Origin: Pricia antarctica | GTDB lineage: Bacteria > Bacteroidota > Bacteroidia > Flavobacteriales > Flavobacteriaceae | Length of the DNA stretch: 64,000 nt | NCBI RefSeq assembly: GCF_900101815.1 | Contig: NZ_FNAO01000009.1 | Span: 124,001 to 188,000 of the forward strand | Direction of reading: 5' to 3' | Part shown: one piece after another, positions 1-64,000 of the stretch | How positions within the stretch are numbered: the stretch's first letter is position 1 | How the letters are laid out: each line of letters starts with the position of its first letter | The notes under the pieces: model-generated | Database searches by the model: none | Told to the model about the DNA's origin: nothing | Seen by the model: only the letters and a program-made list of their open reading frames with translations | Program-made: the position numbers and the translations under genes

Positions 1-632
1 GCGTTGTCAAGGCAATTGGTACGCACCAGAATATCAACGAACTTGTCATATTCTCCAACGCTGGAAAAAAAAGGCGGAATTCCGGTTCTGGGAAATTTAT
101 CGAACACCTTGCTCCGAAATGATTTGAACCCGGTTTCGCGCCCCTCCCAAAACGGACTGTTTGTTGAAAGGGCATAGAGATGCGGCAAAAAATATCGCGC
201 CACATTCAGTATCTCAAGGCCCTCTTCACGACTGGGGATGGCCACATGCACGTGCATGCCAAAAATGAGGTTGCCCCGTGCCACGTCTTTCATTTCCTCG
301 ACTATTTCGTCGTATCGGGGTTTCGAAGTAATCAGCTGTTCGTGCCAAAGCGAACTGGGGTGCGTACCGGAAGCGGCCACCTTGAGACCTTCGGCATCGG
401 CCAGTTTGATGATCTGTTGCCGAAGATAGGAAACCTCGTCCCGCACCTGATTTATGTTCTCGCATACATTGGTACCCATTTCAATCATCGACTGGTGCAT
501 TTCTTCCTTGATTCGTTCTTGCAGCAGTACCTTGCCCCCATCGATGATTTTCGACATCTGTGACCGAAGCTTGAACGTATCGCTGTCGAGAACCTGGAAT
601 TCTTCTTCTATACCCAGTGTGAATTTATGCAT
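1..632 (-). CDS. Carboxylate-amine ligase, GCS2/YbdK family (3' part missing)
   Basis: Reading leftwards from an ATG at 632, the first 210 residues are visible and the gene runs off the window. The N-terminus MHKFTLGIEEEF and a HVHV motif near residue 130 are hallmarks of the GCS2 fold (YbdK, EgtA-like), which joins glutamate or another acid to an amine using ATP. Family members such as YbdK have only weak glutamate-cysteine ligase activity, so the true substrate is unknown. The gene starts 27 bp after the ATP-grasp gene on the same strand, so the two are probably co-transcribed, with the esterase gene further upstream. The family is clear; the product is not. Confidence 0.85.
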   Translation of the reverse strand, partial: MHKFTLGIEEEFQVLDSDTFKLRSQMSKIIDGGKVLLQERIKEEMHQSMIEMGTNVCENINQVRDEVSYLRQQIIKLADAEGLKVAASGTHPSSLWHEQLITSKPRYDEIVEEMKDVARGNLIFGMHVHVAIPSREEGLEILNVARYFLPHLYALSTNSPFWEGRETGFKSFRSKVFDKFPRTGIPPFFSSVGEYDKFVDILVRTNCLDN

Positions 633-659
633 GTTGATGGTTTTGTTTGATCAGATTGC

Positions 660-1925
660 CTATTTGGTCTTTTTGGGAGCCGACTTAGCCGGGGATTTTT
701 TAGTTACACCAGTTTTTGGTTTGACAGGGGTTTTGCCTTTGGCAGGGGCTTTAGCTTTCACCGGAGCCTTTTTATTAGCCTCCACCTTCGCTGGGGCCGG
801 AACTTTCGATTTTGTTTGGGCTTTTGACTTGGCGGGCCCTTTTTTGGGCGGTGCCCCTTTTTTATCGGATTCTGTTTTTTTCTTGGCGGCGGCTGCTTTT
901 TTCTTTGCTTCCGTAGCTTTTTTAACCTCTTCCGCAGTTTTTAGATTGACCTTGCCTCTTTTTGGGGCTTCGGGTGCAATCGAATCCTTAACGAAACCGC
1001 CCCAAGAGGTATTGTTCTGTTTCGCCTTGTGGGCATTTGCCTTTTCAACGGCATACTTGGCGGAATGCTCGACAATCCAATCAAAATTTTCTTGGCCTAC
1101 GGAATGTAAATCCGCATCTGGCGCGGGATTACAAAAATCGATGGCGTAGGGTATTCCGTCCCTTACCGCAAATTCTACGGTGTTAAAATCATAGCCAAGG
1201 GCCTTATTAAGTTTTAAGGTGTAGTTGTGTATCGTCTTCAATAATTTATCACGTTCGTCACCCGTGGCCTTGATTTCACTCACATACCGCTCGTGAAAAG
1301 GTTTTCTAGGGTCGTAGGGCATAATATGCACATATTTTTGACCGAGACAATACACCCGGAAATAGTCGTCAAAAACGATTTCTTCCTGTAACATCATAAC
1401 CAACTGTCCGGTTTCGGCATGGCTGGCGAAGAGTGCATCTGCATTTTCTACCTTATATACATCTTTCCATCCGCCTCCATCAAAAGGTTTCATGTAAGCG
1501 GGGAAGCCGATGTAATTAAATATATAATCCCAGTCTAACGGGCCCACTAGATTTCTGAACGATTTCTCACTCGTATCATTGGGCCTTGTGTTCGAGGGCA
1601 ATAATACCGTTTTTGGCACGGGAACGCCCAATTCCATTGCCAGACAATTGTTAAAAAATTTCTCGTCGGCACTGAACCAAAACGGGTTGTTGATGACCGC
1701 CGTACCCATTAGGGCCGCATTTTTGACATACGATCGATAAAAGGGAACACCTTGCGACATACGGTCGAGTATGACATGATACCCATAATCGATACCCTGT
1801 TGCACCTTATCTATCTGAACGGGTTCGGCAACTACTTTACCTTTGCCCAATTCGTTCACTTTGTCTATAAAGGCCCAGGGAAACGTGTCTTCCTGACCGA
1901 AAATAATACCTACTTTTTTTGCCAT
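660..1925 (-). CDS. ATP-grasp ligase-like protein with a histone-H1-like C-terminal tail
   Basis: I place the start at the internal ATG at 1925 (MAKKVGIIFG, preceded by an A-rich leader), not at the ATG 24 bp upstream; the product is then 421 residues. Residues 1-310 look like an ATP-grasp enzyme: a glycine-rich loop with lysine at about 141-158 (FPAYMKPFDGGG), a hinge at 175-183, and a metal-binding strand at about 248-270 containing E251, D263 and N266. Residues 321-421 are quite different: almost only K, A, P, S and T, with repeated AKKK, KAPAK and SKAQTK words, like a histone H1 or Hc1 tail. The protein is cytoplasmic (no signal peptide). It lies between an esterase gene and a GCS2 ligase gene on the same strand, suggesting a pathway that builds an amide-linked small molecule. 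What the basic tail binds (DNA, RNA, a polyanion) is inference. Confidence 0.75.
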   Translation of the reverse strand: MAKKVGIIFGQEDTFPWAFIDKVNELGKGKVVAEPVQIDKVQQGIDYGYHVILDRMSQGVPFYRSYVKNAALMGTAVINNPFWFSADEKFFNNCLAMELGVPVPKTVLLPSNTRPNDTSEKSFRNLVGPLDWDYIFNYIGFPAYMKPFDGGGWKDVYKVENADALFASHAETGQLVMMLQEEIVFDDYFRVYCLGQKYVHIMPYDPRKPFHERYVSEIKATGDERDKLLKTIHNYTLKLNKALGYDFNTVEFAVRDGIPYAIDFCNPAPDADLHSVGQENFDWIVEHSAKYAVEKANAHKAKQNNTSWGGFVKDSIAPEAPKRGKVNLKTAEEVKKATEAKKKAAAAKKKTESDKKGAPPKKGPAKSKAQTKSKVPAPAKVEANKKAPVKAKAPAKGKTPVKPKTGVTKKSPAKSAPKKTK

Positions 1926-1946
1926 AATAATTTTTGTTTTAATTGT

Positions 1947-2018
1947 CATTCCCGCACTTCGGCTCTAGTTTATGCTGAGCGCAGTCGTAGCACTAAGCAC
2001 ATGCTTCGGCGGGATTCT
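1947..2018. repeat. Intergenic palindromic repeat, copy 1
   Basis: The 150-bp space between the ATP-grasp start and the esterase stop holds an imperfect palindrome bounded by ATTCCCGC and GCGGGATT, with an inner TGCT/AGCA stem. Its core GCTGAGCGCAGTCGTAGC closely matches the minus strand of the palindrome at 39016-39050. This looks like a dispersed intergenic repeat family. Confidence 0.5.
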
Positions 2019-2075
2019 TTATGTTATTTTAATATTTTTAGCTAGATCGGTTCATGGTTAAATTGAAGAGATAAT

Positions 2076-2786
2076 TCAAAAAAATCGGTCTATATACTCC
2101 GGAAACATCATTTTCCACAGCGGCCAGTCATGGGGCGTCCATTTTTTTTCGTCGTACCAGTGATCAATGCCCTTGGCGTTTAAAATACCGGCCATGTGCA
2201 AGTTTTTATCCCTACAGATATCCCAATCTGAAGTGCCCAATACGATTTGCATGTGGTTATACTTCCAGGCTTCCTCATTTTGCATAAACTCATCAGGACA
2301 GTTATAATAAATGCGCATGTCGTCGCTCAGCTGGGCCATGTTGCGAATGTTGAACGCCGCACTCATGGCAATCAAATGCGAAACCAGATCCGGAAAGCGA
2401 AATGCGGTATTGGCCGCATGAAAACCTCCGAAACTTACCCCGGCAACTGCTACCCGGTGCGTATTGCATTCACCTTGAATATACGGAATCATTTCGTTCC
2501 GCAAAAATTGCATGTACAATTCGTAGTTATGGATTTTTTCCTCGGTGATCATATGATCGTGATAGAACGAAAGCATATCCAAAGTTTCCACATTGTAAAG
2601 CTTGATTCGCCCCGCTTCGACGAACTGCATCACTGCTCCCGTGAGTCCGAAATCGGTATTTTGGGTAAATTGGCCGCCAGATGAAGGAAACATTAAAATC
2701 GGATGGCCCCAATGCCCGGTGACCTCAACATTTATGTTGCGCCCAAGGGTATTCGAATAGTAAGGTATATGTTCAATTTTAGCCAT
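2076..2786 (-). CDS. Alpha/beta-hydrolase, esterase D-like
   Basis: A 236-residue cytoplasmic protein without a signal peptide. The nucleophile elbow is GVSFGG with Ser118, and the C-terminal KWTPHDWPLW segment supplies the likely catalytic histidine; an acidic residue in GTSDWD (about residue 186) may complete the triad. The family comprises putative serine esterases (PF00756-like). The gene is divergent from the esterase at 2914 and precedes the ATP-grasp and GCS2 genes on the same strand, so it is probably the first gene of that operon. The substrate is unknown; hydrolysis of an ester or thioester intermediate or product of the ligases is plausible but inferred. Confidence 0.75.
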   Translation of the reverse strand: MAKIEHIPYYSNTLGRNINVEVTGHWGHPILMFPSSGGQFTQNTDFGLTGAVMQFVEAGRIKLYNVETLDMLSFYHDHMITEEKIHNYELYMQFLRNEMIPYIQGECNTHRVAVAGVSFGGFHAANTAFRFPDLVSHLIAMSAAFNIRNMAQLSDDMRIYYNCPDEFMQNEEAWKYNHMQIVLGTSDWDICRDKNLHMAGILNAKGIDHWYDEKKWTPHDWPLWKMMFPEYIDRFF

Positions 2787-2913
2787 TAGAATAAATATAG
2801 CTCAAAATAGGTAAAGATGAGCGGATTAAGGTGCGCAAAAGTAATTTATTTTAAAGCAGACAATATGAATATTTTTAGGATTCGTTATACTTGCACTCCC
2901 TTTACAGTAATTT

Positions 2914-3768
2914 ATGCAATTCCAAATCGATTTTATCGGCGCAAAAGGCCGTTTCTTTTCAAAATATTTAGACCGTATCGTCACTTTTCGTTTTATGGCA
3001 CCCGCCAACTATTGGGATACGAGCTATACCTTTCCCGTGCTTTTAATGAACGACGGACAAGATTTTACGGCCATGAAGCTCGAGAAAACCTTTTCGGAAG
3101 CCTATGCCTCGAAGGCTGTGCGCCCGTTTGTATATATTGGTCTTGAATGTAACGAAAGCCGTATTCACGAATACGGCACCGCTTCAACGGCCGATTTCAA
3201 GGGACGTGGCGGCAGGGCCCTCGAATATTCAAAATTTGTTATCGAAGAGTTTATTCCTTTTTTAAAAAAGGAATTCAAGGTTTCTACGGATAAAAAGGAT
3301 TGGGTCTACTGCGGCATGTCTTTAGGGGGATTATCGGCCTTCGATATCGCCTATCGCAATTCCAATCTCTTCAGTAAGATTGGTGTGTTCAGCGGCTCAT
3401 TTTGGTGGCGCAAGAAAGCCTATGTAAAAAAGGATGTCGCCGACCGAAGCCGTATCTTGCTAGATGTTATCAAAGACGGAAATGCTGCGCCACATCTGAA
3501 ATTCTGGCTACAAACAGGCACCGATGACGAGAAAGCCGACCGGAACCAGAATGGCGTCATCGATTCTATTGACGATACCTTGGACGTTATTAAAGAACTC
3601 CGGGCCAGAGGCTATTCATATCCCGGAGCTATCGTCTATGAAGAAGTTTTGAGAGGAAAACACGACTTGCCTACCTGGGCCAATATTTTTCCGAAATTCG
3701 TATTGTGGGCCTTCGGGAAATCGCTGATGACCCCCGCCCAAGGTGGTCTACCTCGATCCTCAAAATAA
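2914..3768 (+). CDS. Alpha/beta-hydrolase, Fes/esterase D-like
   Basis: A 284-residue protein of the putative-esterase family (PF00756). The nucleophile elbow is GMSLGG with Ser136, preceded by the family's typical N-terminal beta-sandwich-like strands (PVLLMNDGQD at 41-50). A GTDD segment near residue 203 and GKHDLPTW near 250 give the likely acid and histidine of the triad. There is no signal peptide. It is divergently transcribed from the esterase at 2076-2786, with 127 bp between the starts that must hold both promoters. Two related hydrolases facing each other beside two ligase genes suggest one functional cluster. Confidence 0.75.
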   Translation: MQFQIDFIGAKGRFFSKYLDRIVTFRFMAPANYWDTSYTFPVLLMNDGQDFTAMKLEKTFSEAYASKAVRPFVYIGLECNESRIHEYGTASTADFKGRGGRALEYSKFVIEEFIPFLKKEFKVSTDKKDWVYCGMSLGGLSAFDIAYRNSNLFSKIGVFSGSFWWRKKAYVKKDVADRSRILLDVIKDGNAAPHLKFWLQTGTDDEKADRNQNGVIDSIDDTLDVIKELRARGYSYPGAIVYEEVLRGKHDLPTWANIFPKFVLWAFGKSLMTPAQGGLPRSSK

Positions 3769-3810
3769 GGCCGGTAAAAACCGTTGATGTTTGCCCACTC
3801 AGCGCCTATA

Positions 3811-4176
3811 TCAAAACTTGTACTCCAACAAAGTTTCAAAATTGGCGTATTCCAACGCTTTTGCATGAGTCGCCTCCAAGACTACTTGGGGCGCCTTGCC
3901 CTCTTTCTCGGCTTCGAGCCAGCGTGAGACACAAAGGCACCAAGTATCGCCAGGCTTCAATCCGGGAAACTGCCACTCAGGCCTTGGGGTTGAGAGGTCG
4001 TTGCCTTTTGCCTTCGTGTATTCCAAAAAATCTTCGGTCATGATAGCGCAGACCACATGGGTGCCGACGTCTTGCTCACCGGTCTTGCAAAAGCCGTCGC
4101 GGTAAAAGCCGGTCATTGGGTCGGTACAGCAAGATTGCAGTTCGGTGCCCAGAACGTTCTTTGGTGTTTTGTTCAT
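3811..4176 (-). CDS. DUF2237 family protein
   Basis: A 121-residue protein with the typical DUF2237 pattern: VLGTELQSCCTDPMTGFYRDG at the start, THVVCAIMTEDFLEYTKAKGNDLSTPRPEWQFPGLKPGDTWCLC in the middle (only short words are diagnostic here: 'DLSTP', 'FPGLKPGD', 'WCLC'), and an HAKALEY helix near the end. Several conserved cysteines (two at about 16-17, others at about 29, 43, 80 and 82) could bind a metal, but the function of the family is not established. Its stop faces the stop of the esterase at 3768, 42 bp away. Confidence 0.8.
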   Translation of the reverse strand: MNKTPKNVLGTELQSCCTDPMTGFYRDGFCKTGEQDVGTHVVCAIMTEDFLEYTKAKGNDLSTPRPEWQFPGLKPGDTWCLCVSRWLEAEKEGKAPQVVLEATHAKALEYANFETLLEYKF

Positions 4177-4288
4177 CTCTAAATAGCTCTTAACGAATAC
4201 CGGTCTGAAATTAGTGATAATTCGTGAAACTTGCTTTGCATAAGGCGGTTTAGCGTCTAACTGATGCCGCTTTGCGGAATTTAACGTG

Positions 4289-5725
4289 TCAATGAAACCA
4301 ACGGAATACCATCCGAGCCAGTTTCAGTTTCCAGAGTTTCCTTGTTTTTTCAAGGATCCCGCGTATCGTTTTTTGATTGATACGTGCAGCAACGGGATAC
4401 GGATAGACCCGGTCGTTCAATTCGCTTATTGGAATATTGGCGTGCTTGGCCAGTTCAAGTTCCTGCACCAGTTCCCCGGCATGGGGCGCGATCATGCTAC
4501 CGGAAAGGATTTTTTTACTGCCGGTACTGTTGCTGTTATCGAGCCATAGCGACATCTGTCCGTAGGTATATTCCTCAACAATAGCCCTGTCATCATGAAG
4601 AAAACTTTGGTCATGTCGTTGAAATTCTACGCCCCGTTCCTGTAGCCTGTCTTCCGTAAGTCCGAAATGCGCAACTTGGGGATCGGTAAAGGTGACCCAA
4701 CTGAGATCGTTCCATGTGTTTTTCTTCTTGAATATCGGAACCAGCAGATTACGCCAGAGCTGCCGCACCATTTTCTCGGCACCATGGGAAAACATATAGC
4801 TTCCGGCGGCATCACCGATGACATATACTTTCTTGTTGGTGCTTTGCAGGTATTCATCAACTTTAATCTTTCCTTTTTCCGTCAGTTCGATGCCCGCGGC
4901 ATCGAAATCCATCCCTTTTGTGTTCACCGTCCTTCCTGCGGAAATCAAAACGGCATCACAGGGAATTTCAAGAATATCTTTTTCTTTGGATGCGATACCT
5001 GCCTTTCCATCCTTAAAAAATTGGACTTCCGCATGGCTCGAGATTTGGATGCCCTCTTCCTTAAATCGGGTTTCCAAAATTTCGGACACTTTTTCGGGTT
5101 CTTTGTTTAGCAATCGGTCGCCCCTATTGACAATCGTGACTTTTGAGCCCAATCTAGAAAACGCCTGCCCCAGTTCGCAACCGATGGGGCCACCGCCGAT
5201 GACGACAAGATTTTCCGGCAGTTTACGGCAGTCGAAGAAAATGGTTTCATTGGTGTAGACGTCTACCGAATCCATTCCCTCGATATCGAGCATTCTGGGC
5301 GAGGAACCCGTGCAGAGCAGTATGATACGGGCGGTATGGGTCTCGCCGTTCACCTTAAGGGTATCCCTTGAATCAAAAACAGCCTCTCCGATTACCACAT
5401 CGATCCCTTTTTTGCGTAGGGCCGCGGCATCTTCTGTATCTTTAATAAAGGTCTGCATTTGGTGGATATGGTCTAAAATACGCCCCATATCGGCCTTTCC
5501 GCTTGTTTTGAGTCCAAATCGTTCCGCGGATTTCGCTTGGTGAAATTGGTTGGCGATATGAATCAAGGCCTTGCTAGGCACACAGCCGAAGTTCGTACAA
5601 TCGCCACCGAAGTTATCACCATCTTTTTCGATGAGCAGGGTTTTTAGGCCCAAAACATTGGCAACGCCCGAATTTCCCAGCCCGGCACTACCTGCACCGA
5701 TTACGATAACGTCGTATTTTTTCAT
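4289..5725 (-). CDS. FAD-dependent pyridine nucleotide-disulfide oxidoreductase (lipoamide dehydrogenase/mercuric reductase-like)
   Basis: The start is set at the ATG at 5725 (MKKYDVIVIG), which has an A-rich leader, rather than 27 bp upstream; the product is 478 residues. It has the FAD-binding GAGSAG loop (10-15), the redox-active pair C43-x4-C48 (GGDCTNFGCVPSKAL), a second dinucleotide-binding loop GGGPIGCELG near residue 180 and an ATG-like GDAAG motif near 310. Unlike lipoamide dehydrogenases and mercuric reductases, the C-terminal interface lacks the HPTxxE dyad; the equivalent stretch reads VYPYPVAARINQ. The electron acceptor is therefore unclear. It is monocistronic as far as can be seen. 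Confidence 0.8.
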   Translation of the reverse strand: MKKYDVIVIGAGSAGLGNSGVANVLGLKTLLIEKDGDNFGGDCTNFGCVPSKALIHIANQFHQAKSAERFGLKTSGKADMGRILDHIHQMQTFIKDTEDAAALRKKGIDVVIGEAVFDSRDTLKVNGETHTARIILLCTGSSPRMLDIEGMDSVDVYTNETIFFDCRKLPENLVVIGGGPIGCELGQAFSRLGSKVTIVNRGDRLLNKEPEKVSEILETRFKEEGIQISSHAEVQFFKDGKAGIASKEKDILEIPCDAVLISAGRTVNTKGMDFDAAGIELTEKGKIKVDEYLQSTNKKVYVIGDAAGSYMFSHGAEKMVRQLWRNLLVPIFKKKNTWNDLSWVTFTDPQVAHFGLTEDRLQERGVEFQRHDQSFLHDDRAIVEEYTYGQMSLWLDNSNSTGSKKILSGSMIAPHAGELVQELELAKHANIPISELNDRVYPYPVAARINQKTIRGILEKTRKLWKLKLARMVFRWFH

Positions 5726-5894
5726 GGAAATATTTTTAGGAAGGAATTGCAATAGTCGTGCTATTACAAAAAACTTACGGTATCGAACATTGCCCTTATG
5801 CTATTTGTGGGGTTAGGCTTGCTTCCTACGCTGAATTTTCTACTTCTCGATGCATCTTTCTCCATATGACAAAAACTGTCGGAGTCAGAAAATT

Positions 5895-6983
5895 TTAGAC
5901 TTTAATAAAAATCTTACGGGTATACAGTATATAGGCCAGCAAACAATAAAACGCTACTACGGTAAGCCCATATAACAAGGATGAAAGTTGCAGCGACATA
6001 AAGTCGTGTACGTAAACCGTGTCGAACAGCCAGCCGTGCAGAGACTTGTCGCCATCTATCTTGATCATGCCCATTATTTTGGAGATAAAACTGGACAGAA
6101 AATAAAGGATAATGGCATTGGCACCGGCATATCTAAAAATACTGCCAAATGTGATTCCCTTGACATCCGTCAAGTAATAGATCAAGGCCAGGATGAGGTT
6201 GGCCCATCCGGCGGTTACGAGTACAAAGCTGCTGCTCCACAGGGCCTTATTGATCGGGAAAACTACATCCCAAAGGTATCCGAGAATCAAAAGAGCTCCG
6301 CCCATACCCATGAGAATGTTGGCTTTTTTGGGTTGTTTCGAGAGCAAGATCAATCCCGTGAAAATTCCCAATAACGAACTAACGATAGATGGAACGGTAC
6401 TGAGCAGACCTTCGGGATCGTAATCGTCTTTATAGATATGGGTGCCGAAAACCTGTACATCCAAATAATTGGCCAGGTTGTTCGGGGCGCGGTCGAAAGT
6501 GGATTCCACTCCGTTTACCGGAACAAACCCCATCAAAAGCCAATATCCTAGTAATAGAACTACCGAAATACCGATCAAAGTCTTCCAATTGCAATTGATA
6601 AAGAGGATGGATGCAAAGAAAAACACCACCCCGATTCTTTGCAATACGCCCGGAAAGCGTATATCGGCAAAATCTTTTATAAAGGGGAAGGTTAAAGTAA
6701 AGGCGCCGAGAAAAAGACCCAATCCGATCAATTTCAAACTACGGACACTGATTTTTTTATAGGTGCTCGCATCGACCGATTTATTTTTATAGGCGAAGGC
6801 AATCGAAGTGCCCACAATAAACAGAAAAAAAGGAAATACCAGGTCCGTAGGCGTATATCCATGCCAACCGGCATGCAAAAAAGGCCTGTATACGGCCGAC
6901 CATGTACCGGGCGTGTTCACTAAGATCATCAGCACTATGGTCATGCCACGGAAGATGTCTACGGAAAGGATACGGTCTTTCAT
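5895..6983 (-). CDS. HGSNAT-like membrane acyltransferase (DUF5009/DUF1624)
   Basis: A multi-pass membrane protein of about 362 residues. The start is the ATG at 6983, which overlaps the TGA of the upstream symporter gene in an ATGA arrangement and is preceded by AAGGAGGA, a strong Shine-Dalgarno site rare in this genome type; this implies translational coupling. The N-terminus carries the family signature SVDIFRGM, then a HxxWHGYTPTDLVFPFFLF motif at about 43-60. Human HGSNAT uses the histidine in this segment to carry acetyl from cytosolic acetyl-CoA onto the amino group of glucosamine outside. By homology this protein would acetylate (or acylate) an amino sugar or similar at the membrane; coupling to a symporter suggests it modifies the transported substrate. 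Confidence 0.75.
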   Translation of the reverse strand: MKDRILSVDIFRGMTIVLMILVNTPGTWSAVYRPFLHAGWHGYTPTDLVFPFFLFIVGTSIAFAYKNKSVDASTYKKISVRSLKLIGLGLFLGAFTLTFPFIKDFADIRFPGVLQRIGVVFFFASILFINCNWKTLIGISVVLLLGYWLLMGFVPVNGVESTFDRAPNNLANYLDVQVFGTHIYKDDYDPEGLLSTVPSIVSSLLGIFTGLILLSKQPKKANILMGMGGALLILGYLWDVVFPINKALWSSSFVLVTAGWANLILALIYYLTDVKGITFGSIFRYAGANAIILYFLSSFISKIMGMIKIDGDKSLHGWLFDTVYVHDFMSLQLSSLLYGLTVVAFYCLLAYILYTRKIFIKV

Positions 6984-8788
6984 AAAATATCCTCCTTCAT
7001 TCTGTTCCATGCCTTTATCAACAAAAAGGCGGAAACAATGGCCACGCCCGTGAGCACCAAAGCCGGAGTAGTTCTACCATAAATCCAGTATCCGGTAGCG
7101 AACATAATCGTATATATTAGCACACAGCCCAATAACATTGCGGTTATACCCTGTGGCACACTCCATTTTTCATCTTTGGCAATTGCTTCACCGTCGGCTT
7201 TTGCTTCGTTGACTACTTTGGCCCATCCAGGTCCGCCGGGTTGGATTTTTTTATAAAACGAACGAAGTACTTCTGGAGATTCCGGCTGAGTCATATATGT
7301 AGCCGCAAGCCAAATTGCGGTGGTTACTAACACTACGAATGGATATTCGGCCCAATCAGGGAAAACCCCAGTTTCGACATCAAAAAGAAAAGGTCCAAGT
7401 GATGTGGTCTTTAAAGCAATGGACAAAATTCCGGACGCGAACATGGCCGTAATTTCACTCCACGAATTAATCCGCCACCAAAACCATCGCAGTATGAAAA
7501 TGAGTCCCGTACCAGCGCCAAAAGTCAGCAGTATTTCGAATATCTGAAGGGCGTTCTCTAAAGCCAAGGCCAAAACAGCGCTTAAAACCATCAGCACAAC
7601 CGTTGAAATTCGCCCTACGGCCACCATTTGCTTTTCTGTGGCATTAGGGTTGATCTGTTCTTTGTAAAAATCAAAAACAATATACGACGACCCCCAGTTC
7701 AATTGTGTGGAAATCGTACTCATATACGCGGCCACCAATGAAGCCAGAACTACACCCAATAGACCGCTCGGGAGTTTGGTCAACATAGCCGAATAGGCCA
7801 AATCCTGTCCCAGCTTATTTTCTGCAATATTGGGGAAAGCTTCATGAATACTGGCGACATCTGGAAAAACGATTAGGGAGGCGAGTGCTACCAAAATCCA
7901 CGGCCATGGTCGTAGTGCATAATGCATAATATTGAAAAAGAAAGTTGCCCCTATGGCATGGTTTTCATTTTTTGAAGCCAACATCCGTTGGGCGATATAG
8001 CCGCCGCCGCCAGGTTCGGCTCCCGGGTACCATGAGCTCCACCATTGCACCGCCAAGGGAATGATAAATAACATGATCAGTGCGTTCTGGTTGCTAAAAT
8101 CGGGTATGATGTCCAATTTTCCCTGTACGTTCTCATGGGCGATCAACGCCTCGATACCTCCGACTTCTGGTATATTGACCAAATAATAGGCAGCTCCAAT
8201 GGCACCCGACATGGCAACAAAGAACAATAGAAAATCGGTATAGACCACACCTTTAAAACCGCCCAAGGCACTAAAGGTGACCGTTATTAAGCCCGCTCCG
8301 ACAACGGTTTCCCAAGGTTCAAGTCCCAACATTATGCCGCCAATCTTGATGGCCGCAAGGGTAACCGAAGCCATGGTAATAATATTGAAAAGCGCACCGA
8401 GGTAAATCGCACGGAATTTTCTCAAAAAACTGGCGGGCTTCCCACCATACCTCATTTCATAAAATTCAAGGTCTGTGTTGACATTCGATCTCCGCCAAAG
8501 TTTGGCATATATAAAGACCGTCAAAAGTCCCGTCAGTAAAAACGCCCACCAGACCCAGTTTCCCGAAACTCCGTGAGTACGGACGATATCCGTGACCAGG
8601 TTCGGCGTATCGGTCGAAAAAGTGGTCGCTACCATGGAGACGCCCAACAACCACCACGGCATATTTCTTCCGGAGAGGAAGAATTCGGAGGAATTCTTAC
8701 CTGATTTTTTGGAGACATAAACTCCTATTCCTAAGACAATCGAAAAAAAAACAATGATAAAGGTATAATCGAGCGTAGATAATTCCAT
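6980..8788 (-). CDS. Sodium:solute symporter (SSS family)
   Basis: A 602-residue integral membrane protein of the SSS/SSF family with about 13-14 predicted hydrophobic segments. Signature features include the N-terminal YxxIVFFSIVLGIGVY helix, the SGRNMPWWLLGVSMVATTFSTDTPN stretch (Na+ site region; only the words SGRNMPWW and FSTDTP are diagnostic) and GGFKGVVYTD near residue 180. It probably imports a sugar, sugar acid or amino sugar with Na+. The stop codon overlaps the HGSNAT-like start, so the two proteins are made together. Upstream of its start (8788) lies a repeat element and then the divergent TauE gene. Confidence 0.85.
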   Translation of the reverse strand: MELSTLDYTFIIVFFSIVLGIGVYVSKKSGKNSSEFFLSGRNMPWWLLGVSMVATTFSTDTPNLVTDIVRTHGVSGNWVWWAFLLTGLLTVFIYAKLWRRSNVNTDLEFYEMRYGGKPASFLRKFRAIYLGALFNIITMASVTLAAIKIGGIMLGLEPWETVVGAGLITVTFSALGGFKGVVYTDFLLFFVAMSGAIGAAYYLVNIPEVGGIEALIAHENVQGKLDIIPDFSNQNALIMLFIIPLAVQWWSSWYPGAEPGGGGYIAQRMLASKNENHAIGATFFFNIMHYALRPWPWILVALASLIVFPDVASIHEAFPNIAENKLGQDLAYSAMLTKLPSGLLGVVLASLVAAYMSTISTQLNWGSSYIVFDFYKEQINPNATEKQMVAVGRISTVVLMVLSAVLALALENALQIFEILLTFGAGTGLIFILRWFWWRINSWSEITAMFASGILSIALKTTSLGPFLFDVETGVFPDWAEYPFVVLVTTAIWLAATYMTQPESPEVLRSFYKKIQPGGPGWAKVVNEAKADGEAIAKDEKWSVPQGITAMLLGCVLIYTIMFATGYWIYGRTTPALVLTGVAIVSAFLLIKAWNRMKEDIL

Positions 8789-8873
8789 GGATGGTTTATT
8801 TTCGGTTTATGGTTTAACAATTTCTAAAGATATTATTTTTTAAGATACTTTTGCTTTCCAACCTAAGAAGTTG

Positions 8874-9022
8874 TCTTGAGTTTCTTTGTTTAACCGAGAT
8901 TTGCGGCTTTCACAGCCTAATGAATGTTTTTTGATCAGCATAGCAATAGCAATGGTGAGAGCGAAAAGTAAATTAGGCTGTGAAATGTGGAAATCGCAGG
9001 TAAAAAAGAAGTTTAAAACGAG
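8874..9022. repeat. MITE-like hairpin repeat, copy 1
   Basis: The 252-bp gap between the symporter and the TauE gene is largely filled by a sequence with long inverted ends: TTTCACAGCCTAAT (8910-8923) matches ATTAGGCTGTGAAA (8973-8986) perfectly, and the flanks GATTTGCGG/GAAATCGCAGG and CTTGAGTTTCTTTGTTTAA/AAGTTTAAAACGAG extend the pairing to about 50 nt per arm. A second, diverged copy lies at 59527-59673 in the same orientation. It contains no gene. It resembles a miniature inverted-repeat element or a structured RNA locus. Confidence 0.65.
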
Positions 9023-9040
9023 TTCTTCAATACCTTATTT

Positions 9041-9796
9041 TTGTCTGTAGCATCCACATTCGACATCTCGATTACCTCATGGGCTTTTGCCATTACAGCA
9101 GCCTTTATTGTCGGTCTCTCGAAAGCTGGCATCAAAGGTATTGCCATTGTAAACGTTACCTTGATGGCGCTGGCCTTTGAGGCCAAGGCATCGACCGGTC
9201 TGGTCGTTCCGTTGTTGATCGTTGGAGATGCTATTGCGGTCGTTTATTACCATCGTCATGCCAATTGGTGGTATATCGTTCGGTTCTTACCTTGGGTGGT
9301 TGTGGGCATTCTACTTGGCGTTTATTTGGGGAACGACCTTGACGAAGGGGTTTTTAAAATTTACATGGCCATCATCATTTTGGTAAGCGTTGTCATGATG
9401 TACTGGTGGGACCGCCGGAAATCGACTTCCGTACCCACCCATTGGGCCTTTGCGGGGCTCGTAGGGACGCTCGCAGGCATCACCACAATGATCGGCAACT
9501 TGGGCGGACCGTTCAGCAACCTATATTTCTTGGCCATGCGGGTGAAAAAAAACGAGTTTATCGGTACGGCGGCCTGGCTTTTCCTGATCATCAACCTCAT
9601 TAAACTGCCCTTTCATATTTTCGTCTGGGAAACCATAAATGCGGAGACCCTGCTCTTTAATTTAAAACTGGTACCCGGCATCCTCTTGGGCATGCTGGTG
9701 GGCGTTCGCTTGATCAAAATCATCAAAGACGATTTCTATCGGAAAATGATTTTGGTGCTAACAGCTTTGGGGGCAGTGATGATCATGATACGGTGA
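9041..9796 (+). CDS. Sulfite/anion exporter, TauE/SafE family
   Basis: A 251-residue membrane protein with eight or so hydrophobic segments. The N-terminal half contains the family's GLSKAGIKGI motif (about 24-34) and the second half repeats it as GNLGGPFSNLYFLAM (about 151-165). There is no ATG in the open frame before residue 47, and the frame is closed by a stop at 9014, so a TTG at 9041 is the best start. TauE/SafE proteins export or import sulfonates, sulfite and related anions; the substrate cannot be told from sequence. The start lies only 19 bp from a hairpin repeat, which may supply part of the leader. Confidence 0.75.
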   Translation: MSVASTFDISITSWAFAITAAFIVGLSKAGIKGIAIVNVTLMALAFEAKASTGLVVPLLIVGDAIAVVYYHRHANWWYIVRFLPWVVVGILLGVYLGNDLDEGVFKIYMAIIILVSVVMMYWWDRRKSTSVPTHWAFAGLVGTLAGITTMIGNLGGPFSNLYFLAMRVKKNEFIGTAAWLFLIINLIKLPFHIFVWETINAETLLFNLKLVPGILLGMLVGVRLIKIIKDDFYRKMILVLTALGAVMIMIR

Positions 9797-10112
9797 AAAA
9801 GAAAAGTACAAGCCGCAAATTCCAAATTTAAAACCTATGTAGCCTAACCATTGAAAAAGGTGTTTGAATCTTAAAAAAGAGAGATATTGCGACATGGCCA
9901 TAGGTTTTTTCAAAAAACTTACAATGTTGTCATAATTTTCCTGTTTACTCAACTTTCACCTGATAATTTCTTCCCCAAATAGTTCCCATAAATTGCAAAA
10001 GATGCAGTAATATCCACTTTTGTAAGACCTGCTGAAATTATATGTAAATTTAGATCCAATTCACATTTCTTGCTTTCATAGGTATTCAAGAACTACACAA
10101 AAGTATCCTTGC
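9797..10112. other. Intergenic region without a recognised gene
   Basis: About 315 bp of AT-rich sequence between the TauE gene and the epimerase-like gene. The only open frames are short and lack any recognisable motif. It presumably carries the TauE terminator and the promoter of the downstream gene; I see no clear hairpin or TAnnTTTG box. Confidence 0.4.
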
Positions 10113-11510
10113 ATGGAGCGACTATCGAAAAACCCAAAAAATTATCCGTTTTTGCCGCTCGTTTTCCTGTTGGTTATCGGATCTTGTAAACAAAAGGAAA
10201 CTCCTTCTACACCCTTCGAACAATTCCTCCCCAAAATCGAGGCTTCTTTGGATGAACTGGTCGACGTTTGGTATCCCAAATCCATCGACACACTCAACGG
10301 CGGATTTTGGTCGGATTTCGATTATAAATGGGATAAGAAAGGTAAGCAGGATAAAATGCTCGTTAGCCAGGCCCGACATGTTTGGACGGCTTCCGAACTG
10401 GCTTTATATTATAAGGATGATACATTCAAGGAAATCGCGGCCCATGGCTATCGGTTCTTGAGAGATGAAATGTGGGATAGCGAAAATGGTGGGTTCCATA
10501 CCCTTTTAGGTATTGACGGAGATTCTTTAAAGGTGCTATCCTCGGGAAAAAGTACGTATGGTAATTCATTCGCCATCTACGGACTCGCCAAATATTATCA
10601 AGTTTCAAAGGATACAAGCGCCCTTGAATTAGCGAAAAAAACGTTTTATTGGCTGGAGGAACACGCCCACGATTCCGTATACGGCGGCTATTTCGACGTG
10701 CTGCAACAAGACGGCTCCTGGATGCTCGACGTAACCGAAAATGACAAGAACTACGATAATTTTATTAGAAAGGACTGGAAAGACCAGAACTCTTCTATCC
10801 ATCTTTTGGAAAGTTTTACCACACTCTACGAAGTTTGGCCAAATCCGCTCTTGAAAAAGCGATTGGAAGAACTTTTACTCTTGATCCGTGATACCATTAC
10901 CACAGAAAAAGGGTATCTGACCCTGCATTTAGAAAGAAACTGGACGCCCGTATCGCTCCGAGATTCTTCGAAAACCTATCGAAAACAACAGTTTTATCTA
11001 GACCATGTTTCCTTCGGCCATGATGTGGAGACCGCTTTTCTTATGCTCGAAACTTCCCATGTTCTGGGAAGAAAAAACGATACCACCACCGCCCAAAAGG
11101 CAAAAAAAATGGTAGATCATGCCCTGGAATGGGGCTGGGACGAACAAAACGGAGGCTTCTACGACGGCGGTTACTACTGGGGCGCATCCGGTAAACGCAC
11201 TATCGAAAACCGGGCAAAGGTCTGGTGGGCGGAGGCTGAGGGACTGAATTCGCTATTACTTATGGCGCAATTGCATCCCAAAGATGAACAATACGAAACC
11301 CTTTTCAAAAAACAATGGGAGTATTTGGACACCTATCTTATCGACCACGAACATGGCGGATGGTATCCGGAAGGCCTCGACACCGATACCGAAGCCGAAA
11401 AAGCGGCCAAGGCACAGGTATGGAAAGTCAATTACCACACTATTCGCTCCCTAATTAATGTGATCACTATGTTAAAAGGAGATTTCGAATTGAGCAAAAT
11501 TGAACATTGA
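10113..11510 (+). CDS. N-acylglucosamine 2-epimerase (AGE)-family lipoprotein
   Basis: A 465-residue protein with a lipoprotein signal (hydrophobic stretch then LVIGSC, Cys25), so the enzyme is exported and lipid-anchored, unusual for the normally cytoplasmic AGE family. The mature part matches the (alpha/alpha)6-barrel of AGE and cellobiose 2-epimerases: RHVWTASEL near 89, GGFxxxLGxDG near 125, a HxxEFxFLL-type helix HDVETAFLMLE near 310, and RAKVWWAEAEGLNSLL near 367. The last two carry the likely catalytic histidine and the Trp/Glu of the active site. It probably isomerises a sugar at the cell surface or in the periplasm (C2 epimerisation or aldose-ketose conversion). It may work with the downstream protease or the amino-sugar genes, but nothing links it directly. 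Confidence 0.8.
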   Translation: MERLSKNPKNYPFLPLVFLLVIGSCKQKETPSTPFEQFLPKIEASLDELVDVWYPKSIDTLNGGFWSDFDYKWDKKGKQDKMLVSQARHVWTASELALYYKDDTFKEIAAHGYRFLRDEMWDSENGGFHTLLGIDGDSLKVLSSGKSTYGNSFAIYGLAKYYQVSKDTSALELAKKTFYWLEEHAHDSVYGGYFDVLQQDGSWMLDVTENDKNYDNFIRKDWKDQNSSIHLLESFTTLYEVWPNPLLKKRLEELLLLIRDTITTEKGYLTLHLERNWTPVSLRDSSKTYRKQQFYLDHVSFGHDVETAFLMLETSHVLGRKNDTTTAQKAKKMVDHALEWGWDEQNGGFYDGGYYWGASGKRTIENRAKVWWAEAEGLNSLLLMAQLHPKDEQYETLFKKQWEYLDTYLIDHEHGGWYPEGLDTDTEAEKAAKAQVWKVNYHTIRSLINVITMLKGDFELSKIEH

Positions 11511-11741
11511 TTCATAATATAAGGTGAAAATTAAGGGGTTTTGCCCTTTTCCTGTTGATTCCCGTAATCAAGAATTGTATATTGCCTTTGGCTTTTGTTG
11601 ATTCAAACTTTTTTTAATACAAGCGTGACAAAGTATTAAATACCGCCGTAATCGACTGTTACTATTGCGATATTCTGTTAAATGCACAGTTTATCGGACC
11701 AAATCCATACTAAATAAGTAATTGAAACGTTCGCTACTTAT

Positions 11742-14306
11742 ATGAGACCATTTTTCACATATTTAGGAATACTTCTACTGGCTGGCTCGTGCAGCACGTT
11801 GGGCTTAATTGGCAAGTCGGATAAAAAGGTTAATCCCGATATGCTGTCACAAAATAGCGCAAAGACATACGATAGGCTGATTACCGAAAAGGCCATTACC
11901 CAAAAGGGGCTATTTGACGTACATAAGGTCGGGAGCAAGTATTATTTCGAGATACCCGACAGTCTGTTGAACCGTGAAATGTTGGTAGTGACCCGGTTTA
12001 TAAAAACGCCATCGGGCGCAAGCAACTACGGGGGGGAAAAAATTTCCGAAAATACCATAACTTTTGAGAAAGGTCCGACAGACAATATATTTCTGCGGAT
12101 TGCTACCTTGGTAAGTGCCGCCAATGAAAACGATGCCATCTCAAAAGCAGTGAACAACGCAAACATTACCCCGATTTTAGAAGCCTTCGATATCAAGGCG
12201 AACAACGAAGACGCGAATTCCTCAGTTATCGATGTTACCGATTTTATAAATGGGGAGAATCCGTTGCTAGCCTTGGGCAACGAGCAAAAAGACGACTACA
12301 AGCTGATGTCGCTCGAAAAAGACAAGTCGTATATCAAGGAGATCCATTCCTTTCCGCTGAATACGGAAATCAAAACGGTAAAAACGTATAAGGCCAAAGT
12401 GGGTTCCAACAATCGAAAAGAACTTCCCGCAGCTATCTTGGCGGGCGTTGTGACCTTGGAAATCAACAACTCATTTATTCTGCTTCCTAAAAACCCCATG
12501 CATAAACGGTTGTATGATGCCCGAGTGGGCTATTTCGCCAGCTCTTATTTAGAATATGGTGACGACCAACAAAAAGTGGACCGCAATACCTACATCCACA
12601 GGTGGCGGTTGGAACCCAAGCCCGAAGACTCCCTAAAATGGCAGCGGGGCGAAATGGTAATACCCAAAAAGCCGATTGTATACTACATCGATCCGGCTAC
12701 CCCAAAAAAATGGCGGCCATATCTCATTCAAGGTATCAACGACTGGCGGGTCGCTTTTGAACAGGCCGGTTTTAAAGATGCCATTATTGGGGTGGAATGG
12801 CCGGAAAACGACCCTACGATGAGTCTGGAAGACTCTCGTTTTTCGGTACTACGGTATTTTGCCTCTCCGTCTAAAAACGCCTACGGGCCGAACATAGTAG
12901 ACCCCCGTAGCGGCGAGATTTTGGAAAGCCATATCGGTTGGTACCACAACCTGATGAGCCTATTGCACAGTTGGTACATGGTACAGGCTGGAGCCGTCGA
13001 CAAACGGGCCCAGAAAATGGAATTCGAGACCGGACTTATGGGCGAGCTGATTCGTTTTGTCGCCTCCCATGAGGTGGGACATACTTTGGGCCTTCGGCAT
13101 AATATGGGTGCCAGTTCGGCCACCCCTGTAGAAAATCTGCGGAACCCGGTATGGCTTAAAAAGAATGGGCACACAAGTTCTATTATGGATTATGCGCGCT
13201 TCAATTACGTCGCACAGCCCGAAGACAGTATTCCTACCAAAGATTTAATGCCGCGTATCGGCGACTATGATAAATGGGCCATTCAATGGGGCTATTCCCG
13301 TTTACCCGAAAATTTGGAACTCTCCGAGGAAAAAGAACTTTTGAGCCAAATGGTGGTCGATAGTGTTTCGAACAACCCAAGACTTTGGTTCGGCGGCGAG
13401 GGTCGCGATTTTGACCCGCGTTCCCAAACCGAAGACCTCGGTGACGACGCCATGCAGGCCAGCATGTACGGCATTCTCAATCTACAGCGTATAGCCCCGT
13501 TCCTAAAAAAATGGACGAAGGAGAACAATAGTGACGATTATACCAATCTAGATCAGGTATACAAAGACCTCGTCGATCAATACAAAGACTATGTATTTCA
13601 CGTGGCACAGAATATCGGCGGTATTTATGTTACTCCCAAGACTATGGGTGAGGAAGGTCAAGTATATCGGCCCGTGGATAAAATGACGCAAAAACAGGCA
13701 CTGGTTTTCTTGAACGACTATATATTCAAGGAGCCCAAATGGCTGTTGCGTAACGATATTCTGAACGCCATACAATCCCCACAATCCAAGGAGGCGGTCA
13801 CCAAAACGATGGAAAGTGTTATGATGAACCTGCTTGGGGGCAGCCGCCTGAGCCGTATGACCTTTATCGCCGAGCGCTATGAAGATGAAGACCCGTATAC
13901 CCCCGAAGCGTATATGGACGATCTTGCCCAAGTGGTTTGGGGCGATATGAACGTTTTTTATCAAACCACTGCCTATCGCAGAAAACTTCAAAAATCATAC
14001 GTGGCAAACCTCATTACCCTTTACAAGCCCGACGAGGCGGAGGGTATGGTAGAAGGCATCTTGGCCAAACTTTCGGAAGGCTATACCGTTAACACGGATG
14101 TTCGCTCGCTTGCCTTAGATAATCTTTTGACCCTACAAGGGAAAATCAAGCGCACCCTTCCCGTTATGACCGATCGCTTGACCATTGCACACCTGAACTA
14201 TCTCAAAAGGGAAATCGCTACGGTAGTCGGCGAAACCAAAGATATCGATCCGCTGTTTATCCCGTTTCGAAGGGATGTTTCCATCAAGGAAAGTGGCGGG
14301 AAGTAA
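11742..14306 (+). CDS. Zinc-dependent metalloprotease lipoprotein (DUF5117/DUF4953 type)
   Basis: An 854-residue lipoprotein with the lipobox LLAGSC (Cys17). The zinc-binding motif is HEVGHTLGLRH: H443, E444, H447 and H453, the extended metzincin-type HExxHxxGxxH. The N-terminal domain (about 50-200, MLVVTRFIKTPSG) is the DUF5118/DUF5117 region, and a large C-terminal all-helical part follows. These proteases are common in Bacteroidota; their natural substrates are not known. The gene stands alone on the plus strand, convergent with the DgcA-like gene downstream. Peptides released by it could feed the D-amino-acid operon, but that is speculation. Confidence 0.85.
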   Translation: MRPFFTYLGILLLAGSCSTLGLIGKSDKKVNPDMLSQNSAKTYDRLITEKAITQKGLFDVHKVGSKYYFEIPDSLLNREMLVVTRFIKTPSGASNYGGEKISENTITFEKGPTDNIFLRIATLVSAANENDAISKAVNNANITPILEAFDIKANNEDANSSVIDVTDFINGENPLLALGNEQKDDYKLMSLEKDKSYIKEIHSFPLNTEIKTVKTYKAKVGSNNRKELPAAILAGVVTLEINNSFILLPKNPMHKRLYDARVGYFASSYLEYGDDQQKVDRNTYIHRWRLEPKPEDSLKWQRGEMVIPKKPIVYYIDPATPKKWRPYLIQGINDWRVAFEQAGFKDAIIGVEWPENDPTMSLEDSRFSVLRYFASPSKNAYGPNIVDPRSGEILESHIGWYHNLMSLLHSWYMVQAGAVDKRAQKMEFETGLMGELIRFVASHEVGHTLGLRHNMGASSATPVENLRNPVWLKKNGHTSSIMDYARFNYVAQPEDSIPTKDLMPRIGDYDKWAIQWGYSRLPENLELSEEKELLSQMVVDSVSNNPRLWFGGEGRDFDPRSQTEDLGDDAMQASMYGILNLQRIAPFLKKWTKENNSDDYTNLDQVYKDLVDQYKDYVFHVAQNIGGIYVTPKTMGEEGQVYRPVDKMTQKQALVFLNDYIFKEPKWLLRNDILNAIQSPQSKEAVTKTMESVMMNLLGGSRLSRMTFIAERYEDEDPYTPEAYMDDLAQVVWGDMNVFYQTTAYRRKLQKSYVANLITLYKPDEAEGMVEGILAKLSEGYTVNTDVRSLALDNLLTLQGKIKRTLPVMTDRLTIAHLNYLKREIATVVGETKDIDPLFIPFRRDVSIKESGGK

Positions 14307-14492
14307 AACCACTTCACCTTATGCCATTTGTAAAAACGTTTTTAGTACAAGTTTCCCAATTTCTTGTTTAAAAAGGGGCGGGTAAAAATAATTTTATGGC
14401 TCCGATGTAAACAAAAATCCAATGTTGAGTTTTGCGCATTTAATTTTGAGAAAATTATACTAAATCTCAGGAATGTCTTGGAAATTTGGCAT

Positions 14493-15557
14493 TCAACCTA
14501 TTTTAACCTCCCCGAGCCCGGACGCCCCCGTTGGATACAATACGCCCTTTTCCAACCGGAAAATACCTTTAAAAGGATCATCTACCACATCTAAATGGCC
14601 GTCAAGATCGGCGAAATGGATATTGGGGCGCGACAAAGCGAAATGGAGTCCTGCGGAAATTCCCAGGGCACATTCGTCGTTACAGCCGATCATGCTTTCA
14701 AGACCGGCCGCTTTGGCCACGGAATTGATGTGCATGCCCTCTAAAATACCCCCTACCTTCATCAATTTGATGTTGACCATATCGATGCGTTCGTTCTGGG
14801 CTAGGCGAAATACATCTCTGAGCGTTTTGATACTTTCATCGGCCATCACCGGAATGGCGACCTGATCGGTCACCTGCCCAAGACGCTCTTCCTTTTCCAA
14901 TTTTGTGGGTTGCTCGAAAATTTCTATACCTATATGGGCCGTGGCCCTTACAAAAGCTACAGAATCAATGACCGAATAGCCCTGATTACCATCAAAACGA
15001 AGAGCCAAATGCGGATGTCTTTCATGCAAGCGGGTCATTTTTTCGATATCCTCAAGCAGGCTGTGCCCTCCTTTTACCTTAACTATGGAAAATCCTTGCC
15101 GGACAAACTCATCGGCCTGCCGCAAGGTTTCGTTTACGGGAAGAATCCCGATGGTGATACTTGTGGCGATGCTGGTACGATATCCTCCCAAAAATTGATA
15201 CAAAGGCACATCGGCCTTTTTTGATATCAGGTCGTGCAGGGCCATATCGACCATGGCCAAAGCGGAAGATTTTTTACCCAGATACGTTTTTAATTCCTTC
15301 AGGATAAGGGCATACGTAAAAGGGTTTTTTCCAATTAGATAGGGCAAAATCACCTCTTTTATGGCTTCTTCTACCTCTACCGGATGCTCGCCCGTCACCG
15401 CCTTATCGGGTGCCCCACAGCCATAGCCGACGATAGTGCTATCGGTCTCTATTTTTAGAATGAAATTGGTAGATTTGCTTATGGTCTCATAGGCAATCGT
15501 GTAGGGTTCGGAAAGTTTTAGGTCAAGGCGTTCGTAGGATATTTTGGTAATCTTCAT
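14493..15557 (-). CDS. dgcA: Enolase-superfamily epimerase: N-acetyl-D-glutamate racemase (DgcA) or dipeptide epimerase
   Basis: A 354-residue protein of the MLE/enolase superfamily. The KxK base is K160/K162 (VKVKGG), metal ligands are D189 (FDGNQ), E215 (FEQP) and D240 (ADES), and the second base is the lysine in NIKLMKVGG (K264/K267). A late DGHLDVVDDP motif is typical of the Ala-Glu epimerase group. Two readings fit: L-Ala-D/L-Glu epimerase for recycling murein peptides, or DgcA, which racemises N-acetyl-D-glutamate to N-acetyl-L-glutamate. The adjacent DUF1611/DgcN gene, 46 bp upstream on the same strand, favours DgcA. It is the last gene of a three-gene operon. Confidence 0.75.
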   Translation of the reverse strand: MKITKISYERLDLKLSEPYTIAYETISKSTNFILKIETDSTIVGYGCGAPDKAVTGEHPVEVEEAIKEVILPYLIGKNPFTYALILKELKTYLGKKSSALAMVDMALHDLISKKADVPLYQFLGGYRTSIATSITIGILPVNETLRQADEFVRQGFSIVKVKGGHSLLEDIEKMTRLHERHPHLALRFDGNQGYSVIDSVAFVRATAHIGIEIFEQPTKLEKEERLGQVTDQVAIPVMADESIKTLRDVFRLAQNERIDMVNIKLMKVGGILEGMHINSVAKAAGLESMIGCNDECALGISAGLHFALSRPNIHFADLDGHLDVVDDPFKGIFRLEKGVLYPTGASGLGEVKIG

Positions 15558-15603
15558 AGGAAAGTTTTCTTCATTGGCTATATTTAAAGCTCAGTCTTGA
15601 TTC

Positions 15604-16674
15604 TCAAATCTTTTCTTTAAGGATTTCGACCAACCCCTCCACTCCATATTTTAACACATCAAATGCCGGCAGTTTTGTTTCGAGGGTAATCTGTTTACAG
15701 GCCTCCAAAATTTCATCTTCGGCCATATCTTCATGGTTAACCGTTATGGCGATGACTTTTTTGCCGGAAATGACCTCGATTGCGTTGATCTGTTCGGGAA
15801 GGGAATGCATTTTATACCCCGGGAAACCATCGTATTCTGCACGCTTGGGGGCGTGTTGCAAGATGACAAAATCGGGTCGGCCTGCTGCCAAAATCTCAAA
15901 ACCGCCTGGATATGCGGGGTTCATCAAACTGCCCTGACCCTCTATAACGATAACATGGGGCTTCTCATTTTTATAGGCACTAACTACGGCATGCTCGATC
16001 TCGCCCGAGACGAAATCATTGATACAACTGTCCATCACCATGCTATATTTGGCACCTTGCATCCAAGCAGTCTGGCCTGTGCCGATCATTTCCGCTTTCA
16101 ATCCGGCATCCCGAAGACCGTGAACCAACAACCAAGCGGTGGTACGTTTCCCCAAGGCGGAATCTGTGCCGAGCACAGCTATCTTTAGGCAGTCTACATT
16201 TTCGATTTCCCCGGTAAAAAAATGGAGTTGGTCACGATCAGGAGTTTTTCGCACGTCACGGATGCGACAGTTGTTTTCGCCGGCAAGCTGGTTCAAGGTT
16301 GCATCGTTGGTCAAAAAATCGTGCAGGCCACTATCAACGTTCCAGCCCATTTCCAAGGCTTTTTTTATGACGGTTTTGGCCGGGTTCGGTAATCGGCCTC
16401 CGTCGGGAGCAAGACCTATGACCAAGGTTTGGGGCAGGTTGTCGCTGGACTTTAATTCTTCAATAGCGGTATCCAAATCCTTAAAAATCGGAATCCCGTT
16501 GGACTTTCCATCCAGGGTTTTTCCTGCATCTTGTCCGGCGTATTTGCTGTCGAGAACGCCTACAATTTCATAGCGTTCGGTGAAACGCACCAAACCGTGG
16601 GCCGTTTTTCCGTTAGGGGTGTTAAAGGCACCTTCGCAGTACACGAGCGCCTTTCCATCAATTGAATTTTTCAT
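15604..16674 (-). CDS. dgcN: DUF1611 P-loop protein, DgcN-like D-glutamate N-acetyltransferase
   Basis: A 356-residue cytoplasmic protein of the DUF1611 family. The N-terminal Rossmann-like half (RYEIVGVLDSKYAGQDAG, about 34-51) is followed by a P-loop-containing half with GTDSALGKRTTA at 169-180, a Walker-B-like VIVIEGQGS near 245, and conserved HAPKR (about 284) and PGYKMHS (about 295). DUF1611 proteins paired with an enolase-type epimerase have been described as DgcN, an acetyltransferase that makes N-acetyl-D-glutamate. The stop of the PLP gene is only 5 bp upstream and the epimerase gene follows 46 bp downstream. The pairing is seen; the reaction is taken from the family. Confidence 0.75.
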   Translation of the reverse strand: MKNSIDGKALVYCEGAFNTPNGKTAHGLVRFTERYEIVGVLDSKYAGQDAGKTLDGKSNGIPIFKDLDTAIEELKSSDNLPQTLVIGLAPDGGRLPNPAKTVIKKALEMGWNVDSGLHDFLTNDATLNQLAGENNCRIRDVRKTPDRDQLHFFTGEIENVDCLKIAVLGTDSALGKRTTAWLLVHGLRDAGLKAEMIGTGQTAWMQGAKYSMVMDSCINDFVSGEIEHAVVSAYKNEKPHVIVIEGQGSLMNPAYPGGFEILAAGRPDFVILQHAPKRAEYDGFPGYKMHSLPEQINAIEVISGKKVIAITVNHEDMAEDEILEACKQITLETKLPAFDVLKYGVEGLVEILKEKI

Positions 16675-16679
16675 GGTGT

Positions 16680-17741
16680 TTAGTTTTTAGCAGTCAGTAC
16701 CGCTACAAAGCGGCCCGGCTCAAAATTCATCTTTTCATCAAATTCTAAAAGTGCTATTAGACCCGCTGTTGCCGCCGGCAATATTCGAAAGCCTTCTTTT
16801 TTTGCCAAAAGGGAGCTCATTTCCCGCAACTTTTTATCGCTGATATTAAACGCCTCTCCGTTGGACTCCCTCAGTGCGTATAAGGCTTCCTCCCCATCAA
16901 AACTGTGCCAGTTAATTAGGGGCTCGTTGTATTTGGTTTCCTTTATCGCCTCGGGAACTAAATCTTTACAATGGTCCAACCCTTGCAAAAACGATTGTAC
17001 AATTGGGTTTTTCCGGCTCGACGAGGCCGCAATCATTTTCGGGACGCGCGATGTTTTTCCCCTTTTGTACAAACTTACGAACCCCCTATAAATCCCTGCG
17101 AACAAGGTACCGTTAGATACCGGGACGGCACAATACTCGGGGGCATCGCCCAATTCGTCAAAAATTTCAAAGGCAATCTGCGAATAAGCCGAAATCTGCA
17201 ATGGCGTGTTCGAGCCACCAGGATTCGCATCGTACCACTCCTTTTCCTTGGCCAGTTCACTACTTTTTCTTACAACATCTTCGTAACTGCCGGGCATTCG
17301 AATAATTTCAGCGTGTAAACCTTCCATTTCTGAAATGCGTTCGGTATGGTAGCTTTCGGGGATGAAGATTTTACAGCGTATGCCGGCTAAATTTGCGGCC
17401 AGTGCCATCGCAACACCATAGTTGCCGCAAGTTGCCAATGCGACGGCATCGAATTCACGCCGTAGTGCATCGTACACTTGGGCAAAGGCAATACGGTCTT
17501 TTTGGGTACCGGTCGGGTTGTCTCCCTCATATTTTACGTATAACTGGCGCATGTCGAACTCTCTTTCCAAAGTTTTGGCGCGGTGCAGCCCGGTATCACC
17601 CACCTCAAGATTTATAATGTCTTCATACGATTCCAAGCGATCCACTAATGATTTGCTTCTGTCCTTCACGAAATCACTCAATTTTTTAGCCTCCGAAGAT
17701 ACTTTGTTCTCGGCGGTCTTCACCCCATCCTTTAAATTCAT
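16680..17741 (-). CDS. PLP-dependent threonine synthase/TrpB-like enzyme
   Basis: A 353-residue fold-type II PLP enzyme. After a charged, probably helical N-terminus (1-45) comes LEVGDTGLHRAKTLE, then the cofactor lysine K81 in NPTGTQKDRIA, the phosphate-contacting ATCGNYGVA loop at about 106-114, and a second SNGTLFAGIYRG segment near 213. This is the pattern of threonine synthase and cysteate/diaminopropionate-type enzymes, but no genuine threonine pathway genes are nearby. It is the first gene of the operon with the DgcN- and DgcA-like genes (5 bp spacing), so it should act on the same metabolite stream, perhaps eliminating or replacing a group on an amino-acid derivative. Its exact reaction is unknown. 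Confidence 0.7.
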   Translation of the reverse strand: MNLKDGVKTAENKVSSEAKKLSDFVKDRSKSLVDRLESYEDIINLEVGDTGLHRAKTLEREFDMRQLYVKYEGDNPTGTQKDRIAFAQVYDALRREFDAVALATCGNYGVAMALAANLAGIRCKIFIPESYHTERISEMEGLHAEIIRMPGSYEDVVRKSSELAKEKEWYDANPGGSNTPLQISAYSQIAFEIFDELGDAPEYCAVPVSNGTLFAGIYRGFVSLYKRGKTSRVPKMIAASSSRKNPIVQSFLQGLDHCKDLVPEAIKETKYNEPLINWHSFDGEEALYALRESNGEAFNISDKKLREMSSLLAKKEGFRILPAATAGLIALLEFDEKMNFEPGRFVAVLTAKN

Positions 17742-17881
17742 ATCGTAATCATTATCCTATCAAAAGTACTGCCTTTTGCAGAATTTACAGAAAGGCATCC
17801 CACTATTTTATTCATACCCAATAGCTGAGGTTTGTACGGTCAAAAAGAGTGTTTTTAAAAGGATTTCCTTATCCCAAAAAG

Positions 17882-19354
17882 CTATTCGGGTTCGCCACTT
17901 TGTATGCACACTTCAACTTCATCGAGCCCTTCTTGGGTATCGGAAAGCACTATTAATACGTCATTGGGCTCGATTACCGTAGCGCCATTGGGCACCACGT
18001 AGCTACCATTACGCTCTATCATGGCTATGATCGCTTTTTTCGGAAAATTAAGCCTCACTATTTTTTTGTTCACGGCATAACAATTCTCCCCTACCTTAAT
18101 CTCTTTCATCGCAGTCTTCGGATTTTCAGCCAAGAATGCGTCCGTGGGATAGCTGGGTCTATCCTCTTTAGGCAAGGCGACTTTCAACCATTTCGAAAAA
18201 ACACCCAAAGTTGTGCCCTGAATCAAAACGGACGTCACTGATATGAAAAAAACAATATTGAAGATCATTCCGGCCTTTTCAATCCCGGCCAATAAGGGAT
18301 AGGTGGCGAATACAATGGGTGCCGCACCGCGCAATCCAACCCATGAGATATATAAGCGCCGCTTGAGATTCATTTTGAAGAAAAGCAAACTAATGAACAC
18401 CCCGATAGGCCTCGCCACTACAATCAAAAAAATGGAAATCAAGATTCCAATGCCAAGAACCGGTACTATTTTCGACGGGAAGACAAGTAGTCCTAAAGTA
18501 AGGAAAAGCACAATTTGCATCAACCATGCCAGACCGTCGTACATGCGCATGATGGTCTTTTTATGAATCAGATCTTGATTGCCCAAATATACCGCACAGA
18601 TATAAATGGAAAGAAAGCCGTTACCCCCCACAAAATCGGTAGCCGAAAAAGTGATGAACATCAAGGCGATGGCGAGCACCGGATATAGCCCTTCAAAACT
18701 TAAGCTAATTCTATTTATAACCAATTTACTCAGTTTTCCGAAACCTAGACCTGCCAAGGCACCGACCACCATTTGCAAAAGAAAAAAGGGCATAAGAGAG
18801 AGTAAATTCTGTTCCGGATGCAATACAAGTGTCAAAAATGCGATGGTAAGCACATAAGCCATGGGATCGTTACTTCCACTTTCTAGCTCCAACGTTGGCC
18901 TCAAATTGGTTTTTAGCGAAAGACTTTTGGCCCGAAGAATAGAAAATACGGCCGCCGCATCGGTAGACGATACTATCGAACCCAGCAACATGCTTTCGTA
19001 GAACTTAAAATCGGTCAACAGCCACACAAAAGTTCCGAGAGCCGTGGCAGTCATTAGCACCCCAAGGGTCGATAGCGCAAGGCCTTCTTTAAGAATGGGT
19101 TTTACGGTATTCCAATTCGTATCAAGTCCGCCGGAAAACAATATGAAGTTCAAAGCAACCAGTCCGATAAATTGGGCAATTTTAGGGTCGTCAAAATAGA
19201 TGCCGCCAATGCCCTCGGAACCCGCAAGTATACCGATAATCAAAAAAATTAACAGGGTAGGCACTCCGTATTTGTAAGCTCTCTTGCCAATAATGATACT
19301 TAAAAAAAGTAGTAAGGAGCCTATTAATAAAATGTTTTCGATGGTTATGTTCAT
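17882..19354 (-). CDS. K+/H+ antiporter, CPA1/CvrA (NhaP2) type with TrkA-C domain
   Basis: A 490-residue protein: about 12 membrane segments then a soluble C-terminal TrkA-C-like domain (about 400-490, VGENCYAVNKKIVRLNFPKK...). The conserved transport core is ESGSNDPMAYVL (about 160-171), with the ND pair of CPA1 exchangers, plus FSGGLDTN near 74. NhaP2/CvrA proteins export K+ for H+. Its ATG overlaps the TGA of the upstream NhaA gene (ATGA), so both exchangers are translated together. The pair probably controls cytoplasmic Na+, K+ and pH in a saline habitat. Confidence 0.85.
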   Translation of the reverse strand: MNITIENILLIGSLLLFLSIIIGKRAYKYGVPTLLIFLIIGILAGSEGIGGIYFDDPKIAQFIGLVALNFILFSGGLDTNWNTVKPILKEGLALSTLGVLMTATALGTFVWLLTDFKFYESMLLGSIVSSTDAAAVFSILRAKSLSLKTNLRPTLELESGSNDPMAYVLTIAFLTLVLHPEQNLLSLMPFFLLQMVVGALAGLGFGKLSKLVINRISLSFEGLYPVLAIALMFITFSATDFVGGNGFLSIYICAVYLGNQDLIHKKTIMRMYDGLAWLMQIVLFLTLGLLVFPSKIVPVLGIGILISIFLIVVARPIGVFISLLFFKMNLKRRLYISWVGLRGAAPIVFATYPLLAGIEKAGMIFNIVFFISVTSVLIQGTTLGVFSKWLKVALPKEDRPSYPTDAFLAENPKTAMKEIKVGENCYAVNKKIVRLNFPKKAIIAMIERNGSYVVPNGATVIEPNDVLIVLSDTQEGLDEVEVCIQSGEPE

Positions 19355-20670
19355 TCCCCTTTTATTATACCCTTACTCGATTTGCTACTCCATCGCAAAA
19401 TAAGATATCCGATAATTCCTGAAACCAAAGATCCAAAGATTATACCCACTTTTGAAGAATCGATAAGCATCGTATTACCCGGAAAAGCTAGGTTGGCGAC
19501 AAATATAGACATGGTAAAACCGACACCTGCCAAGATGGCGATACCAATAATTTGTTTGAAATTACTGCCTTCGGGCAAGACCGCTATCTTCAGTTTTACG
19601 CCAATAAACGAAATAATGGCGATACCAAGTCCCTTTCCAACGAATAAGGCAATGGCTATGTTCATCATTATGGGCATGTCAAGTTCCATATCGACGCTGA
19701 AAGCAACTCCGGCATTGGCCAAGGCGAAAATAGGCATGATAAAATACGCCACCCAGCCGTGGAGCCCATGCTCTAAACGTTGTAGAGGGGAATTGAACTT
19801 TTCCCTCAGGTCTTCGAGATCATCCATATGTTGGTACTGTTCTTTAGACAAAATAGGAAGGCCGTCACGCTCGGTTTCTTTCAGGCGATGAGCGATATTG
19901 GTCAGGCTTTCGGTAAAATCCTTCATATTTATCTTTTGCCGTATAGGAATAGTAAAGGCCATAAGCACCCCGGCTATCGTAGGATGGATTCCGGATTTCA
20001 AAAAAAGGAACCACACGATCACAGCGAAAACTACCGATAGATATTTAAAGTAAAGGCCTCTAGAAGACAATAAAAAGAGAATGCCCAATGGAATCATCGC
20101 GTATAGGATCATAAGCCAATCGATGCCCGAACTATAAAATAGGGCTATCACCAACACCGCCCCCAAATCGTCTACAATGGCAAATGCGGTCAGAAATATT
20201 TTCAGGCTAAGGGGCACCCGATTTCCTAAAATCTTAAGAATCGCCAAAGTAAAGGCGATATCAGTGGCCATGGGAATCCCCCATCCGTTGGCCGTATCCG
20301 GTGATCGGTTGAGAAGAAGGAATAGCCCGAGCGGAAAAACGATACCACCGATGGCCGCAATCAATGGGAAGGAGGCCTTTCTAAGACTGTTCAATTCGCC
20401 AATGATCAGCTCCCGCTTGATCTCAAGTCCGATCAAAAAGAAAAACACCGCCATCAACCCGTCGTTTATCCAAAGGATAAGGGGTTTGCTAAGCTCAAAG
20501 CTTTCTGTACCCAAACCGATGTTGTAGCTCCACAGGGCTTGATAGCTTTCACTGAAACCTGAATTGGCCCAGACCATGGCGATTACGGTCGCCCCGAATA
20601 GGAGGATGCCGCTAAAACTTTCGATTTTTACAAATTTCTGAAAAGGGGTAAGAATGACTTTTGCTATCAT
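19351..20670 (-). CDS. nhaA: Na+/H+ antiporter NhaA
   Basis: The start is the ATG at 20670 (MIAKVILTPFQKF), giving 439 residues, a normal NhaA length; the upstream extension is not family-like. Diagnostic motifs are the MATDIAFTLAIL segment and AIVDDLGAVL (the two aspartates that bind Na+), with later helices matching the NhaA fold (HPTIAGVLMAFTIP near 245). NhaA exchanges one Na+ out for two H+ in and is active at alkaline pH. It overlaps the following K+/H+ antiporter gene by 4 bp. Confidence 0.9.
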   Translation of the reverse strand: MIAKVILTPFQKFVKIESFSGILLFGATVIAMVWANSGFSESYQALWSYNIGLGTESFELSKPLILWINDGLMAVFFFLIGLEIKRELIIGELNSLRKASFPLIAAIGGIVFPLGLFLLLNRSPDTANGWGIPMATDIAFTLAILKILGNRVPLSLKIFLTAFAIVDDLGAVLVIALFYSSGIDWLMILYAMIPLGILFLLSSRGLYFKYLSVVFAVIVWFLFLKSGIHPTIAGVLMAFTIPIRQKINMKDFTESLTNIAHRLKETERDGLPILSKEQYQHMDDLEDLREKFNSPLQRLEHGLHGWVAYFIMPIFALANAGVAFSVDMELDMPIMMNIAIALFVGKGLGIAIISFIGVKLKIAVLPEGSNFKQIIGIAILAGVGFTMSIFVANLAFPGNTMLIDSSKVGIIFGSLVSGIIGYLILRWSSKSSKGIIKGE

Positions 20671-20888
20671 ATTCAGATTTGACTTTTTCTTGAAGACAAC
20701 CGATACGGTTGGCAAAACTTCTTGGGAAACCTTGCTTTTTGAATGGTAAAAATAACAAACGCTTCGACGTTCGTGTCGACTGCGTTAAAGAAATAAACCG
20801 GACCGAACCACATTAGACCGGCATAAAGATTCGCGGCGTTTAAAAAACAACCCTCCAATCATCAATTTTCATTTGCGGTAAAAATCTC

Positions 20889-22055
20889 TCAGACCTTTCC
20901 CGGTCTTCCCGCTCCCAGTCCCATAATCAGTTTAAGGACGGCGATCACGAAGAGAAAGACTAGGGAATAGGTCCAACTTCCCGAAAAATCAAAGATGCTA
21001 CCGAAGATGATCGGGCCTGTGGCGGCAATCAGGTATCCTATGGACTGTGCCATACCCGATAGTTCAGTAGCGGATTCCGCATCGTGGGAACGGAGTACGA
21101 TAAAAAGGAGGGCCAATCCAAACGTTCCGCCCAGCACAAAACCGATCAACGAAACCCATAGAGCAATCCATCCGAACTGTGGCAACAGCAGGCCAATGAT
21201 TCCGATAATTTCGACGAGGACCAGAAACCAGACAATACCGCGTTGGTCCCTTCTCTTTCCCGCTAGTATGGGAACGGCCAAAGATCCCAGAATGCCCATA
21301 GCCTGAGAGAGGGAAAGCATCCATCCGGAAAAGGAAGCGTCATATCCACGGCTTTGCAGAATGGCCGGCAACCAGGCGAGAATGACATAAAAGGTCATAG
21401 ATTGCAAGCCCATAAACAAGGCGACCTTCCATGCCAACCGAGACTTGCCCAAGCTTTTCATAGCTTCAAGATAGCTTTGGTTCGTCTTTATTTTCTTCAA
21501 TCGCGACAGCTGCGGCATCCAAATAAAAAAAGCGATTACAGCCAAGATGGACCATACCCCAAGCGAGCCCCGCCACCCCAACCCGGCGTCATGGGCCAGC
21601 GGAACGCTAATACCCGCAGCCAACGAAGCCCCCACTGCCATTACGGAGGAATACAGACTGGTAATAAACCCTGAATTGGTCGAAAAATTGCGCTTGGTCA
21701 GACCGGGCAGCAACACGTTGCCAAAAGCGATGGCGATTCCTAACAAAAAAGTGCCGAAATATAGCGCGGGCACCCAAGCAATAGATCGAATGCCAATACC
21801 TACGGTCAACAGGGCCATTGCGCCCAACAAAGTGCCGCCGATACCAAACCTTCTTGTAAATAATGGAGCCAAAGTAGATACGGTCCCGAACATCATAAGC
21901 GGAATGGTGGTCAAAATGCCCAATAGCGTGGTTGAAAGCCCTGTAGCACCCCGGATATCCTCGATCAATGGGCCGACACTGGCCAACGCAGGCCGTAGGT
22001 TGATGGCAATGAACAGAATGCCTGCGATCAACAAGACATTCTTCGATTTCGTCAA
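20889..22055 (-). CDS. MFS permease, CynX/NimT family
   Basis: A 388-residue protein with 12 hydrophobic segments. The N-terminus LIAGILFIAINLRPALASVGPL is diagnostic of the CynX/NimT group (the words AINLRPA and SVGPL), and the R-rich loop RRFGIGG follows helix 2. Family members transport cyanate or export nitroimidazoles, but most are uncharacterised. It stands alone, downstream of the intrinsic terminator at 22128-22167. Substrate unknown. Confidence 0.8.
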   Translation of the reverse strand: MTKSKNVLLIAGILFIAINLRPALASVGPLIEDIRGATGLSTTLLGILTTIPLMMFGTVSTLAPLFTRRFGIGGTLLGAMALLTVGIGIRSIAWVPALYFGTFLLGIAIAFGNVLLPGLTKRNFSTNSGFITSLYSSVMAVGASLAAGISVPLAHDAGLGWRGSLGVWSILAVIAFFIWMPQLSRLKKIKTNQSYLEAMKSLGKSRLAWKVALFMGLQSMTFYVILAWLPAILQSRGYDASFSGWMLSLSQAMGILGSLAVPILAGKRRDQRGIVWFLVLVEIIGIIGLLLPQFGWIALWVSLIGFVLGGTFGLALLFIVLRSHDAESATELSGMAQSIGYLIAATGPIIFGSIFDFSGSWTYSLVFLFVIAVLKLIMGLGAGRPGKV

Positions 22056-22127
22056 GGTCTTCAGAAACTTTGGATTTTAGTTTTGATACACAACATATCG
22101 GTCTGGGTGGCAATTTGATATCTGTTG

Positions 22128-22167
22128 CGAAAAAAATAAACCGATGACCATAATGGCCATCGGTTTA
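22128..22167 (-). terminator. Intrinsic terminator of the small gene at 22207-22419
   Basis: A 10-bp perfect stem TAAACCGATG/CATCGGTTTA (22137-22146 and 22158-22167) with three further inner pairs encloses a short loop. On the minus strand it is followed by a T-rich run (22128-22137). It lies between the stop of the small gene and the start of the MFS gene, so it should end the former's transcript. The plus-strand side also has five T's, so weak bidirectional action is possible. Confidence 0.7.
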
Positions 22168-22206
22168 CTTTTTCCGTGAAGTAAGGGCTGCGACCCTTCC
22201 TTTTTA

Positions 22207-22419
22207 TTACGTGGAGAGCCCAGGTATAGGTTCCATTTTCCCGTTCTTCAATTTTCCGAGAACGGTTACATCTTTGGTCTTTTTGTATTCATCTATAGCC
22301 ATTATCAATTGCTGCTTGGTTTCCCTAACAATTTTGATTCCTGATTTTTGATTTTTATTGCGGACTTCAATATAATATCCATCGCGAAGTTCCGTCGGTT
22401 TTGTGGCAGGTCTTCCCAT
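22207..22419 (-). CDS. Small conserved hypothetical protein, possibly nucleic-acid binding
   Basis: A 70-residue basic protein. It begins MGRPATKPTELRDGYYIEV, in which GRPxxKP resembles an AT-hook-like minor-groove motif, and continues with a lysine-rich beta/alpha pattern. I recognise similar short proteins from flavobacteria but know no function. Compact size, strong own terminator and an AT-rich 350-bp leader region suggest a highly expressed single gene. DNA or RNA binding is inference only. Confidence 0.65.
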   Translation of the reverse strand: MGRPATKPTELRDGYYIEVRNKNQKSGIKIVRETKQQLIMAIDEYKKTKDVTVLGKLKNGKMEPIPGLST

Positions 22420-22626
22420 AATACTGATTTCTTTTTGTTCGTAATTTTAATTAACGATAAACATAGGCAAATTAAGCTAATAAGCTAACTAATTCAGGGT
22501 TAAGCTAAAGTTAAAGTATAAATTTTTTTTTTAAGCTCTGTTTTACAATTTTCACGTGCCCTTTTCTAGTTCTTCGTATTTTTAAAAATAGTGCTTGATC
22601 TGTCTCTCTAACCAAGGTTGGCGACA

Positions 22627-22659
22627 GGTGAAAAAAAATCCAATTTAATTGGATTCACC
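22627..22659. other. Bulged hairpin in the 22420-22770 intergenic region
   Basis: GGTGAA (22627-22632) pairs with TTCACC (22654-22659) and TCCAATT (22639-22645) pairs with AATTGGA (22647-22653), leaving a one-base loop on DNA level (longer in RNA) and a six-A bulge on one side. It lies in the otherwise gene-free stretch 22420-22769 upstream of the small minus-strand gene. It may be an operator or an RNA structure. I see nothing else in this stretch. Confidence 0.4.
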
Positions 22660-22805
22660 GCACTTAAACCCCTACGTTTCATAGGGTATCGCTCAATAGT
22701 CAATGGGTAACCCGCGAACTGAACTTAGTTAAATGAAACATCCATGATTGGTTACAAACACACAGGGGAATGATTATTTTGCGGCGACCCCTAAATTCTA
22801 TCGAT

Positions 22806-22967
22806 ATGAGCGAACAAGTAGTAGCCCTCGAGCAAATAGTTGGCATCGACGTCTACAAAAAAGTGCTTTCGGCGACTGCGCGGGGCACGGGATTCGACCT
22901 GCTACTTAAAAAGGAATATAGCAACGTCATACAGACTATCTGCCCGAAGCACTGCTTTTCTATTTAA
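22806..22967 (+). CDS. Short orphan ORF, possible gene remnant
   Basis: A 53-codon frame starting MSEQVVALEQIVGIDVYKK. The VGIDVYKK words faintly recall the DEDD-type N-terminus of IS110-family transposases (VGIDVSK), but the rest does not match and no transposon ends are evident. It could be a decayed insertion sequence start or a chance frame. I cannot assign a function. Confidence 0.25.
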   Translation: MSEQVVALEQIVGIDVYKKVLSATARGTGFDLLLKKEYSNVIQTICPKHCFSI

Positions 22968-23030
22968 AAAAACGCAACCTGCATCGTTAGCGATCCAAAA
23001 CAGATTTGAAACCAGTATTTCCAGAGAAGC

Positions 23031-24425
23031 TCAATCCTCCTTGACGAAATCCTTTTTCAAACGGGTAGGGCTGTCGGGCACCCTATTTATCAATCGCTTT
23101 TTACCGTTTTTCTTGATGATTTCAAAAGCGTCATAAAGGTTTCCTGTGGGGGTGTATGCCCCGTATTTTATGGTATCCTTTGAAACCGTTATGATTTGAA
23201 AGAGTTGGGTAAACTCTCCGCGCCGCACCATCCATTGCTGCTCTTCCGACTCGTACATTTTAGGTCCGCTGACCGAAACGGCATAAACGGTACCGGCATC
23301 CTTTACCGTGGTAAGGCCCTTGCCCTTATTTTCGGCATAGCCTCTGGCATAGGTATGATCGTGCCCTTGCAATACCAGATCCACCTTGTATTTGTCGATC
23401 AAGGGTTTAAGGGCGTCTCTCAATTCCCAATTATCCCTGCCCTCGACCGTTGAGAAAATGGGATAGTGTGTTGTGATGACCGTCCATTTTTTTGTGTTTG
23501 CAGCTAGTACCGAATCCAGCCATTTGATTTGCGCCGATCGGGTTTCTAGGTGCTCGTCAAAGCTTTCTGAATCGATGGAGATTAATTTCATGTCTTGATA
23601 ATCTAACGTATAACAGGTTTCTTTGAGGTCATCCATAGGTCCGTTTTCGGGCAGCGTGAATTGCGGCCTCCATAACGACGACAATACGCCATCGCGGTAC
23701 TCGTGGTTGCCGGGCGTCATCATGCTCGGAACGGTGGCGTGGATAAAACTGCCGGCATAGAACCATTCGCCCCATTCCAGGTTCGCATCCCTATCATTGA
23801 TCAGATCGCCCGCGTGCAGCATAAAATCTACCTGTGGAAATTGTCGATAGGAATTGCGAATAACCCGGGACCATAACGATTTTATGTTGTTTTGGGCGTC
23901 CCCGAAATAGATAAAACTAAAGGGCTCTTCCATGTCGATTCCCGCAGTGGTAAACTGAAACCATTCGCTCCAGTAGTTATTGTCTTCCGAACCGTTCCCT
24001 ACCCTATAGACATAAGTGGTGCGAGGTTGTAAATCGGATATTACGGCCGAATGATAAACCGCTTTCACCAAAGGCTCGTTTCTATTTTGGTTTTCAAACC
24101 GTTCCGTCTTGGCATCGATCTTACTCATGTTCCCAAGCAAGAATTCGGGGCCATCGGTAGCCACGGCAATTTCTACTACTCCTTGGGCCACTTGCTGATC
24201 GGTACGCCAGTTGACCGCAAAACTATGCGCAGGATCAACGGTCAGGTTCGCTATGATACGATCAGGCGTTTTGGATGGGTACATCAGTTTATGCCCGGCC
24301 ACCGAATCATGTTCGGTATAATGGCTATGGCCATGATGTTCCGTTGCGCCGGGTTCTTGTGCGGTCAACACCAACGCAGACCCTAACGCTACTACTACGA
24401 ATAGAATACTACTTTGAGTTTTCAT
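23031..24425 (-). CDS. Secreted purple acid phosphatase-like metallophosphoesterase
   Basis: I take the ATG at 24425 (MKTQSSILFVVVAL), which begins a signal peptide ending near LTAQ, over the 66-bp longer frame; the product is 464 residues. A fibronectin III-like N-domain (about 50-140) precedes the metallophosphoesterase core with all metal-site blocks: FGDAQNN, HAGDLINDRD, GNHEYRDG, THYPIFS and GHDHTYARG. This is the architecture of purple acid phosphatases, acting on phosphate esters in the periplasm or outside. It begins 55 bp after the Gfo/Idh gene on the same strand, so the two probably form an operon. Confidence 0.85.
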   Translation of the reverse strand: MKTQSSILFVVVALGSALVLTAQEPGATEHHGHSHYTEHDSVAGHKLMYPSKTPDRIIANLTVDPAHSFAVNWRTDQQVAQGVVEIAVATDGPEFLLGNMSKIDAKTERFENQNRNEPLVKAVYHSAVISDLQPRTTYVYRVGNGSEDNNYWSEWFQFTTAGIDMEEPFSFIYFGDAQNNIKSLWSRVIRNSYRQFPQVDFMLHAGDLINDRDANLEWGEWFYAGSFIHATVPSMMTPGNHEYRDGVLSSLWRPQFTLPENGPMDDLKETCYTLDYQDMKLISIDSESFDEHLETRSAQIKWLDSVLAANTKKWTVITTHYPIFSTVEGRDNWELRDALKPLIDKYKVDLVLQGHDHTYARGYAENKGKGLTTVKDAGTVYAVSVSGPKMYESEEQQWMVRRGEFTQLFQIITVSKDTIKYGAYTPTGNLYDAFEIIKKNGKKRLINRVPDSPTRLKKDFVKED

Positions 24426-24480
24426 GAATTGATTCATTTGTTGTCCAAATTTATTTTGTTGTCCGTGTTCAATAGCCTGT

Positions 24481-25476
24481 TCAAGCCACACTTACGCGTT
24501 TCCCTAATCTATGGCTTTCCTTCAATTTCTCGATGACAATCATATTATTTACGGCGTCATCTAAACCAATAGGTGCTTTATTATTCCCGAGGATGCTTAG
24601 GGCAAACGCATCTGCCTGCAAAGCATATTGATCACATACTTCAAAATCTATCAGGGTTCTTTTGTCTTGCTTGACCAACCAAATTTTTGTGGGCCTGTCT
24701 TTCGGGGGATTAAAAGGGATTTCAAAAATTAGGCTCCCTTTCGTACCAAAGATTTGCGCCTGTTGATTGTCGGCCAGCTGAGTGGCACAAAAAAAGGAAG
24801 ACTGTCCCTTTTCAAATTCAAGGATACCCGAGGCCAAGATGTCTACTTTGAATTCAGGATGATATTCGATGTTCGCCAGTACATTTTTCGGCTCTTCCCC
24901 GAACAAATATCGGGATATTGAAATGGGATAGCACCCGATATCCATCAAACTACCGCCTCCGAACGGTTTGCTGTTTACTATACTCTGCGGGTCGTCCTCA
25001 AAAAAGGAAAAAGAGGACTGAATCGTTTTCAATTCCCCGATTTTACCGGCATCTACCAGTTGTTTGGCCTTGAGCCACTGCGGATGGAACCGGTACATAA
25101 ACGCCTCCATCACTTTTAATCTTGGGTGTTTCTTTGATTCGTCCACTAATTTCTGCGCCTCTATACTATTTAAGGCAATAGGTTTCTCGATGAGCACATT
25201 TTTGCCGGCCCTTAAAGCCTTAATGGCCCATTCAACATGCAAATGGTTGGGAAGCGGGATGTAAACCACTTGAATTTCAGCATCTTCCAATAGGTCCTGA
25301 TAGCTTCCATAATATCTGGGAATATTGAATTGGTTTGCCGCCTTTTCCGCCCTATCCTTGTTTCTCGAAGCAATGGCCGTCACCGAACAATAGTGGCTTT
25401 TTAACAGGGCGGGGATCACCTGCTCAACTGCTATATCGGCGGTGCCCAAAATACCCCATTGTATTTTTTTATCCAT
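24481..25476 (-). CDS. Gfo/Idh/MocA family NAD(P)-dependent oxidoreductase
   Basis: A 331-residue cytoplasmic enzyme. The N-terminal Rossmann domain has WGILGTADIA, a PLPNHLH segment near 77 and the EKPIAL motif near 97 with the conserved lysine. The C-domain includes the GGGSLMDIGCYPIS signature near 173. Family members oxidise hydroxyl groups of sugars or cyclitols, or open glycosidic bonds by an oxidative route. It is divergent from the AraC gene (148 bp between starts) and precedes the phosphatase gene. It is likely controlled by that AraC protein. Confidence 0.85.
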   Translation of the reverse strand: MDKKIQWGILGTADIAVEQVIPALLKSHYCSVTAIASRNKDRAEKAANQFNIPRYYGSYQDLLEDAEIQVVYIPLPNHLHVEWAIKALRAGKNVLIEKPIALNSIEAQKLVDESKKHPRLKVMEAFMYRFHPQWLKAKQLVDAGKIGELKTIQSSFSFFEDDPQSIVNSKPFGGGSLMDIGCYPISISRYLFGEEPKNVLANIEYHPEFKVDILASGILEFEKGQSSFFCATQLADNQQAQIFGTKGSLIFEIPFNPPKDRPTKIWLVKQDKRTLIDFEVCDQYALQADAFALSILGNNKAPIGLDDAVNNMIVIEKLKESHRLGKRVSVA

Positions 25477-25552
25477 AGTATTAGTAGCATCAGCCCTATA
25501 TTACAAAGTAACCCTAAACGCATTCATTGTACCACCAATATATTACATAAAT

Positions 25553-25572
25553 CATATTATATCTTAACTTAA
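25553..25572. promoter_or_regulatory. Shared 20-bp motif, copy 1 (candidate AraC operator)
   Basis: CATATTATATCTTAACTTAA lies between the divergent Gfo/Idh and AraC genes, about 53 bp before the AraC start. A near-identical string, CATATTATATATTAACCTTAA, occurs at 28940-28960 between the aldolase and sialidase-like genes. Two copies in two divergent control regions of one locus suggest a common binding site. It is AT-rich, so chance is not excluded. Confidence 0.45.
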
Positions 25573-25624
25573 GAAGTCGAAAATTTTCCGTATCATTATC
25601 ATATGAGTTAAACTATATCTTGAT

Positions 25625-26473
25625 ATGGAATTTGTTTGTGAAAAAATTTTCGTACCCAGCAATCACTCTTTTATATCCCGTAAACTGCCTTTGTCGTCAA
25701 ATGCGAGGATACATTCCCACAAAAATTACGAGTTGAACTACATCACTTCGGGTGTGGGCAGAAGAATTGTCGGCGACAATATTTCAGGCTTTGAAAAAGG
25801 AGATCTGGTGCTTATGGGCCCCGACCTGCCGCATTGCTGGGAGGTTCTTGATACCGAGGGAGATGAAATACCTGCTAGTATCGTTACCCATTTTTCGGAA
25901 AACATCATTGATTCTGACTTCTTTAAAATGCCAGAACTTGAAAAAGTGGTCGCTTTGTTAAAACAAGCGAACCGTGGCATACGTTTCAAAAGCGAAAACG
26001 ATACCAAAATTCGGGAGATATTGACCGACATGGCATGTAGCAAGGGTTTGGAATATTATATCGGACTTTTAAAAATATTCAACCTTCTCATCAAAATCGA
26101 AGATACGGTGCGGCTCTCTAATCCCATAAACCGATCCTCGGTCTTTTCAAAAAACATCGATAAAGTAAATAAGGTCTATGAGTACGTTTTTCAAAATATA
26201 CATGAGGGTATCCGGCTCGATGAGGCAGCAGACGTATTGAACATGGCCCCTAGTTCATTCTGTCGTTTTTTTAAGAAGAAAACGGGCAATACCTTTATGG
26301 AATATGTAAAAAACGTACGGGTGGGGATAGCTGCGAAACTTTTGGCCGAGACGGACAAACAGATTACCCAGATCTGTTTTGAAAGCGGTTATAACAACCT
26401 GGCCAATTTCAACCATTATTTCAAGGCCAACATGGGGAAAACCCCTTCGGAGTACCGTAAAAATTTTCAATGA
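25625..26473 (+). CDS. AraC-family transcriptional regulator with cupin sensor domain
   Basis: A 282-residue regulator. Residues about 20-120 form a cupin-like ligand domain (SHKNYELNYI, GDLVLMGPDLPHCW), and residues about 185-282 hold the two helix-turn-helix motifs of AraC proteins, the second being QITQICFESGYNNLANFNHYF before GKTPSEYRKNF. It probably senses a sugar released from glycan and activates the flanking catabolic genes. It faces the Gfo/Idh operon. The AT-rich motif at 25553-25572 is a candidate target. The gene ends 70 bp before the stop of the convergent membrane-protein gene. Confidence 0.85.
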   Translation: MEFVCEKIFVPSNHSFISRKLPLSSNARIHSHKNYELNYITSGVGRRIVGDNISGFEKGDLVLMGPDLPHCWEVLDTEGDEIPASIVTHFSENIIDSDFFKMPELEKVVALLKQANRGIRFKSENDTKIREILTDMACSKGLEYYIGLLKIFNLLIKIEDTVRLSNPINRSSVFSKNIDKVNKVYEYVFQNIHEGIRLDEAADVLNMAPSSFCRFFKKKTGNTFMEYVKNVRVGIAAKLLAETDKQITQICFESGYNNLANFNHYFKANMGKTPSEYRKNFQ

Positions 26474-26542
26474 TGGTCGCGTCCGGTATTCCTGATGTAA
26501 CGCAATTATTTGTGTTTCCAAAAATAATCTCAAGCCTGTCGT

Positions 26543-27814
26543 TTATCCGAACCTATTGTGACTTCCGGGCAATTCACCATGTATGCTTATGGCTACCAAA
26601 GAAAGTAAGGCGATAAAAACGACGATGGCCAAAAGATACAGTCCCCATCTTTTCGGAGATACTGCGTTGGAACCCACATTTACAAACTCCGTTTTTCCGT
26701 TACGGATTATGCTATAAATCACTAGAATATTCAAGAGGTACAAGTGATGGTTCACGCCCATTTTTCCGGCAAATAATCCTGTAACCAAATAACTTAGCAC
26801 GGCGTACACGCCCAAATAGAGAAAAAGAAAAAATGTGGCATCCTTTGAACCGTAGTTACTGTCTTTTAGCTTCCAGAATACAGAAATCGCCATCAGCGCT
26901 AGTACAATTGCGGCTACTATAGTGCTTATGCTGGCAATCTGTTCTACATTTGAAATTTCTCCCAAACGATTCAAAATAGGATCATAGGCCAGTGACTCCC
27001 TAAAAATCATCAACGGGATAAAAACCAACAACACGAACAAACTTAAGATATTGACCCAAGTTTTAGGTTTTCCTGCGTCGTCAACCGGCCATTTGGAGCT
27101 GAATACCCCATAAGCCATACCCGCACCGCCAAAGAAACCGATGCTGTACTCCATAACGTTCCACATGTTGAACGGTATTTCGAGCACGTTGCCCGTAACT
27201 TGCAAAAAGTTGCCAAAGCTGAATCCGAAACCGCCGCCCAATGCCGAAAAGATCGCAACCCGTATGGCGGAATTTCGCTTTGCGCGGGCCATATGCAAAA
27301 GCATGGCGAGTCCGGCCCCTAAAATTACGGCCCAGGCTTCCGATCTAGGGGGTGTCATCTTAAACCCGATTTGCTCTATCAGAAAAAAATAGGTAAGTAA
27401 TGCCCCTGCTACCATTTCCGATACCAGAGCGCCCCAATTGACTTTTGTCTTTTTAGTCGCTTCAAGCACTAGGCCCACCATTCCGCCGCCTAACAATCCG
27501 AACAAGGCACCGATGACGAAGAGCATACCTAACCCATAAAATACGTTTATGAAATTATCCGCTTTGCCGTAACCCACAACCTGTCCATAACTGATCATGC
27601 CGCCGGCGCCCCACCCAATCGCGGATGCCAAAGCTATCAATACCATTTTAGCGTACCAGTCCTTTCTATTGGAAACTACAACGAGTGCCAGTCCACCAAT
27701 GGCACCGGCCCACGCGGCGCCCTGTTCGTGACCGAATTGGCCCCTGATCGCCCAAGCCGTTGCCAGCGATAGCGCTACAACCAAGACCCTCGTGTTTTGT
27801 TTTTTAGTGCGCAT
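26543..27814 (-). CDS. Conserved multi-span membrane protein of unknown function
   Basis: A 423-residue protein with about 11-12 hydrophobic segments and many Gly-rich helices (GAAWAGAIGGLALVV, SAIGWGAGGMIS, GLLGGGMVGLVL). The N-terminus has WAIRGQFGHEQGA, which looks like a conserved polar motif inside the membrane region. I do not recognise a named transporter family. Its position between an AraC regulator and a NanA-type aldolase, all facing the sialidase-like gene, suggests it carries the sugar this locus breaks down. That is inference from context. Confidence 0.6.
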   Translation of the reverse strand: MRTKKQNTRVLVVALSLATAWAIRGQFGHEQGAAWAGAIGGLALVVVSNRKDWYAKMVLIALASAIGWGAGGMISYGQVVGYGKADNFINVFYGLGMLFVIGALFGLLGGGMVGLVLEATKKTKVNWGALVSEMVAGALLTYFFLIEQIGFKMTPPRSEAWAVILGAGLAMLLHMARAKRNSAIRVAIFSALGGGFGFSFGNFLQVTGNVLEIPFNMWNVMEYSIGFFGGAGMAYGVFSSKWPVDDAGKPKTWVNILSLFVLLVFIPLMIFRESLAYDPILNRLGEISNVEQIASISTIVAAIVLALMAISVFWKLKDSNYGSKDATFFLFLYLGVYAVLSYLVTGLFAGKMGVNHHLYLLNILVIYSIIRNGKTEFVNVGSNAVSPKRWGLYLLAIVVFIALLSLVAISIHGELPGSHNRFG

Positions 27815-27945
27815 TTTTGGTTAGTGTATCGATTAATTTGTCTTGATAACTTAAAGCTGCATCGCCTAAAGCAATGAATAACACTACGAGCCTATAAACA
27901 TTGGTTTGTATTCTTATTTTTAAGATTGTGCCTTCAGCGTTCGGG

Positions 27946-28869
27946 CTATATAATCGAACGAGTGGACTTGCCGTATTCGAACAGGTCTAAATGATGTTTG
28001 ATTTCATTGCGCTTATCCGTACTAAGTCTTTTCAAGGGAGACGCCATATAATCTTCGCAAATGCCCAAGATGGACAGGGCACATTTTATGGCTTTTATAC
28101 TTCTTGTCGGCGAATTTTCTACGCTATAGATAGTGTCGTGAATATGCAAAATCTTTTTCCGGATTTTTGCTATGCCCGGCAAGTCGTTTGAAAGGGAAGC
28201 TTCGTAGAGGTCAACAAATAATTTGGGAAACACATTGGCCCCTCCCGCAACGCTTCCATGGCCTCCCTTCAAAATGGCGTCGGATAGAAAGAGTTCGTCA
28301 CCAACGATTACCGAAAAATCCGGAGTATCCTTGAACGCTTCGATAAAAGCATACAGCACCTCAAGGTCCCCTGAACTATCCTTTACACCGATGGCCCCAA
28401 GTTCCTTGCCTATTTTTACGGTAGCCGGTGATAGGCTCAATTTGGTGCAGCTGGGAATATTGTAGACTAAAAAGGGTAAAGGCAGCAAGGGCGCGAGCAC
28501 CCGAAAGTAGTCGTTTATTTCTTCTTCGGCCAACGGAAAATAAAAAGGCGGGGCTACCACGAGCGCATCCGCTCCAGCAGTTTGGGCATGATGTGCTATA
28601 TCCAAACTTGCTTCCAAAGAGGTGTCCGTAATACCCACCAAAACAGGAACCCTGTGTTCTATAATTTCGCAGGCCTCTGTTATCAATTGCTTTCGCAGCT
28701 CGTAGCCCAAACTTGGTCCCTCGCCGTTTGTGCCTAACAAAAAAATTCCGTGTACTCCTCCATCTAAAAGATGTTCGATAAGATTTTTTAGGCCTGCACT
28801 ATCCAACTCCTTATTTTCCAACAAGGGAGTAATCATCGGCGGGATGATACCTTTCAGGGGCAATTTCAT
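27946..28869 (-). CDS. DapA/NanA-family aldolase (N-acetylneuraminate lyase-like)
   Basis: The start is the ATG at 28869 (MKLPLKGIIPPMITPL), giving 307 residues, normal for the family. Motifs are GTNGEGPSLG (46-55; second residue of the usual GTTGE is Asn), Y136 in VYNIP and the Schiff-base lysine K163 in GVKDSSGD. This is a class I aldolase of the dihydrodipicolinate synthase/N-acetylneuraminate lyase superfamily. The nearby sialidase-like gene makes sialic acid or a related 2-keto-3-deoxy acid a plausible substrate; lysine synthesis is unlikely in this setting. It is divergent from the sialidase-like gene with about 400 bp between starts. Confidence 0.8.
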   Translation of the reverse strand: MKLPLKGIIPPMITPLLENKELDSAGLKNLIEHLLDGGVHGIFLLGTNGEGPSLGYELRKQLITEACEIIEHRVPVLVGITDTSLEASLDIAHHAQTAGADALVVAPPFYFPLAEEEINDYFRVLAPLLPLPFLVYNIPSCTKLSLSPATVKIGKELGAIGVKDSSGDLEVLYAFIEAFKDTPDFSVIVGDELFLSDAILKGGHGSVAGGANVFPKLFVDLYEASLSNDLPGIAKIRKKILHIHDTIYSVENSPTRSIKAIKCALSILGICEDYMASPLKRLSTDKRNEIKHHLDLFEYGKSTRSII

Positions 28870-28939
28870 AAATTTATATTTGGGTCTTAACAAATTAACA
28901 TCAAAACCACGCCTTAAACCACTATAATTTTGTGAGAAA

Positions 28940-28960
28940 CATATTATATATTAACCTTAA
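28940..28960. promoter_or_regulatory. Shared 20-bp motif, copy 2 (candidate AraC operator)
   Basis: CATATTATATATTAACCTTAA lies 70 bp upstream of the aldolase start in the 399-bp control region shared with the sialidase-like gene. It matches the motif at 25553-25572 except for one substitution and one inserted base. The rest of this region (28961-29268) holds no gene that I can see. Confidence 0.45.
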
Positions 28961-29268
28961 ATCTGATTTCAAGTCAACTATGAAAGGATTTTAATTATAC
29001 TTCTACCTTTTCTTTGGAAGCCGTTATACGTAACTTATGATATAATTCAAGGTTAAAAATGGTGTTTACTTATGAGAAACCCCGTTGGCTTTTTGTTGTC
29101 GGATGGAGCATTGTTTTTGACCTCTAAAATGGTAGGAAGCATACGTAGAGCGCCCATGTGAGTATGGCCGACGAGGATGAAATAGTATAGTATTTACAGC
29201 TAATATTTAACGTATTTTCCGTAAAATATGACTAGCTCGCAAACCTTGAATTTAGTTTATTTACAAAA

Positions 29269-30360
29269 ATGAAAAATATGAAATATTTTTGTCTGCTAAC
29301 GTTCTCACTGTTTTTCCTTACCTCTAAGGCCCAATCCGTAAAACCGATCGACGTTATGTTAATAGACCATCCCGCCGTAATAACCCAGGAATTTATTTAC
29401 GAACTCGAAGACGCTTTGACCCCGGAGTGTCACGCCTCTACCGTGGAGGTCAGCAATGGAGCCGTTGTCGCCTCGTGGTTCGGCGGTACCAAGGAAAAAA
29501 ACAAGGACGTCGGCATTTGGGTATCGCGGAATACGGATGGAACGTGGTCTATTCCAATTGAGGTCGCCAACGGCGTGCAAAAAGATGGTACACGCTACCC
29601 GAGTTGGAATCCCGTACTTTTTAAGCCTAAAAATGAACCCTTATACCTCTATTATAAAGTAGGACCCAGCCCGCAAGAATGGTGGGGGCTTTATATGACT
29701 TCCGAGGATGATGGCAAAACTTGGTCGGAACCGGTAAAACTTCCGAATGGTATTTTAGGTCCCATAAAAAATCAGCCCGTACAACTAAAGAATGGTACCA
29801 TTATTTCGCCTTCGAGCAACGAGACCCCATCAGGGGAATGGACCATCCATATAGAAAAAAGTACCGATAACGCTAAAACCTGGACAAAGTCTGAACCCCT
29901 GAACGACCCTGCCGAATTCGGGGCCATTCAGCCCGTAGTCTTAAACCATGGAAATGGCAAATTGCAATTGCTCAGCCGGACAAAAAATGATGTGATCTCA
30001 CAAAACTGGTCGGAGGACAGCGGAAAAACTTGGGGAGAAATGACGGCAACCTCCCTTCCCAACCCGAATTCAGGTATCGACGGCGTGACCTTAAGAGATG
30101 GCCGCCATCTGTTGATCTACAACCCTACCAGCAAAAATTGGGGTGATCGGGTGCCATTGAGCTTAGGAATTTCTAAAGACGGCAAGAACTGGGAGCGCGT
30201 AATTGAACTCGAACCGCTTCGGGAAACCACCGATAGGGAAGGCGAAGAATATTCATATCCCACTGTAATCCAAGCCGAGGACGGCAAAGTGTACCTAGTG
30301 TATACTTGGAATCGGAAAACGGTTAAATATGTCGTTCTGGATCCTTCGAAAATCAAATAG
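29269..30360 (+). CDS. Secreted sialidase-like six-blade propeller (BNR/Asp-box)
   Basis: A 363-residue protein with a Sec signal peptide ending at SKAQS. It carries several Asp-box repeats: SEDDGKTW, STDNAKTW, SEDSGKTW and a weaker SKDGKNW, the mark of sialidase propellers (BNR_2). Candidate substrate-binding arginines are in SRTKND and TWNRKTVKY, and a Glu/Tyr pair may lie at GEEYSYP. The classical N-terminal RIP motif is absent (the frame reads GTRYPSWNP), so it may cleave a different sugar acid. It faces a NanA-like aldolase and probably acts outside the cell to start that pathway. Confidence 0.75.
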   Translation: MKNMKYFCLLTFSLFFLTSKAQSVKPIDVMLIDHPAVITQEFIYELEDALTPECHASTVEVSNGAVVASWFGGTKEKNKDVGIWVSRNTDGTWSIPIEVANGVQKDGTRYPSWNPVLFKPKNEPLYLYYKVGPSPQEWWGLYMTSEDDGKTWSEPVKLPNGILGPIKNQPVQLKNGTIISPSSNETPSGEWTIHIEKSTDNAKTWTKSEPLNDPAEFGAIQPVVLNHGNGKLQLLSRTKNDVISQNWSEDSGKTWGEMTATSLPNPNSGIDGVTLRDGRHLLIYNPTSKNWGDRVPLSLGISKDGKNWERVIELEPLRETTDREGEEYSYPTVIQAEDGKVYLVYTWNRKTVKYVVLDPSKIK

Positions 30361-30420
30361 ATGCGTACTAGGGATGCGAGCCTTGGCAACTGTATTCCCG
30401 GCTTTGTGAGAGAAAGTTAA

Positions 30421-30528
30421 GAGGGCGGATTTCAACCCGATGTAGTCGAATGGCTCGGGGAGAAATTAACTCAGTTGATTATTGATGCCCGGAAAGACAA
30501 GAAGGTTTCAAAGTTTTCGTCGGAGTAG
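30421..30528 (+). pseudogene. Possible C-terminal gene remnant
   Basis: In the 302-bp gap after the sialidase-like gene, one frame without a start codon encodes about 35 residues ending at a TAG, including FQPDVVEWLGEKLTQLI and a lysine-rich end. It looks like the last part of a protein (amphipathic helix, then basic tail) and not like random sequence, but I cannot name the family. The remainder of the gap (30529-30662) shows nothing. Confidence 0.25.
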
Positions 30529-30662
30529 CTCTGAATCTCTAATTTGATACGTAAACGCCGTATTGGAGAAACAGGAAGGCTAAGCGATCAATTAGACTTA
30601 GGAACTTTTTAACTACAAAGCGGCAAAAAAGCCGTCATCGGCCCTTGGAACGATACATTTAG

Positions 30663-31103
30663 TTATAGCAGATTTCCTGAGGCTTCAGCCTTAGAATCCA
30701 TAGTGCGGCCGATAGTTAAACCGATTAGCATTCCGAAACCGATACCCAATGAAATGCCTACAGACCGCTCAAAACCGGATAAAGCAATCACTCCAAAAAG
30801 TAGACCAAAAGAAGATCCAAGAGCTATACCCAAATTAGTATAATACCTTTTGGGGGTTAAGGAAAATGTATCCTTTAAATATTTTTTAAACTGTTTAAGG
30901 ACTTTATTATAATTTTCAGTAGGTGTATTAAAATTAAGAGCATTAAGCGCGCGCTCTATAGATTGAATTTCAGTTTCTGATAAATTTCTCTTCTCCAAAC
31001 CGATAATAATTTGAATGAATTCATGGTAAACCTTGATTTCAGATTTTTTACTCTTTTCGGATACTAAACTTTCAAAATAATTAAGTGCGTTTTTTAGTGT
31101 CAT
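30663..31103 (-). CDS. Small membrane protein, candidate member of the ECF sigma regulon
   Basis: The start is the ATG at 31103 (MTLKNALNYF), giving 146 residues; the longer frame would run through a promoter element. Residues 1-80 are soluble and helical (charged, with LSETEIQSIERALNAL), and 90-140 form two glycine-rich membrane helices (LGIALGSSFGLLFGVIAL and VGISLGIGFGMLIGLTIG). Glycine-zipper pairs like this occur in envelope-stress proteins. Its promoter is almost identical to that of the sigma-factor operon, so it is probably switched on by that sigma factor. Function otherwise unknown. Confidence 0.65.
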   Translation of the reverse strand: MTLKNALNYFESLVSEKSKKSEIKVYHEFIQIIIGLEKRNLSETEIQSIERALNALNFNTPTENYNKVLKQFKKYLKDTFSLTPKRYYTNLGIALGSSFGLLFGVIALSGFERSVGISLGIGFGMLIGLTIGRTMDSKAEASGNLL

Positions 31104-31109
31104 AATTTC

Positions 31110-31154
31110 TAGTGTTTTCTTGGTTAGTGGCTGAATAGAAGATTTATTACATGC
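31110..31154 (-). promoter_or_regulatory. ECF-type promoter, copy 1
   Basis: Just upstream of the gene starting at 31103, the minus strand reads TGTAATAA, then 14 nt, then CCACTAACCAAGAAAACA. The same 45-nt arrangement, with 36 identical positions and no gaps, occurs at 32556-32600 upstream of the sigma operon. A run of 20 identical bases (AGCCACTAACCAAGAAAACA) spans the presumed -10 and start region; TGTAATAA is the presumed -35. Confidence 0.65.
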
Positions 31155-31213
31155 CGACGTATTTTTAAATATAAGGTTCAAAAATTACTCAACTCAGTAC
31201 CTTTAGAAAGTGC

Positions 31214-31852
31214 TTATTTATTTAATTCTTCTATATCAGCAATTAATTCATCTAATTTTTTAAATACCCTGCCATACACCCAATTTAAATCCCATTGATA
31301 AATTCTACCCCCAAAGACATACATTAAAACCGCAATTACCAGGGCTATTATCCACATAAAAGTGGGAATTCCATAGATGAGGTGAAATCCGGAATTCAAA
31401 ATCGCTTCATTCGTCATTTCTTCTGCTTTCAATGCATGTACTATGGGCATCAAAGCTGCCAAAAATATTAGGGGATAAAAAAACCGCATAAGCTTTATGT
31501 TGTTTGAAATGGCCATTTTGAGCCAACTGTTAAATAACTTGAGATAATCATAGCTACTCACATTGGCATCAATCTTTTTGAGGGTATTGGCCCGTTTCAT
31601 GCTTATCCAACATACCCTGATCAAGAGGAAAAAAATAAATGCACCTGCAATTGGAGTTCCCAAGGCAGCGTACACCCCCAACTGTAAAAATGCAAAAATC
31701 AAAATGAGGTACATATTAACCTTCATCATTCTTTTAAATTTGTCAATGATATGAATCGATTTTTGGTGATAGAGGTTATTTATTTTCGGTGCAATTAATG
31801 CATCCTTTTTAAGAAAACCGGCTTTCCATACATTTTCAATTGATTTTTCCAT
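31214..31852 (-). CDS. Membrane protein encoded with the ECF sigma factor (possible anti-sigma factor)
   Basis: A 212-residue protein whose ATG lies 17 bp inside the sigma-factor gene, so it is translationally coupled to it. It has a basic cytoplasmic N-terminus (1-45), about four membrane helices (roughly 46-75, 110-135, 150-180) and an acidic C-terminus (KKLDELIADIEELNK). Coupled membrane proteins next to ECF sigma factors are usually anti-sigma factors that hold the sigma at the membrane. It lacks a recognisable zinc anti-sigma motif, so that role is inference. Confidence 0.6.
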   Translation of the reverse strand: MEKSIENVWKAGFLKKDALIAPKINNLYHQKSIHIIDKFKRMMKVNMYLILIFAFLQLGVYAALGTPIAGAFIFFLLIRVCWISMKRANTLKKIDANVSSYDYLKLFNSWLKMAISNNIKLMRFFYPLIFLAALMPIVHALKAEEMTNEAILNSGFHLIYGIPTFMWIIALVIAVLMYVFGGRIYQWDLNWVYGRVFKKLDELIADIEELNK

Positions 31853-32327
31853 CTAATAGTATCTTTAATCTGTTTTTAATCCTTTTGACCCTGACTCCAA
31901 TATTATTCGGATTTGTTCCTAAAATATCAGCAATTTCGATGTATGGTTTTTCTTCTAAATAGAGCATAATAACGGCCCTATCAATTTCTGATAGTTGTCT
32001 AATAGCATCATATAATATATTTAGGGATTCGTCTGCAAATGCGTAAGTATCTTCAATTTCCTCAGCTGCCAAAGAATCAGATACAAAATGATGGCCATTA
32101 TTTTTCTTTTTCTTGAGCAGGGTCAGGCAAACGTTTAATGAAATGCGATAAACCCAGGTACTCCATTGCGATTCTTCACGAAAGTTTTCCTTACTCCTCC
32201 AAATTTGCAAACATACTTCCTGAAAATAATCTTCAAAATCCTCCTGAGAATCAGTATAGGCCCTACAAATTTTTATAATTATTCCGGAAAAGGGTAAAAT
32301 TGATGATATGTAAAAATCGCTCCCCAA
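31836..32327 (-). CDS. ECF RNA polymerase sigma factor
   Basis: About 163 residues. Region 2 is clear: YTDSQEDFEDYFQEVCLQIWRS and FREESQWSTWVYRISLNVCL (the words DFEDYFQEV and STWVYRI are diagnostic). Region 4 has LSEIDRAVIMLYLEEKPYIEIADILGTNPNNIGVRVKRIK as its helix-turn-helix (word EIADILG then VRVKRIK). No ATG is available; the frame is open from about 32363 and TTG at 32327 is the best start, 8 bp after the preceding small gene. It is in an operon: small membrane protein, sigma factor, membrane partner. The operon promoter is copied upstream of a second gene, suggesting autoregulation. Confidence 0.8.
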   Translation of the reverse strand: MGSDFYISSILPFSGIIIKICRAYTDSQEDFEDYFQEVCLQIWRSKENFREESQWSTWVYRISLNVCLTLLKKKKNNGHHFVSDSLAAEEIEDTYAFADESLNILYDAIRQLSEIDRAVIMLYLEEKPYIEIADILGTNPNNIGVRVKRIKNRLKILLDGKIN

Positions 32328-32335
32328 TTTTTTTT

Positions 32336-32551
32336 CTACTTCTGGTTTATTGCTTTTTCGTTTTCAGTGGATTCTCTTGATAAAAGCAGAAAGTGCAGTG
32401 TATACCCAACAATAAGAATAGTAAATATAGGCATTGAATATTCTGTATCTGACAACACCAAACTACAACCAATCATAACTGCTGCCCAAGTGATTGCACT
32501 TATAATTCGAACATTCGTCAACAATCCGATTATTTTCTTTATTGTATCCAT
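32336..32551 (-). CDS. Small two-helix membrane protein, first gene of the sigma operon
   Basis: A 71-residue protein with two hydrophobic helices (about 15-33 and 40-58) and a charged tail RESTENEKAINQK. It starts right after the ECF-type promoter and ends 8 bp before the sigma-factor start. It might take part in signal sensing with the sigma factor's membrane partner. I do not recognise the family. Confidence 0.6.
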   Translation of the reverse strand: MDTIKKIIGLLTNVRIISAITWAAVMIGCSLVLSDTEYSMPIFTILIVGYTLHFLLLSRESTENEKAINQK

Positions 32552-32555
32552 TTTT

Positions 32556-32600
32556 TAATGTTTTCTTGGTTAGTGGCTTAAATCTAAAATTATTACACGC
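32556..32600 (-). promoter_or_regulatory. ECF-type promoter, copy 2 (sigma operon)
   Basis: On the minus strand, TGTAATAA is followed 14 nt later by CCACTAACCAAGAAAACA, ending a few bases before the ATG at 32551. It matches the element at 31110-31154 at 36 of 45 positions without gaps. Its place at the head of the sigma operon suggests the sigma factor drives its own expression. The 125 bp from 32601 to 32725 show no gene. Confidence 0.65.
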
Positions 32601-32725
32601 TACTGATCTTTTTAACCGATGTGGCTTGGCTGATATAATTAATTGCCAGCTTCATTCCTGACATGAAATCAATGAATTGAAGTTTGCTGCTGTGCGTCGA
32701 TTTACTGCGGTCAAGGCTACTTCTT

Positions 32726-33760
32726 TTATGAGCTCTTTTCCCTTCTCAGTATTTTTATAATACGGTTTATTATAATTTCCGATAAATTCCAGTCGTAACC
32801 ATCAAAATTAGTTGTATTGATAAATTGAATGACCACCGTGTCGATGTCTTTATGGTATTCTGCAAGACTCTGATAGCCGGGAAGCAGACCTCCATGTTCG
32901 TATACGTAGGGATAGATTTCCTGTTCCCCCTCATCAAACACTGACCCATCGTTTAATGCCCTAAGGAATATGCCCACATCTTCTGCTGTCGCTATCATTG
33001 AACCATAATCTTCAGCCTTTTGATCATTCTCATACCCCACGTAATAGCCACTCATTAAATCGTTCATATTTACATCACGAATCGATCCGAACGTATGTTT
33101 TAGTCCTAAGGACGTCAAAATTTTCTCCCTGATATATTGGAAATGGCCATAACCCACCACTTTTTCAATGAGTTTGGAAAGCAACAAATAATTCGTATTG
33201 GAATATTCATAATCTTCATCCGGTTTAAAGTTGGCCGGCATATCAAGGGCATATACAAGAGCTTCTTCACTGCTTTTCGGTGGATTTTCCCAAAAACCGG
33301 GATGGTCGGTCAGATTGGGAATGCCGCTCCGATGCTGCACCATCATTCTCACGGTGATTTTTTCTGCATTTTCAATCCTTCCCACAAGTTCTGGAAAGTA
33401 ATCGGCGAGCGTTTCATCCAATGATAAACGCTTGTCATGTACTAACTTTGTAATAGCAACGGCGACATACAACTTGCCAATACTGGCGATCTTGAATAAG
33501 GATTGCGGGTCGGCCGGTATCTGATTCTCTCTATTTTTCCAACCTGCGGCGTAAAAGGCTGGTTCCTTGCCCGCCTCATCAACATACACAATCATTCCGT
33601 CAAATTCATATTCAATGGCTTCATTTACTTGTTCTTGAACCGTATCTGGCAGTGGCTTTATCCACGCCTTTACCAAAATCCATGGTACAAACCATAAAGA
33701 GCTTATGCTTGCAAGTATAAATACTATTCTGAGCATTTGTTTTGTTTGTTTCTTCTTCAT
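32726..33760 (-). CDS. Serine hydrolase, beta-lactamase class C/penicillin-binding family
   Basis: A 344-residue protein with an N-terminal membrane anchor (MLRIVFILASISSLWFVPWIL). The catalytic SxxK is SIGK near residue 93, the YxN motif is YSNTNY near 185, and HGGLLPG near 290 replaces the KTG box of true beta-lactamases, as in DD-peptidase- and esterase-type members. It faces the periplasm. Substrate unknown: cell-wall peptide, D-amino-acid peptide or ester. It lies upstream (in transcription order) of the ECF operon but probably has its own promoter. Confidence 0.85.
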   Translation of the reverse strand: MKKKQTKQMLRIVFILASISSLWFVPWILVKAWIKPLPDTVQEQVNEAIEYEFDGMIVYVDEAGKEPAFYAAGWKNRENQIPADPQSLFKIASIGKLYVAVAITKLVHDKRLSLDETLADYFPELVGRIENAEKITVRMMVQHRSGIPNLTDHPGFWENPPKSSEEALVYALDMPANFKPDEDYEYSNTNYLLLSKLIEKVVGYGHFQYIREKILTSLGLKHTFGSIRDVNMNDLMSGYYVGYENDQKAEDYGSMIATAEDVGIFLRALNDGSVFDEGEQEIYPYVYEHGGLLPGYQSLAEYHKDIDTVVIQFINTTNFDGYDWNLSEIIINRIIKILRREKSS

Positions 33761-33829
33761 AATGTCATGTTTTGTAAGGACAATGTACTTTTATTAAATT
33801 GCTCATATCCAATGTAAAACTGCTTACTA

Positions 33830-34561
33830 TTAATCGGCAGAAGATGTATTGTAAATTACAGGCATTTTCCCTTTCCACTTTTTCCATAAATCACCATCAC
33901 TTATTAAAGTGGCCATAAAGTGACCCACATTAATACGACTGACTTTACCTCCATTAAAAATAGCACTTTTGGTCGGGGAAGGGTGTATTTCGTAATCAGT
34001 GACTTCATTCTCATCGGTTAGTCCATCAGGTCTAACGGCGGTCCATTCTATAAATTGATTGTTCTGTCCGATTTTAGTTCGCAAATAATCTGCGGCCTTT
34101 TCGTTATCTACATGTGGTGGTAACAGCAAACGAAGAAGGCCTATAACGCATTTCTGTGCAAATGAAATAGGTTCATTTAAGTCACGATTGCGGTTACCGG
34201 TAGTATTCATCAAAATAAACCGTAAACGTTGCTCTGGATTATTGACTTTGATGGCTTCACATAATCTACGCGTAGCATCTGTAACCAATTTCCTAGGCTG
34301 TCCATAGACACCTTTCCAAGTTAGGTTATGACCAAGACATGATACAATGGCTTGACAACCATGACTATGTTCGCTCATTTCTCTGTCACCTAATTCTAAA
34401 ATACTTGCGGGGATGATTTGCAGGCCGTCATTATTTTTCCAAGATTCCGGCAACTTTTCCGGAGACCTTACAATTGCTTTTACTTGATGTTTTTGAATGA
34501 GAAGTTGTTCAACCAAATGTTTTCCTGTTGCGCCACTTGCACCTACTACTAAAACCGTCAT
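33830..34561 (-). CDS. NAD(P)-binding atypical SDR (NmrA-like)
   Basis: A 243-residue protein with the N-terminal dinucleotide loop VVGASGATGKH (residues 5-15). The remainder follows the NmrA/atypical SDR pattern (IVRSPEKLP near 33, AIVSCLGHN near 71, TAVRPDGLTDE near 178). No classical YxxxK is apparent. Such proteins act as reductases or redox-sensing regulators. It starts 15 bp after the stop of the truncated acyltransferase gene, with which it may once have shared a transcript. Confidence 0.75.
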   Translation of the reverse strand: MTVLVVGASGATGKHLVEQLLIQKHQVKAIVRSPEKLPESWKNNDGLQIIPASILELGDREMSEHSHGCQAIVSCLGHNLTWKGVYGQPRKLVTDATRRLCEAIKVNNPEQRLRFILMNTTGNRNRDLNEPISFAQKCVIGLLRLLLPPHVDNEKAADYLRTKIGQNNQFIEWTAVRPDGLTDENEVTDYEIHPSPTKSAIFNGGKVSRINVGHFMATLISDGDLWKKWKGKMPVIYNTSSAD

Positions 34562-34576
34562 ATTATTTTTATCTAA

Positions 34577-35360
34577 TTAATTTTTCAAAATACTTATTTG
34601 CTTCTCTACTTTGGCGAATTTCCATTTCAGTCCGAACAAAGGTCTTAAGAAACCAAGCCTTCTTATGATGAACTCATAGATTAGATAGCACGCTAAACCG
34701 GTAAAGGCCACAATGCCTATGAATTTTAATAGGATGGGCATTTCCAATGGCAATATCAACAGGGCCCCGGCATATAATACAAACATGTGGATAATATACA
34801 CAGGATACGCCGCTTGGCTTAAGTAGCTTAGGGTTTTACTTGGTTGGTTCAAGTATTTATAACCAAAACCGAATATCCCAAAAATCCAGCAATTGGATTC
34901 GATGGCCATAAGATATCCAGGTGCTTCGGTTCCAAATTGTGCGAATCTGATCCCGTACAGAATGATGGCCAGACCAGTGTACAATCCTCTCCATTTTAAA
35001 ACGGTTTGCCAGAAGGGCTTACCACTGTACACCAAAAGAAAACCGAAAAAGAAGGTAAGAAACCCATTAATAAAGCCATGCCAAGTTTGGGCATACATTA
35101 CAAACGGCTGGGGCTTTACCAGCACCACCTCCATGACAAAAAATAGGCTAATCATCAAAGGTCCAAGGGGATGGCTCATTAGCGCCGATACCGCTCTTTT
35201 AATTTTACCGTTCCCCTGATTCTTCAGATAATTAAAAATCGGCAAAAGTAAGAGTACGTACACAAAGATATTTCCCAGAAACCATAAATGGCCTTGATGG
35301 GGGTAATAGCCCAAGGGAATACTGTAGTACTTCTGAAAAATAAACATATGCAATGGAACA
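34577..35360 (-). pseudogene. Acyltransferase-3 family protein, 5' end lost
   Basis: From about 35360 leftwards the frame encodes about 260 residues of a multi-span acyltransferase (GYYPHQGHLWFLGNIFVYVLLLLP, then about seven more helices, ending KVEKQISILKN). The N-terminal helices, including the catalytic-histidine loop of the family, are missing. Upstream of about 35360 the frame continues only as the antisense of another gene. The truncated frame is therefore probably not functional. The breakpoint is shared with the TPR gene on the other strand. Confidence 0.65.
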
Positions 35361-35374
35361 ATGGCCACTATGCC

Positions 35375-36904
35375 AAAGGTGTTTATTTCGTCAACGGACT
35401 CATGGAATCGACCTTGAACAATTTGCAAAAGATCCAAGACTTTAGAGTCGTCAGCCGGACTTCGGCAGAAAAATACGGCAACAATAAGAGGAGTATTCCA
35501 GAAATAGCAGAGGACCTACATGTCAACTATGTGGTAGAGGGTAGTGGCCAAAGGGTAGGAAATCAGATATTACTGAATATCCAATTGATCGAAGCTTCTA
35601 CCGACAGACCTATTTGGGCAGAGCAGTATAGCCGTGAAGTGGTGGATGTATTTGCGCTACAGAATGAAGTGGCAAAAAAAATCGCAGATGCCGTTAAGGC
35701 AAAGATGACGCCGGCCGAACTAGCGCAAATAGAAAAAAAACCTACTGTAAATCTAGTAGCCTATGATTTCTATCTCAAAGCCTTGAGCCCCTTCCATATG
35801 CGAACCAAAGAGGGATTGGAAAAAGCAATTGCCCTATTTGAGAAGGCGATTGAGCAGGATTCACAGTTCGCTATTGCCTATGCCAATATCGCAATATCCT
35901 ATTACTTTCTCGATGTAGATCAGAAACAAAAACAATATACCGAACAAATCAACAACTTTGCTGACAAGGCCCTGCTTTACGATACCAAATCTGCTGAAAG
36001 CCTCATCGCCAAGGCACTTTACTACATGCAGAACAACGAGTATCAATTGGCCTTGCCACATCTTGAGAAAGCCTTGGAGTACAATCCCAACTCCTCGGAT
36101 GTAATCCAGATGCTTGCGGTTTTATATGCCGATGCCGTTCCCAATACAGGCAAATATCTGGAGTACGCTTTGAAAGGCATCCAACTCGATATGGCTGCCA
36201 AGGATTCCATGACCAAAAGCTATATCTATTTGAGTCTAAGTAACGCACTCATCCAAAACGGTTTTGTGGATGAGGCGTTTACCTATATCAACAAGTCTTT
36301 GGACTACAATCCCGGGAATTATTATTCGCCATTTTTGAAATCTTTTATTCTGTACGCCAAGGACGATAATTTGGATCAGACCAAAAACCGATTGATTAAG
36401 GAATGGTCCAAGGATACTACCCGATTGGACATCCTGCAGGAAGTGGCGAAATTCAATTATTATCTGGAAGATTATGATAGTGCATTCTATTATTACGAAA
36501 AATTCGTCAAGGCGCGTGAAAGAAACGGTCTGGATATTTATCCTCAGGAGGATATCAAGATTGGCTTTGTTTACAAAAAGAAGGGCCTGAATGAACAAGC
36601 GGTACAATTTTTCAATGCGTATGCGCGATATTGCGAAAAAGACCAATCAATTTATAAGAGTGCCAGCACGGCGGTAAAGTACACGTATGAAGGGCAGAAC
36701 GACAAGGCGATCGAGCAACTGAAAGTTTTCGCAACACAGGATAATTACCAGTATTGGATCTTACTATTCATGGAAAAAGACCCGCTCATAAAACCCTTGA
36801 AAAGCCATCCGGAGTTTAATGGAATCCTTCAAAAGATTAAAAATCGATTTTGGCAAAAGCAGGCTAAACTGAGAACGTCCCTAAAAGAGAAGGGACTTAT
36901 ATAA
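35375..36904 (+). pseudogene. TPR-repeat protein of the FlgO/adenylate-cyclase-associated type, 5' end lost
   Basis: The frame from about YFVNGLMESTLNNLQKI onward matches the C-terminal part of proteins with an N-terminal DNA-binding or cyclase domain, then a TolB/FlgO-like domain (FRVVSRTSAEKYGNN, VEGSGQRVGNQI, about 500 residues in all), then TPR helices (AIALFEKAIEQDSQFAIAYANIA and several more). The N-terminal output domain is missing. The apparent start (ATG at 35288) and about 25 following codons are antisense to the acyltransferase. The protein may still be made but lacks its effector part. Confidence 0.65.
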
Positions 36905-37233
36905 TCATTCAAACAAGATTTCTATCCGTTTGACCTTGTGAATACCCAATTGAGACATACTCTAATTCTTCTATCTATAATTATGGATTTCATACAGACT
37001 GCTCCAAATGAAGCTTGACTAAAATCAGAAAAGTAAGAGTCCCGTATAAAGGCCCGATTGTATTAATTAACACTTTTCCCAAAGCACGGAATCTTTGCCT
37101 ACAGTTTCACATTTCTGGTCCATTTTAATATTCTTGCTAATCACCTTTCTATGGGACACCTAATTCCTTAAATGAGTTTAAAACAGGATATTTTCTTTGG
37201 CTTGAAACGCATTTCTTGAAGCCAATTGCGTTA
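36905..37233. other. Intergenic region without a recognised gene
   Basis: About 330 bp between the TPR remnant and the convergent HAD gene. No frame of note and no clear hairpin or repeat could be found. It is AT-rich in the middle (TATTAATTAACAC). Confidence 0.4.
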
Positions 37234-37881
37234 TCACAGGCTTTGTAAAAAAGGTTGGGTAATTTCTGAATACTGGCCTATGATCCGGTCGGCCAGTTGA
37301 AGTTTATCAGGGTGTTCAGAGTTGGTAATCGCAATACACTTCATGCCGGCGGACTTTGCCGATTTCACGCCGTTTTCAGAATCTTCGATCACTAAACAAT
37401 CTTCGCTTTTCACTCCCAGCTTTTCAGCGGTCAAGAGATAGGGTTCTGGGTCAGGTTTTCCGTTTTTGACATCTTCCGCAGTGACTATCGTTTTAAAAAG
37501 GCCGCCGATATCGAGCTGGGTCATTACCGTTTCGACCTCATTGCAAGTAGAACTGGTCGTAAGAGCCAAGGTATAGTTGTTGTGAAGTCTTCGAATTAAT
37601 CCGACTACGCCTGGGTATATTTTCAGATTGTCTTTTATTAATTCCAAATAAAATGAGGTCTTTACGGAAATCAAATCTTCGGTAGTTTTTCCTTTGATCT
37701 GAAACTCAGCCATCAATTCTTCGAATGCCGTGATATCCGGTCTTCCTAAACAGTATTTCCTATAAATTTCAGGAGTGATCGCTATGTCCACTTGATCGAA
37801 TGCTTTTTGGGTCGCCAGTTCGTGACAATCTTCGTCATCGGTTATGACGCCGTTCATATCGAAAATTATAGCGGTTATCAT
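37234..37881 (-). CDS. HAD-family hydrolase (beta-phosphoglucomutase-like) with DxN variant
   Basis: A 215-residue HAD protein with a helical cap. The nucleophile motif is FDMNGVITDDE: D8 is present, but the usual second aspartate (DxD) is N10. Motif II is LTTSSTC near 108, motif III includes the lysine of NGKPDPEPY near 142, and motif IV is CLVIEDSENGVKSA near 162. The D-to-N change affects the usual general acid/base and could mean slower phosphoryl transfer or a different activity. It is the last gene of the leftward operon (27 bp after the Gfo/Idh gene) and may dephosphorylate its product. Confidence 0.8.
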   Translation of the reverse strand: MITAIIFDMNGVITDDEDCHELATQKAFDQVDIAITPEIYRKYCLGRPDITAFEELMAEFQIKGKTTEDLISVKTSFYLELIKDNLKIYPGVVGLIRRLHNNYTLALTTSSTCNEVETVMTQLDIGGLFKTIVTAEDVKNGKPDPEPYLLTAEKLGVKSEDCLVIEDSENGVKSAKSAGMKCIAITNSEHPDKLQLADRIIGQYSEITQPFLQSL

Positions 37882-37907
37882 TACTACGTTTCTTGAGGTC
37901 TATCCGA

Positions 37908-38915
37908 TTATAAATTCACGACTTCTCCCGTCTTTGCAGATTCGTAGGCCGCATCTACAATACTCAAGACAATCTGACCTTCTGACAAACCGGGATTCGG
38001 TTTTTTATTGTCTTTGATGGATGTCATAAAATGTGCCATTTGTCGGTTGTAGATGTCCTGATCGCAATGCTCCTTTCTTTCCGGAAAATCGGGAATGATT
38101 TTCTCGAAGGACTCCTCCCCTTTGGTTATTTTCAAAAAGGTGGGGAAAAGGTTGGCATATCCCTTGGTCCCGAATAGGCCGGCACCCGCTTCGGGACCGT
38201 CCATATGGGGCTGCCACCAGCCGCTTTCGATGATGCTTTCCGTACCATTGTCCCAAGTGATGACTATAATCCCGGTATCGTCAACGTCATAATCCCCGAA
38301 GTGTGTTGCGATGCGGGCGTAGACTTTTAAGGGGATTGGGTCGCCCAACAGATATCGAATGGTATCGATGGCATGTACGCCCATATCGGCCAAGGCACCG
38401 CCTCCCGCTAATTTCTTTTTGGTAAACCATCCCGTTGGCCCCCAATTCTCATGGATGCCATAGCCCTTGGTCTTGAAAATCTTTCCGAGTTTCCCAGAGG
38501 AAATAGTCTCCTTTACATAATTTACATCCGTATCGAAGCGCCACATGTGCCCGACCATGACCGATCGATCGTATTGCTTGGCAATTTTTTCAATTTGGTG
38601 ACCTTCCGAGGCATTTATAGCCATGGGCTTTTCTAAGAAAACATGCTTCCCGCTTTCTAGGAACTTGATAGCGTAAGGCGCATGGAATTGATTCGGGGTA
38701 CATATTACCACGGAATCAATGGCATCGTTCGCCACTATTTTTGATATATCGGTAAAAGCGTTTTCGATATCGTATTCCAACGCAAATTTCTGAGCGCTTT
38801 CTATTTTGGTGGTCACAACCGCAGCAATTTGAACGTTCGGTAACGCTTTAAGCGCCCGTGCGTGGTAGTGGGCAATGAAGCCGGCGCCGATAATGGCTAC
38901 TTTGATTTTATCCAT
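37908..38915 (-). CDS. Gfo/Idh/MocA family oxidoreductase
   Basis: The start is the ATG at 38915 (MDKIKVAIIGAGFIAHYHARAL). A 335-residue enzyme with the nucleotide loop GAGFIAHYHA, the CTPNQFHA segment near 72, EKPMA near 94 and the C-domain motif GGGALADMGVHAIDTI near 172. It should oxidise or reduce a sugar hydroxyl with NAD(P). It sits between a DegT aminotransferase gene and a HAD gene, the same three enzyme classes as the kanosamine pathway NtdC, NtdA and NtdB. Sugar substrate unknown. Confidence 0.85.
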   Translation of the reverse strand: MDKIKVAIIGAGFIAHYHARALKALPNVQIAAVVTTKIESAQKFALEYDIENAFTDISKIVANDAIDSVVICTPNQFHAPYAIKFLESGKHVFLEKPMAINASEGHQIEKIAKQYDRSVMVGHMWRFDTDVNYVKETISSGKLGKIFKTKGYGIHENWGPTGWFTKKKLAGGGALADMGVHAIDTIRYLLGDPIPLKVYARIATHFGDYDVDDTGIIVITWDNGTESIIESGWWQPHMDGPEAGAGLFGTKGYANLFPTFLKITKGEESFEKIIPDFPERKEHCDQDIYNRQMAHFMTSIKDNKKPNPGLSEGQIVLSIVDAAYESAKTGEVVNL

Positions 38916-39015
38916 GGAAAAATTTAATTTGGTAAGAGGTTGACACATATTTCGCCCATATCCTTTTTAAGGATTGTCCGTATGGATTCCAAAAATTGGA
39001 AATTACAATTATCAT

Positions 39016-39050
39016 GTCACTTCGAGCGCTTCGATTGCGCTCAGCTTGAC
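39016..39050. repeat. Palindromic repeat, copy 2, overlapping the end of the aminotransferase gene
   Basis: GTCACTTCGAGCGC and GCGCTCAGCTTGAC form a hairpin (10 of 14 positions pair) around TTCGATT. On the minus strand the core AAGCTGAGCGCAATCGAAGC matches the repeat at 1973-1995 (GCTGAGCGCAGTCGTAGC). The element supplies the last two codons and the TGA of the DegT-family gene, so it may have been inserted at, or spread into, the gene's 3' end. Confidence 0.55.
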
Positions 39051-40330
39051 AAAAGCCAGCTTTCGGCATTATCATATATCTTCTTTATCGCCGTAGCGAT
39101 AAGGTCCATATCCCCTCGGTTTCCCAATAATATTTTGTGATGTAGGCAGACGGATTCCTCTTTAAAGATACGTTCACAGACCGGCAGCGAAAAACGGGTG
39201 GGGTCGATAGCATCCCAGTATGCCTCGTTTAATTTATGCCGTGCGGGTTTGGTGTGCGGCACATATAACGGACAGATGTTCAAAGGTTCATAGCAGGCAT
39301 CTACCTTAATACCCAGTTCAGCTTCCAGCGCACTTCGGAATTTTTCGATGGGCAAACCCTTAAATTGCTGTTTATGGTACCGGAAGGCAAAATTGAAATA
39401 GGCCTTTTTGGTCTCCCTGGCATCTCTTTTTAGGGGAGCGACACCGGGAATTTCCTTTAAAAGTCCGTTAAGATAGGCTCCATTGGCATCTCTAATAGCA
39501 TTTTGTTCGGGCAGTCGTTTTAGACCTTCGACTAGAATGGCCGCTTGAAATTCGGTAATCCTTAGGTTGCCCGACTGAATGAAATTACCGTCGTCGCCAT
39601 AATCACCGATACCTTTGTCGACTCCGATGAGGGAGTCGCCCTCAGGTCTACGACCACAGTTTCGTAGGGCATCCAGTTTTTCCGCCAAATCTGGGTTGTC
39701 AGTGGTCATGGAGCCGCCTTCACCGGCAGTCAAATGTTTTGAAAGTTGAAAACTAAAACTACCGACATCTCCTATACTACCCGCTTTTTTGCCCTTCCAC
39801 TCGCCCCCGTGCTTATGGGCGCAATCCTCTATGACATACAAATCATGTTTTTTGGCAATTTCCATAACGGCATCCATCTCGGCAAAGGCTCCGTACAGGT
39901 GAACGGGAATGATGGCCTTTGTTCTTGGGGTAATCGCTTTTTCGATAGCCGCGGGGTCGATGCACCAAGTATCCTCAAGCACATCGACCAGAATGGGCGT
40001 CGCATTGACATCGATGACAGTTGCGGCAGTGGCCTGCCAAGTCAGACCGGGCACGATAACCTCATCGCCGAGACCTATGCCCATTGCCTCCAAGGCGAGT
40101 TGCATGGTCAACGTACCGTTTACTGTACAAATGGCATATTTAGTGCCCGTAAACTCGGCAAAAAGTCGGTTGAACTCCGTTTCCTTCGGCCCGTTGTAAG
40201 ACCATACACCACTGTTCAGGACCTCGATTAACGCCCGTTCTTCTTCCTTGCCCCAAATCGGCCATTTCGGCCATGGATTTGCGGTCGTATCACAACAGGG
40301 CTTTCCGCCTTGAATCGCTAATTTTTGCAT
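39041..40330 (-). CDS. DegT/DnrJ/EryC1/StrS-family sugar aminotransferase
   Basis: A 429-residue fold-type I PLP enzyme. It has the N-terminal GGKP motif, TVNGTLTMQLALEAMGIGLGDEVIVPGLTW region (words NGT and GDEVIVP are diagnostic), EDCAHKHGG near 167, and the cofactor lysine in FQLSKHLTAGEGG near 199. Family members add amino groups to keto-sugars from glutamate. Its start lies 41 bp inside the GH2 gene, so the two are coupled. With the Gfo/Idh and HAD genes it could form or remove a 3-amino-sugar. Confidence 0.85.
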   Translation of the reverse strand: MQKLAIQGGKPCCDTTANPWPKWPIWGKEEERALIEVLNSGVWSYNGPKETEFNRLFAEFTGTKYAICTVNGTLTMQLALEAMGIGLGDEVIVPGLTWQATAATVIDVNATPILVDVLEDTWCIDPAAIEKAITPRTKAIIPVHLYGAFAEMDAVMEIAKKHDLYVIEDCAHKHGGEWKGKKAGSIGDVGSFSFQLSKHLTAGEGGSMTTDNPDLAEKLDALRNCGRRPEGDSLIGVDKGIGDYGDDGNFIQSGNLRITEFQAAILVEGLKRLPEQNAIRDANGAYLNGLLKEIPGVAPLKRDARETKKAYFNFAFRYHKQQFKGLPIEKFRSALEAELGIKVDACYEPLNICPLYVPHTKPARHKLNEAYWDAIDPTRFSLPVCERIFKEESVCLHHKILLGNRGDMDLIATAIKKIYDNAESWLLSS

Positions 40331-42911
40331 AATTGATTGTGTTTAGATTCCAACCTTCTACCTTTAATTCTGCCGCTGCCGAACCTGCAAAAGTAGTCCG
40401 TAAGGTTCTTCTTTCACCGGGCAGCAAACTGATAAAGTTATCCTCCCAAAAAATGGGAAGAATAATTTCGCCAGTATCTTTTTCGATTACTTTAAGGTTG
40501 ATCAAAAAGGCGATGGCTTCGCCTGTATTTTTTACTATAGCGGTCATGGTCTGTTCTTCCACATCCTTTTCAACATTATATGATACCTCTAAATCTACTT
40601 TGGGTAGGGTGTTGAGCAAGTTTAAATCCGCATAATGTTTGCTTGGGGTATGATAGGCGAATTCGCCTAAATCCGCAGCGTAATCCAACGTTTCCTCTTG
40701 GGTGGACAGCCAATAGAAATTACTGCTGATTTCCCTATTATGTCCATCCGACAAACGCAAATCCAGGAAATAGGTGGTCGATAAGGTTTTAAGAGTATTT
40801 ATTTTGAATAGGGGAATGGAACTGTCGGCAAGCGCATCGAAAGACAGATTTTCTTCCAATACCAGTTTGGAATCGATATCGTAAATGCGGATATGTGCTT
40901 TGAGATCATTAACCTTATGAAAATTGTCATTGATTGCATAAACCTGATGGTCGCCATAGTTGTATACCAAATGTAAGGGTGAGCAGGCTTTTTGTGTCGC
41001 ATAAAACGCCCCGGTGGGCATTAAATAATAATCGTAGAGCTGCCAGTACATTTTGGGCCAAGCCGCATTCAACATCCATTGGATGATGCCGGTGCATTTA
41101 CTTTTATTGACCTGAAAAGCCTCGAACATTGGACGCATCAGTTCATAGTTCATGGCCTGGGCTTTTTTATCGAACTCCTCTATGGAATGAGGTCGGCCGT
41201 AACGCGCATCCATGGCTTCTATAAAACGATTTAAATCGGAGAACTCGTAGCGCCCGCAGTGGTACTCCCAGATGTCGTTGATCGGCCATAATTTATTTTC
41301 GGGAATGAATTTTTTCAGACTATCCAACTGGGGGATTTGCGCGCCCGGTCCCGTTTCGGTATTGAATCCGTAGGCGCCGCCAAAATTGGTGTCCGTAAAC
41401 CAGTACACAGGGGCGGTATAGGCATAGGGACCCAACATTTTCACTCCCGATGAACCGCTGATTTCACTGACCACGGCTTCGCTGCCGATTACATGCCGGT
41501 CGCTACCGACACCTCCTGTCGAATTCAGATAGGGTCGGGTCGGGTCGTATTTGGCGAAGGTTTCGATATATTTTTGCTCCAAGGATCCGATCGGCACTTT
41601 GTCACTGGCGACTGTCCAAACAAAGATACTGGGATGGTTGCGCAACCAAATTACCTGATCTTCCCAAGCTTGTGCCACATGTTCGATATCCTCGGACTTG
41701 TACACCCCGCCGAAACGTTCGTCGACCGGAACGCCCATGTGGATTTCATGCTCCCAATGACAGCTCCATCCTACCATCAGTAAAATGCCATGTTCATCGC
41801 ACAGGTCGTAAAGTCTGTGATCTTTCCCCCAAATGCCTTCGAGACGGATGCAGTTGAGATTCATCTGTTTGACGTATCTGACCTGTGCTTCGAGATTTTT
41901 ATCCGAGTTCCTTAGGAATAGGTCATCGGTCCAACCCGCACCTTTGATCAGCACTTTTTGTCCATTAATTTTAAACCCGCGGTGGATATTGTTCAGCCAA
42001 TACTCTTCGACCTCTCTTATACCGAACTTCGTATATTCAACGCTTGAAATCTGCCCGTCGACAGTAAACTCCAATTCCAATTCATACAGTTCGGGGCTTC
42101 CGAAATGGATTGGCCACCAAAGCCTGGGGTTTTCTATGGCCAATTGCGGGAATTCGGCAGCCGTAAACTCGACCGGTATTTTCTTGTTTGCCGGAACCGT
42201 TATTTTATGCTCAAATACGGTGGATTCTATCGTTCCCTTTAAAATCCCAGAGATAGGTTCACGGGTATCGTTTTTTAATTCGGCGGAAACCGTTAGTTCG
42301 GCACGCTTCAAAGTTTTTAGGTCTACCTTGGTCTGTATAAAAGGATTTTCAATTCGTACCCCTTTATGAAGTTCTAAGGTAACCGGTCTAAAGATACCCA
42401 TATTGCCATCGGGAGGGGCAGGATTCCAGTCAACAAAACCCGTACTGAAATCGCCAGGTTTTGGTGGAACAATTTCCACCGCCAACATATTTTCCCCTGC
42501 AACAACATGCTCGCTGACATCGAAAGACGTGCGCCGATAGGCACCATTTATCTTTTTGATATCCGTTATCTGTCTCCCGTTGAGCCAAACGTTCGCTTTG
42601 TAGTTTATGCCATCGAAATACAAAGCAGCTGATTTTTGGGACTGCAGATCATCAAGTGTGAAATGGGTCGCATACCACCAAGGCACCGTAAAATATTCAG
42701 TAGGAATCGCTTTCAAATTATCCCCAAAATAAGGGTTTTCGTATATTTTATTGGCGACCAAGGCACCGAGAACGGTTTCCGGCACATTTGCGGGTATCCA
42801 AGTTATCTTCTCATGGTGCAAGGTCGAAATAATCGCCCCCCTTTCTCGAATTAATTTTGAGGTTTGTATTTTCCAATTGTCCGATAGACGTATCTTGATA
42901 CTCTTCTTCAT
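40290..42911 (-). CDS. GH2 glycosidase, exo-beta-D-glucosaminidase-like, cytoplasmic
   Basis: The start is the ATG at 42911, giving 873 residues with no signal peptide. The order is a galactose-binding-like domain (about 1-190), an immunoglobulin-like domain (about 195-300), a TIM barrel (about 310-640) and C-terminal beta domains. The acid/base position is Asp437 in WTVASDKVP (not the usual Glu), and the nucleophile is probably Glu519 in NTETGPG. An Asp acid/base is the mark of the exo-glucosaminidase/mannosidase-like GH2 subgroup (CsxA). It would split a glucosaminide or mannoside that has been brought in by the upstream Na+ symporter. Confidence 0.8.
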   Translation of the reverse strand: MKKSIKIRLSDNWKIQTSKLIRERGAIISTLHHEKITWIPANVPETVLGALVANKIYENPYFGDNLKAIPTEYFTVPWWYATHFTLDDLQSQKSAALYFDGINYKANVWLNGRQITDIKKINGAYRRTSFDVSEHVVAGENMLAVEIVPPKPGDFSTGFVDWNPAPPDGNMGIFRPVTLELHKGVRIENPFIQTKVDLKTLKRAELTVSAELKNDTREPISGILKGTIESTVFEHKITVPANKKIPVEFTAAEFPQLAIENPRLWWPIHFGSPELYELELEFTVDGQISSVEYTKFGIREVEEYWLNNIHRGFKINGQKVLIKGAGWTDDLFLRNSDKNLEAQVRYVKQMNLNCIRLEGIWGKDHRLYDLCDEHGILLMVGWSCHWEHEIHMGVPVDERFGGVYKSEDIEHVAQAWEDQVIWLRNHPSIFVWTVASDKVPIGSLEQKYIETFAKYDPTRPYLNSTGGVGSDRHVIGSEAVVSEISGSSGVKMLGPYAYTAPVYWFTDTNFGGAYGFNTETGPGAQIPQLDSLKKFIPENKLWPINDIWEYHCGRYEFSDLNRFIEAMDARYGRPHSIEEFDKKAQAMNYELMRPMFEAFQVNKSKCTGIIQWMLNAAWPKMYWQLYDYYLMPTGAFYATQKACSPLHLVYNYGDHQVYAINDNFHKVNDLKAHIRIYDIDSKLVLEENLSFDALADSSIPLFKINTLKTLSTTYFLDLRLSDGHNREISSNFYWLSTQEETLDYAADLGEFAYHTPSKHYADLNLLNTLPKVDLEVSYNVEKDVEEQTMTAIVKNTGEAIAFLINLKVIEKDTGEIILPIFWEDNFISLLPGERRTLRTTFAGSAAAELKVEGWNLNTINYAKISDSRRKALL

Positions 42912-43072
42912 ATCTATATACAAGTAGGGTCAGTTAATACTGAGCCTAAAATCGAGTTTTTCGTCATTTGCCCCTATTATTTCGTTGTTATTTAACGGAT
43001 TAGCCCATTATGTTTGCCGAAAACCGCTTAAAAATCCTAAAACTTTTGATTTCCATTTGGTACTAACATGCC

Positions 43073-43306
43073 CTAATTTGCTTCTTCGGGCTTATGTTTT
43101 TTCAATGTATGTGTCGCCTTCCATAACATGCCGCCGCCTATGGTCATCAAGACCAGACCAGCCACCATATCGGTCATTTGTTGAATGAAGGTTTCGGTAA
43201 AGACCATAGCAAAGGTTATGATGATTCCGAAAAGGAATATAAAAACCCCCAAGGCTCGGTTTATTTCCGCCGTTTTAATTTTGCCCGTTCGCTCTGCTTC
43301 GTTCAT
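43073..43306 (-). CDS. Tiny membrane protein of the symporter operon (A)
   Basis: A 77-residue protein (start at the ATG at 43306) with two hydrophobic helices (about 18-40 and 50-70) and a lysine-rich, histidine-containing end. It lies between another tiny membrane-protein gene and the GH2 gene. It may help assemble or regulate the symporter. Function unknown. Confidence 0.6.
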   Translation of the reverse strand: MNEAERTGKIKTAEINRALGVFIFLFGIIITFAMVFTETFIQQMTDMVAGLVLMTIGGGMLWKATHTLKKHKPEEAN

Positions 43307-43318
43307 AATCATTTAAAT

Positions 43319-43534
43319 TCAAAATTGGTAATACACGCTCGCCAAGACAGCCAGCACCGCCAATGACCAAAGTTTTAAATTGTTCCACCAGTGGCGATCC
43401 TCTTTAGCAATGCCTTCGTAGACATAGTCGTTTGGCAGTATGAGAACCAGTGCGCCTATAACAAAATAGAGCCCAAAAAATATCAGTTTTGCCGTTTCTG
43501 TGGAAATTCCCGAAAGCCAATCGAAATTCAACAT
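43319..43534 (-). CDS. Tiny membrane protein of the symporter operon (B)
   Basis: A 71-residue protein with two hydrophobic helices (about 13-34 and 52-70) separated by an acidic loop (YEGIAKEDRHWWNN). It starts 1 bp after the stop of the symporter gene, so translation is probably coupled. It resembles no family I can name. A role as a symporter subunit is inferred from position. Confidence 0.6.
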   Translation of the reverse strand: MLNFDWLSGISTETAKLIFFGLYFVIGALVLILPNDYVYEGIAKEDRHWWNNLKLWSLAVLAVLASVYYQF

Positions 43535-43535
43535 A

Positions 43536-45044
43536 TCACAAGGTTTTGTTTTTGGTCACAATTTTTGAGCTGAACACCAAGCCATCCAGTTCTGCCTTCG
43601 TGTGTTTTTTGGTCAATAGGCTTACAACTACGTTTACGATAAAGGCCAATAAAAACGACCACCACGAAATATAGAGAAAGGGATCTTCTATGGTAAAGAA
43701 CCCTGCCTTGAACACATTGAGAAAAATGGCAAAGCCGATACCTATGACCAAAGCCGAAAGTCCGCCCCATTGGGTACTGCGTTTCCAAAAAATTCCCAAT
43801 AAAAGAATGGCAAACAAAGGCCCTTGAAAATAGGACATAAACGTCTGTATGGCAACGTAAATCCCCGGGAAATCACTGCTTATCGGTGCCGTGGCGACTC
43901 CAAGACCCAATAATACTAAAGTGGTTATCTGCCCCACCTTTAAATAATGTCGATCATCGGCGTTCTTTTTAATGAAAGGCTCATAGATATCCTTTGTAAA
44001 TAAAGTAGCGGTGGAATTCAGCAAAGAATCGACGCTTGACATCAGGCCTGCGAAAAAAGCGGCGAACATCAGGCCTACCAAACCCGGTGGCAATATGGTT
44101 TTGATCATCATCGGTAGGGCTTGATCTCCATCGGCCAAATCGGGGTGCACAACAACAGCCATAAGACCAGGGAACAAAACCAAGATGGGAATAAACATTT
44201 TCAAGGCCGAACCAAAGATCATACTGGCTTTGGCGTGCCATTCGTTCTTGGCCGTGAGGCAACGTTGCACGATAGACTGGTTGCCGATCATATAGGCGTT
44301 GGCCATGACAAAGGTTAGTCCGAATAAAATTCCGGTCCACGGAAAGGGCGATTTGGTATCAATAGGTCGAATAATGTCAAAATGGCTTTGATATTCCGGG
44401 CCCATTGTGCCAATTTTTTCTACCATGTTTTCCCATCCACCGACGGCATCGAGACTAAGAAATACCAAGGCAAACCCACCGATGAACATAATAATCATTT
44501 GTACGACGTCGGTCATGATTACCGCTGTGATTCCCCCGAAGTAAGTATATAAACCTACAACTCCCGCAGTGGACAAAATCGATATCCAGATCGGCCAGCC
44601 CATCAATACGTTCAAAAGCACGGCGCTGGCCCAGAAAAGTACGCCCAGGTCAAGAGCAAAGAAAAGAATCCAAGTTGCGGAAGCGATGGTGCGTACCGAT
44701 TTATTATACCTTCTTCCCAGGTATTCGGGGATGGTGTACATACCTCCCCGCCAGAAATAGGGAATAAAAATGAAGGCCGCCAGCAACATAGCCGGAACGG
44801 AACCCACCCAATCAAAATTACCGACCGCAATTCCGTAACGATATGCTTGTCCCGAGACTCCTACAAAATCCAACGCGCCGATATCGGAAACCACAATCGA
44901 CATCCCGATGGCCCAAAAGGGCAAGCTTTTACCACCTAGAAAATAATCTTCGGAACTGCTTACGAATTTTTTAAAATAAAGCCCTAGCAAAAGCATACCG
45001 ACGATATACGCTATAACTATAAAATAATCGATTCCGGATAACAT
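43536..45044 (-). CDS. Sodium:solute symporter (SSS family)
   Basis: A 502-residue membrane protein with about 13 helices. Signature stretches are FVSSSEDYFLGGKSLPFWAIGMSIVVSDIGALDFVGVSG (word GGKSLPFW and SDIGALDFVG) and FFAGLMSSVDSLLNSTATLFTKDIY (word SSVDSLLN). It probably imports a sugar or sugar acid released outside by the SusCD system. It heads an operon of about seven genes running left to the HAD gene. Its 5' leader begins with a 39-bp hexamer microsatellite. Confidence 0.85.
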   Translation of the reverse strand: MLSGIDYFIVIAYIVGMLLLGLYFKKFVSSSEDYFLGGKSLPFWAIGMSIVVSDIGALDFVGVSGQAYRYGIAVGNFDWVGSVPAMLLAAFIFIPYFWRGGMYTIPEYLGRRYNKSVRTIASATWILFFALDLGVLFWASAVLLNVLMGWPIWISILSTAGVVGLYTYFGGITAVIMTDVVQMIIMFIGGFALVFLSLDAVGGWENMVEKIGTMGPEYQSHFDIIRPIDTKSPFPWTGILFGLTFVMANAYMIGNQSIVQRCLTAKNEWHAKASMIFGSALKMFIPILVLFPGLMAVVVHPDLADGDQALPMMIKTILPPGLVGLMFAAFFAGLMSSVDSLLNSTATLFTKDIYEPFIKKNADDRHYLKVGQITTLVLLGLGVATAPISSDFPGIYVAIQTFMSYFQGPLFAILLLGIFWKRSTQWGGLSALVIGIGFAIFLNVFKAGFFTIEDPFLYISWWSFLLAFIVNVVVSLLTKKHTKAELDGLVFSSKIVTKNKTL

Positions 45045-45060
45045 GGTTTGTTTTTGGTTG

Positions 45061-45099
45061 CAGTTGCAGTTGCAGTTGCAGTTGCAGTTGCAGTTGCAG
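45061..45099. repeat. Hexanucleotide microsatellite in the symporter leader
   Basis: Six perfect copies of CAGTTG plus CAG (minus strand: CAACTG), starting 17 bp upstream of the symporter ATG and so inside its 5' leader or promoter. The 430-bp interval 45045-45528 holds no other gene. Copy number can change by slippage, altering the distance between promoter and start without changing any reading frame. Confidence 0.85.
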
Positions 45100-45484
45100 A
45101 AAATAAAAACCTAAACCAATAAGGTTTAAATCTTTTTCCTGTCTTTCGCAATTGTCAATGGTCTACTGATTAGTACAAATTAAACCGAATTACCACTAAA
45201 TCGCATAGTAAATCTTATTGCCTTTGCATGGAATATCAACCCAAATCTTACGTTGACTTCCGGTAACCTATAATTAAGGTAAAAATTCATCGGTAGCAAG
45301 AAATCATATCCTCTTACCGTATAAAGAGTTCGTTGCAACAACCAAAAACGGTTTGCATTCAACAGTATACCGTGCTAACACTATTTTAACCTAAAAGTTA
45401 CATTTAAAAACAAAAGATAGGTTCAGGGACAAAATATCACCTATAACTAATAATATACTGTATGTTTTCCCAAAATTTTTAACA

Positions 45485-45492
45485 TAGCTTTG
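45485..45492 (+). promoter_or_regulatory. Candidate -7 box of the susCD promoter
   Basis: TAGCTTTG matches the Bacteroidota -7 consensus TAnnTTTG exactly and lies 37 bp before the susC ATG. The -33 TTG-like element expected about 19 bp upstream is weak (ATGTTTTC). Transcription would start near 45500, leaving a leader of about 30 nt. Confidence 0.5.
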
Positions 45493-45528
45493 AACAGCAC
45501 TAACTGCTTAATCAAAACTAACAGCCTT

Positions 45529-48500
45529 ATGAAAAAAAGAAACTTGCCATTTTTGACGCTCTTTTTCTTCAGCATGGTCATTGGCACTTTATCTGCCCAA
45601 CAAGAAGTTACCGGAGTGATCAAAGACAATACAGGAGAAGTATTGCCCGGGGTAACGGTCTTACTAAAAGAAACTGTTACAGGGGTAACTTCCGATTTCG
45701 ATGGAAACTACAGCATTTCGGTGCCGAACAACTCAGCGGTACTGGTATTTTCATATTTGGGGATGTCAACCCAAGAAATAGTGGTAGGCAATCGCTCGAC
45801 CATCGACGTTGTTCTTGAGGATTCATCACAAGAACTGGACGAGGTCGTGGTAACGGCATTAGGTATTTCAAGGGATAAAAAATCTCTAGGTTATGCCGTA
45901 AGCGAGGTGGGTGGGGATGCTATTGACAACGTTCCCCAAGAGAACGCTTTGAACGCCCTTTCGGGGAAAGTATCGGGGGTGGCCATCAACTCCACGGGGG
46001 CTGCCGGTGCTTCGGTAAGTATGGTAATTAGAGGTTCTACCTCACTTTCTGGCGACAACCAACCCCTATTTGTTGTCGACGGCGTGCCTATTTTTAACAC
46101 CTTGAATAATGTGGGAGGCGTTGGATCGGACAACCGGGTCGATTATGGTAACGCCATTTCGGACATCAATACCGACGATATCGCAAGTATGACCGTATTA
46201 AAAGGAGCCAGCGCCGCAGCCCTCTATGGATCAAGGGCCGGTAATGGGGTTGTTCTGATAACAACCAAATCCGGTAAATCACGCAAAGGATTGGGTGTAA
46301 CCGTAAATTCCAGTACCGTTTTTGATATTCCTTATCTTTACTTGGACACCCATACCAAATATGCTGCCGGTTCGCGGCCCTACACCCCGGATAACTTCCC
46401 TACAAACCCCTACGGTGCGATTCAGATCAGCGAGACCGCTTCCGCCTGGGCCGGACCCGCCCTAAATCAAGGCATCAAGGCCATACATTGGCCCTATACG
46501 GCCCAGGAATTGGAAAGTGGAATACCCGTGGCCCGCGAGCTCCGTTCCCATAACAATGCGCGAAACTTTTTCAATACCGCCGTTACCACGGCCAATAATA
46601 TCTCGATACAAGACAATACCGAAAAGATTAATTATCGTCTTTCGTACAATAATCTGAAGAATAAAGGATTTATCCCGAACACCGACCTGAACAAGCATAG
46701 CATCAACCTGAATTCATCAATAAATCTGAACAGCGCTATCTCTGTAAGCTCCAGTTTGAATTATACCAAGACCTATTCGGACAACCGGCCGGCCGGAAAC
46801 CGGGGCGCCAACCCCATACAGGCGATGTACGAACTCGCGCCCCATATCGATGTTCGGGACCTTAAACAATACTGGTTGCCAGGATATGAGGGCCTTTTTC
46901 AAAACTCGCCGTTTGAGTTTGGGGATGATCCCACCGAGACCGAATGGAACAATCCCTATTTCTTGGCCAATGAGGTAAATAATGGGTTTGTAAGAAACCG
47001 TTTTTACGGCAACGTAAGGGGTGATTGGAAGATTACCGACGATTTCTCAGCCATGGTACGCTATAATTTTGACGAAATCAACGAACAGCGGGAGACCAAA
47101 ATATCCAACGGCTACACCAATGAAATCAACGGAGCCTATGGCATTACCGATCTCTTCCGCAAAGAAATCAATGTCGATTTTTTGCTGACCTATGACAAGA
47201 AATTCGATGATTGGGACTTTAGCGTGTCGGTTGGCGGCAACCAACGAAAATTTGACGCTTCCACTGTAAGTAACGCTACCAAAAATAGGGGACAAGGACT
47301 TTTAACGCCTAATCTATTTACGTTGACCAATATTGCAGCGAGCAATCTAGACTTCAGATCTAGCCAACAGGAAAAAAAGGTAAACAGTTTATACGGTTTG
47401 GCGAGCATCGGTTTTAAGGATATGTTCTATTTGGATGTCACTGGCAGAAACGATTGGTCAAGTACCTTGCCCGATAGCAACAACTCTTATTTTTATCCTT
47501 CGATATCGGGAAGCCTTTTATTGAACAACACGTTCAATATGGGTAATAAAGTGTCATTGGTCAAGCTTAGGGCCGGCTACGCGGAGGTGGGCAACGATAC
47601 CGACCCCTATAATCTGCAACCCATTCTCAATAGTGGTGGTGCTTGGGGAAATGCCTCACTGCTTTCGGTACCCGGCAATCTTTTGAATGCCGAGTTAAAG
47701 CCTGAATCACAAAATTCTTGGGAAGTAGGTGCCGATTTGGCCTTCTTCGGCAATCGCCTGCGTTTGGACGCTACCTACTACGAAAGTGACAACCGGGATC
47801 AGATATTTCCTGTAAACAACCCGATTTCTTCGGGTTACGAAACTAAATTTATCAATGCCGGCCTGCTTTCGAGCAAAGGTGTAGAAGCCGGGCTAAACGG
47901 TACCATTGTGGCCAGTAACGATTGGAATTGGGATATGGGCTTTGTCTTTACCAAAAACCGCACGAAAGTGGTAGAATTGGCCGACGGCATGAATTCGATA
48001 ACCTTATGGACCGATGCCAAGGGTGGCGCCATTACCTGGCTTGGTGAAGAGATCGGGAACATTGTCGACCGCAAACTGGTACGGGTAGAAGACCCTAATT
48101 CACCCTATGACGGTTGGCCCATCATAGATGACGAAGGTTTTGAAAACAGTGATAGCACGTTGGAAGACGAAGACGGAAACCGGGTCGCCCCCGTTATCGG
48201 CAACTTTAATCCTGATTTCATATTGGGTATGACTACTTCGGTATCTTATAAAAACTGGTCGCTTTCCATGAACTTCGATTGGCGCAAAGGCGGGCAGTTC
48301 GTTTCACAGACCCACCGGTATGGGGAGTCTGATATGCATACCCAGCGCTGGCTCGATAAATTGCACAACTTTAACGATGTAGGCGATCTTCCTACCTATT
48401 TAAAGGAAAATGAAGGTGAATTTTTAACAGAGGATGGCGAATTCTACGTACTGGTCGGTGGGCCTACCGCCGAAGAAGGGGGCTTTCCGGTCGACGATGG

Positions 48501-48942
48501 GGGCATTACCCTGAGCGACGGGGTCTTTATGCCTGGGGTGCAAGGAGAGTACGACGACAACGGAAATTTTGTGGTGACCACCGAAAACCTGGGCGGGCCA
48601 GGTACGGCCTATACCCGGTATCAAGATCATTATGGGTGGGATTTTACGCGGACGTCCCTTTTTGATTCCGATTTCGTAAAGCTTCGTGAAATATCATTGT
48701 CCTATGCGTTGCCATCGCAAAGCCTAAGGCAGATCGGAATTCAGAACATGACGATTTCGCTATTCAGTAGAAACCTGATACTTTGGACGAAGGCCGGTAT
48801 AGGTATCGATCCAGAAATGGCCTTTCAACCCGAATCGGAAACCCAGGGCAGAAGCGGTATTCAGTTTAAGCAAGGCATCGAACGTTTCAATGTAAACCCT
48901 TTTGCCATTCCCATCGGTTTCAAGGTCAACCTTAGTTTCTAA
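45529..48942 (+). CDS. SusC/RagA-type TonB-dependent outer-membrane transporter
   Basis: The start is the ATG at 45529 (MKKRNLPFLTLFFFS), which begins a signal peptide ending at LSAQ; the protein is 1137 residues. The carboxypeptidase-D-like domain (VTGVIKDNTGEVLPGV, about 23-100) is followed by the plug (LDEVVVTALGISRDKKSLGY) and a large beta-barrel ending in KVNLSF, an outer-membrane terminal strand. It imports oligosaccharides across the outer membrane with energy from TonB, together with the SusD-like lipoprotein encoded next. The divergent symporter operon suggests a shared substrate. Confidence 0.9.
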   Translation: MKKRNLPFLTLFFFSMVIGTLSAQQEVTGVIKDNTGEVLPGVTVLLKETVTGVTSDFDGNYSISVPNNSAVLVFSYLGMSTQEIVVGNRSTIDVVLEDSSQELDEVVVTALGISRDKKSLGYAVSEVGGDAIDNVPQENALNALSGKVSGVAINSTGAAGASVSMVIRGSTSLSGDNQPLFVVDGVPIFNTLNNVGGVGSDNRVDYGNAISDINTDDIASMTVLKGASAAALYGSRAGNGVVLITTKSGKSRKGLGVTVNSSTVFDIPYLYLDTHTKYAAGSRPYTPDNFPTNPYGAIQISETASAWAGPALNQGIKAIHWPYTAQELESGIPVARELRSHNNARNFFNTAVTTANNISIQDNTEKINYRLSYNNLKNKGFIPNTDLNKHSINLNSSINLNSAISVSSSLNYTKTYSDNRPAGNRGANPIQAMYELAPHIDVRDLKQYWLPGYEGLFQNSPFEFGDDPTETEWNNPYFLANEVNNGFVRNRFYGNVRGDWKITDDFSAMVRYNFDEINEQRETKISNGYTNEINGAYGITDLFRKEINVDFLLTYDKKFDDWDFSVSVGGNQRKFDASTVSNATKNRGQGLLTPNLFTLTNIAASNLDFRSSQQEKKVNSLYGLASIGFKDMFYLDVTGRNDWSSTLPDSNNSYFYPSISGSLLLNNTFNMGNKVSLVKLRAGYAEVGNDTDPYNLQPILNSGGAWGNASLLSVPGNLLNAELKPESQNSWEVGADLAFFGNRLRLDATYYESDNRDQIFPVNNPISSGYETKFINAGLLSSKGVEAGLNGTIVASNDWNWDMGFVFTKNRTKVVELADGMNSITLWTDAKGGAITWLGEEIGNIVDRKLVRVEDPNSPYDGWPIIDDEGFENSDSTLEDEDGNRVAPVIGNFNPDFILGMTTSVSYKNWSLSMNFDWRKGGQFVSQTHRYGESDMHTQRWLDKLHNFNDVGDLPTYLKENEGEFLTEDGEFYVLVGGPTAEEGGFPVDDGGITLSDGVFMPGVQGEYDDNGNFVVTTENLGGPGTAYTRYQDHYGWDFTRTSLFDSDFVKLREISLSYALPSQSLRQIGIQNMTISLFSRNLILWTKAGIGIDPEMAFQPESETQGRSGIQFKQGIERFNVNPFAIPIGFKVNLSF

Positions 48943-48972
48943 ATGAGACCTAACATACAACGCAATACAATT

Positions 48973-50670
48973 ATGACTATGAGAACTATAAAAAAATTAA
49001 TAGGGACAGTCTTGGCAGTGTCCTTCTTTTTGGCATTATCCTGCGACAATGATATTACCGAAATCAACAAAAACCCCAACGGAGTCAATTTAGAGGAAGC
49101 CAACCCAAGTTTTCTGCTTGCGGAGGTAATGGCCAAAACCGCCAAGGACGTTGGCGAAAAGGGCTATGCCGAACCCTTGGCCGCTTTTGTGCAGTACGTG
49201 CAGAAAGATTCTTGGGGCAACAACGAATATGATTGGGAGGGCAGTGGCTGGGAAACCTATTACAACAATCTACGAACTGCCGATCTCGCCTACACCCGTT
49301 CGTTGGAACTCGACATGAAATTCCATCAGGCTGTGGCTATGATTATGAAGGCCCATTTATTTGGCCTATTGACCGATTTTTATGGAGATGTACCCTATTC
49401 CGAGGCCTTACGGGGCGATACCGATATCAATCTGCCGAAATACGATGCGCAAGAAACCATTTATAAGGGGATAATTGCCGATTTCGAAGCAGCTTCTGCC
49501 CTTTTATCGGGTAACCAAGGTCAACTTGAGCCGTTTATTTCCTCACAGGATATTTATTTTCAAGGGGATTCCGAAAAATGGATCAAATATGCCAATTCGC
49601 TGACCCTGCGCTACTATATGCGGCTTTCGGAAAAAGATCCTTCATTTGCAAGTGCCGGCGTTCAAAAAACCTTGGCCAAGCCCTTAATCGCCAGTGTTGA
49701 TGAAGAACTAGCCGTACCCTATGTTGGTGTGAGTCCCGACGATTCACAACCGAGCAACGGCAAAAGTGGTACCCCCTCAAATTTTACCCGGGTAAAGCCC
49801 TGCCAAACCCTGGTCAACGTATTGGACGGGCTGAATGATCCTAGGAGGGAGGTTTGGTTCGCCCCCGTAGCCATTCCCATTAAAGTGGTCGCCCCGGCAG
49901 AAGTTCCTGGAGGTGGAGTCGACGTCTTGGTCAACGGGGTTCGCTATATCAACTCGGATAGCTTGGCCGACAATTTTACGATTTATACTCCTGAAACCTG
50001 GTTTCAAGACCGGTTAAACGGCTTGACGATGATAGATACCAGTTCGGTCTATGTAGGCATTCCGGTATCGAATCAAGGTACCGAGCCATACACATATAAC
50101 CTAAACCCGCAACCGACGCAAGGGGGCGACAACGTACATGTTTCCGAAATGAACGCCCAATTCAACGAAGTGGAAGGCCCGAACCTAAAAGCCCGCATTT
50201 TAACCTATGCCGAAGTCTCTTTCTTAAGGGCCGAGGCAGCATTAAAAGGATGGGGACCTGATGCGGAGGAAAATTACAACAACGGCATACAAGCTTCGTT
50301 CGATGCCTGGGGCATAGGCGAACTTGCAGCGGATTATATGGACAATGACGGAGTGGCCTTCGATGGCTCGCCGGAACAGGTAATGGAACAGAAATGGATC
50401 GCGAACTTCTCCTCCGCCTCTGAATCGTATATGGATTGGCGAAGAACGGGCCTGCCCGATCTTAAGCCCGGCCCTTTTGCCAAATCCGATGTTATTCCTG
50501 TCCGTTTCGTGTACCCGGACAACGATCGCAATTTTAACCGCGAAAATTATAATGCCGCTTTGGAAAGCCTTCAAACGACAGAATATACCGATGACGTGCC
50601 CGGATATGTTGAGAACGACACGCCGTGGTCCAAGCCTTGGGTTTTACAGGGCGTTACGGCGCCTTGGTGA
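48973..50670 (+). CDS. SusD/RagB-family nutrient-binding lipoprotein
   Basis: The likely start is the ATG at 48973 (MTMRTIKKL); the lipobox is LALSC with Cys24. The mature protein of about 540 residues has the TPR-like SusD fold: YVQKDSWGNNEYDWEGSGWETYYNNLRTADLAYT (word WETYYNNLR), AYSEAL-like YSEALRG near 145, and YMDWRRTGLPDL near the end. It caps SusC and binds glycan at the surface. It follows susC with 30 bp between the stop and the start. A strong intrinsic terminator is 190 bp downstream. Confidence 0.9.
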   Translation: MTMRTIKKLIGTVLAVSFFLALSCDNDITEINKNPNGVNLEEANPSFLLAEVMAKTAKDVGEKGYAEPLAAFVQYVQKDSWGNNEYDWEGSGWETYYNNLRTADLAYTRSLELDMKFHQAVAMIMKAHLFGLLTDFYGDVPYSEALRGDTDINLPKYDAQETIYKGIIADFEAASALLSGNQGQLEPFISSQDIYFQGDSEKWIKYANSLTLRYYMRLSEKDPSFASAGVQKTLAKPLIASVDEELAVPYVGVSPDDSQPSNGKSGTPSNFTRVKPCQTLVNVLDGLNDPRREVWFAPVAIPIKVVAPAEVPGGGVDVLVNGVRYINSDSLADNFTIYTPETWFQDRLNGLTMIDTSSVYVGIPVSNQGTEPYTYNLNPQPTQGGDNVHVSEMNAQFNEVEGPNLKARILTYAEVSFLRAEAALKGWGPDAEENYNNGIQASFDAWGIGELAADYMDNDGVAFDGSPEQVMEQKWIANFSSASESYMDWRRTGLPDLKPGPFAKSDVIPVRFVYPDNDRNFNRENYNAALESLQTTEYTDDVPGYVENDTPWSKPWVLQGVTAPW

Positions 50671-50858
50671 TGAGATACCAAATTTCTGAAAAATCCCAAA
50701 AACGGTATCCCGAGCGCAGCAGAGGGGCGAAATTCTCCCCGGAATTTCGGAACTAAAAAATGGAAAATACGGGGTTCCGATGATTATGGGTCAAAACATA
50801 TAATGGTCGAATAACAGGGGGTTATTCTATTTGCTATTATTTTTAGTTGAGTTAGCTT

Positions 50859-50891
50859 AAAATTACCCGGGGAGACTCGGGTAATTTTTTT
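50859..50891 (+). terminator. Intrinsic terminator/attenuator between susD and the enzyme genes
   Basis: A perfect 11-bp stem AAAATTACCCG/CGGGTAATTTT (50859-50869 and 50878-50888) with an 8-base loop, then a run of T's to 50891. It ends only 3 bp before an AGGAGG site and 20 bp before the ATG of the next gene on the same strand. A second, weaker stem CGAAATT/AATTTCG lies at 50728-50749. The terminator would reduce, but not necessarily stop, read-through to the enzymes. Confidence 0.8.
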
Positions 50892-50910
50892 AAAAGGAGG
50901 ATCTAGATTC

Positions 50911-53253
50911 ATGAACAGGAAATTGTTAGAGTTGTTTTTAACGGTTTTGTTCCTATCCTGTAACGGGAAACGTGGGGTTAGTTTGGACTTATCCCAAGCC
51001 AGCCTACTCATTTCGCCAGCATGGGAAGAAACTTTCCAAAACACTACGGAGACCATTTTTTCGGAGGAAATCGGGAAACGGACAGGCCTAAAGTTCGACC
51101 GCGCCGATGTTTGGGATACGGATACCATAATCGCCATAGCCATAAGCGGGGAAAGCGAACTGTACGGGAGGTCTGTGCCTGCCCGAATCAATACGCATCC
51201 CGAATATCAAAAGGAAGGGTACCGTTTCGTACACGAACGTAAAAACGGCAAAGATGTGCTTTGGATTATCGGGGCTGACAAAAGAGGGGTTTTGTACGGT
51301 ATCGGCAAGTTTTTACGTACCGCCTACATGCAACGGGGTCAGTTATCCATTTCCGAGGATGTGGACACCTCCGAATCGCCCAAATATGCCCTTCGAGGCC
51401 ACCAGTTCGGTTATCGAGATACCGCCAATTCATGGGATGCTTGGACGGTCGACCAGTTCGACCAACATTTTCGGGAACAGGTGCTGTTTGGGGCCAATAG
51501 CTTTGAGAACATTCCCTTTCAAGATCCCGGCTCGAGCGTCCATTTTAAGGTCGATCCGCAGGAAATGGAAATCCAACTGAGTAAAATATGCGCCAAATAC
51601 GATACCGATTACTGGGCCTGGACCCCAGCCCCTGAAGATTTGACCCAAAAAAATGCCAGCGAAGAAGGACTTCGCAAGCAAGAGGCTTTTTACGCCCGCT
51701 GTCCCAGATTGGATGGGGTTTTCGTGCCGGGCGGCGATCCGGGAGACAATCATCCCTCCGAATTGATTCCGTATTTAAAATCCCTTTCGGTTCTACTTAA
51801 AAAGTACCATCCGGATGCTGGAATCTGGGTCTCTCTGCAAGGCTTTAACAAGGAAAAGACTGATTATTTTTTTAAGTATTTGGAAGAGAATAGCCCAGAT
51901 TGGCTTACGGGATTGGTCAATGGGCCCAGCAGTCCTCCTTTACAGTATGAACGAGACCGTCTTCCCAAGAAATACAAATACCGTTTTTATCCCGATATCA
52001 CCCATACCGTGCGCTGTCATTATCCCGTAGAAAATTGGGATCAGGCCTTTGCGCTGACCTTGGGGCGCGAACCCTGCAATCCGCAGCCTTTTCGCTACAC
52101 GGAACTTTTTCGTCGGGACGTTCCGATTACCGATGGTTTTATCACCTATTCCGACGGTTCCCACGATGACATTAACAAGGTGGTGTGGAGCCAACTGGGG
52201 TGGGATCCGAATAAAAATGTTGGGGATATTGTGACGGAATACTGCCACTTTTTTTTCGGTCCGGAAGTCGCGAAGGCTTCAGCGGACGGCATATTCGATT
52301 TGGAACAAAACTGGGACGGTCCGATATCGGAGAACGAAACCATCGAAGAAACCTTGACGCTCTGGGAAAAGCTGGAAGCGGAAAATCCTCAACTTCAGGA
52401 TAACTGGAGGTGGCAACAACTGGTCATGCGGGCCTATTACGATGCGTACGTTCAAACCCGTCTTGCCTACGAGAAAAATCTGGAACAGCAGGCCTACCAG
52501 ATGCTTGCCGATGCGGACAATATAGGAGCGGACAAAGCGATGGACCATGCTTTAACACGCCTGCTTCAAGCTGACCGGAAGCCCGTGGCATCATCCCTCA
52601 AAACAAAGGTTTTTCAATATGCCGAAAAACTATTCCATTCGATAGGGGCACAAACCGGCGTAGCAAAATATGGCGCGAAAAGTCCGGAAAGAGGAGCTAT
52701 TCTAGATTTTATCGATTATCCTTTGAACAACAAATGGTGGTTGGAAGACGAATTCAAAAAAATCAGGGAATTCAAAACAGAGAAAGAGAAATTGGGCAGG
52801 CTCGAATTTATAAGAACCTATGCGTCGCTTGGACAAGGCAGCTTTTATGATAATATTTCAAGTGCCGATGCCAAGCACGTAACTTCGAAAACCGACGATG
52901 CTATCGATTATTTGTGGGAAAACGACGGTTTAAGCAGAAAACGGCTGTCCACACAACTTTTCCAATTTACGCCGACCTTGGAATACGACGAACTTGACCC
53001 CGAAGCAGATTATTTGATACGGGTTTCGGGATATGGGGAAGCGCTATTGCGAGCGAACGGACAGCGACTAAAACCGACGAAATATGAAAAGGGATACGAG
53101 CAATTCAAGGAATTTCCGCTACCCAAGGATTTGATAATGGACGGGAAACTAAAAATAACTTTCGACAAACCGGATGAAGAGCATTTGAACTGGAGAAAAC
53201 AATCACGGGTCACCGATGTGTGGCTATTGCGGCAATCCCCAAAAACTCGATAA
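50911..53253 (+). CDS. Lipoprotein glycosidase-like, unclassified (GH20b-like N-domain plus TIM barrel)
   Basis: A 780-residue lipoprotein (lipobox LFLSC, Cys17) with AGGAGG 11 bp upstream. Residues about 60-150 look like the small alpha/beta domain found before GH20, GH67, GH84 and GH115 barrels: IIGADKRGVLYGIGKFLR is the key motif. The next 400 residues resemble a TIM barrel (YDTDYWAWTPAPEDL, FVPGGDPGDNHPSELIPYLKSL, GLVNGPSSPPLQYERDRLP, HTVRCHYPVENWDQAFAL; only short words are meant). Acidic residues in GGDPGDNHP and SDGSHDD are candidate catalytic residues. No known GH number can be given from sequence alone. It should cut the glycan taken up by the adjacent SusCD. Confidence 0.65.
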   Translation: MNRKLLELFLTVLFLSCNGKRGVSLDLSQASLLISPAWEETFQNTTETIFSEEIGKRTGLKFDRADVWDTDTIIAIAISGESELYGRSVPARINTHPEYQKEGYRFVHERKNGKDVLWIIGADKRGVLYGIGKFLRTAYMQRGQLSISEDVDTSESPKYALRGHQFGYRDTANSWDAWTVDQFDQHFREQVLFGANSFENIPFQDPGSSVHFKVDPQEMEIQLSKICAKYDTDYWAWTPAPEDLTQKNASEEGLRKQEAFYARCPRLDGVFVPGGDPGDNHPSELIPYLKSLSVLLKKYHPDAGIWVSLQGFNKEKTDYFFKYLEENSPDWLTGLVNGPSSPPLQYERDRLPKKYKYRFYPDITHTVRCHYPVENWDQAFALTLGREPCNPQPFRYTELFRRDVPITDGFITYSDGSHDDINKVVWSQLGWDPNKNVGDIVTEYCHFFFGPEVAKASADGIFDLEQNWDGPISENETIEETLTLWEKLEAENPQLQDNWRWQQLVMRAYYDAYVQTRLAYEKNLEQQAYQMLADADNIGADKAMDHALTRLLQADRKPVASSLKTKVFQYAEKLFHSIGAQTGVAKYGAKSPERGAILDFIDYPLNNKWWLEDEFKKIREFKTEKEKLGRLEFIRTYASLGQGSFYDNISSADAKHVTSKTDDAIDYLWENDGLSRKRLSTQLFQFTPTLEYDELDPEADYLIRVSGYGEALLRANGQRLKPTKYEKGYEQFKEFPLPKDLIMDGKLKITFDKPDEEHLNWRKQSRVTDVWLLRQSPKTR

Positions 53254-53294
53254 AAACCAAAAAATCCTTATATTTATAATTCAAGCATAAACCT

Positions 53295-53993
53295 ATGAAA
53301 CCAATCGTACAGATCTCTCTCGATTTAACAAACATTGACGAGGCCTTGGAAACCGCAGCCCTGGCCATACGTGCAGGGGTGGACTGGCTTGAAGCCGGAA
53401 CGCCGCTTATTTTGGCGGAAGGCCTGCACGGGGTGCGAAAATTACGGGAGGCCTTCCCTAGTGTGCCAATAGTGGCCGATCTAAAAACCATGGACGGGGG
53501 CTATCTGGAAGCGGAAATGATGGCCAAGGCCGGAGCGACCCACGTGGTCGTCATGGCACGGGCCCACGAGGAGACCATAAAGGTCGTGGTGGAGGCAGGA
53601 AAGGATTACGGAATAAAGGTGATGGGCGACAATCTAGGCTGTGAAGATCGTATCGAAGGTGCCAAATGGCTCGAGACTCTCGGCTGTGATTACGTGATCC
53701 ACCATATCGGCTACGACGAACGACGCGGAATAGCCGCACAAGGACTACGAATGCCTAGCCCGCTAGATGAACTTCGGGAAGTGGTACAAGCAGTAAATGT
53801 TCCCGTACAAGCGGTTGGTGGGTTGACCTTGGAGCAGGCCATTTGCTGTCCGGAATATGGGGCGCCGATGGTGGTCTTAGGTGCGCCGTTGACGATAGAC
53901 GCCGATGCCTTTAAGACCGCCGATGGCGATCTGGAGGCTTCCTTACGTCTGATCTGTGAAAAAATTCATGCGTATGGAGAGGTTTCAAAATAG
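53295..53993 (+). CDS. HUMPS/KGPDC-family TIM-barrel decarboxylase or aldolase
   Basis: A 232-residue protein of the orotidine-monophosphate-decarboxylase suprafamily. The metal and catalytic motif is DLKTMDGG with D62, K64 and D67; QISLDLTNIDEAL near 6 and a phosphate-binding AVGGLTLEQA near 175 also fit. The family comprises hexulose-6-phosphate synthase and 3-keto-L-gulonate-6-phosphate decarboxylase. It begins 41 bp after the glycosidase-like gene. A phosphorylated substrate is expected, but no sugar kinase is encoded in the window, so the kinase must lie elsewhere. Confidence 0.8.
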   Translation: MKPIVQISLDLTNIDEALETAALAIRAGVDWLEAGTPLILAEGLHGVRKLREAFPSVPIVADLKTMDGGYLEAEMMAKAGATHVVVMARAHEETIKVVVEAGKDYGIKVMGDNLGCEDRIEGAKWLETLGCDYVIHHIGYDERRGIAAQGLRMPSPLDELREVVQAVNVPVQAVGGLTLEQAICCPEYGAPMVVLGAPLTIDADAFKTADGDLEASLRLICEKIHAYGEVSK

Positions 53994-54108
53994 GATGAAG
54001 GAAGCTGGTGAGTTATGAGTTAAAAATTAGTCACAATTCGTGTCTACACTTGACACTAATTCCCACCAATTCTTGAAAATGGTCATTTTGCAAAATAAAA
54101 AATAAACT

Positions 54109-55134
54109 ATGAAACCCACAGCCGTAGTAAACTTCGCCCCCAAATCAGGGAGTGTGGAACTCCGTGAAATCGACAGACCTTCCATCGGAGAAGAAGACGT
54201 TCTCTTGGAAGTCGCCAACGTAGGGGTCTGTGGTAGCGATCTTCACCAATGGACCGCCGACCATAGCTGGCCCGTGAACTATCCGGTCGTACTTGGCCAT
54301 GAATTCGGGGGCCATATCGTCGAATTGGGAAAACGGGTTAACGGATGGCAGGAAGGCGACCGGGTCGTCAGCGAGACCGCGGCGGTCATCGACCCCAACA
54401 GTCCGCTTACAAGACAGGGACTCTATAATCTGGATGCCTCTAGAAAGGGATTCGGCTACGGGGTCGACGGTGCCATGACCCGTTATGTAAGGGTACCGGC
54501 CCGATGCCTTCATAGGGTACCCGAAAACCTGCCCTTTGAACAGGCCTGTTTGACCGAACCTTGTTCCGTGGCCTATAACGCCGTGGTCGTGAATTCCAAG
54601 ATTGCACCTGGCGACCGTGTAATCGTACTCGGACCGGGAACAATCGGTATTCTCTGCGCGGCCATGGCCAGATTGTGCGGGGCCGAGGTCGCTATTGTGG
54701 GGCTCGAGGCCGATCGTACCAGACTCGAAATCGCCCGACAATACGGATGTGACCCGATTGTACGGGATGCAACGGAATGGGCAAACAAACAAGATGGACT
54801 TGGGGGGGATTGTATAATCGATGCTACCGGTGCCAGTGCCGCTTTGCAAACCGCACTGCAACTGGTGCGACCCAAAGGCCATATCACCAAAGTAGGCTGG
54901 GGTCCGAAGCCTTTGAATTTTTCATTGGATGCCCTGGTACAGAAGAATGTTACCCTTCAAGGAAGTTTTAGCCATAATTGGCCGATATGGGAAAAAGTAC
55001 TATCACTTTTGGCTTCGGGCCAATTGGATGTCAAGCCCATAATAGGAGGCGTTTGGGGGCTCTCCGATTGGCATGATGCTTTTGAGGAAATGCATTCGGG
55101 CAAAGTGGTAAAAAGCATTTTAAAACCGGAATGA
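54109..55134 (+). CDS. Zinc-binding alcohol dehydrogenase (sorbitol/threonine dehydrogenase-like) without structural zinc site
   Basis: A 341-residue medium-chain dehydrogenase. The catalytic zinc ligands C41 (GVCGSD), H64 and E65 (LGHEF) are present, with the Rossmann loop VLGPGTIGILCA near 175. The structural-zinc loop keeps its spacing but has lost all four cysteines: D95, S98, T101 and D109 stand where C-x2-C-x2-C-x7-C is usual. It should oxidise a secondary alcohol of a sugar or sugar acid with NAD+. It lies between the HUMPS and SDR genes on one strand. Confidence 0.85.
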   Translation: MKPTAVVNFAPKSGSVELREIDRPSIGEEDVLLEVANVGVCGSDLHQWTADHSWPVNYPVVLGHEFGGHIVELGKRVNGWQEGDRVVSETAAVIDPNSPLTRQGLYNLDASRKGFGYGVDGAMTRYVRVPARCLHRVPENLPFEQACLTEPCSVAYNAVVVNSKIAPGDRVIVLGPGTIGILCAAMARLCGAEVAIVGLEADRTRLEIARQYGCDPIVRDATEWANKQDGLGGDCIIDATGASAALQTALQLVRPKGHITKVGWGPKPLNFSLDALVQKNVTLQGSFSHNWPIWEKVLSLLASGQLDVKPIIGGVWGLSDWHDAFEEMHSGKVVKSILKPE

Positions 55135-55214
55135 ACCACCTCGTCAGAGCCATCAAGGTATCTGAAACTTGACCCCCGAAGTTTCGGGGCTTCAAGAGCC
55201 TAGAAACTAGATTG

Positions 55215-55249
55215 TTCTTGGCTCTTGGTTCTTAGGTCTTGATTCTTCG
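55215..55249. repeat. Imperfect heptamer tandem repeat
   Basis: Five tandem heptamers of the pattern nTCTTnG: TTCTTGG, CTCTTGG, TTCTTAG, GTCTTGA and TTCTTCG, in the 182-bp space between the ADH and SDR genes. A small hairpin CCCCGAA/TTCGGGG stands at about 55172-55188. The repeats are degenerate and presumably old. Confidence 0.6.
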
Positions 55250-55316
55250 TGCATCTTGATTGTCTGGATGCACTTTCCGAGGCTGAGTCACCTTCAATTC
55301 TATTGAACAAGAAGTT

Positions 55317-56117
55317 ATGCGTCTACAACAAAAATTAATATTGATAACCGGTGGATATACGGGCATCGGTCGTGCGATTGCCATGCGTTGCGTTGCGGAA
55401 GGCGCCAAAGTTGTGGTCAACGGCCTTGACGAGTCCAAGGGTCATACCTTGGTCAAAGAATTGGGCTTCGAAAATGCGTTACACCACACCATCGACATTA
55501 CCGATCCGGATGCCCCGGAACAATTGGTAAAGATCGCCCTCAAGAAATTCGGAAAGCTGGATGCCGTGGTCAATAATGCCGCTATGGTATCGTCATCGAA
55601 TATAGCGACCACCGATAGCGCGTTTCTACAGCGCATGCTCGCTGTCAATACCATCGCACCCCTTGCCCTGATCCGAGCCGCCCTGCCCCATTTGGCAGAA
55701 ACCCGAGGCAACGTATTGAACATCGGCTCTATCAATGCCTGGTGCGGCGAACCCGACTTGCTGGCCTATAGTATGTCAAAGGGCGCACTGATGACCATGA
55801 GCCGTAACCTGGGGGATACGCTGTTTCGTGAAAACGGCGTGCGCGTAAACCAGATCAACCCAGGTTGGGTGCTGACGGAACGGGAAGTAGTTGACAAAAA
55901 GCAACAGGGCATGCGCGAGGACTGGTACAAAGACCTACCGGACATCTTTGCCCCTGCGCAACGTATTTTTTCGCCGGAGGAGATTGCGGCCGCTGCCGTT
56001 TATCTGCTTTCTGACGAATGCGGGCCAGTGAGTGCTCAAGTAATTGAACTGGAACAATTTCCCCTTATCGGCCGGAATCTTCCCAAGAAATGGGAGGGGT
56101 CGCATGAAAGAGAGTAA
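55317..56117 (+). CDS. SDR-family oxidoreductase
   Basis: A 266-residue classical short-chain dehydrogenase. The cofactor loop is GGYTGIG (12-18), NNAAM is at 86-90, and the catalytic residues are S138, Y151 and K155 in the AYSMSK motif. The basic residue after the first beta-strand and the NGLDESKG segment suggest NAD or NADP preference cannot be told by eye. It probably works with the preceding ADH on the same sugar. The next gene starts 10 bp downstream. Confidence 0.85.
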   Translation: MRLQQKLILITGGYTGIGRAIAMRCVAEGAKVVVNGLDESKGHTLVKELGFENALHHTIDITDPDAPEQLVKIALKKFGKLDAVVNNAAMVSSSNIATTDSAFLQRMLAVNTIAPLALIRAALPHLAETRGNVLNIGSINAWCGEPDLLAYSMSKGALMTMSRNLGDTLFRENGVRVNQINPGWVLTEREVVDKKQQGMREDWYKDLPDIFAPAQRIFSPEEIAAAAVYLLSDECGPVSAQVIELEQFPLIGRNLPKKWEGSHERE

Positions 56118-56127
56118 ATAACAAAAT

Positions 56128-57021
56128 ATGCCAAAACTAGCCGTATTCCCCAAAGCCTTTATGCAGGCGCTCTGCAAAGACGGTACGATGAAACTTACCG
56201 AATGGATTGATTTGGCCTGTGGTTTGGAGGTCGATGGTCTAGAATGGTACGCAGGTTTTTTGGAAATGGCAGACCGTTCGCAATGGACCGGCTTTCGTCA
56301 ACAGGTGGAAGATGGCGGAAAGGTCATTCCCATGCTCTGTTGCTCCCCTGATTTTACCCATCCCGATAAGGCCTACCGCCAAAAAGAAATCGAAAAGCAG
56401 ATGCATTGGATCGAGATGACCCATAGTTTGGGCGGTTCGTATTGCAGGGTGCTCTCGGGACAAAGGCGCCCACAGCTGACCATGGACGAGGGCATATCCT
56501 TGGCGGCGGAGTGTATCGAGACCTGTCTGCCCAAAGCGGAAAAATTGGGTATCACCCTAATATTGGAAAACCATTACAAGGACGATTTTTGGGAATATCC
56601 GGAATTTGCCCAGAAAATGGATGTTTTTTGTCGCTTGGTCAATCGAATCGACCACCCCAATTTCGGGGTCAATTACGATCCGAGCAATACTTTTTTGGCG
56701 GGCGAAGACCCCTTGGAACTACTCTATCGGGTCTCCGACCGCGTAGTCACTATGCACGCCAGTGACCGTTACCTTATCGAAGGAACCATCGAAGATCTAA
56801 GAAAGGAAGAGGGCGGGGCCGTCGGCTATGCCCAACGCTTGCGCCATGGCGAAATAGGAAAAGGCCTCAACGATTACGATGCCATATTTAAGGAGTTGCA
56901 TCGGGTAGGCTTCGATGGCTGGATCAGTATCGAAGATGGGGTAGACGGCATGGAACAGCTCGAACGTAGTGTTGGTTTTTTACGCAAGAAAATAGTGGAG
57001 TATTGGCATGATTTTAGTTGA
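56128..57021 (+). CDS. Sugar phosphate isomerase/epimerase-like TIM-barrel protein
   Basis: A 297-residue AP-endonuclease-2-type TIM barrel. Likely metal ligands are the Glu in LILENHYKDD (about 150), the Asp in NYDPSNTF (about 186), the His and Asp in TMHASDRY (about 207-211) and the Glu in WISIEDG (about 270). The family isomerises or epimerises keto-sugars and inosose compounds. It follows the SDR gene with 10 bp spacing and is the last gene of the rightward operon. Its stop is 44 bp from the convergent lipoprotein gene. Confidence 0.8.
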   Translation: MPKLAVFPKAFMQALCKDGTMKLTEWIDLACGLEVDGLEWYAGFLEMADRSQWTGFRQQVEDGGKVIPMLCCSPDFTHPDKAYRQKEIEKQMHWIEMTHSLGGSYCRVLSGQRRPQLTMDEGISLAAECIETCLPKAEKLGITLILENHYKDDFWEYPEFAQKMDVFCRLVNRIDHPNFGVNYDPSNTFLAGEDPLELLYRVSDRVVTMHASDRYLIEGTIEDLRKEEGGAVGYAQRLRHGEIGKGLNDYDAIFKELHRVGFDGWISIEDGVDGMEQLERSVGFLRKKIVEYWHDFS

Positions 57022-57065
57022 TACCCTACTCTTAATCAGTGCCGATAGGATGAAAATGATTTCGA

Positions 57066-59327
57066 CTACATCGCTTTGCGGGCTTTACCTTCGTGCACCG
57101 GCCCTCCAATAACTCCCAAATACCGCCCCATCCAATAGGGCAACAACCAGATATCCCCAGCAGAATATTCTTCAGTGCCATCACCGCCTAACTTATCCAA
57201 TTGGAACATGTTGGCGTTGTGCCGCTGAATACGCCTTTCGTCGGGGGGCAGTACTTCGCGGGTGGTCTGCTCCCTGAAGTTCGGGGCTATCATTACAATG
57301 TCCTTTCGATGGCTGTTCTCAATGTCCCAAGTTATCAAGTCCATAGGATGTTCCCGAAGATACCATACGGCTTCGTCCAAATCAAATTCGGGGGTGCCGG
57401 TGAGTGCGGTCATGATATTCCATAAACCTTCCTTTTCGGGGCGCTCGATTTCCCAATGGTCGATAATCGCCTTTTTATATTTAGCTTTCAGGGTGTCGTT
57501 AAAGGCATAGTTGTACAATCCCCAATAGCCCACAAAATACATTTCATCATCGGAATGGTTCCAGGATTCGGACAACATTTTGCTCCAGTCATCGGCATCA
57601 TCAGGTGCATTCGCTACTTTAGCCATAGGGTACATCAAGTTTTCGAGATACCCGTGATTCTCCATCAGGTCAAAGGCTTTTTCCTTGTATTTCTCTTTGC
57701 CCGTAAAATGGTACGCGGTCTGAAGCATTCCGATAATATTCGAGGAATTTATTTTGCGGTCCCCGACCATTTTCGGTCTTGAGTTGACATACTCGGGGTT
57801 CCATCGGCCCCAGGTGGTCGGTTTGCCATCATAATCGACCATGTACAAATCGTTCCGAACGACATGGCTCATCAAAGTATCTATAAGAATAATCGCGCGA
57901 TCTTTCAACTCGTTGTCCATCAGTTCGGCCATGGCTCCATAAGCGAAAATATGGCCAATGGCCTCGTCACTGCTGGTAGTCGCCTTCCAGTCCCACTCTG
58001 GATCCGAGCTGTTTTGCCACCGCTCTGGGTCGTGCAGCACATCGATATAGCCGCTGCGATCGAACGATCGGGACGGGAATCCAGGAACAGGGTTGATACT
58101 AAACAAACGCTCCATGGCATCCATCGATTCCCGACAGTTTTGCAGGGCTTCCTCAGATCCGGTAACTGCATACCGAAAAACTTCTCCGGCAAGGTACATG
58201 GTCGTCCAAAGTCCATCATTATCGGAATCTGAAAGCCTTCCGGAATCAATGTCCCCATTGTCCAAATCTACCAACGAGGCGTTGAAGCCATAACGGATAT
58301 GCCTGTCGCGCACCTGTTTCTCGTAGTATTGGGCTTTATCAAACAGGGTCATTTTCTCAAATACGATCTGGCCCAGGCCGTTATTTGTCAATATCAATAT
58401 GGAACCATCGGTACCTTTTGAAATATGTTCGACCCTGTTGCTGGGCAACCAGCGTTTGCCGTAGTAATAATCGATGCCATCTTCCCGCAGTTTGAACGCG
58501 CCTTGGGTCGAGCCGAACCACAATTGGCCGTCGATCGTTTCCACATCGGTAATTTCCGTGGCAGGGAGTTCGATATGCCTATCGCCGATTTGCTTTCCCG
58601 AAGACGAATCCACAACCAAATAGCCCGAACTTGTGCCTATGATCAAATCGCTGTTGTTAAATGCAAACGCGGTAAAAGCATCTCCTTGCATCGTAGTTTT
58701 AAATTCATTCGTGACCGTGTCAAAGTTCGCCACTGATTTTTCGCCCAAGACCCAAAATTTCTTGCCGGTCTTATCATAAAGAATATCTTTTATGGTATCG
58801 TCCATCAATTCCCCGTTCCATGTAACCTTTGATTTTGACAAAAACTCAAGTGAGGCACCATCGCTTATCATAAAATCGAAACCCTCACCAGAAGTAACCA
58901 TATATGCTTTTGGCAAATCGTGCTTAAGATAAAGGGTGCCGGCCCACGCATTGCTAAAAACCGCGGTATCGTCGACGTAGACAAATTGCTCTTGGTAAAC
59001 GCACATTCCCTTGACATTTTTATCGGTAAGTGGCCGGTAGGTTTTGTCTTTGACCAACTGACCGGGATATAAAAACTGGCCGTCGTGCGTACGAAGAATA
59101 CCTTCGGACGATGCGACCTGGATTACGCCATTTCTATCCATAAAAACTTTGGATAGGGTGGTGTTTTCGTCTTCACAATCGTATTTGATGGCATAATCCT
59201 GAAGGTAAGGCACATCATCATAAACGGGCATTGCCGCAACGGAGTCCGTTTCCTTCTCGGTATGGGTACAGGATAGGGATATAACTGTGATGATGGCAAA
59301 GAGGAAAAAAGGGTTCGGATTTTTCAT
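57066..59327 (-). CDS. Lipoprotein fusing a beta-propeller with an (alpha/alpha)-barrel
   Basis: A 753-residue lipoprotein (lipobox ISLSC, Cys20). Residues about 40-340 contain WFGSTQGA-, IGTSSGYL- and VLGEKSV-type blades, a 'Reg_prop'-like propeller as in hybrid two-component sensors. Residues about 350-720 form a helical repeat region (NDGLWTTMYLAGEVFRYAVTG, YHFTGKEKYKEKAFDLMENHGY; short words only) typical of an alpha/alpha toroid, as in glycan lyases or epimerases. I know no named family with this fusion. It might bind a glycan with the propeller and act on it with the barrel. Function unknown. Confidence 0.6.
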   Translation of the reverse strand: MKNPNPFFLFAIITVISLSCTHTEKETDSVAAMPVYDDVPYLQDYAIKYDCEDENTTLSKVFMDRNGVIQVASSEGILRTHDGQFLYPGQLVKDKTYRPLTDKNVKGMCVYQEQFVYVDDTAVFSNAWAGTLYLKHDLPKAYMVTSGEGFDFMISDGASLEFLSKSKVTWNGELMDDTIKDILYDKTGKKFWVLGEKSVANFDTVTNEFKTTMQGDAFTAFAFNNSDLIIGTSSGYLVVDSSSGKQIGDRHIELPATEITDVETIDGQLWFGSTQGAFKLREDGIDYYYGKRWLPSNRVEHISKGTDGSILILTNNGLGQIVFEKMTLFDKAQYYEKQVRDRHIRYGFNASLVDLDNGDIDSGRLSDSDNDGLWTTMYLAGEVFRYAVTGSEEALQNCRESMDAMERLFSINPVPGFPSRSFDRSGYIDVLHDPERWQNSSDPEWDWKATTSSDEAIGHIFAYGAMAELMDNELKDRAIILIDTLMSHVVRNDLYMVDYDGKPTTWGRWNPEYVNSRPKMVGDRKINSSNIIGMLQTAYHFTGKEKYKEKAFDLMENHGYLENLMYPMAKVANAPDDADDWSKMLSESWNHSDDEMYFVGYWGLYNYAFNDTLKAKYKKAIIDHWEIERPEKEGLWNIMTALTGTPEFDLDEAVWYLREHPMDLITWDIENSHRKDIVMIAPNFREQTTREVLPPDERRIQRHNANMFQLDKLGGDGTEEYSAGDIWLLPYWMGRYLGVIGGPVHEGKARKAM

Positions 59328-59526
59328 CTATACTAAGGCTTTGTGGTTGGTTTTCGTTGACCATTATGGGCATAGCGGCACTATATTCAAACAAATTAAC
59401 CGAATAAAAAGGTAATTTGCTTCTGCTATTTTACAGGGTTTGCGTGGTATTTTGACCGGATATTGGTGTTAAGCCGGAATTAGGGGTCAAAAAGTTAGGA
59501 TAGTTGAAGTTCGGCAAGTGAACTCA

Positions 59527-59673
59527 TCTCGAGTTGTTGTTTGGAACCGAGATTTTTTGCTTTTGTGTTCTGATGAAGGATTTTTGGAGCAGCATAGTCA
59601 TAATTACGGTGCGAGAAAAAGACAAAATTAGGGCGCAAAATGTGCGAATAGTAGGTAAAAGAATAACTTAAGA
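59527..59673. repeat. MITE-like hairpin repeat, copy 2
   Basis: In the 371-bp space between two leftward genes, this element matches the repeat at 8874-9022 in order and orientation: AACCGAGATTT, GCTTT, AGCAGCATAG, TACGGTGCGAG, AAATTAGG and AAATGTG all line up. Its two ends are also imperfect inverted repeats (CTCGAGTT at 59529-59536 and AACTTAAG at 59667-59674). The rest of the gap (59328-59526) shows no gene. It is diverged and probably older than copy 1. Confidence 0.65.
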
Positions 59674-59698
59674 TAAATTCAATATTGATTCAACAATT

Positions 59699-61276
59699 TT
59701 ATCGCAGCGTATTCTCAAGTAGGATAACAGAAGGACTGTCGGTCAACCACTTTTTACTGAGTCCGGTAGTATCTCCCTTTGCCAAAAATTGCACGAACGA
59801 CCCGAGCGCCAAATCGATATCGCCGTCCCCATCGATATCGCCCGCATCCATAACGATCCATCGTCCTTTGGTCGATTCGGCGAACGTGTAGGCATCAAAA
59901 TTTGAATTCCCTTTATTCTCAAGATACACAAAGCTTTCTTCGGGCGAATTGGTATAATCGGGAAAAAAGGAAATTGTAGCTATGTCCAAATCCCCATCCA
60001 TATCATAGTCCCTCGGCAGGGCTTTATAGGCCCCGTTCTGATGGTAGAAATAGGATTGCTCAAAATTCAGTTTCCCGTCATTGAGAAAAATATATACGCC
60101 GTGATACGCTTTCAATATCGGGGTTTTATCCGCATTATCTCCACAGACGTAAAGAATATCGTCGAACCCATCCCCATTAAAATCGGCAAGTTCAAAATAT
60201 TGGCTGCCGTTTAGCGGTGAGAAGCTCAGCAGCCGTTTTTCCTCAAAAACACCATTTCCCGAATTTTGAAAATAAAAAAGACCCTCGTCGCCCTGGGCCA
60301 TCAGCACAAATATATCGTTGTGGCCATCCGCATTATAATCCTTAATAATCGCTTTAATGGCACCGGGCTTGCTTTTTAAAATATGGGCGGTATAGGTCCC
60401 GTCCCCTAAATTTTCGTGCCAGCTAAGTTTCCCCGTAAGGTCGCCATATTCGCAAGCGACGACATCTTCAAATCCATCTCGGTTTAGGTCCCCATACGCC
60501 ATATTTACCGGACGCTGTAGCTTCGGAATCAGCATTTTTCCAGCTGTTGAATTTTTTACAATTTCGTCCAATCTAAATTTTTGGAGTGCGCCGTCGGACA
60601 GGTCGTTGGGAAAAACATTTTTCCCAATGGTGGTCAAGTAGACCGTATCGGCATTTTCATGATACTGGATTGGGGTGTTCGCGAAAGGAAAATCCCCCTC
60701 TTTTTCGAGATTAGGGGTCAAAAAGGTCAACCTATTGCGGTTGCGTTTGCTGTCGCTGAATACAAGCCCCCTTTTATCAGGAAGAATTTTGACCATGGCC
60801 GTCAGCGGTGGGCCGTTTACAAATGAAGCCTCGGTATACTTGAAATGCCTCAAGCCTTTTTTAATTGTGGTAATGCGTTTCGGGGGAAGGATGGTATCCG
60901 GGGCGTTATCCACATAATAGGAAACTATCTTCGTCCAATCCTCCCTGGCCAACATCGGTTTTTCGGGAAAGACGTTCGCCTTTTTAACAATAGATGCATT
61001 TCGGAAAGAGCCAAAGATACTATCGGGCTGATGTTCACCATTGAAGATGCCCAATCGATTGCCCATGGCGGGCAAAACATCATTTTCCCAAATTGGTTTC
61101 GATAAAGTTTCGGGACTTACGAACGAATGGCAGCTTGCGCAATGAATATGGGCCAATGCTTGGCCGGAAAGCGCTGAAACCGAAAGGGAATCGAGAACGG
61201 TGTTTTTAGCTTCCTTGGTTTGATTGCATGAAAGAACTAAACCCACCAAAAAGCATACTGGAATGTGTAGTTTCAT
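59699..61276 (-). CDS. Lipoprotein with N-terminal cytochrome c motif and FG-GAP propeller
   Basis: A 525-residue lipoprotein (lipobox LVLSC, Cys17). A haem-binding CASCH motif sits at 46-50, followed by a short cytochrome-c-like domain (to about 130), in which M71 (PAMGNR) may be the axial ligand. Residues about 150-520 form a propeller with five Ca-binding FG-GAP repeats: DLNRDGFED, DYNADGHND, DFNGDGFDD, DYDMDGDLD and DIDGDGDID. It is anchored in the outer or inner membrane and may oxidise or bind a ligand. The function is unknown. Confidence 0.75.
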   Translation of the reverse strand: MKLHIPVCFLVGLVLSCNQTKEAKNTVLDSLSVSALSGQALAHIHCASCHSFVSPETLSKPIWENDVLPAMGNRLGIFNGEHQPDSIFGSFRNASIVKKANVFPEKPMLAREDWTKIVSYYVDNAPDTILPPKRITTIKKGLRHFKYTEASFVNGPPLTAMVKILPDKRGLVFSDSKRNRNRLTFLTPNLEKEGDFPFANTPIQYHENADTVYLTTIGKNVFPNDLSDGALQKFRLDEIVKNSTAGKMLIPKLQRPVNMAYGDLNRDGFEDVVACEYGDLTGKLSWHENLGDGTYTAHILKSKPGAIKAIIKDYNADGHNDIFVLMAQGDEGLFYFQNSGNGVFEEKRLLSFSPLNGSQYFELADFNGDGFDDILYVCGDNADKTPILKAYHGVYIFLNDGKLNFEQSYFYHQNGAYKALPRDYDMDGDLDIATISFFPDYTNSPEESFVYLENKGNSNFDAYTFAESTKGRWIVMDAGDIDGDGDIDLALGSFVQFLAKGDTTGLSKKWLTDSPSVILLENTLR

Positions 61277-61393
61277 ATTAATTCATATCCCTTATAACCC
61301 TCATGATATAGGAATTATTTATATCTTCAACCTCATTTTTAATCCTTCTGAAATAAAAATAGGCTTAAAATTTTCAAATACAATTTATTACCA

Positions 61394-62812
61394 ATGAAGA
61401 AACTACTTTTTATACTCCTTTTTATTCCCAATCTCTTTTTTGCACAATCGGCATTGCGGTTGCCCGATATTCTTAGCGACCATATGCTACTGCAGCAAGA
61501 TTCAGAAGTGAAGTTCTGGGGATGGGCCAACCCACGTTCAAAAATCCAGATTATCACGGATTGGAACAGCGACACCCTTAGAACAACGGCAAGCAATAAA
61601 GCAAAATGGGAAGCCCTACTAAAAACGCCAAAGGCGGGAGGTCCCTTTAGTATTCAAGTTTTAACTGAAGAAGAGAGGATTACTATCGAAGATGTTATGA
61701 TCGGTGAACTTTGGATCTGTTCGGGACAATCGAACATGGAATATAACGCGGACAAAGGCATAATCGATGCCAAGACGGCCCTGCCGGACAGCAAAAATGA
61801 TCAAATCCGGTTTTTCTTTGTTGAAAAAGCAACAGCCGATTATCCACAAGACGAGCTCACGGGGCATTGGGAGATATGCGGTCCCGAAAGTATGCGCAAG
61901 TTCAGTTCGGTCGGTTACTTCTTTGGACGAAAATTGAACGAAGAACTGAACATCCCCGTCGGGCTTATCAACTCAAACTGGGGAGGAACTCCTGTAGAAA
62001 CCTGGATTCCCAATGACGAAATCAAGGATTTGGAAAAAGTACAGGCCGAAGTCCAGAATTTAAATGACAGTGAAGGCTGGGACCGTGATATTGCTACCAC
62101 CTATAATGCCATGATCCATCCCCTCACAAAAATGAGGATTGCTGGCACTATCTGGTATCAGGGGGAATCGAATACCCCGAATGCGAATTCCTATTCAACC
62201 CTTTTTACCACGATGATTGAAGGATGGAGGGCAAAATTCCAAAACGAATTTCCATTTTATTACGTGCAGATTGCTCCTTTTCAAGGTTATAGCATCCCTT
62301 TTAGTGCGGCCATCGTACGGGAGCAGCAGCAAAAGGCATCATCCTTTGAGAAGTCGGGAATGGTAGTTATTTCCGATTTGGTAGACGACGTGGACGACAT
62401 CCATCCTAAATATAAAAAGGAGGTGGGAAATCGATTGGCCAATTGGGCCTTGGCGGAAACCTACGCCAAAGAAACACCGAAGTATACGTTCGCGACAGTA
62501 AAGGAACAAAAAATCAATGGCGCTAAGATTCAGGTCTCTTTCGACAATGTAGGTGAAGGTCTCGTCGTAAAGAGAAAACGTATCGAGGCCCTAGAAATCG
62601 CCGGGGCAGATAAGAAGTTTTATCCCGCCGACGGGAAAATTGACAAAGACACAAGTACCCTAATCGTAACGTCTAAAAAGGTTAAAAATCCTAGGTTTGT
62701 TCGCTATATGTTCGGAAATGGAAGCATAGGAAACCTGTTCGATGAATCGGGTCTGCCTGTTGCCCCGTTTAGGACGGATGAGATTGTTTATGATGTATCG
62801 GAAAACCCGTAG
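61394..62812 (+). CDS. Sialate O-acetylesterase-like SGNH esterase
   Basis: A 472-residue secreted protein with a signal peptide ending at FFAQS. The nucleophile is S113 in the ICSGQSNMEY motif; SNWGGTPVETW near 195 and IWYQGESN near 255 are further family blocks, and DDVDDIHPKYKKEVGNRL near 335 gives the catalytic Asp/His. Family members remove acetyl groups from sialic acids or plant and algal polysaccharides. It stands alone on the plus strand, convergent with the GH16 remnant, which it may once have accompanied. Confidence 0.85.
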   Translation: MKKLLFILLFIPNLFFAQSALRLPDILSDHMLLQQDSEVKFWGWANPRSKIQIITDWNSDTLRTTASNKAKWEALLKTPKAGGPFSIQVLTEEERITIEDVMIGELWICSGQSNMEYNADKGIIDAKTALPDSKNDQIRFFFVEKATADYPQDELTGHWEICGPESMRKFSSVGYFFGRKLNEELNIPVGLINSNWGGTPVETWIPNDEIKDLEKVQAEVQNLNDSEGWDRDIATTYNAMIHPLTKMRIAGTIWYQGESNTPNANSYSTLFTTMIEGWRAKFQNEFPFYYVQIAPFQGYSIPFSAAIVREQQQKASSFEKSGMVVISDLVDDVDDIHPKYKKEVGNRLANWALAETYAKETPKYTFATVKEQKINGAKIQVSFDNVGEGLVVKRKRIEALEIAGADKKFYPADGKIDKDTSTLIVTSKKVKNPRFVRYMFGNGSIGNLFDESGLPVAPFRTDEIVYDVSENP

Positions 62813-62827
62813 CGTCTGAGTACCTCT

Positions 62828-63345
62828 TTAAAAATAGTATTGATAAATCCGCACATAATCAATTTCAAAGGTGTCAAAGGTGAAATCCGGTGGAACATCT
62901 CCACCCAAATTACCGCCCATAGCTATATTCAATAGGAGATAGTGTGGGTTGTCAAAAGGGTTGTCTTGCGTGTTCGGAAGATCAACGACCACATTGTCGT
63001 CTACGGTCAATTTTATCTTTTATTTATGGAAATATATATTATCGACATCAATGGTCATGGCACCCATGGGTGGCCCTGCTTAAATGAACTGTGCAATATT
63101 AGATCTGGCGGTAAGTCTGGGTAAATCGGTAAAAGGGATGTCTAGAGATAGCCATGTATTTTGTTGTATATCTGAAATTGTTATTTCATGTTCCGTATCG
63201 TCCCCGCCATCAAAGGCCCAATCAGGCCCAAAATCTACAAGCTTTATCCTGATTTCGGTGGCATCGGCCGTCCATATATCCGTATGGAAGAATTCCATAT
63301 CAGAGGCAAAATAGCCGTTTCAGAGGAAAAAATAATTGAATTGGT
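62828..63345 (-). pseudogene. Remnant of a GH16-type secreted enzyme with carbohydrate-binding module
   Basis: One minus-strand frame carries two recognisable pieces interrupted by stops near 63320, at 63080-63082 and at 63020-63022. The upstream piece (63080-63298, DATEIRIKLVDFGPD, then DNIYFHK) is the C-terminal carbohydrate-binding-like module of flavobacterial GH16 enzymes. The downstream piece (62828-63019, VDDNVVVDLPN, NPFDNPHYLLLNIAMGG, DYVRIYQ) is the last part of a GH16 barrel sandwich. The catalytic core between them is missing, so an internal deletion has joined two remnants. Confidence 0.75.
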
Positions 63346-63420
63346 TAATAATGATTTACTTATCGCATTGCCATATTGAACGTGGCCAAACGATTACCAA
63401 CCCCCTTCCAGTACCCTTAG

Positions 63421-63467
63421 AAAATAAAAAATCCATAACTCCTTAATTAAAAGTGTGCTATGGATTT
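63421..63467 (-). terminator. Intrinsic terminator downstream of the tRNA remnant
   Basis: A perfect 9-bp stem AAATCCATA/TATGGATTT (63429-63437 and 63459-63467) with a 21-base loop. On the minus strand it is followed by a T-rich run, TTTTTTATTTT. It starts 7 bp from the tRNA 3' end and is the natural terminator of that tRNA gene. Confidence 0.75.
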
Positions 63468-63473
63468 AAACCG

Positions 63474-63520
63474 TGGTCCCACCTGGGCTCGAACCAGGGA
63501 CCACCTGATTATGAGCCAAG
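63474..63520 (-). other. 3' half of a tRNA(CAU) gene at an integration site (attachment site)
   Basis: Minus strand: anticodon loop CTCATAA (anticodon CAT), 3' anticodon stem TCAGG, a short variable region, a perfect T-arm CCTGG-TTCGAGC-CCAGG, then acceptor half TGGGACC and discriminator A. The 5' anticodon stem (CTTGG) pairs only partly, and upstream there is no D-arm or 5' acceptor strand, only AT-rich sequence. The 3' half of a tRNA alone beside an integrase gene is the classical boundary of an integrated element. The intact gene should be at the other end, beyond the window. Confidence 0.75.
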
Positions 63521-63620
63521 TTTTTGGACTCCAAACCACACCACATCATAACATAAATACTTTATTTTCAACAATTTAATGAATTTTGTACTCATTTAAA
63601 TTTGTTTATAACTATCCGTT

Positions 63621-63697
63621 TGCGTGCAAATTGCGTGCAAATTTTTATGGGTAATTCCTTAAATTTGTGTGAGTTATATTTTTTCTGCGTGCAAATT
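63621..63697. repeat. Three copies of a 12-bp repeat between attachment site and integrase
   Basis: TGCGTGCAAATT occurs at 63621-63632, 63632-63643 and 63686-63697, all in the same orientation. The first two are one helical turn apart and the third lies 16 bp before the integrase ATG. They fit arm-type binding sites for the integrase N-terminal domain, and could also repress its promoter. The remaining 63521-63620 shows no gene. Confidence 0.65.
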
Positions 63698-63712
63698 TAA
63701 TCTCTTTAATAG

Positions 63713-64000
63713 ATGAAAACCAGTGTAACCCTTAGTTTGGACAAAAGGCGTTCCCAAAAGAACGGTGACTATCCCATTGTTCTGCGCCTTACCCATTATA
63801 GAAAAACAACCGGAATTTCTACAGGACAATCGATACCGGAATTATTCTGGGACCAGAACAAAAGTAAGGTCAAAAAGAACTATGATGGAATAAAATCCGT
63901 TGGCAATCTGAATAATTTTCTGCTAAAAGAATTGGGAAATGCCCAGGATGTAATTAATAGGCTTCATGAGAAAGGGGAACTCAGTTATCTATCCTTGGTC
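63713..64000 (+). CDS. Tyrosine recombinase/integrase, N-terminal part
   Basis: The first 96 residues from an ATG at 63713: MKTSVTLSLDKRRSQ, then YPIVLRLTHYRKTTGISTGQ, matching the Arm-DNA-binding domain of Bacteroidota phage and ICE integrases; IPELFWDQNKSKVKK and a following helical SAM-like start also fit. The catalytic R-H-R-Y domain lies beyond the window. It stands 190 bp from the tRNA half and reads away from it, into the integrated element. Confidence 0.85.
   Translation, partial: MKTSVTLSLDKRRSQKNGDYPIVLRLTHYRKTTGISTGQSIPELFWDQNKSKVKKNYDGIKSVGNLNNFLLKELGNAQDVINRLHEKGELSYLSLV

Follow-up and report, generated by a model that had tools for sequence, protein, structure and literature searches.

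Islander counts 2083 islands with an anticodon-centred attP (site A), following the sublocation classes of Williams 2002 (PMC4383910). CAU tRNA genes are also used by ICEs: in Chryseobacterium, ICECleSHZ29 targets a gene annotated tRNA-Met-CAT at its 3' end, where the repeat is 17 bp long, and the ICECleSHZ29-like ICEs share a common backbone while their integrases use different tRNA genes (PMC12561888). In the open-licence literature we found no publication on the integration site described here. The DNA that we analysed (the window, 64,000 nt) is C27:124001-188000 of the 52-contig, 4.85-Mb genome of Pricia antarctica (G000), in which C27 is 212,361 long. With a probability of about 93%, we read window positions 63473-63515 as the attachment site on the integrase side of an ICE that measures at least 43 kb and extends to an intact tRNA(CAU) gene on contig C15.

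The displaced tRNA half and its surroundings

The original prediction placed a tRNA(CAU) 3' half with its own terminator at 63421-64000, followed by an outward-reading Arm-type integrase gene. An exact 43-bp match and a folded hairpin confirm the tRNA half and the terminator. The Arm-type assignment also stands, the arm domain being matched, but the orientation does not: the plus-strand open reading frame at 63713 runs from the attachment site into the element. The features of the region are as follows.

61394-62812, plus strand: chromosomal flank, a putative esterase-like gene, syntenic with C15:26862-28286 of genome G001
63429-63467, minus strand: stem of the chromosomal rho-independent terminator of the original tRNA gene (fold -13.3 kcal/mol, z -4.5), with a T-run to about 63419
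63473-63515, minus strand: displaced 3' half of tRNA(CAU), a 43-bp direct repeat and probable integrase-side attachment site, an exact match to C15:684909-684951
63509-63515, minus strand: anticodon loop CTCATAA, the putative crossover/overlap region; identity of the two att copies begins exactly here, Ile2-type elements share the breakpoint, and other tRNAs break at the equivalent loop
63621-63632, plus strand: putative arm-type site 1, TGCGTGCAAATT, a period-11 pair with site 2, conserved in relatives
63632-63643, plus strand: putative arm-type site 2, TGCGTGCAAATT, 11 bp from site 1
63686-63697, plus strand: putative arm-type site 3, TGCGTGCAAATT
63713-64000, continuing to C27:188933, plus strand: 5' part of a tyrosine integrase gene (406 aa; Arm-DNA-bind_5, Phage_int_SAM_5 and Phage_integrase)

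Read on the minus strand, positions 63515 to 63473 give CTCATAATCAGGTGGTCCCTGGTTCGAGCCCAGGTGGGACCAC, which runs from the anticodon loop through the end of the tRNA. The 4.85-Mb genome holds exactly one more copy, inside the intact tRNA at C15:684877-684951, and ARAGORN detects no whole tRNA in the 64,000-nt window. Exact identity sets in with the first base of the anticodon loop, and beyond either edge of the repeat the two copies diverge; an exact match of 43 bp is far beyond chance. An intact tRNA, a direct repeat of about 45 bp and a second copy of the tRNA half within about 200 kb to the right had been anticipated; both the tRNA and the repeat exist, but the repeat measures 43 bp and its partner copy is on C15, as C27 stops 24.4 kb to the right. 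On the chromosomal side, adjoining the insertion site, the minus strand of window 62828-63379 carries short open reading frames that resemble the remains of a single disrupted gene, by eye perhaps for a glycoside hydrolase.

ARAGORN labels the C15 tRNA as Met from its CAU anticodon. We replaced this identity with an Ile2-type one because in E. coli it matches best (81%) a gene annotated as tRNA-Ile, whose anticodon loop is also CTCATAA, and because the other two of the three CAU tRNAs seen among 30 fetched loci (of 37 tRNA matches in the genome) resemble initiator and elongator Met; the other CAU tRNA at L115 gave weak, mixed matches to E. coli. With its CAU anticodon on an Ile2-type body, the target is most likely the AUA-decoding tRNA-Ile2(CAU), and would be lysidinylated. 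A 19-bp motif of this tRNA has only two copies at up to one mismatch in the 99.99%-complete assembly, and no second intact copy of the target was found in the genome. This gives a name to the element's target, a CAU tRNA that is presumably essential.

The integrase gene lies inside the element near its end, and 198 bp separate its start codon from the tRNA half. In an alignment to XerA, the catalytic motifs retain the Arg of box II, the His of LGH and the Tyr, and have Tyr where the first box II His would stand; the nearest PDB relatives are only XerA/XerD-like catalytic domains. The C15 end carries the reverse complement of TGCGTGCAAATT, in tandem, 48 bp beyond the intact tRNA. The 11-bp arm-type repeats agree at both ends and covary among related elements, with GCGTGC here versus ATGTGC in Maribacter; the ends of the Christiangramia element are alike by eye, with a CGTGTGA-like repeat.

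Element content and the probable joining of two contigs

Beyond the tRNA, C15 encodes SSB, a MobB relaxase (DUF5712), a coupling protein, and PLD, TPR and nSTAND proteins. Beyond the tRNA half, C27 encodes the integrase, an AraC/TPR regulator, RteC, TraG/VirB4, TraK, TraM, TraN and a type IIG restriction-modification enzyme. Integrase, relaxase, coupling protein and VirB4/T4SS, the gene set of an ICE, are all present, distributed over two contigs that are joined by synteny. The TraG protein scores as a TraG family conjugative transposon ATPase (TIGR03783, 307 bits, above the cut-off of 261.55). The scores of TraK, TraM and TraN (96.9, 76 and 56.7 bits) fall below the NCBI equivalog cut-offs of 152, 172 and 164; by sequence, these are homologues of the CTnDOT proteins and not equivalogs. 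The original prediction that an integrative element begins at the tRNA half and extends to the right is supported and can be refined to an ICE, and the accessory systems that it was expected to carry are represented by defence-type cargo. The type IIG gene (C27:204105-207341, minus strand) consists of two open reading frames with one in-frame TAA between them, the frame being open past the TAA. A 1132-aa element protein (C15:699078-702476, minus strand) with DUF4062, an nSTAND NTPase and leucine-rich repeats is a candidate defence protein, for which PADLOC gave no match. The element is a Bacteroidetes-type ICE, a further case of a long-known phenomenon; its boundary is fixed, with restriction-modification and nSTAND-type cargo inside.

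The in-frame TAA, and with it at least one cargo gene that looks broken, could be taken to mark a dead remnant, that is, a genomic island boundary without a functional element. We consider this improbable, as the reading frames of the integrase, VirB4 and relaxase are full length and the arm sites are intact at both ends.

Two observations on the flanks argue for a single insertion. In a genome of the same genus (G001), contig C15 aligns with window 1-62794 in ascending and with C15:664489-684962 of G000 in descending order, and the intact G001 tRNA stands at the join; since both flanks align in opposite directions, they were once neighbours with the tRNA between them. The 29.5 kb between the flanks in G001 look like ordinary chromosomal genes (ORF list, by eye), and we rejected another element at this position because integrase, tra and relaxase genes are absent from that list by the same inspection. 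In G021, of the same family, an uninterrupted tRNA runs straight into a terminator that resembles the window's, which represents the empty site; in Maribacter ulvicola (G060) the tRNA half, too, is followed by a near-identical terminator.

The interior of the element points the same way. Homologues of both the C27 and the C15 modules occur on one contig in G001 (C30) and G002 (C1), in the orientation predicted. In G001, G002, G258 and G377 the best homologues of the relaxase and of VirB4 are on opposite strands with 9-51 kb between them, which is the prediction for C15 (plus) joined to C27 (minus). Both contigs stop in the same 95-bp repeat, which has 11 matching places, and they enter it in the same orientation. 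A join through one copy of this repeat was therefore rejected, and at least two repeat copies or another contig must lie between them. We infer that C15:684951 to C27:187473 (window 63473), whose ends are on different contigs, is one insertion, with an intact tRNA at one end, a displaced fragment at the other and an identical direct repeat; its known parts sum to 43.3 kb.

The lack of a direct join between the contigs, which run into one repeat in the same orientation, would also fit two different insertions, for instance in a tandem array, with C15 holding the tRNA end of one, C27 the integrase end of the other, and their partner ends elsewhere. Stacked insertions seem to occur in this genome, as C17 has a tRNA-Asn half followed by what appears to be another element end. 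Two elements are nevertheless slightly less probable still than a remnant, given that the tRNA motif has only its two copies, that the relaxase and coupling protein of C15 and the mating-pair genes of C27 are complementary modules matching single-contig homologues, and that both ends have matching arm sites. For a third reading, in which a tRNA-like fragment lies beside an unrelated integrase by chance and no integration took place, we found no evidence; the exact 43-bp match and the tRNA halves beside 15 of 16 integrase relatives described below refute it. One ICE inserted into the C15 tRNA remains our reading of both ends.

Crossover position, arm-type sites and target tRNAs

The position of the crossover rests on relatives, because a 43-bp identity within one genome cannot localise it. 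In Maribacter and Christiangramia, six homologues of the integrase (57-66% identity) each adjoin this tRNA half with the cut at the identical base, and in four of the six the intact tRNA is found 9-17 kb away on the same contig (two of these four share a near-identical element). The tRNA half also begins at this base in further elements, in G016, G040, G038 and others. In G029, in a pair that may or may not go with a homologous integrase, the intact and displaced tRNA copies differ in the T-stem, which places the crossover of that pair 5' of the T-stem. The relatives examined support the earlier proposal of a crossover in or near the anticodon loop CTCATAA. In two Maribacter genomes (L068 and L069), the same element end is followed by different flanking DNA past the tRNA half, so that the boundary shows in a natural comparison.

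This site anatomy, together with what is generally known of tyrosine integrases, suggests the following mechanism. The N-terminal arm domain of the integrase would bind the arm-type sites, with the tRNA anticodon stem-loop providing the core sites, and the circular attP would recombine with the tRNA gene across the anticodon loop. On the C15 side, a working tRNA would be restored by the 43-bp 3' half and the terminator that the element brings along, and the original 3' half would be displaced to the integrase side together with the terminator of the chromosome. Excision is predicted to reverse these steps and to yield a circle for conjugation, at whose junction the integrase-side arm sites would be followed by the 43-bp core CTCATAATCAGG...GGGACCAC and then by AAGTAAAATCAGGGCTTCG; the restored chromosomal site would read tRNA-GGTTTAAATCC.

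A survey of 349 genomes of the family gave 16 further integrase matches, in 15 genomes. All but one of these have, upstream, the 3' half of a tRNA whose cut lies at the anticodon loop; the anticodons are CAU (2), GGC (5), UCU (6), UAC (1) and GUU (1). The period-11 arm repeat, or a close variant of it, is present in most of them. The evidence tilts slightly toward an integrase lineage that keeps TGCGTGCAAATT-type period-11 arm sites and the exact anticodon-loop crossover and switches between at least five tRNA genes (CAU, GGC, UCU, UAC and GUU), with related integrases at the same site serving a full ICE and small mobilizable elements. If true, this would provide a clean natural series on core-specificity change in tyrosine integrases.

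A different integrase in the same Pricia genome (C17:2033-3509; L004, L011) adjoins a tRNA(GUU, Asn) 3' half that is cut at the anticodon loop. This half is followed by a terminator and then by TTTGCACGCAATTTGCACGC, which equals the arm sites of the window's element, and the matching intact tRNA is at C27:3908-3981 (minus strand), near the contig start. The C17 segment probably represents what is left of one end of an earlier element in the same group.

Comparison with described elements

In its tyrosine integrase, its split and regenerated tRNA, its displaced 3' fragment and its probable anticodon-loop crossover, the element is like the site A islands of Islander; there is no difference in kind, and what differs is the host group and the tRNA (Ile2-type CAU). 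A flavobacterial integrase group can thereby be assigned to the anticodon-loop class, and its readable arm sites make specificity and tRNA switching easy to test. ICECleSHZ29 is likewise an ICE, in a tRNA annotated Met-CAT and in a related family, but its site, at the 3' end of the tRNA, is a different one. With the CTnDOT-type tra region the element has in common TraG (TIGR03783 above cut-off), the TraK, TraM and TraN models, RteC and a MobB relaxase; it differs from CTnDOT in its sub-cut-off TraK, TraM and TraN, its integrase, which probably uses a tRNA anticodon loop, and the AraC-type TPR protein beside the integrase. Also close are the small integrative elements of Maribacter (G060 and G061, 9 kb) and Christiangramia (G062, 17 kb), which have a homologous integrase (57-63% identity) and the same tRNA, cut and arm-site layout. 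No tra operon was seen in the 9-kb G060 (L177) and 17-kb G062 (L178) elements, and the latter also has regulators and a glycosyltransferase (by eye). These elements differ from the ICE of the window in their size of 9-17 kb and in their ORFs, which by eye resemble relaxase, mobilisation and primase proteins.
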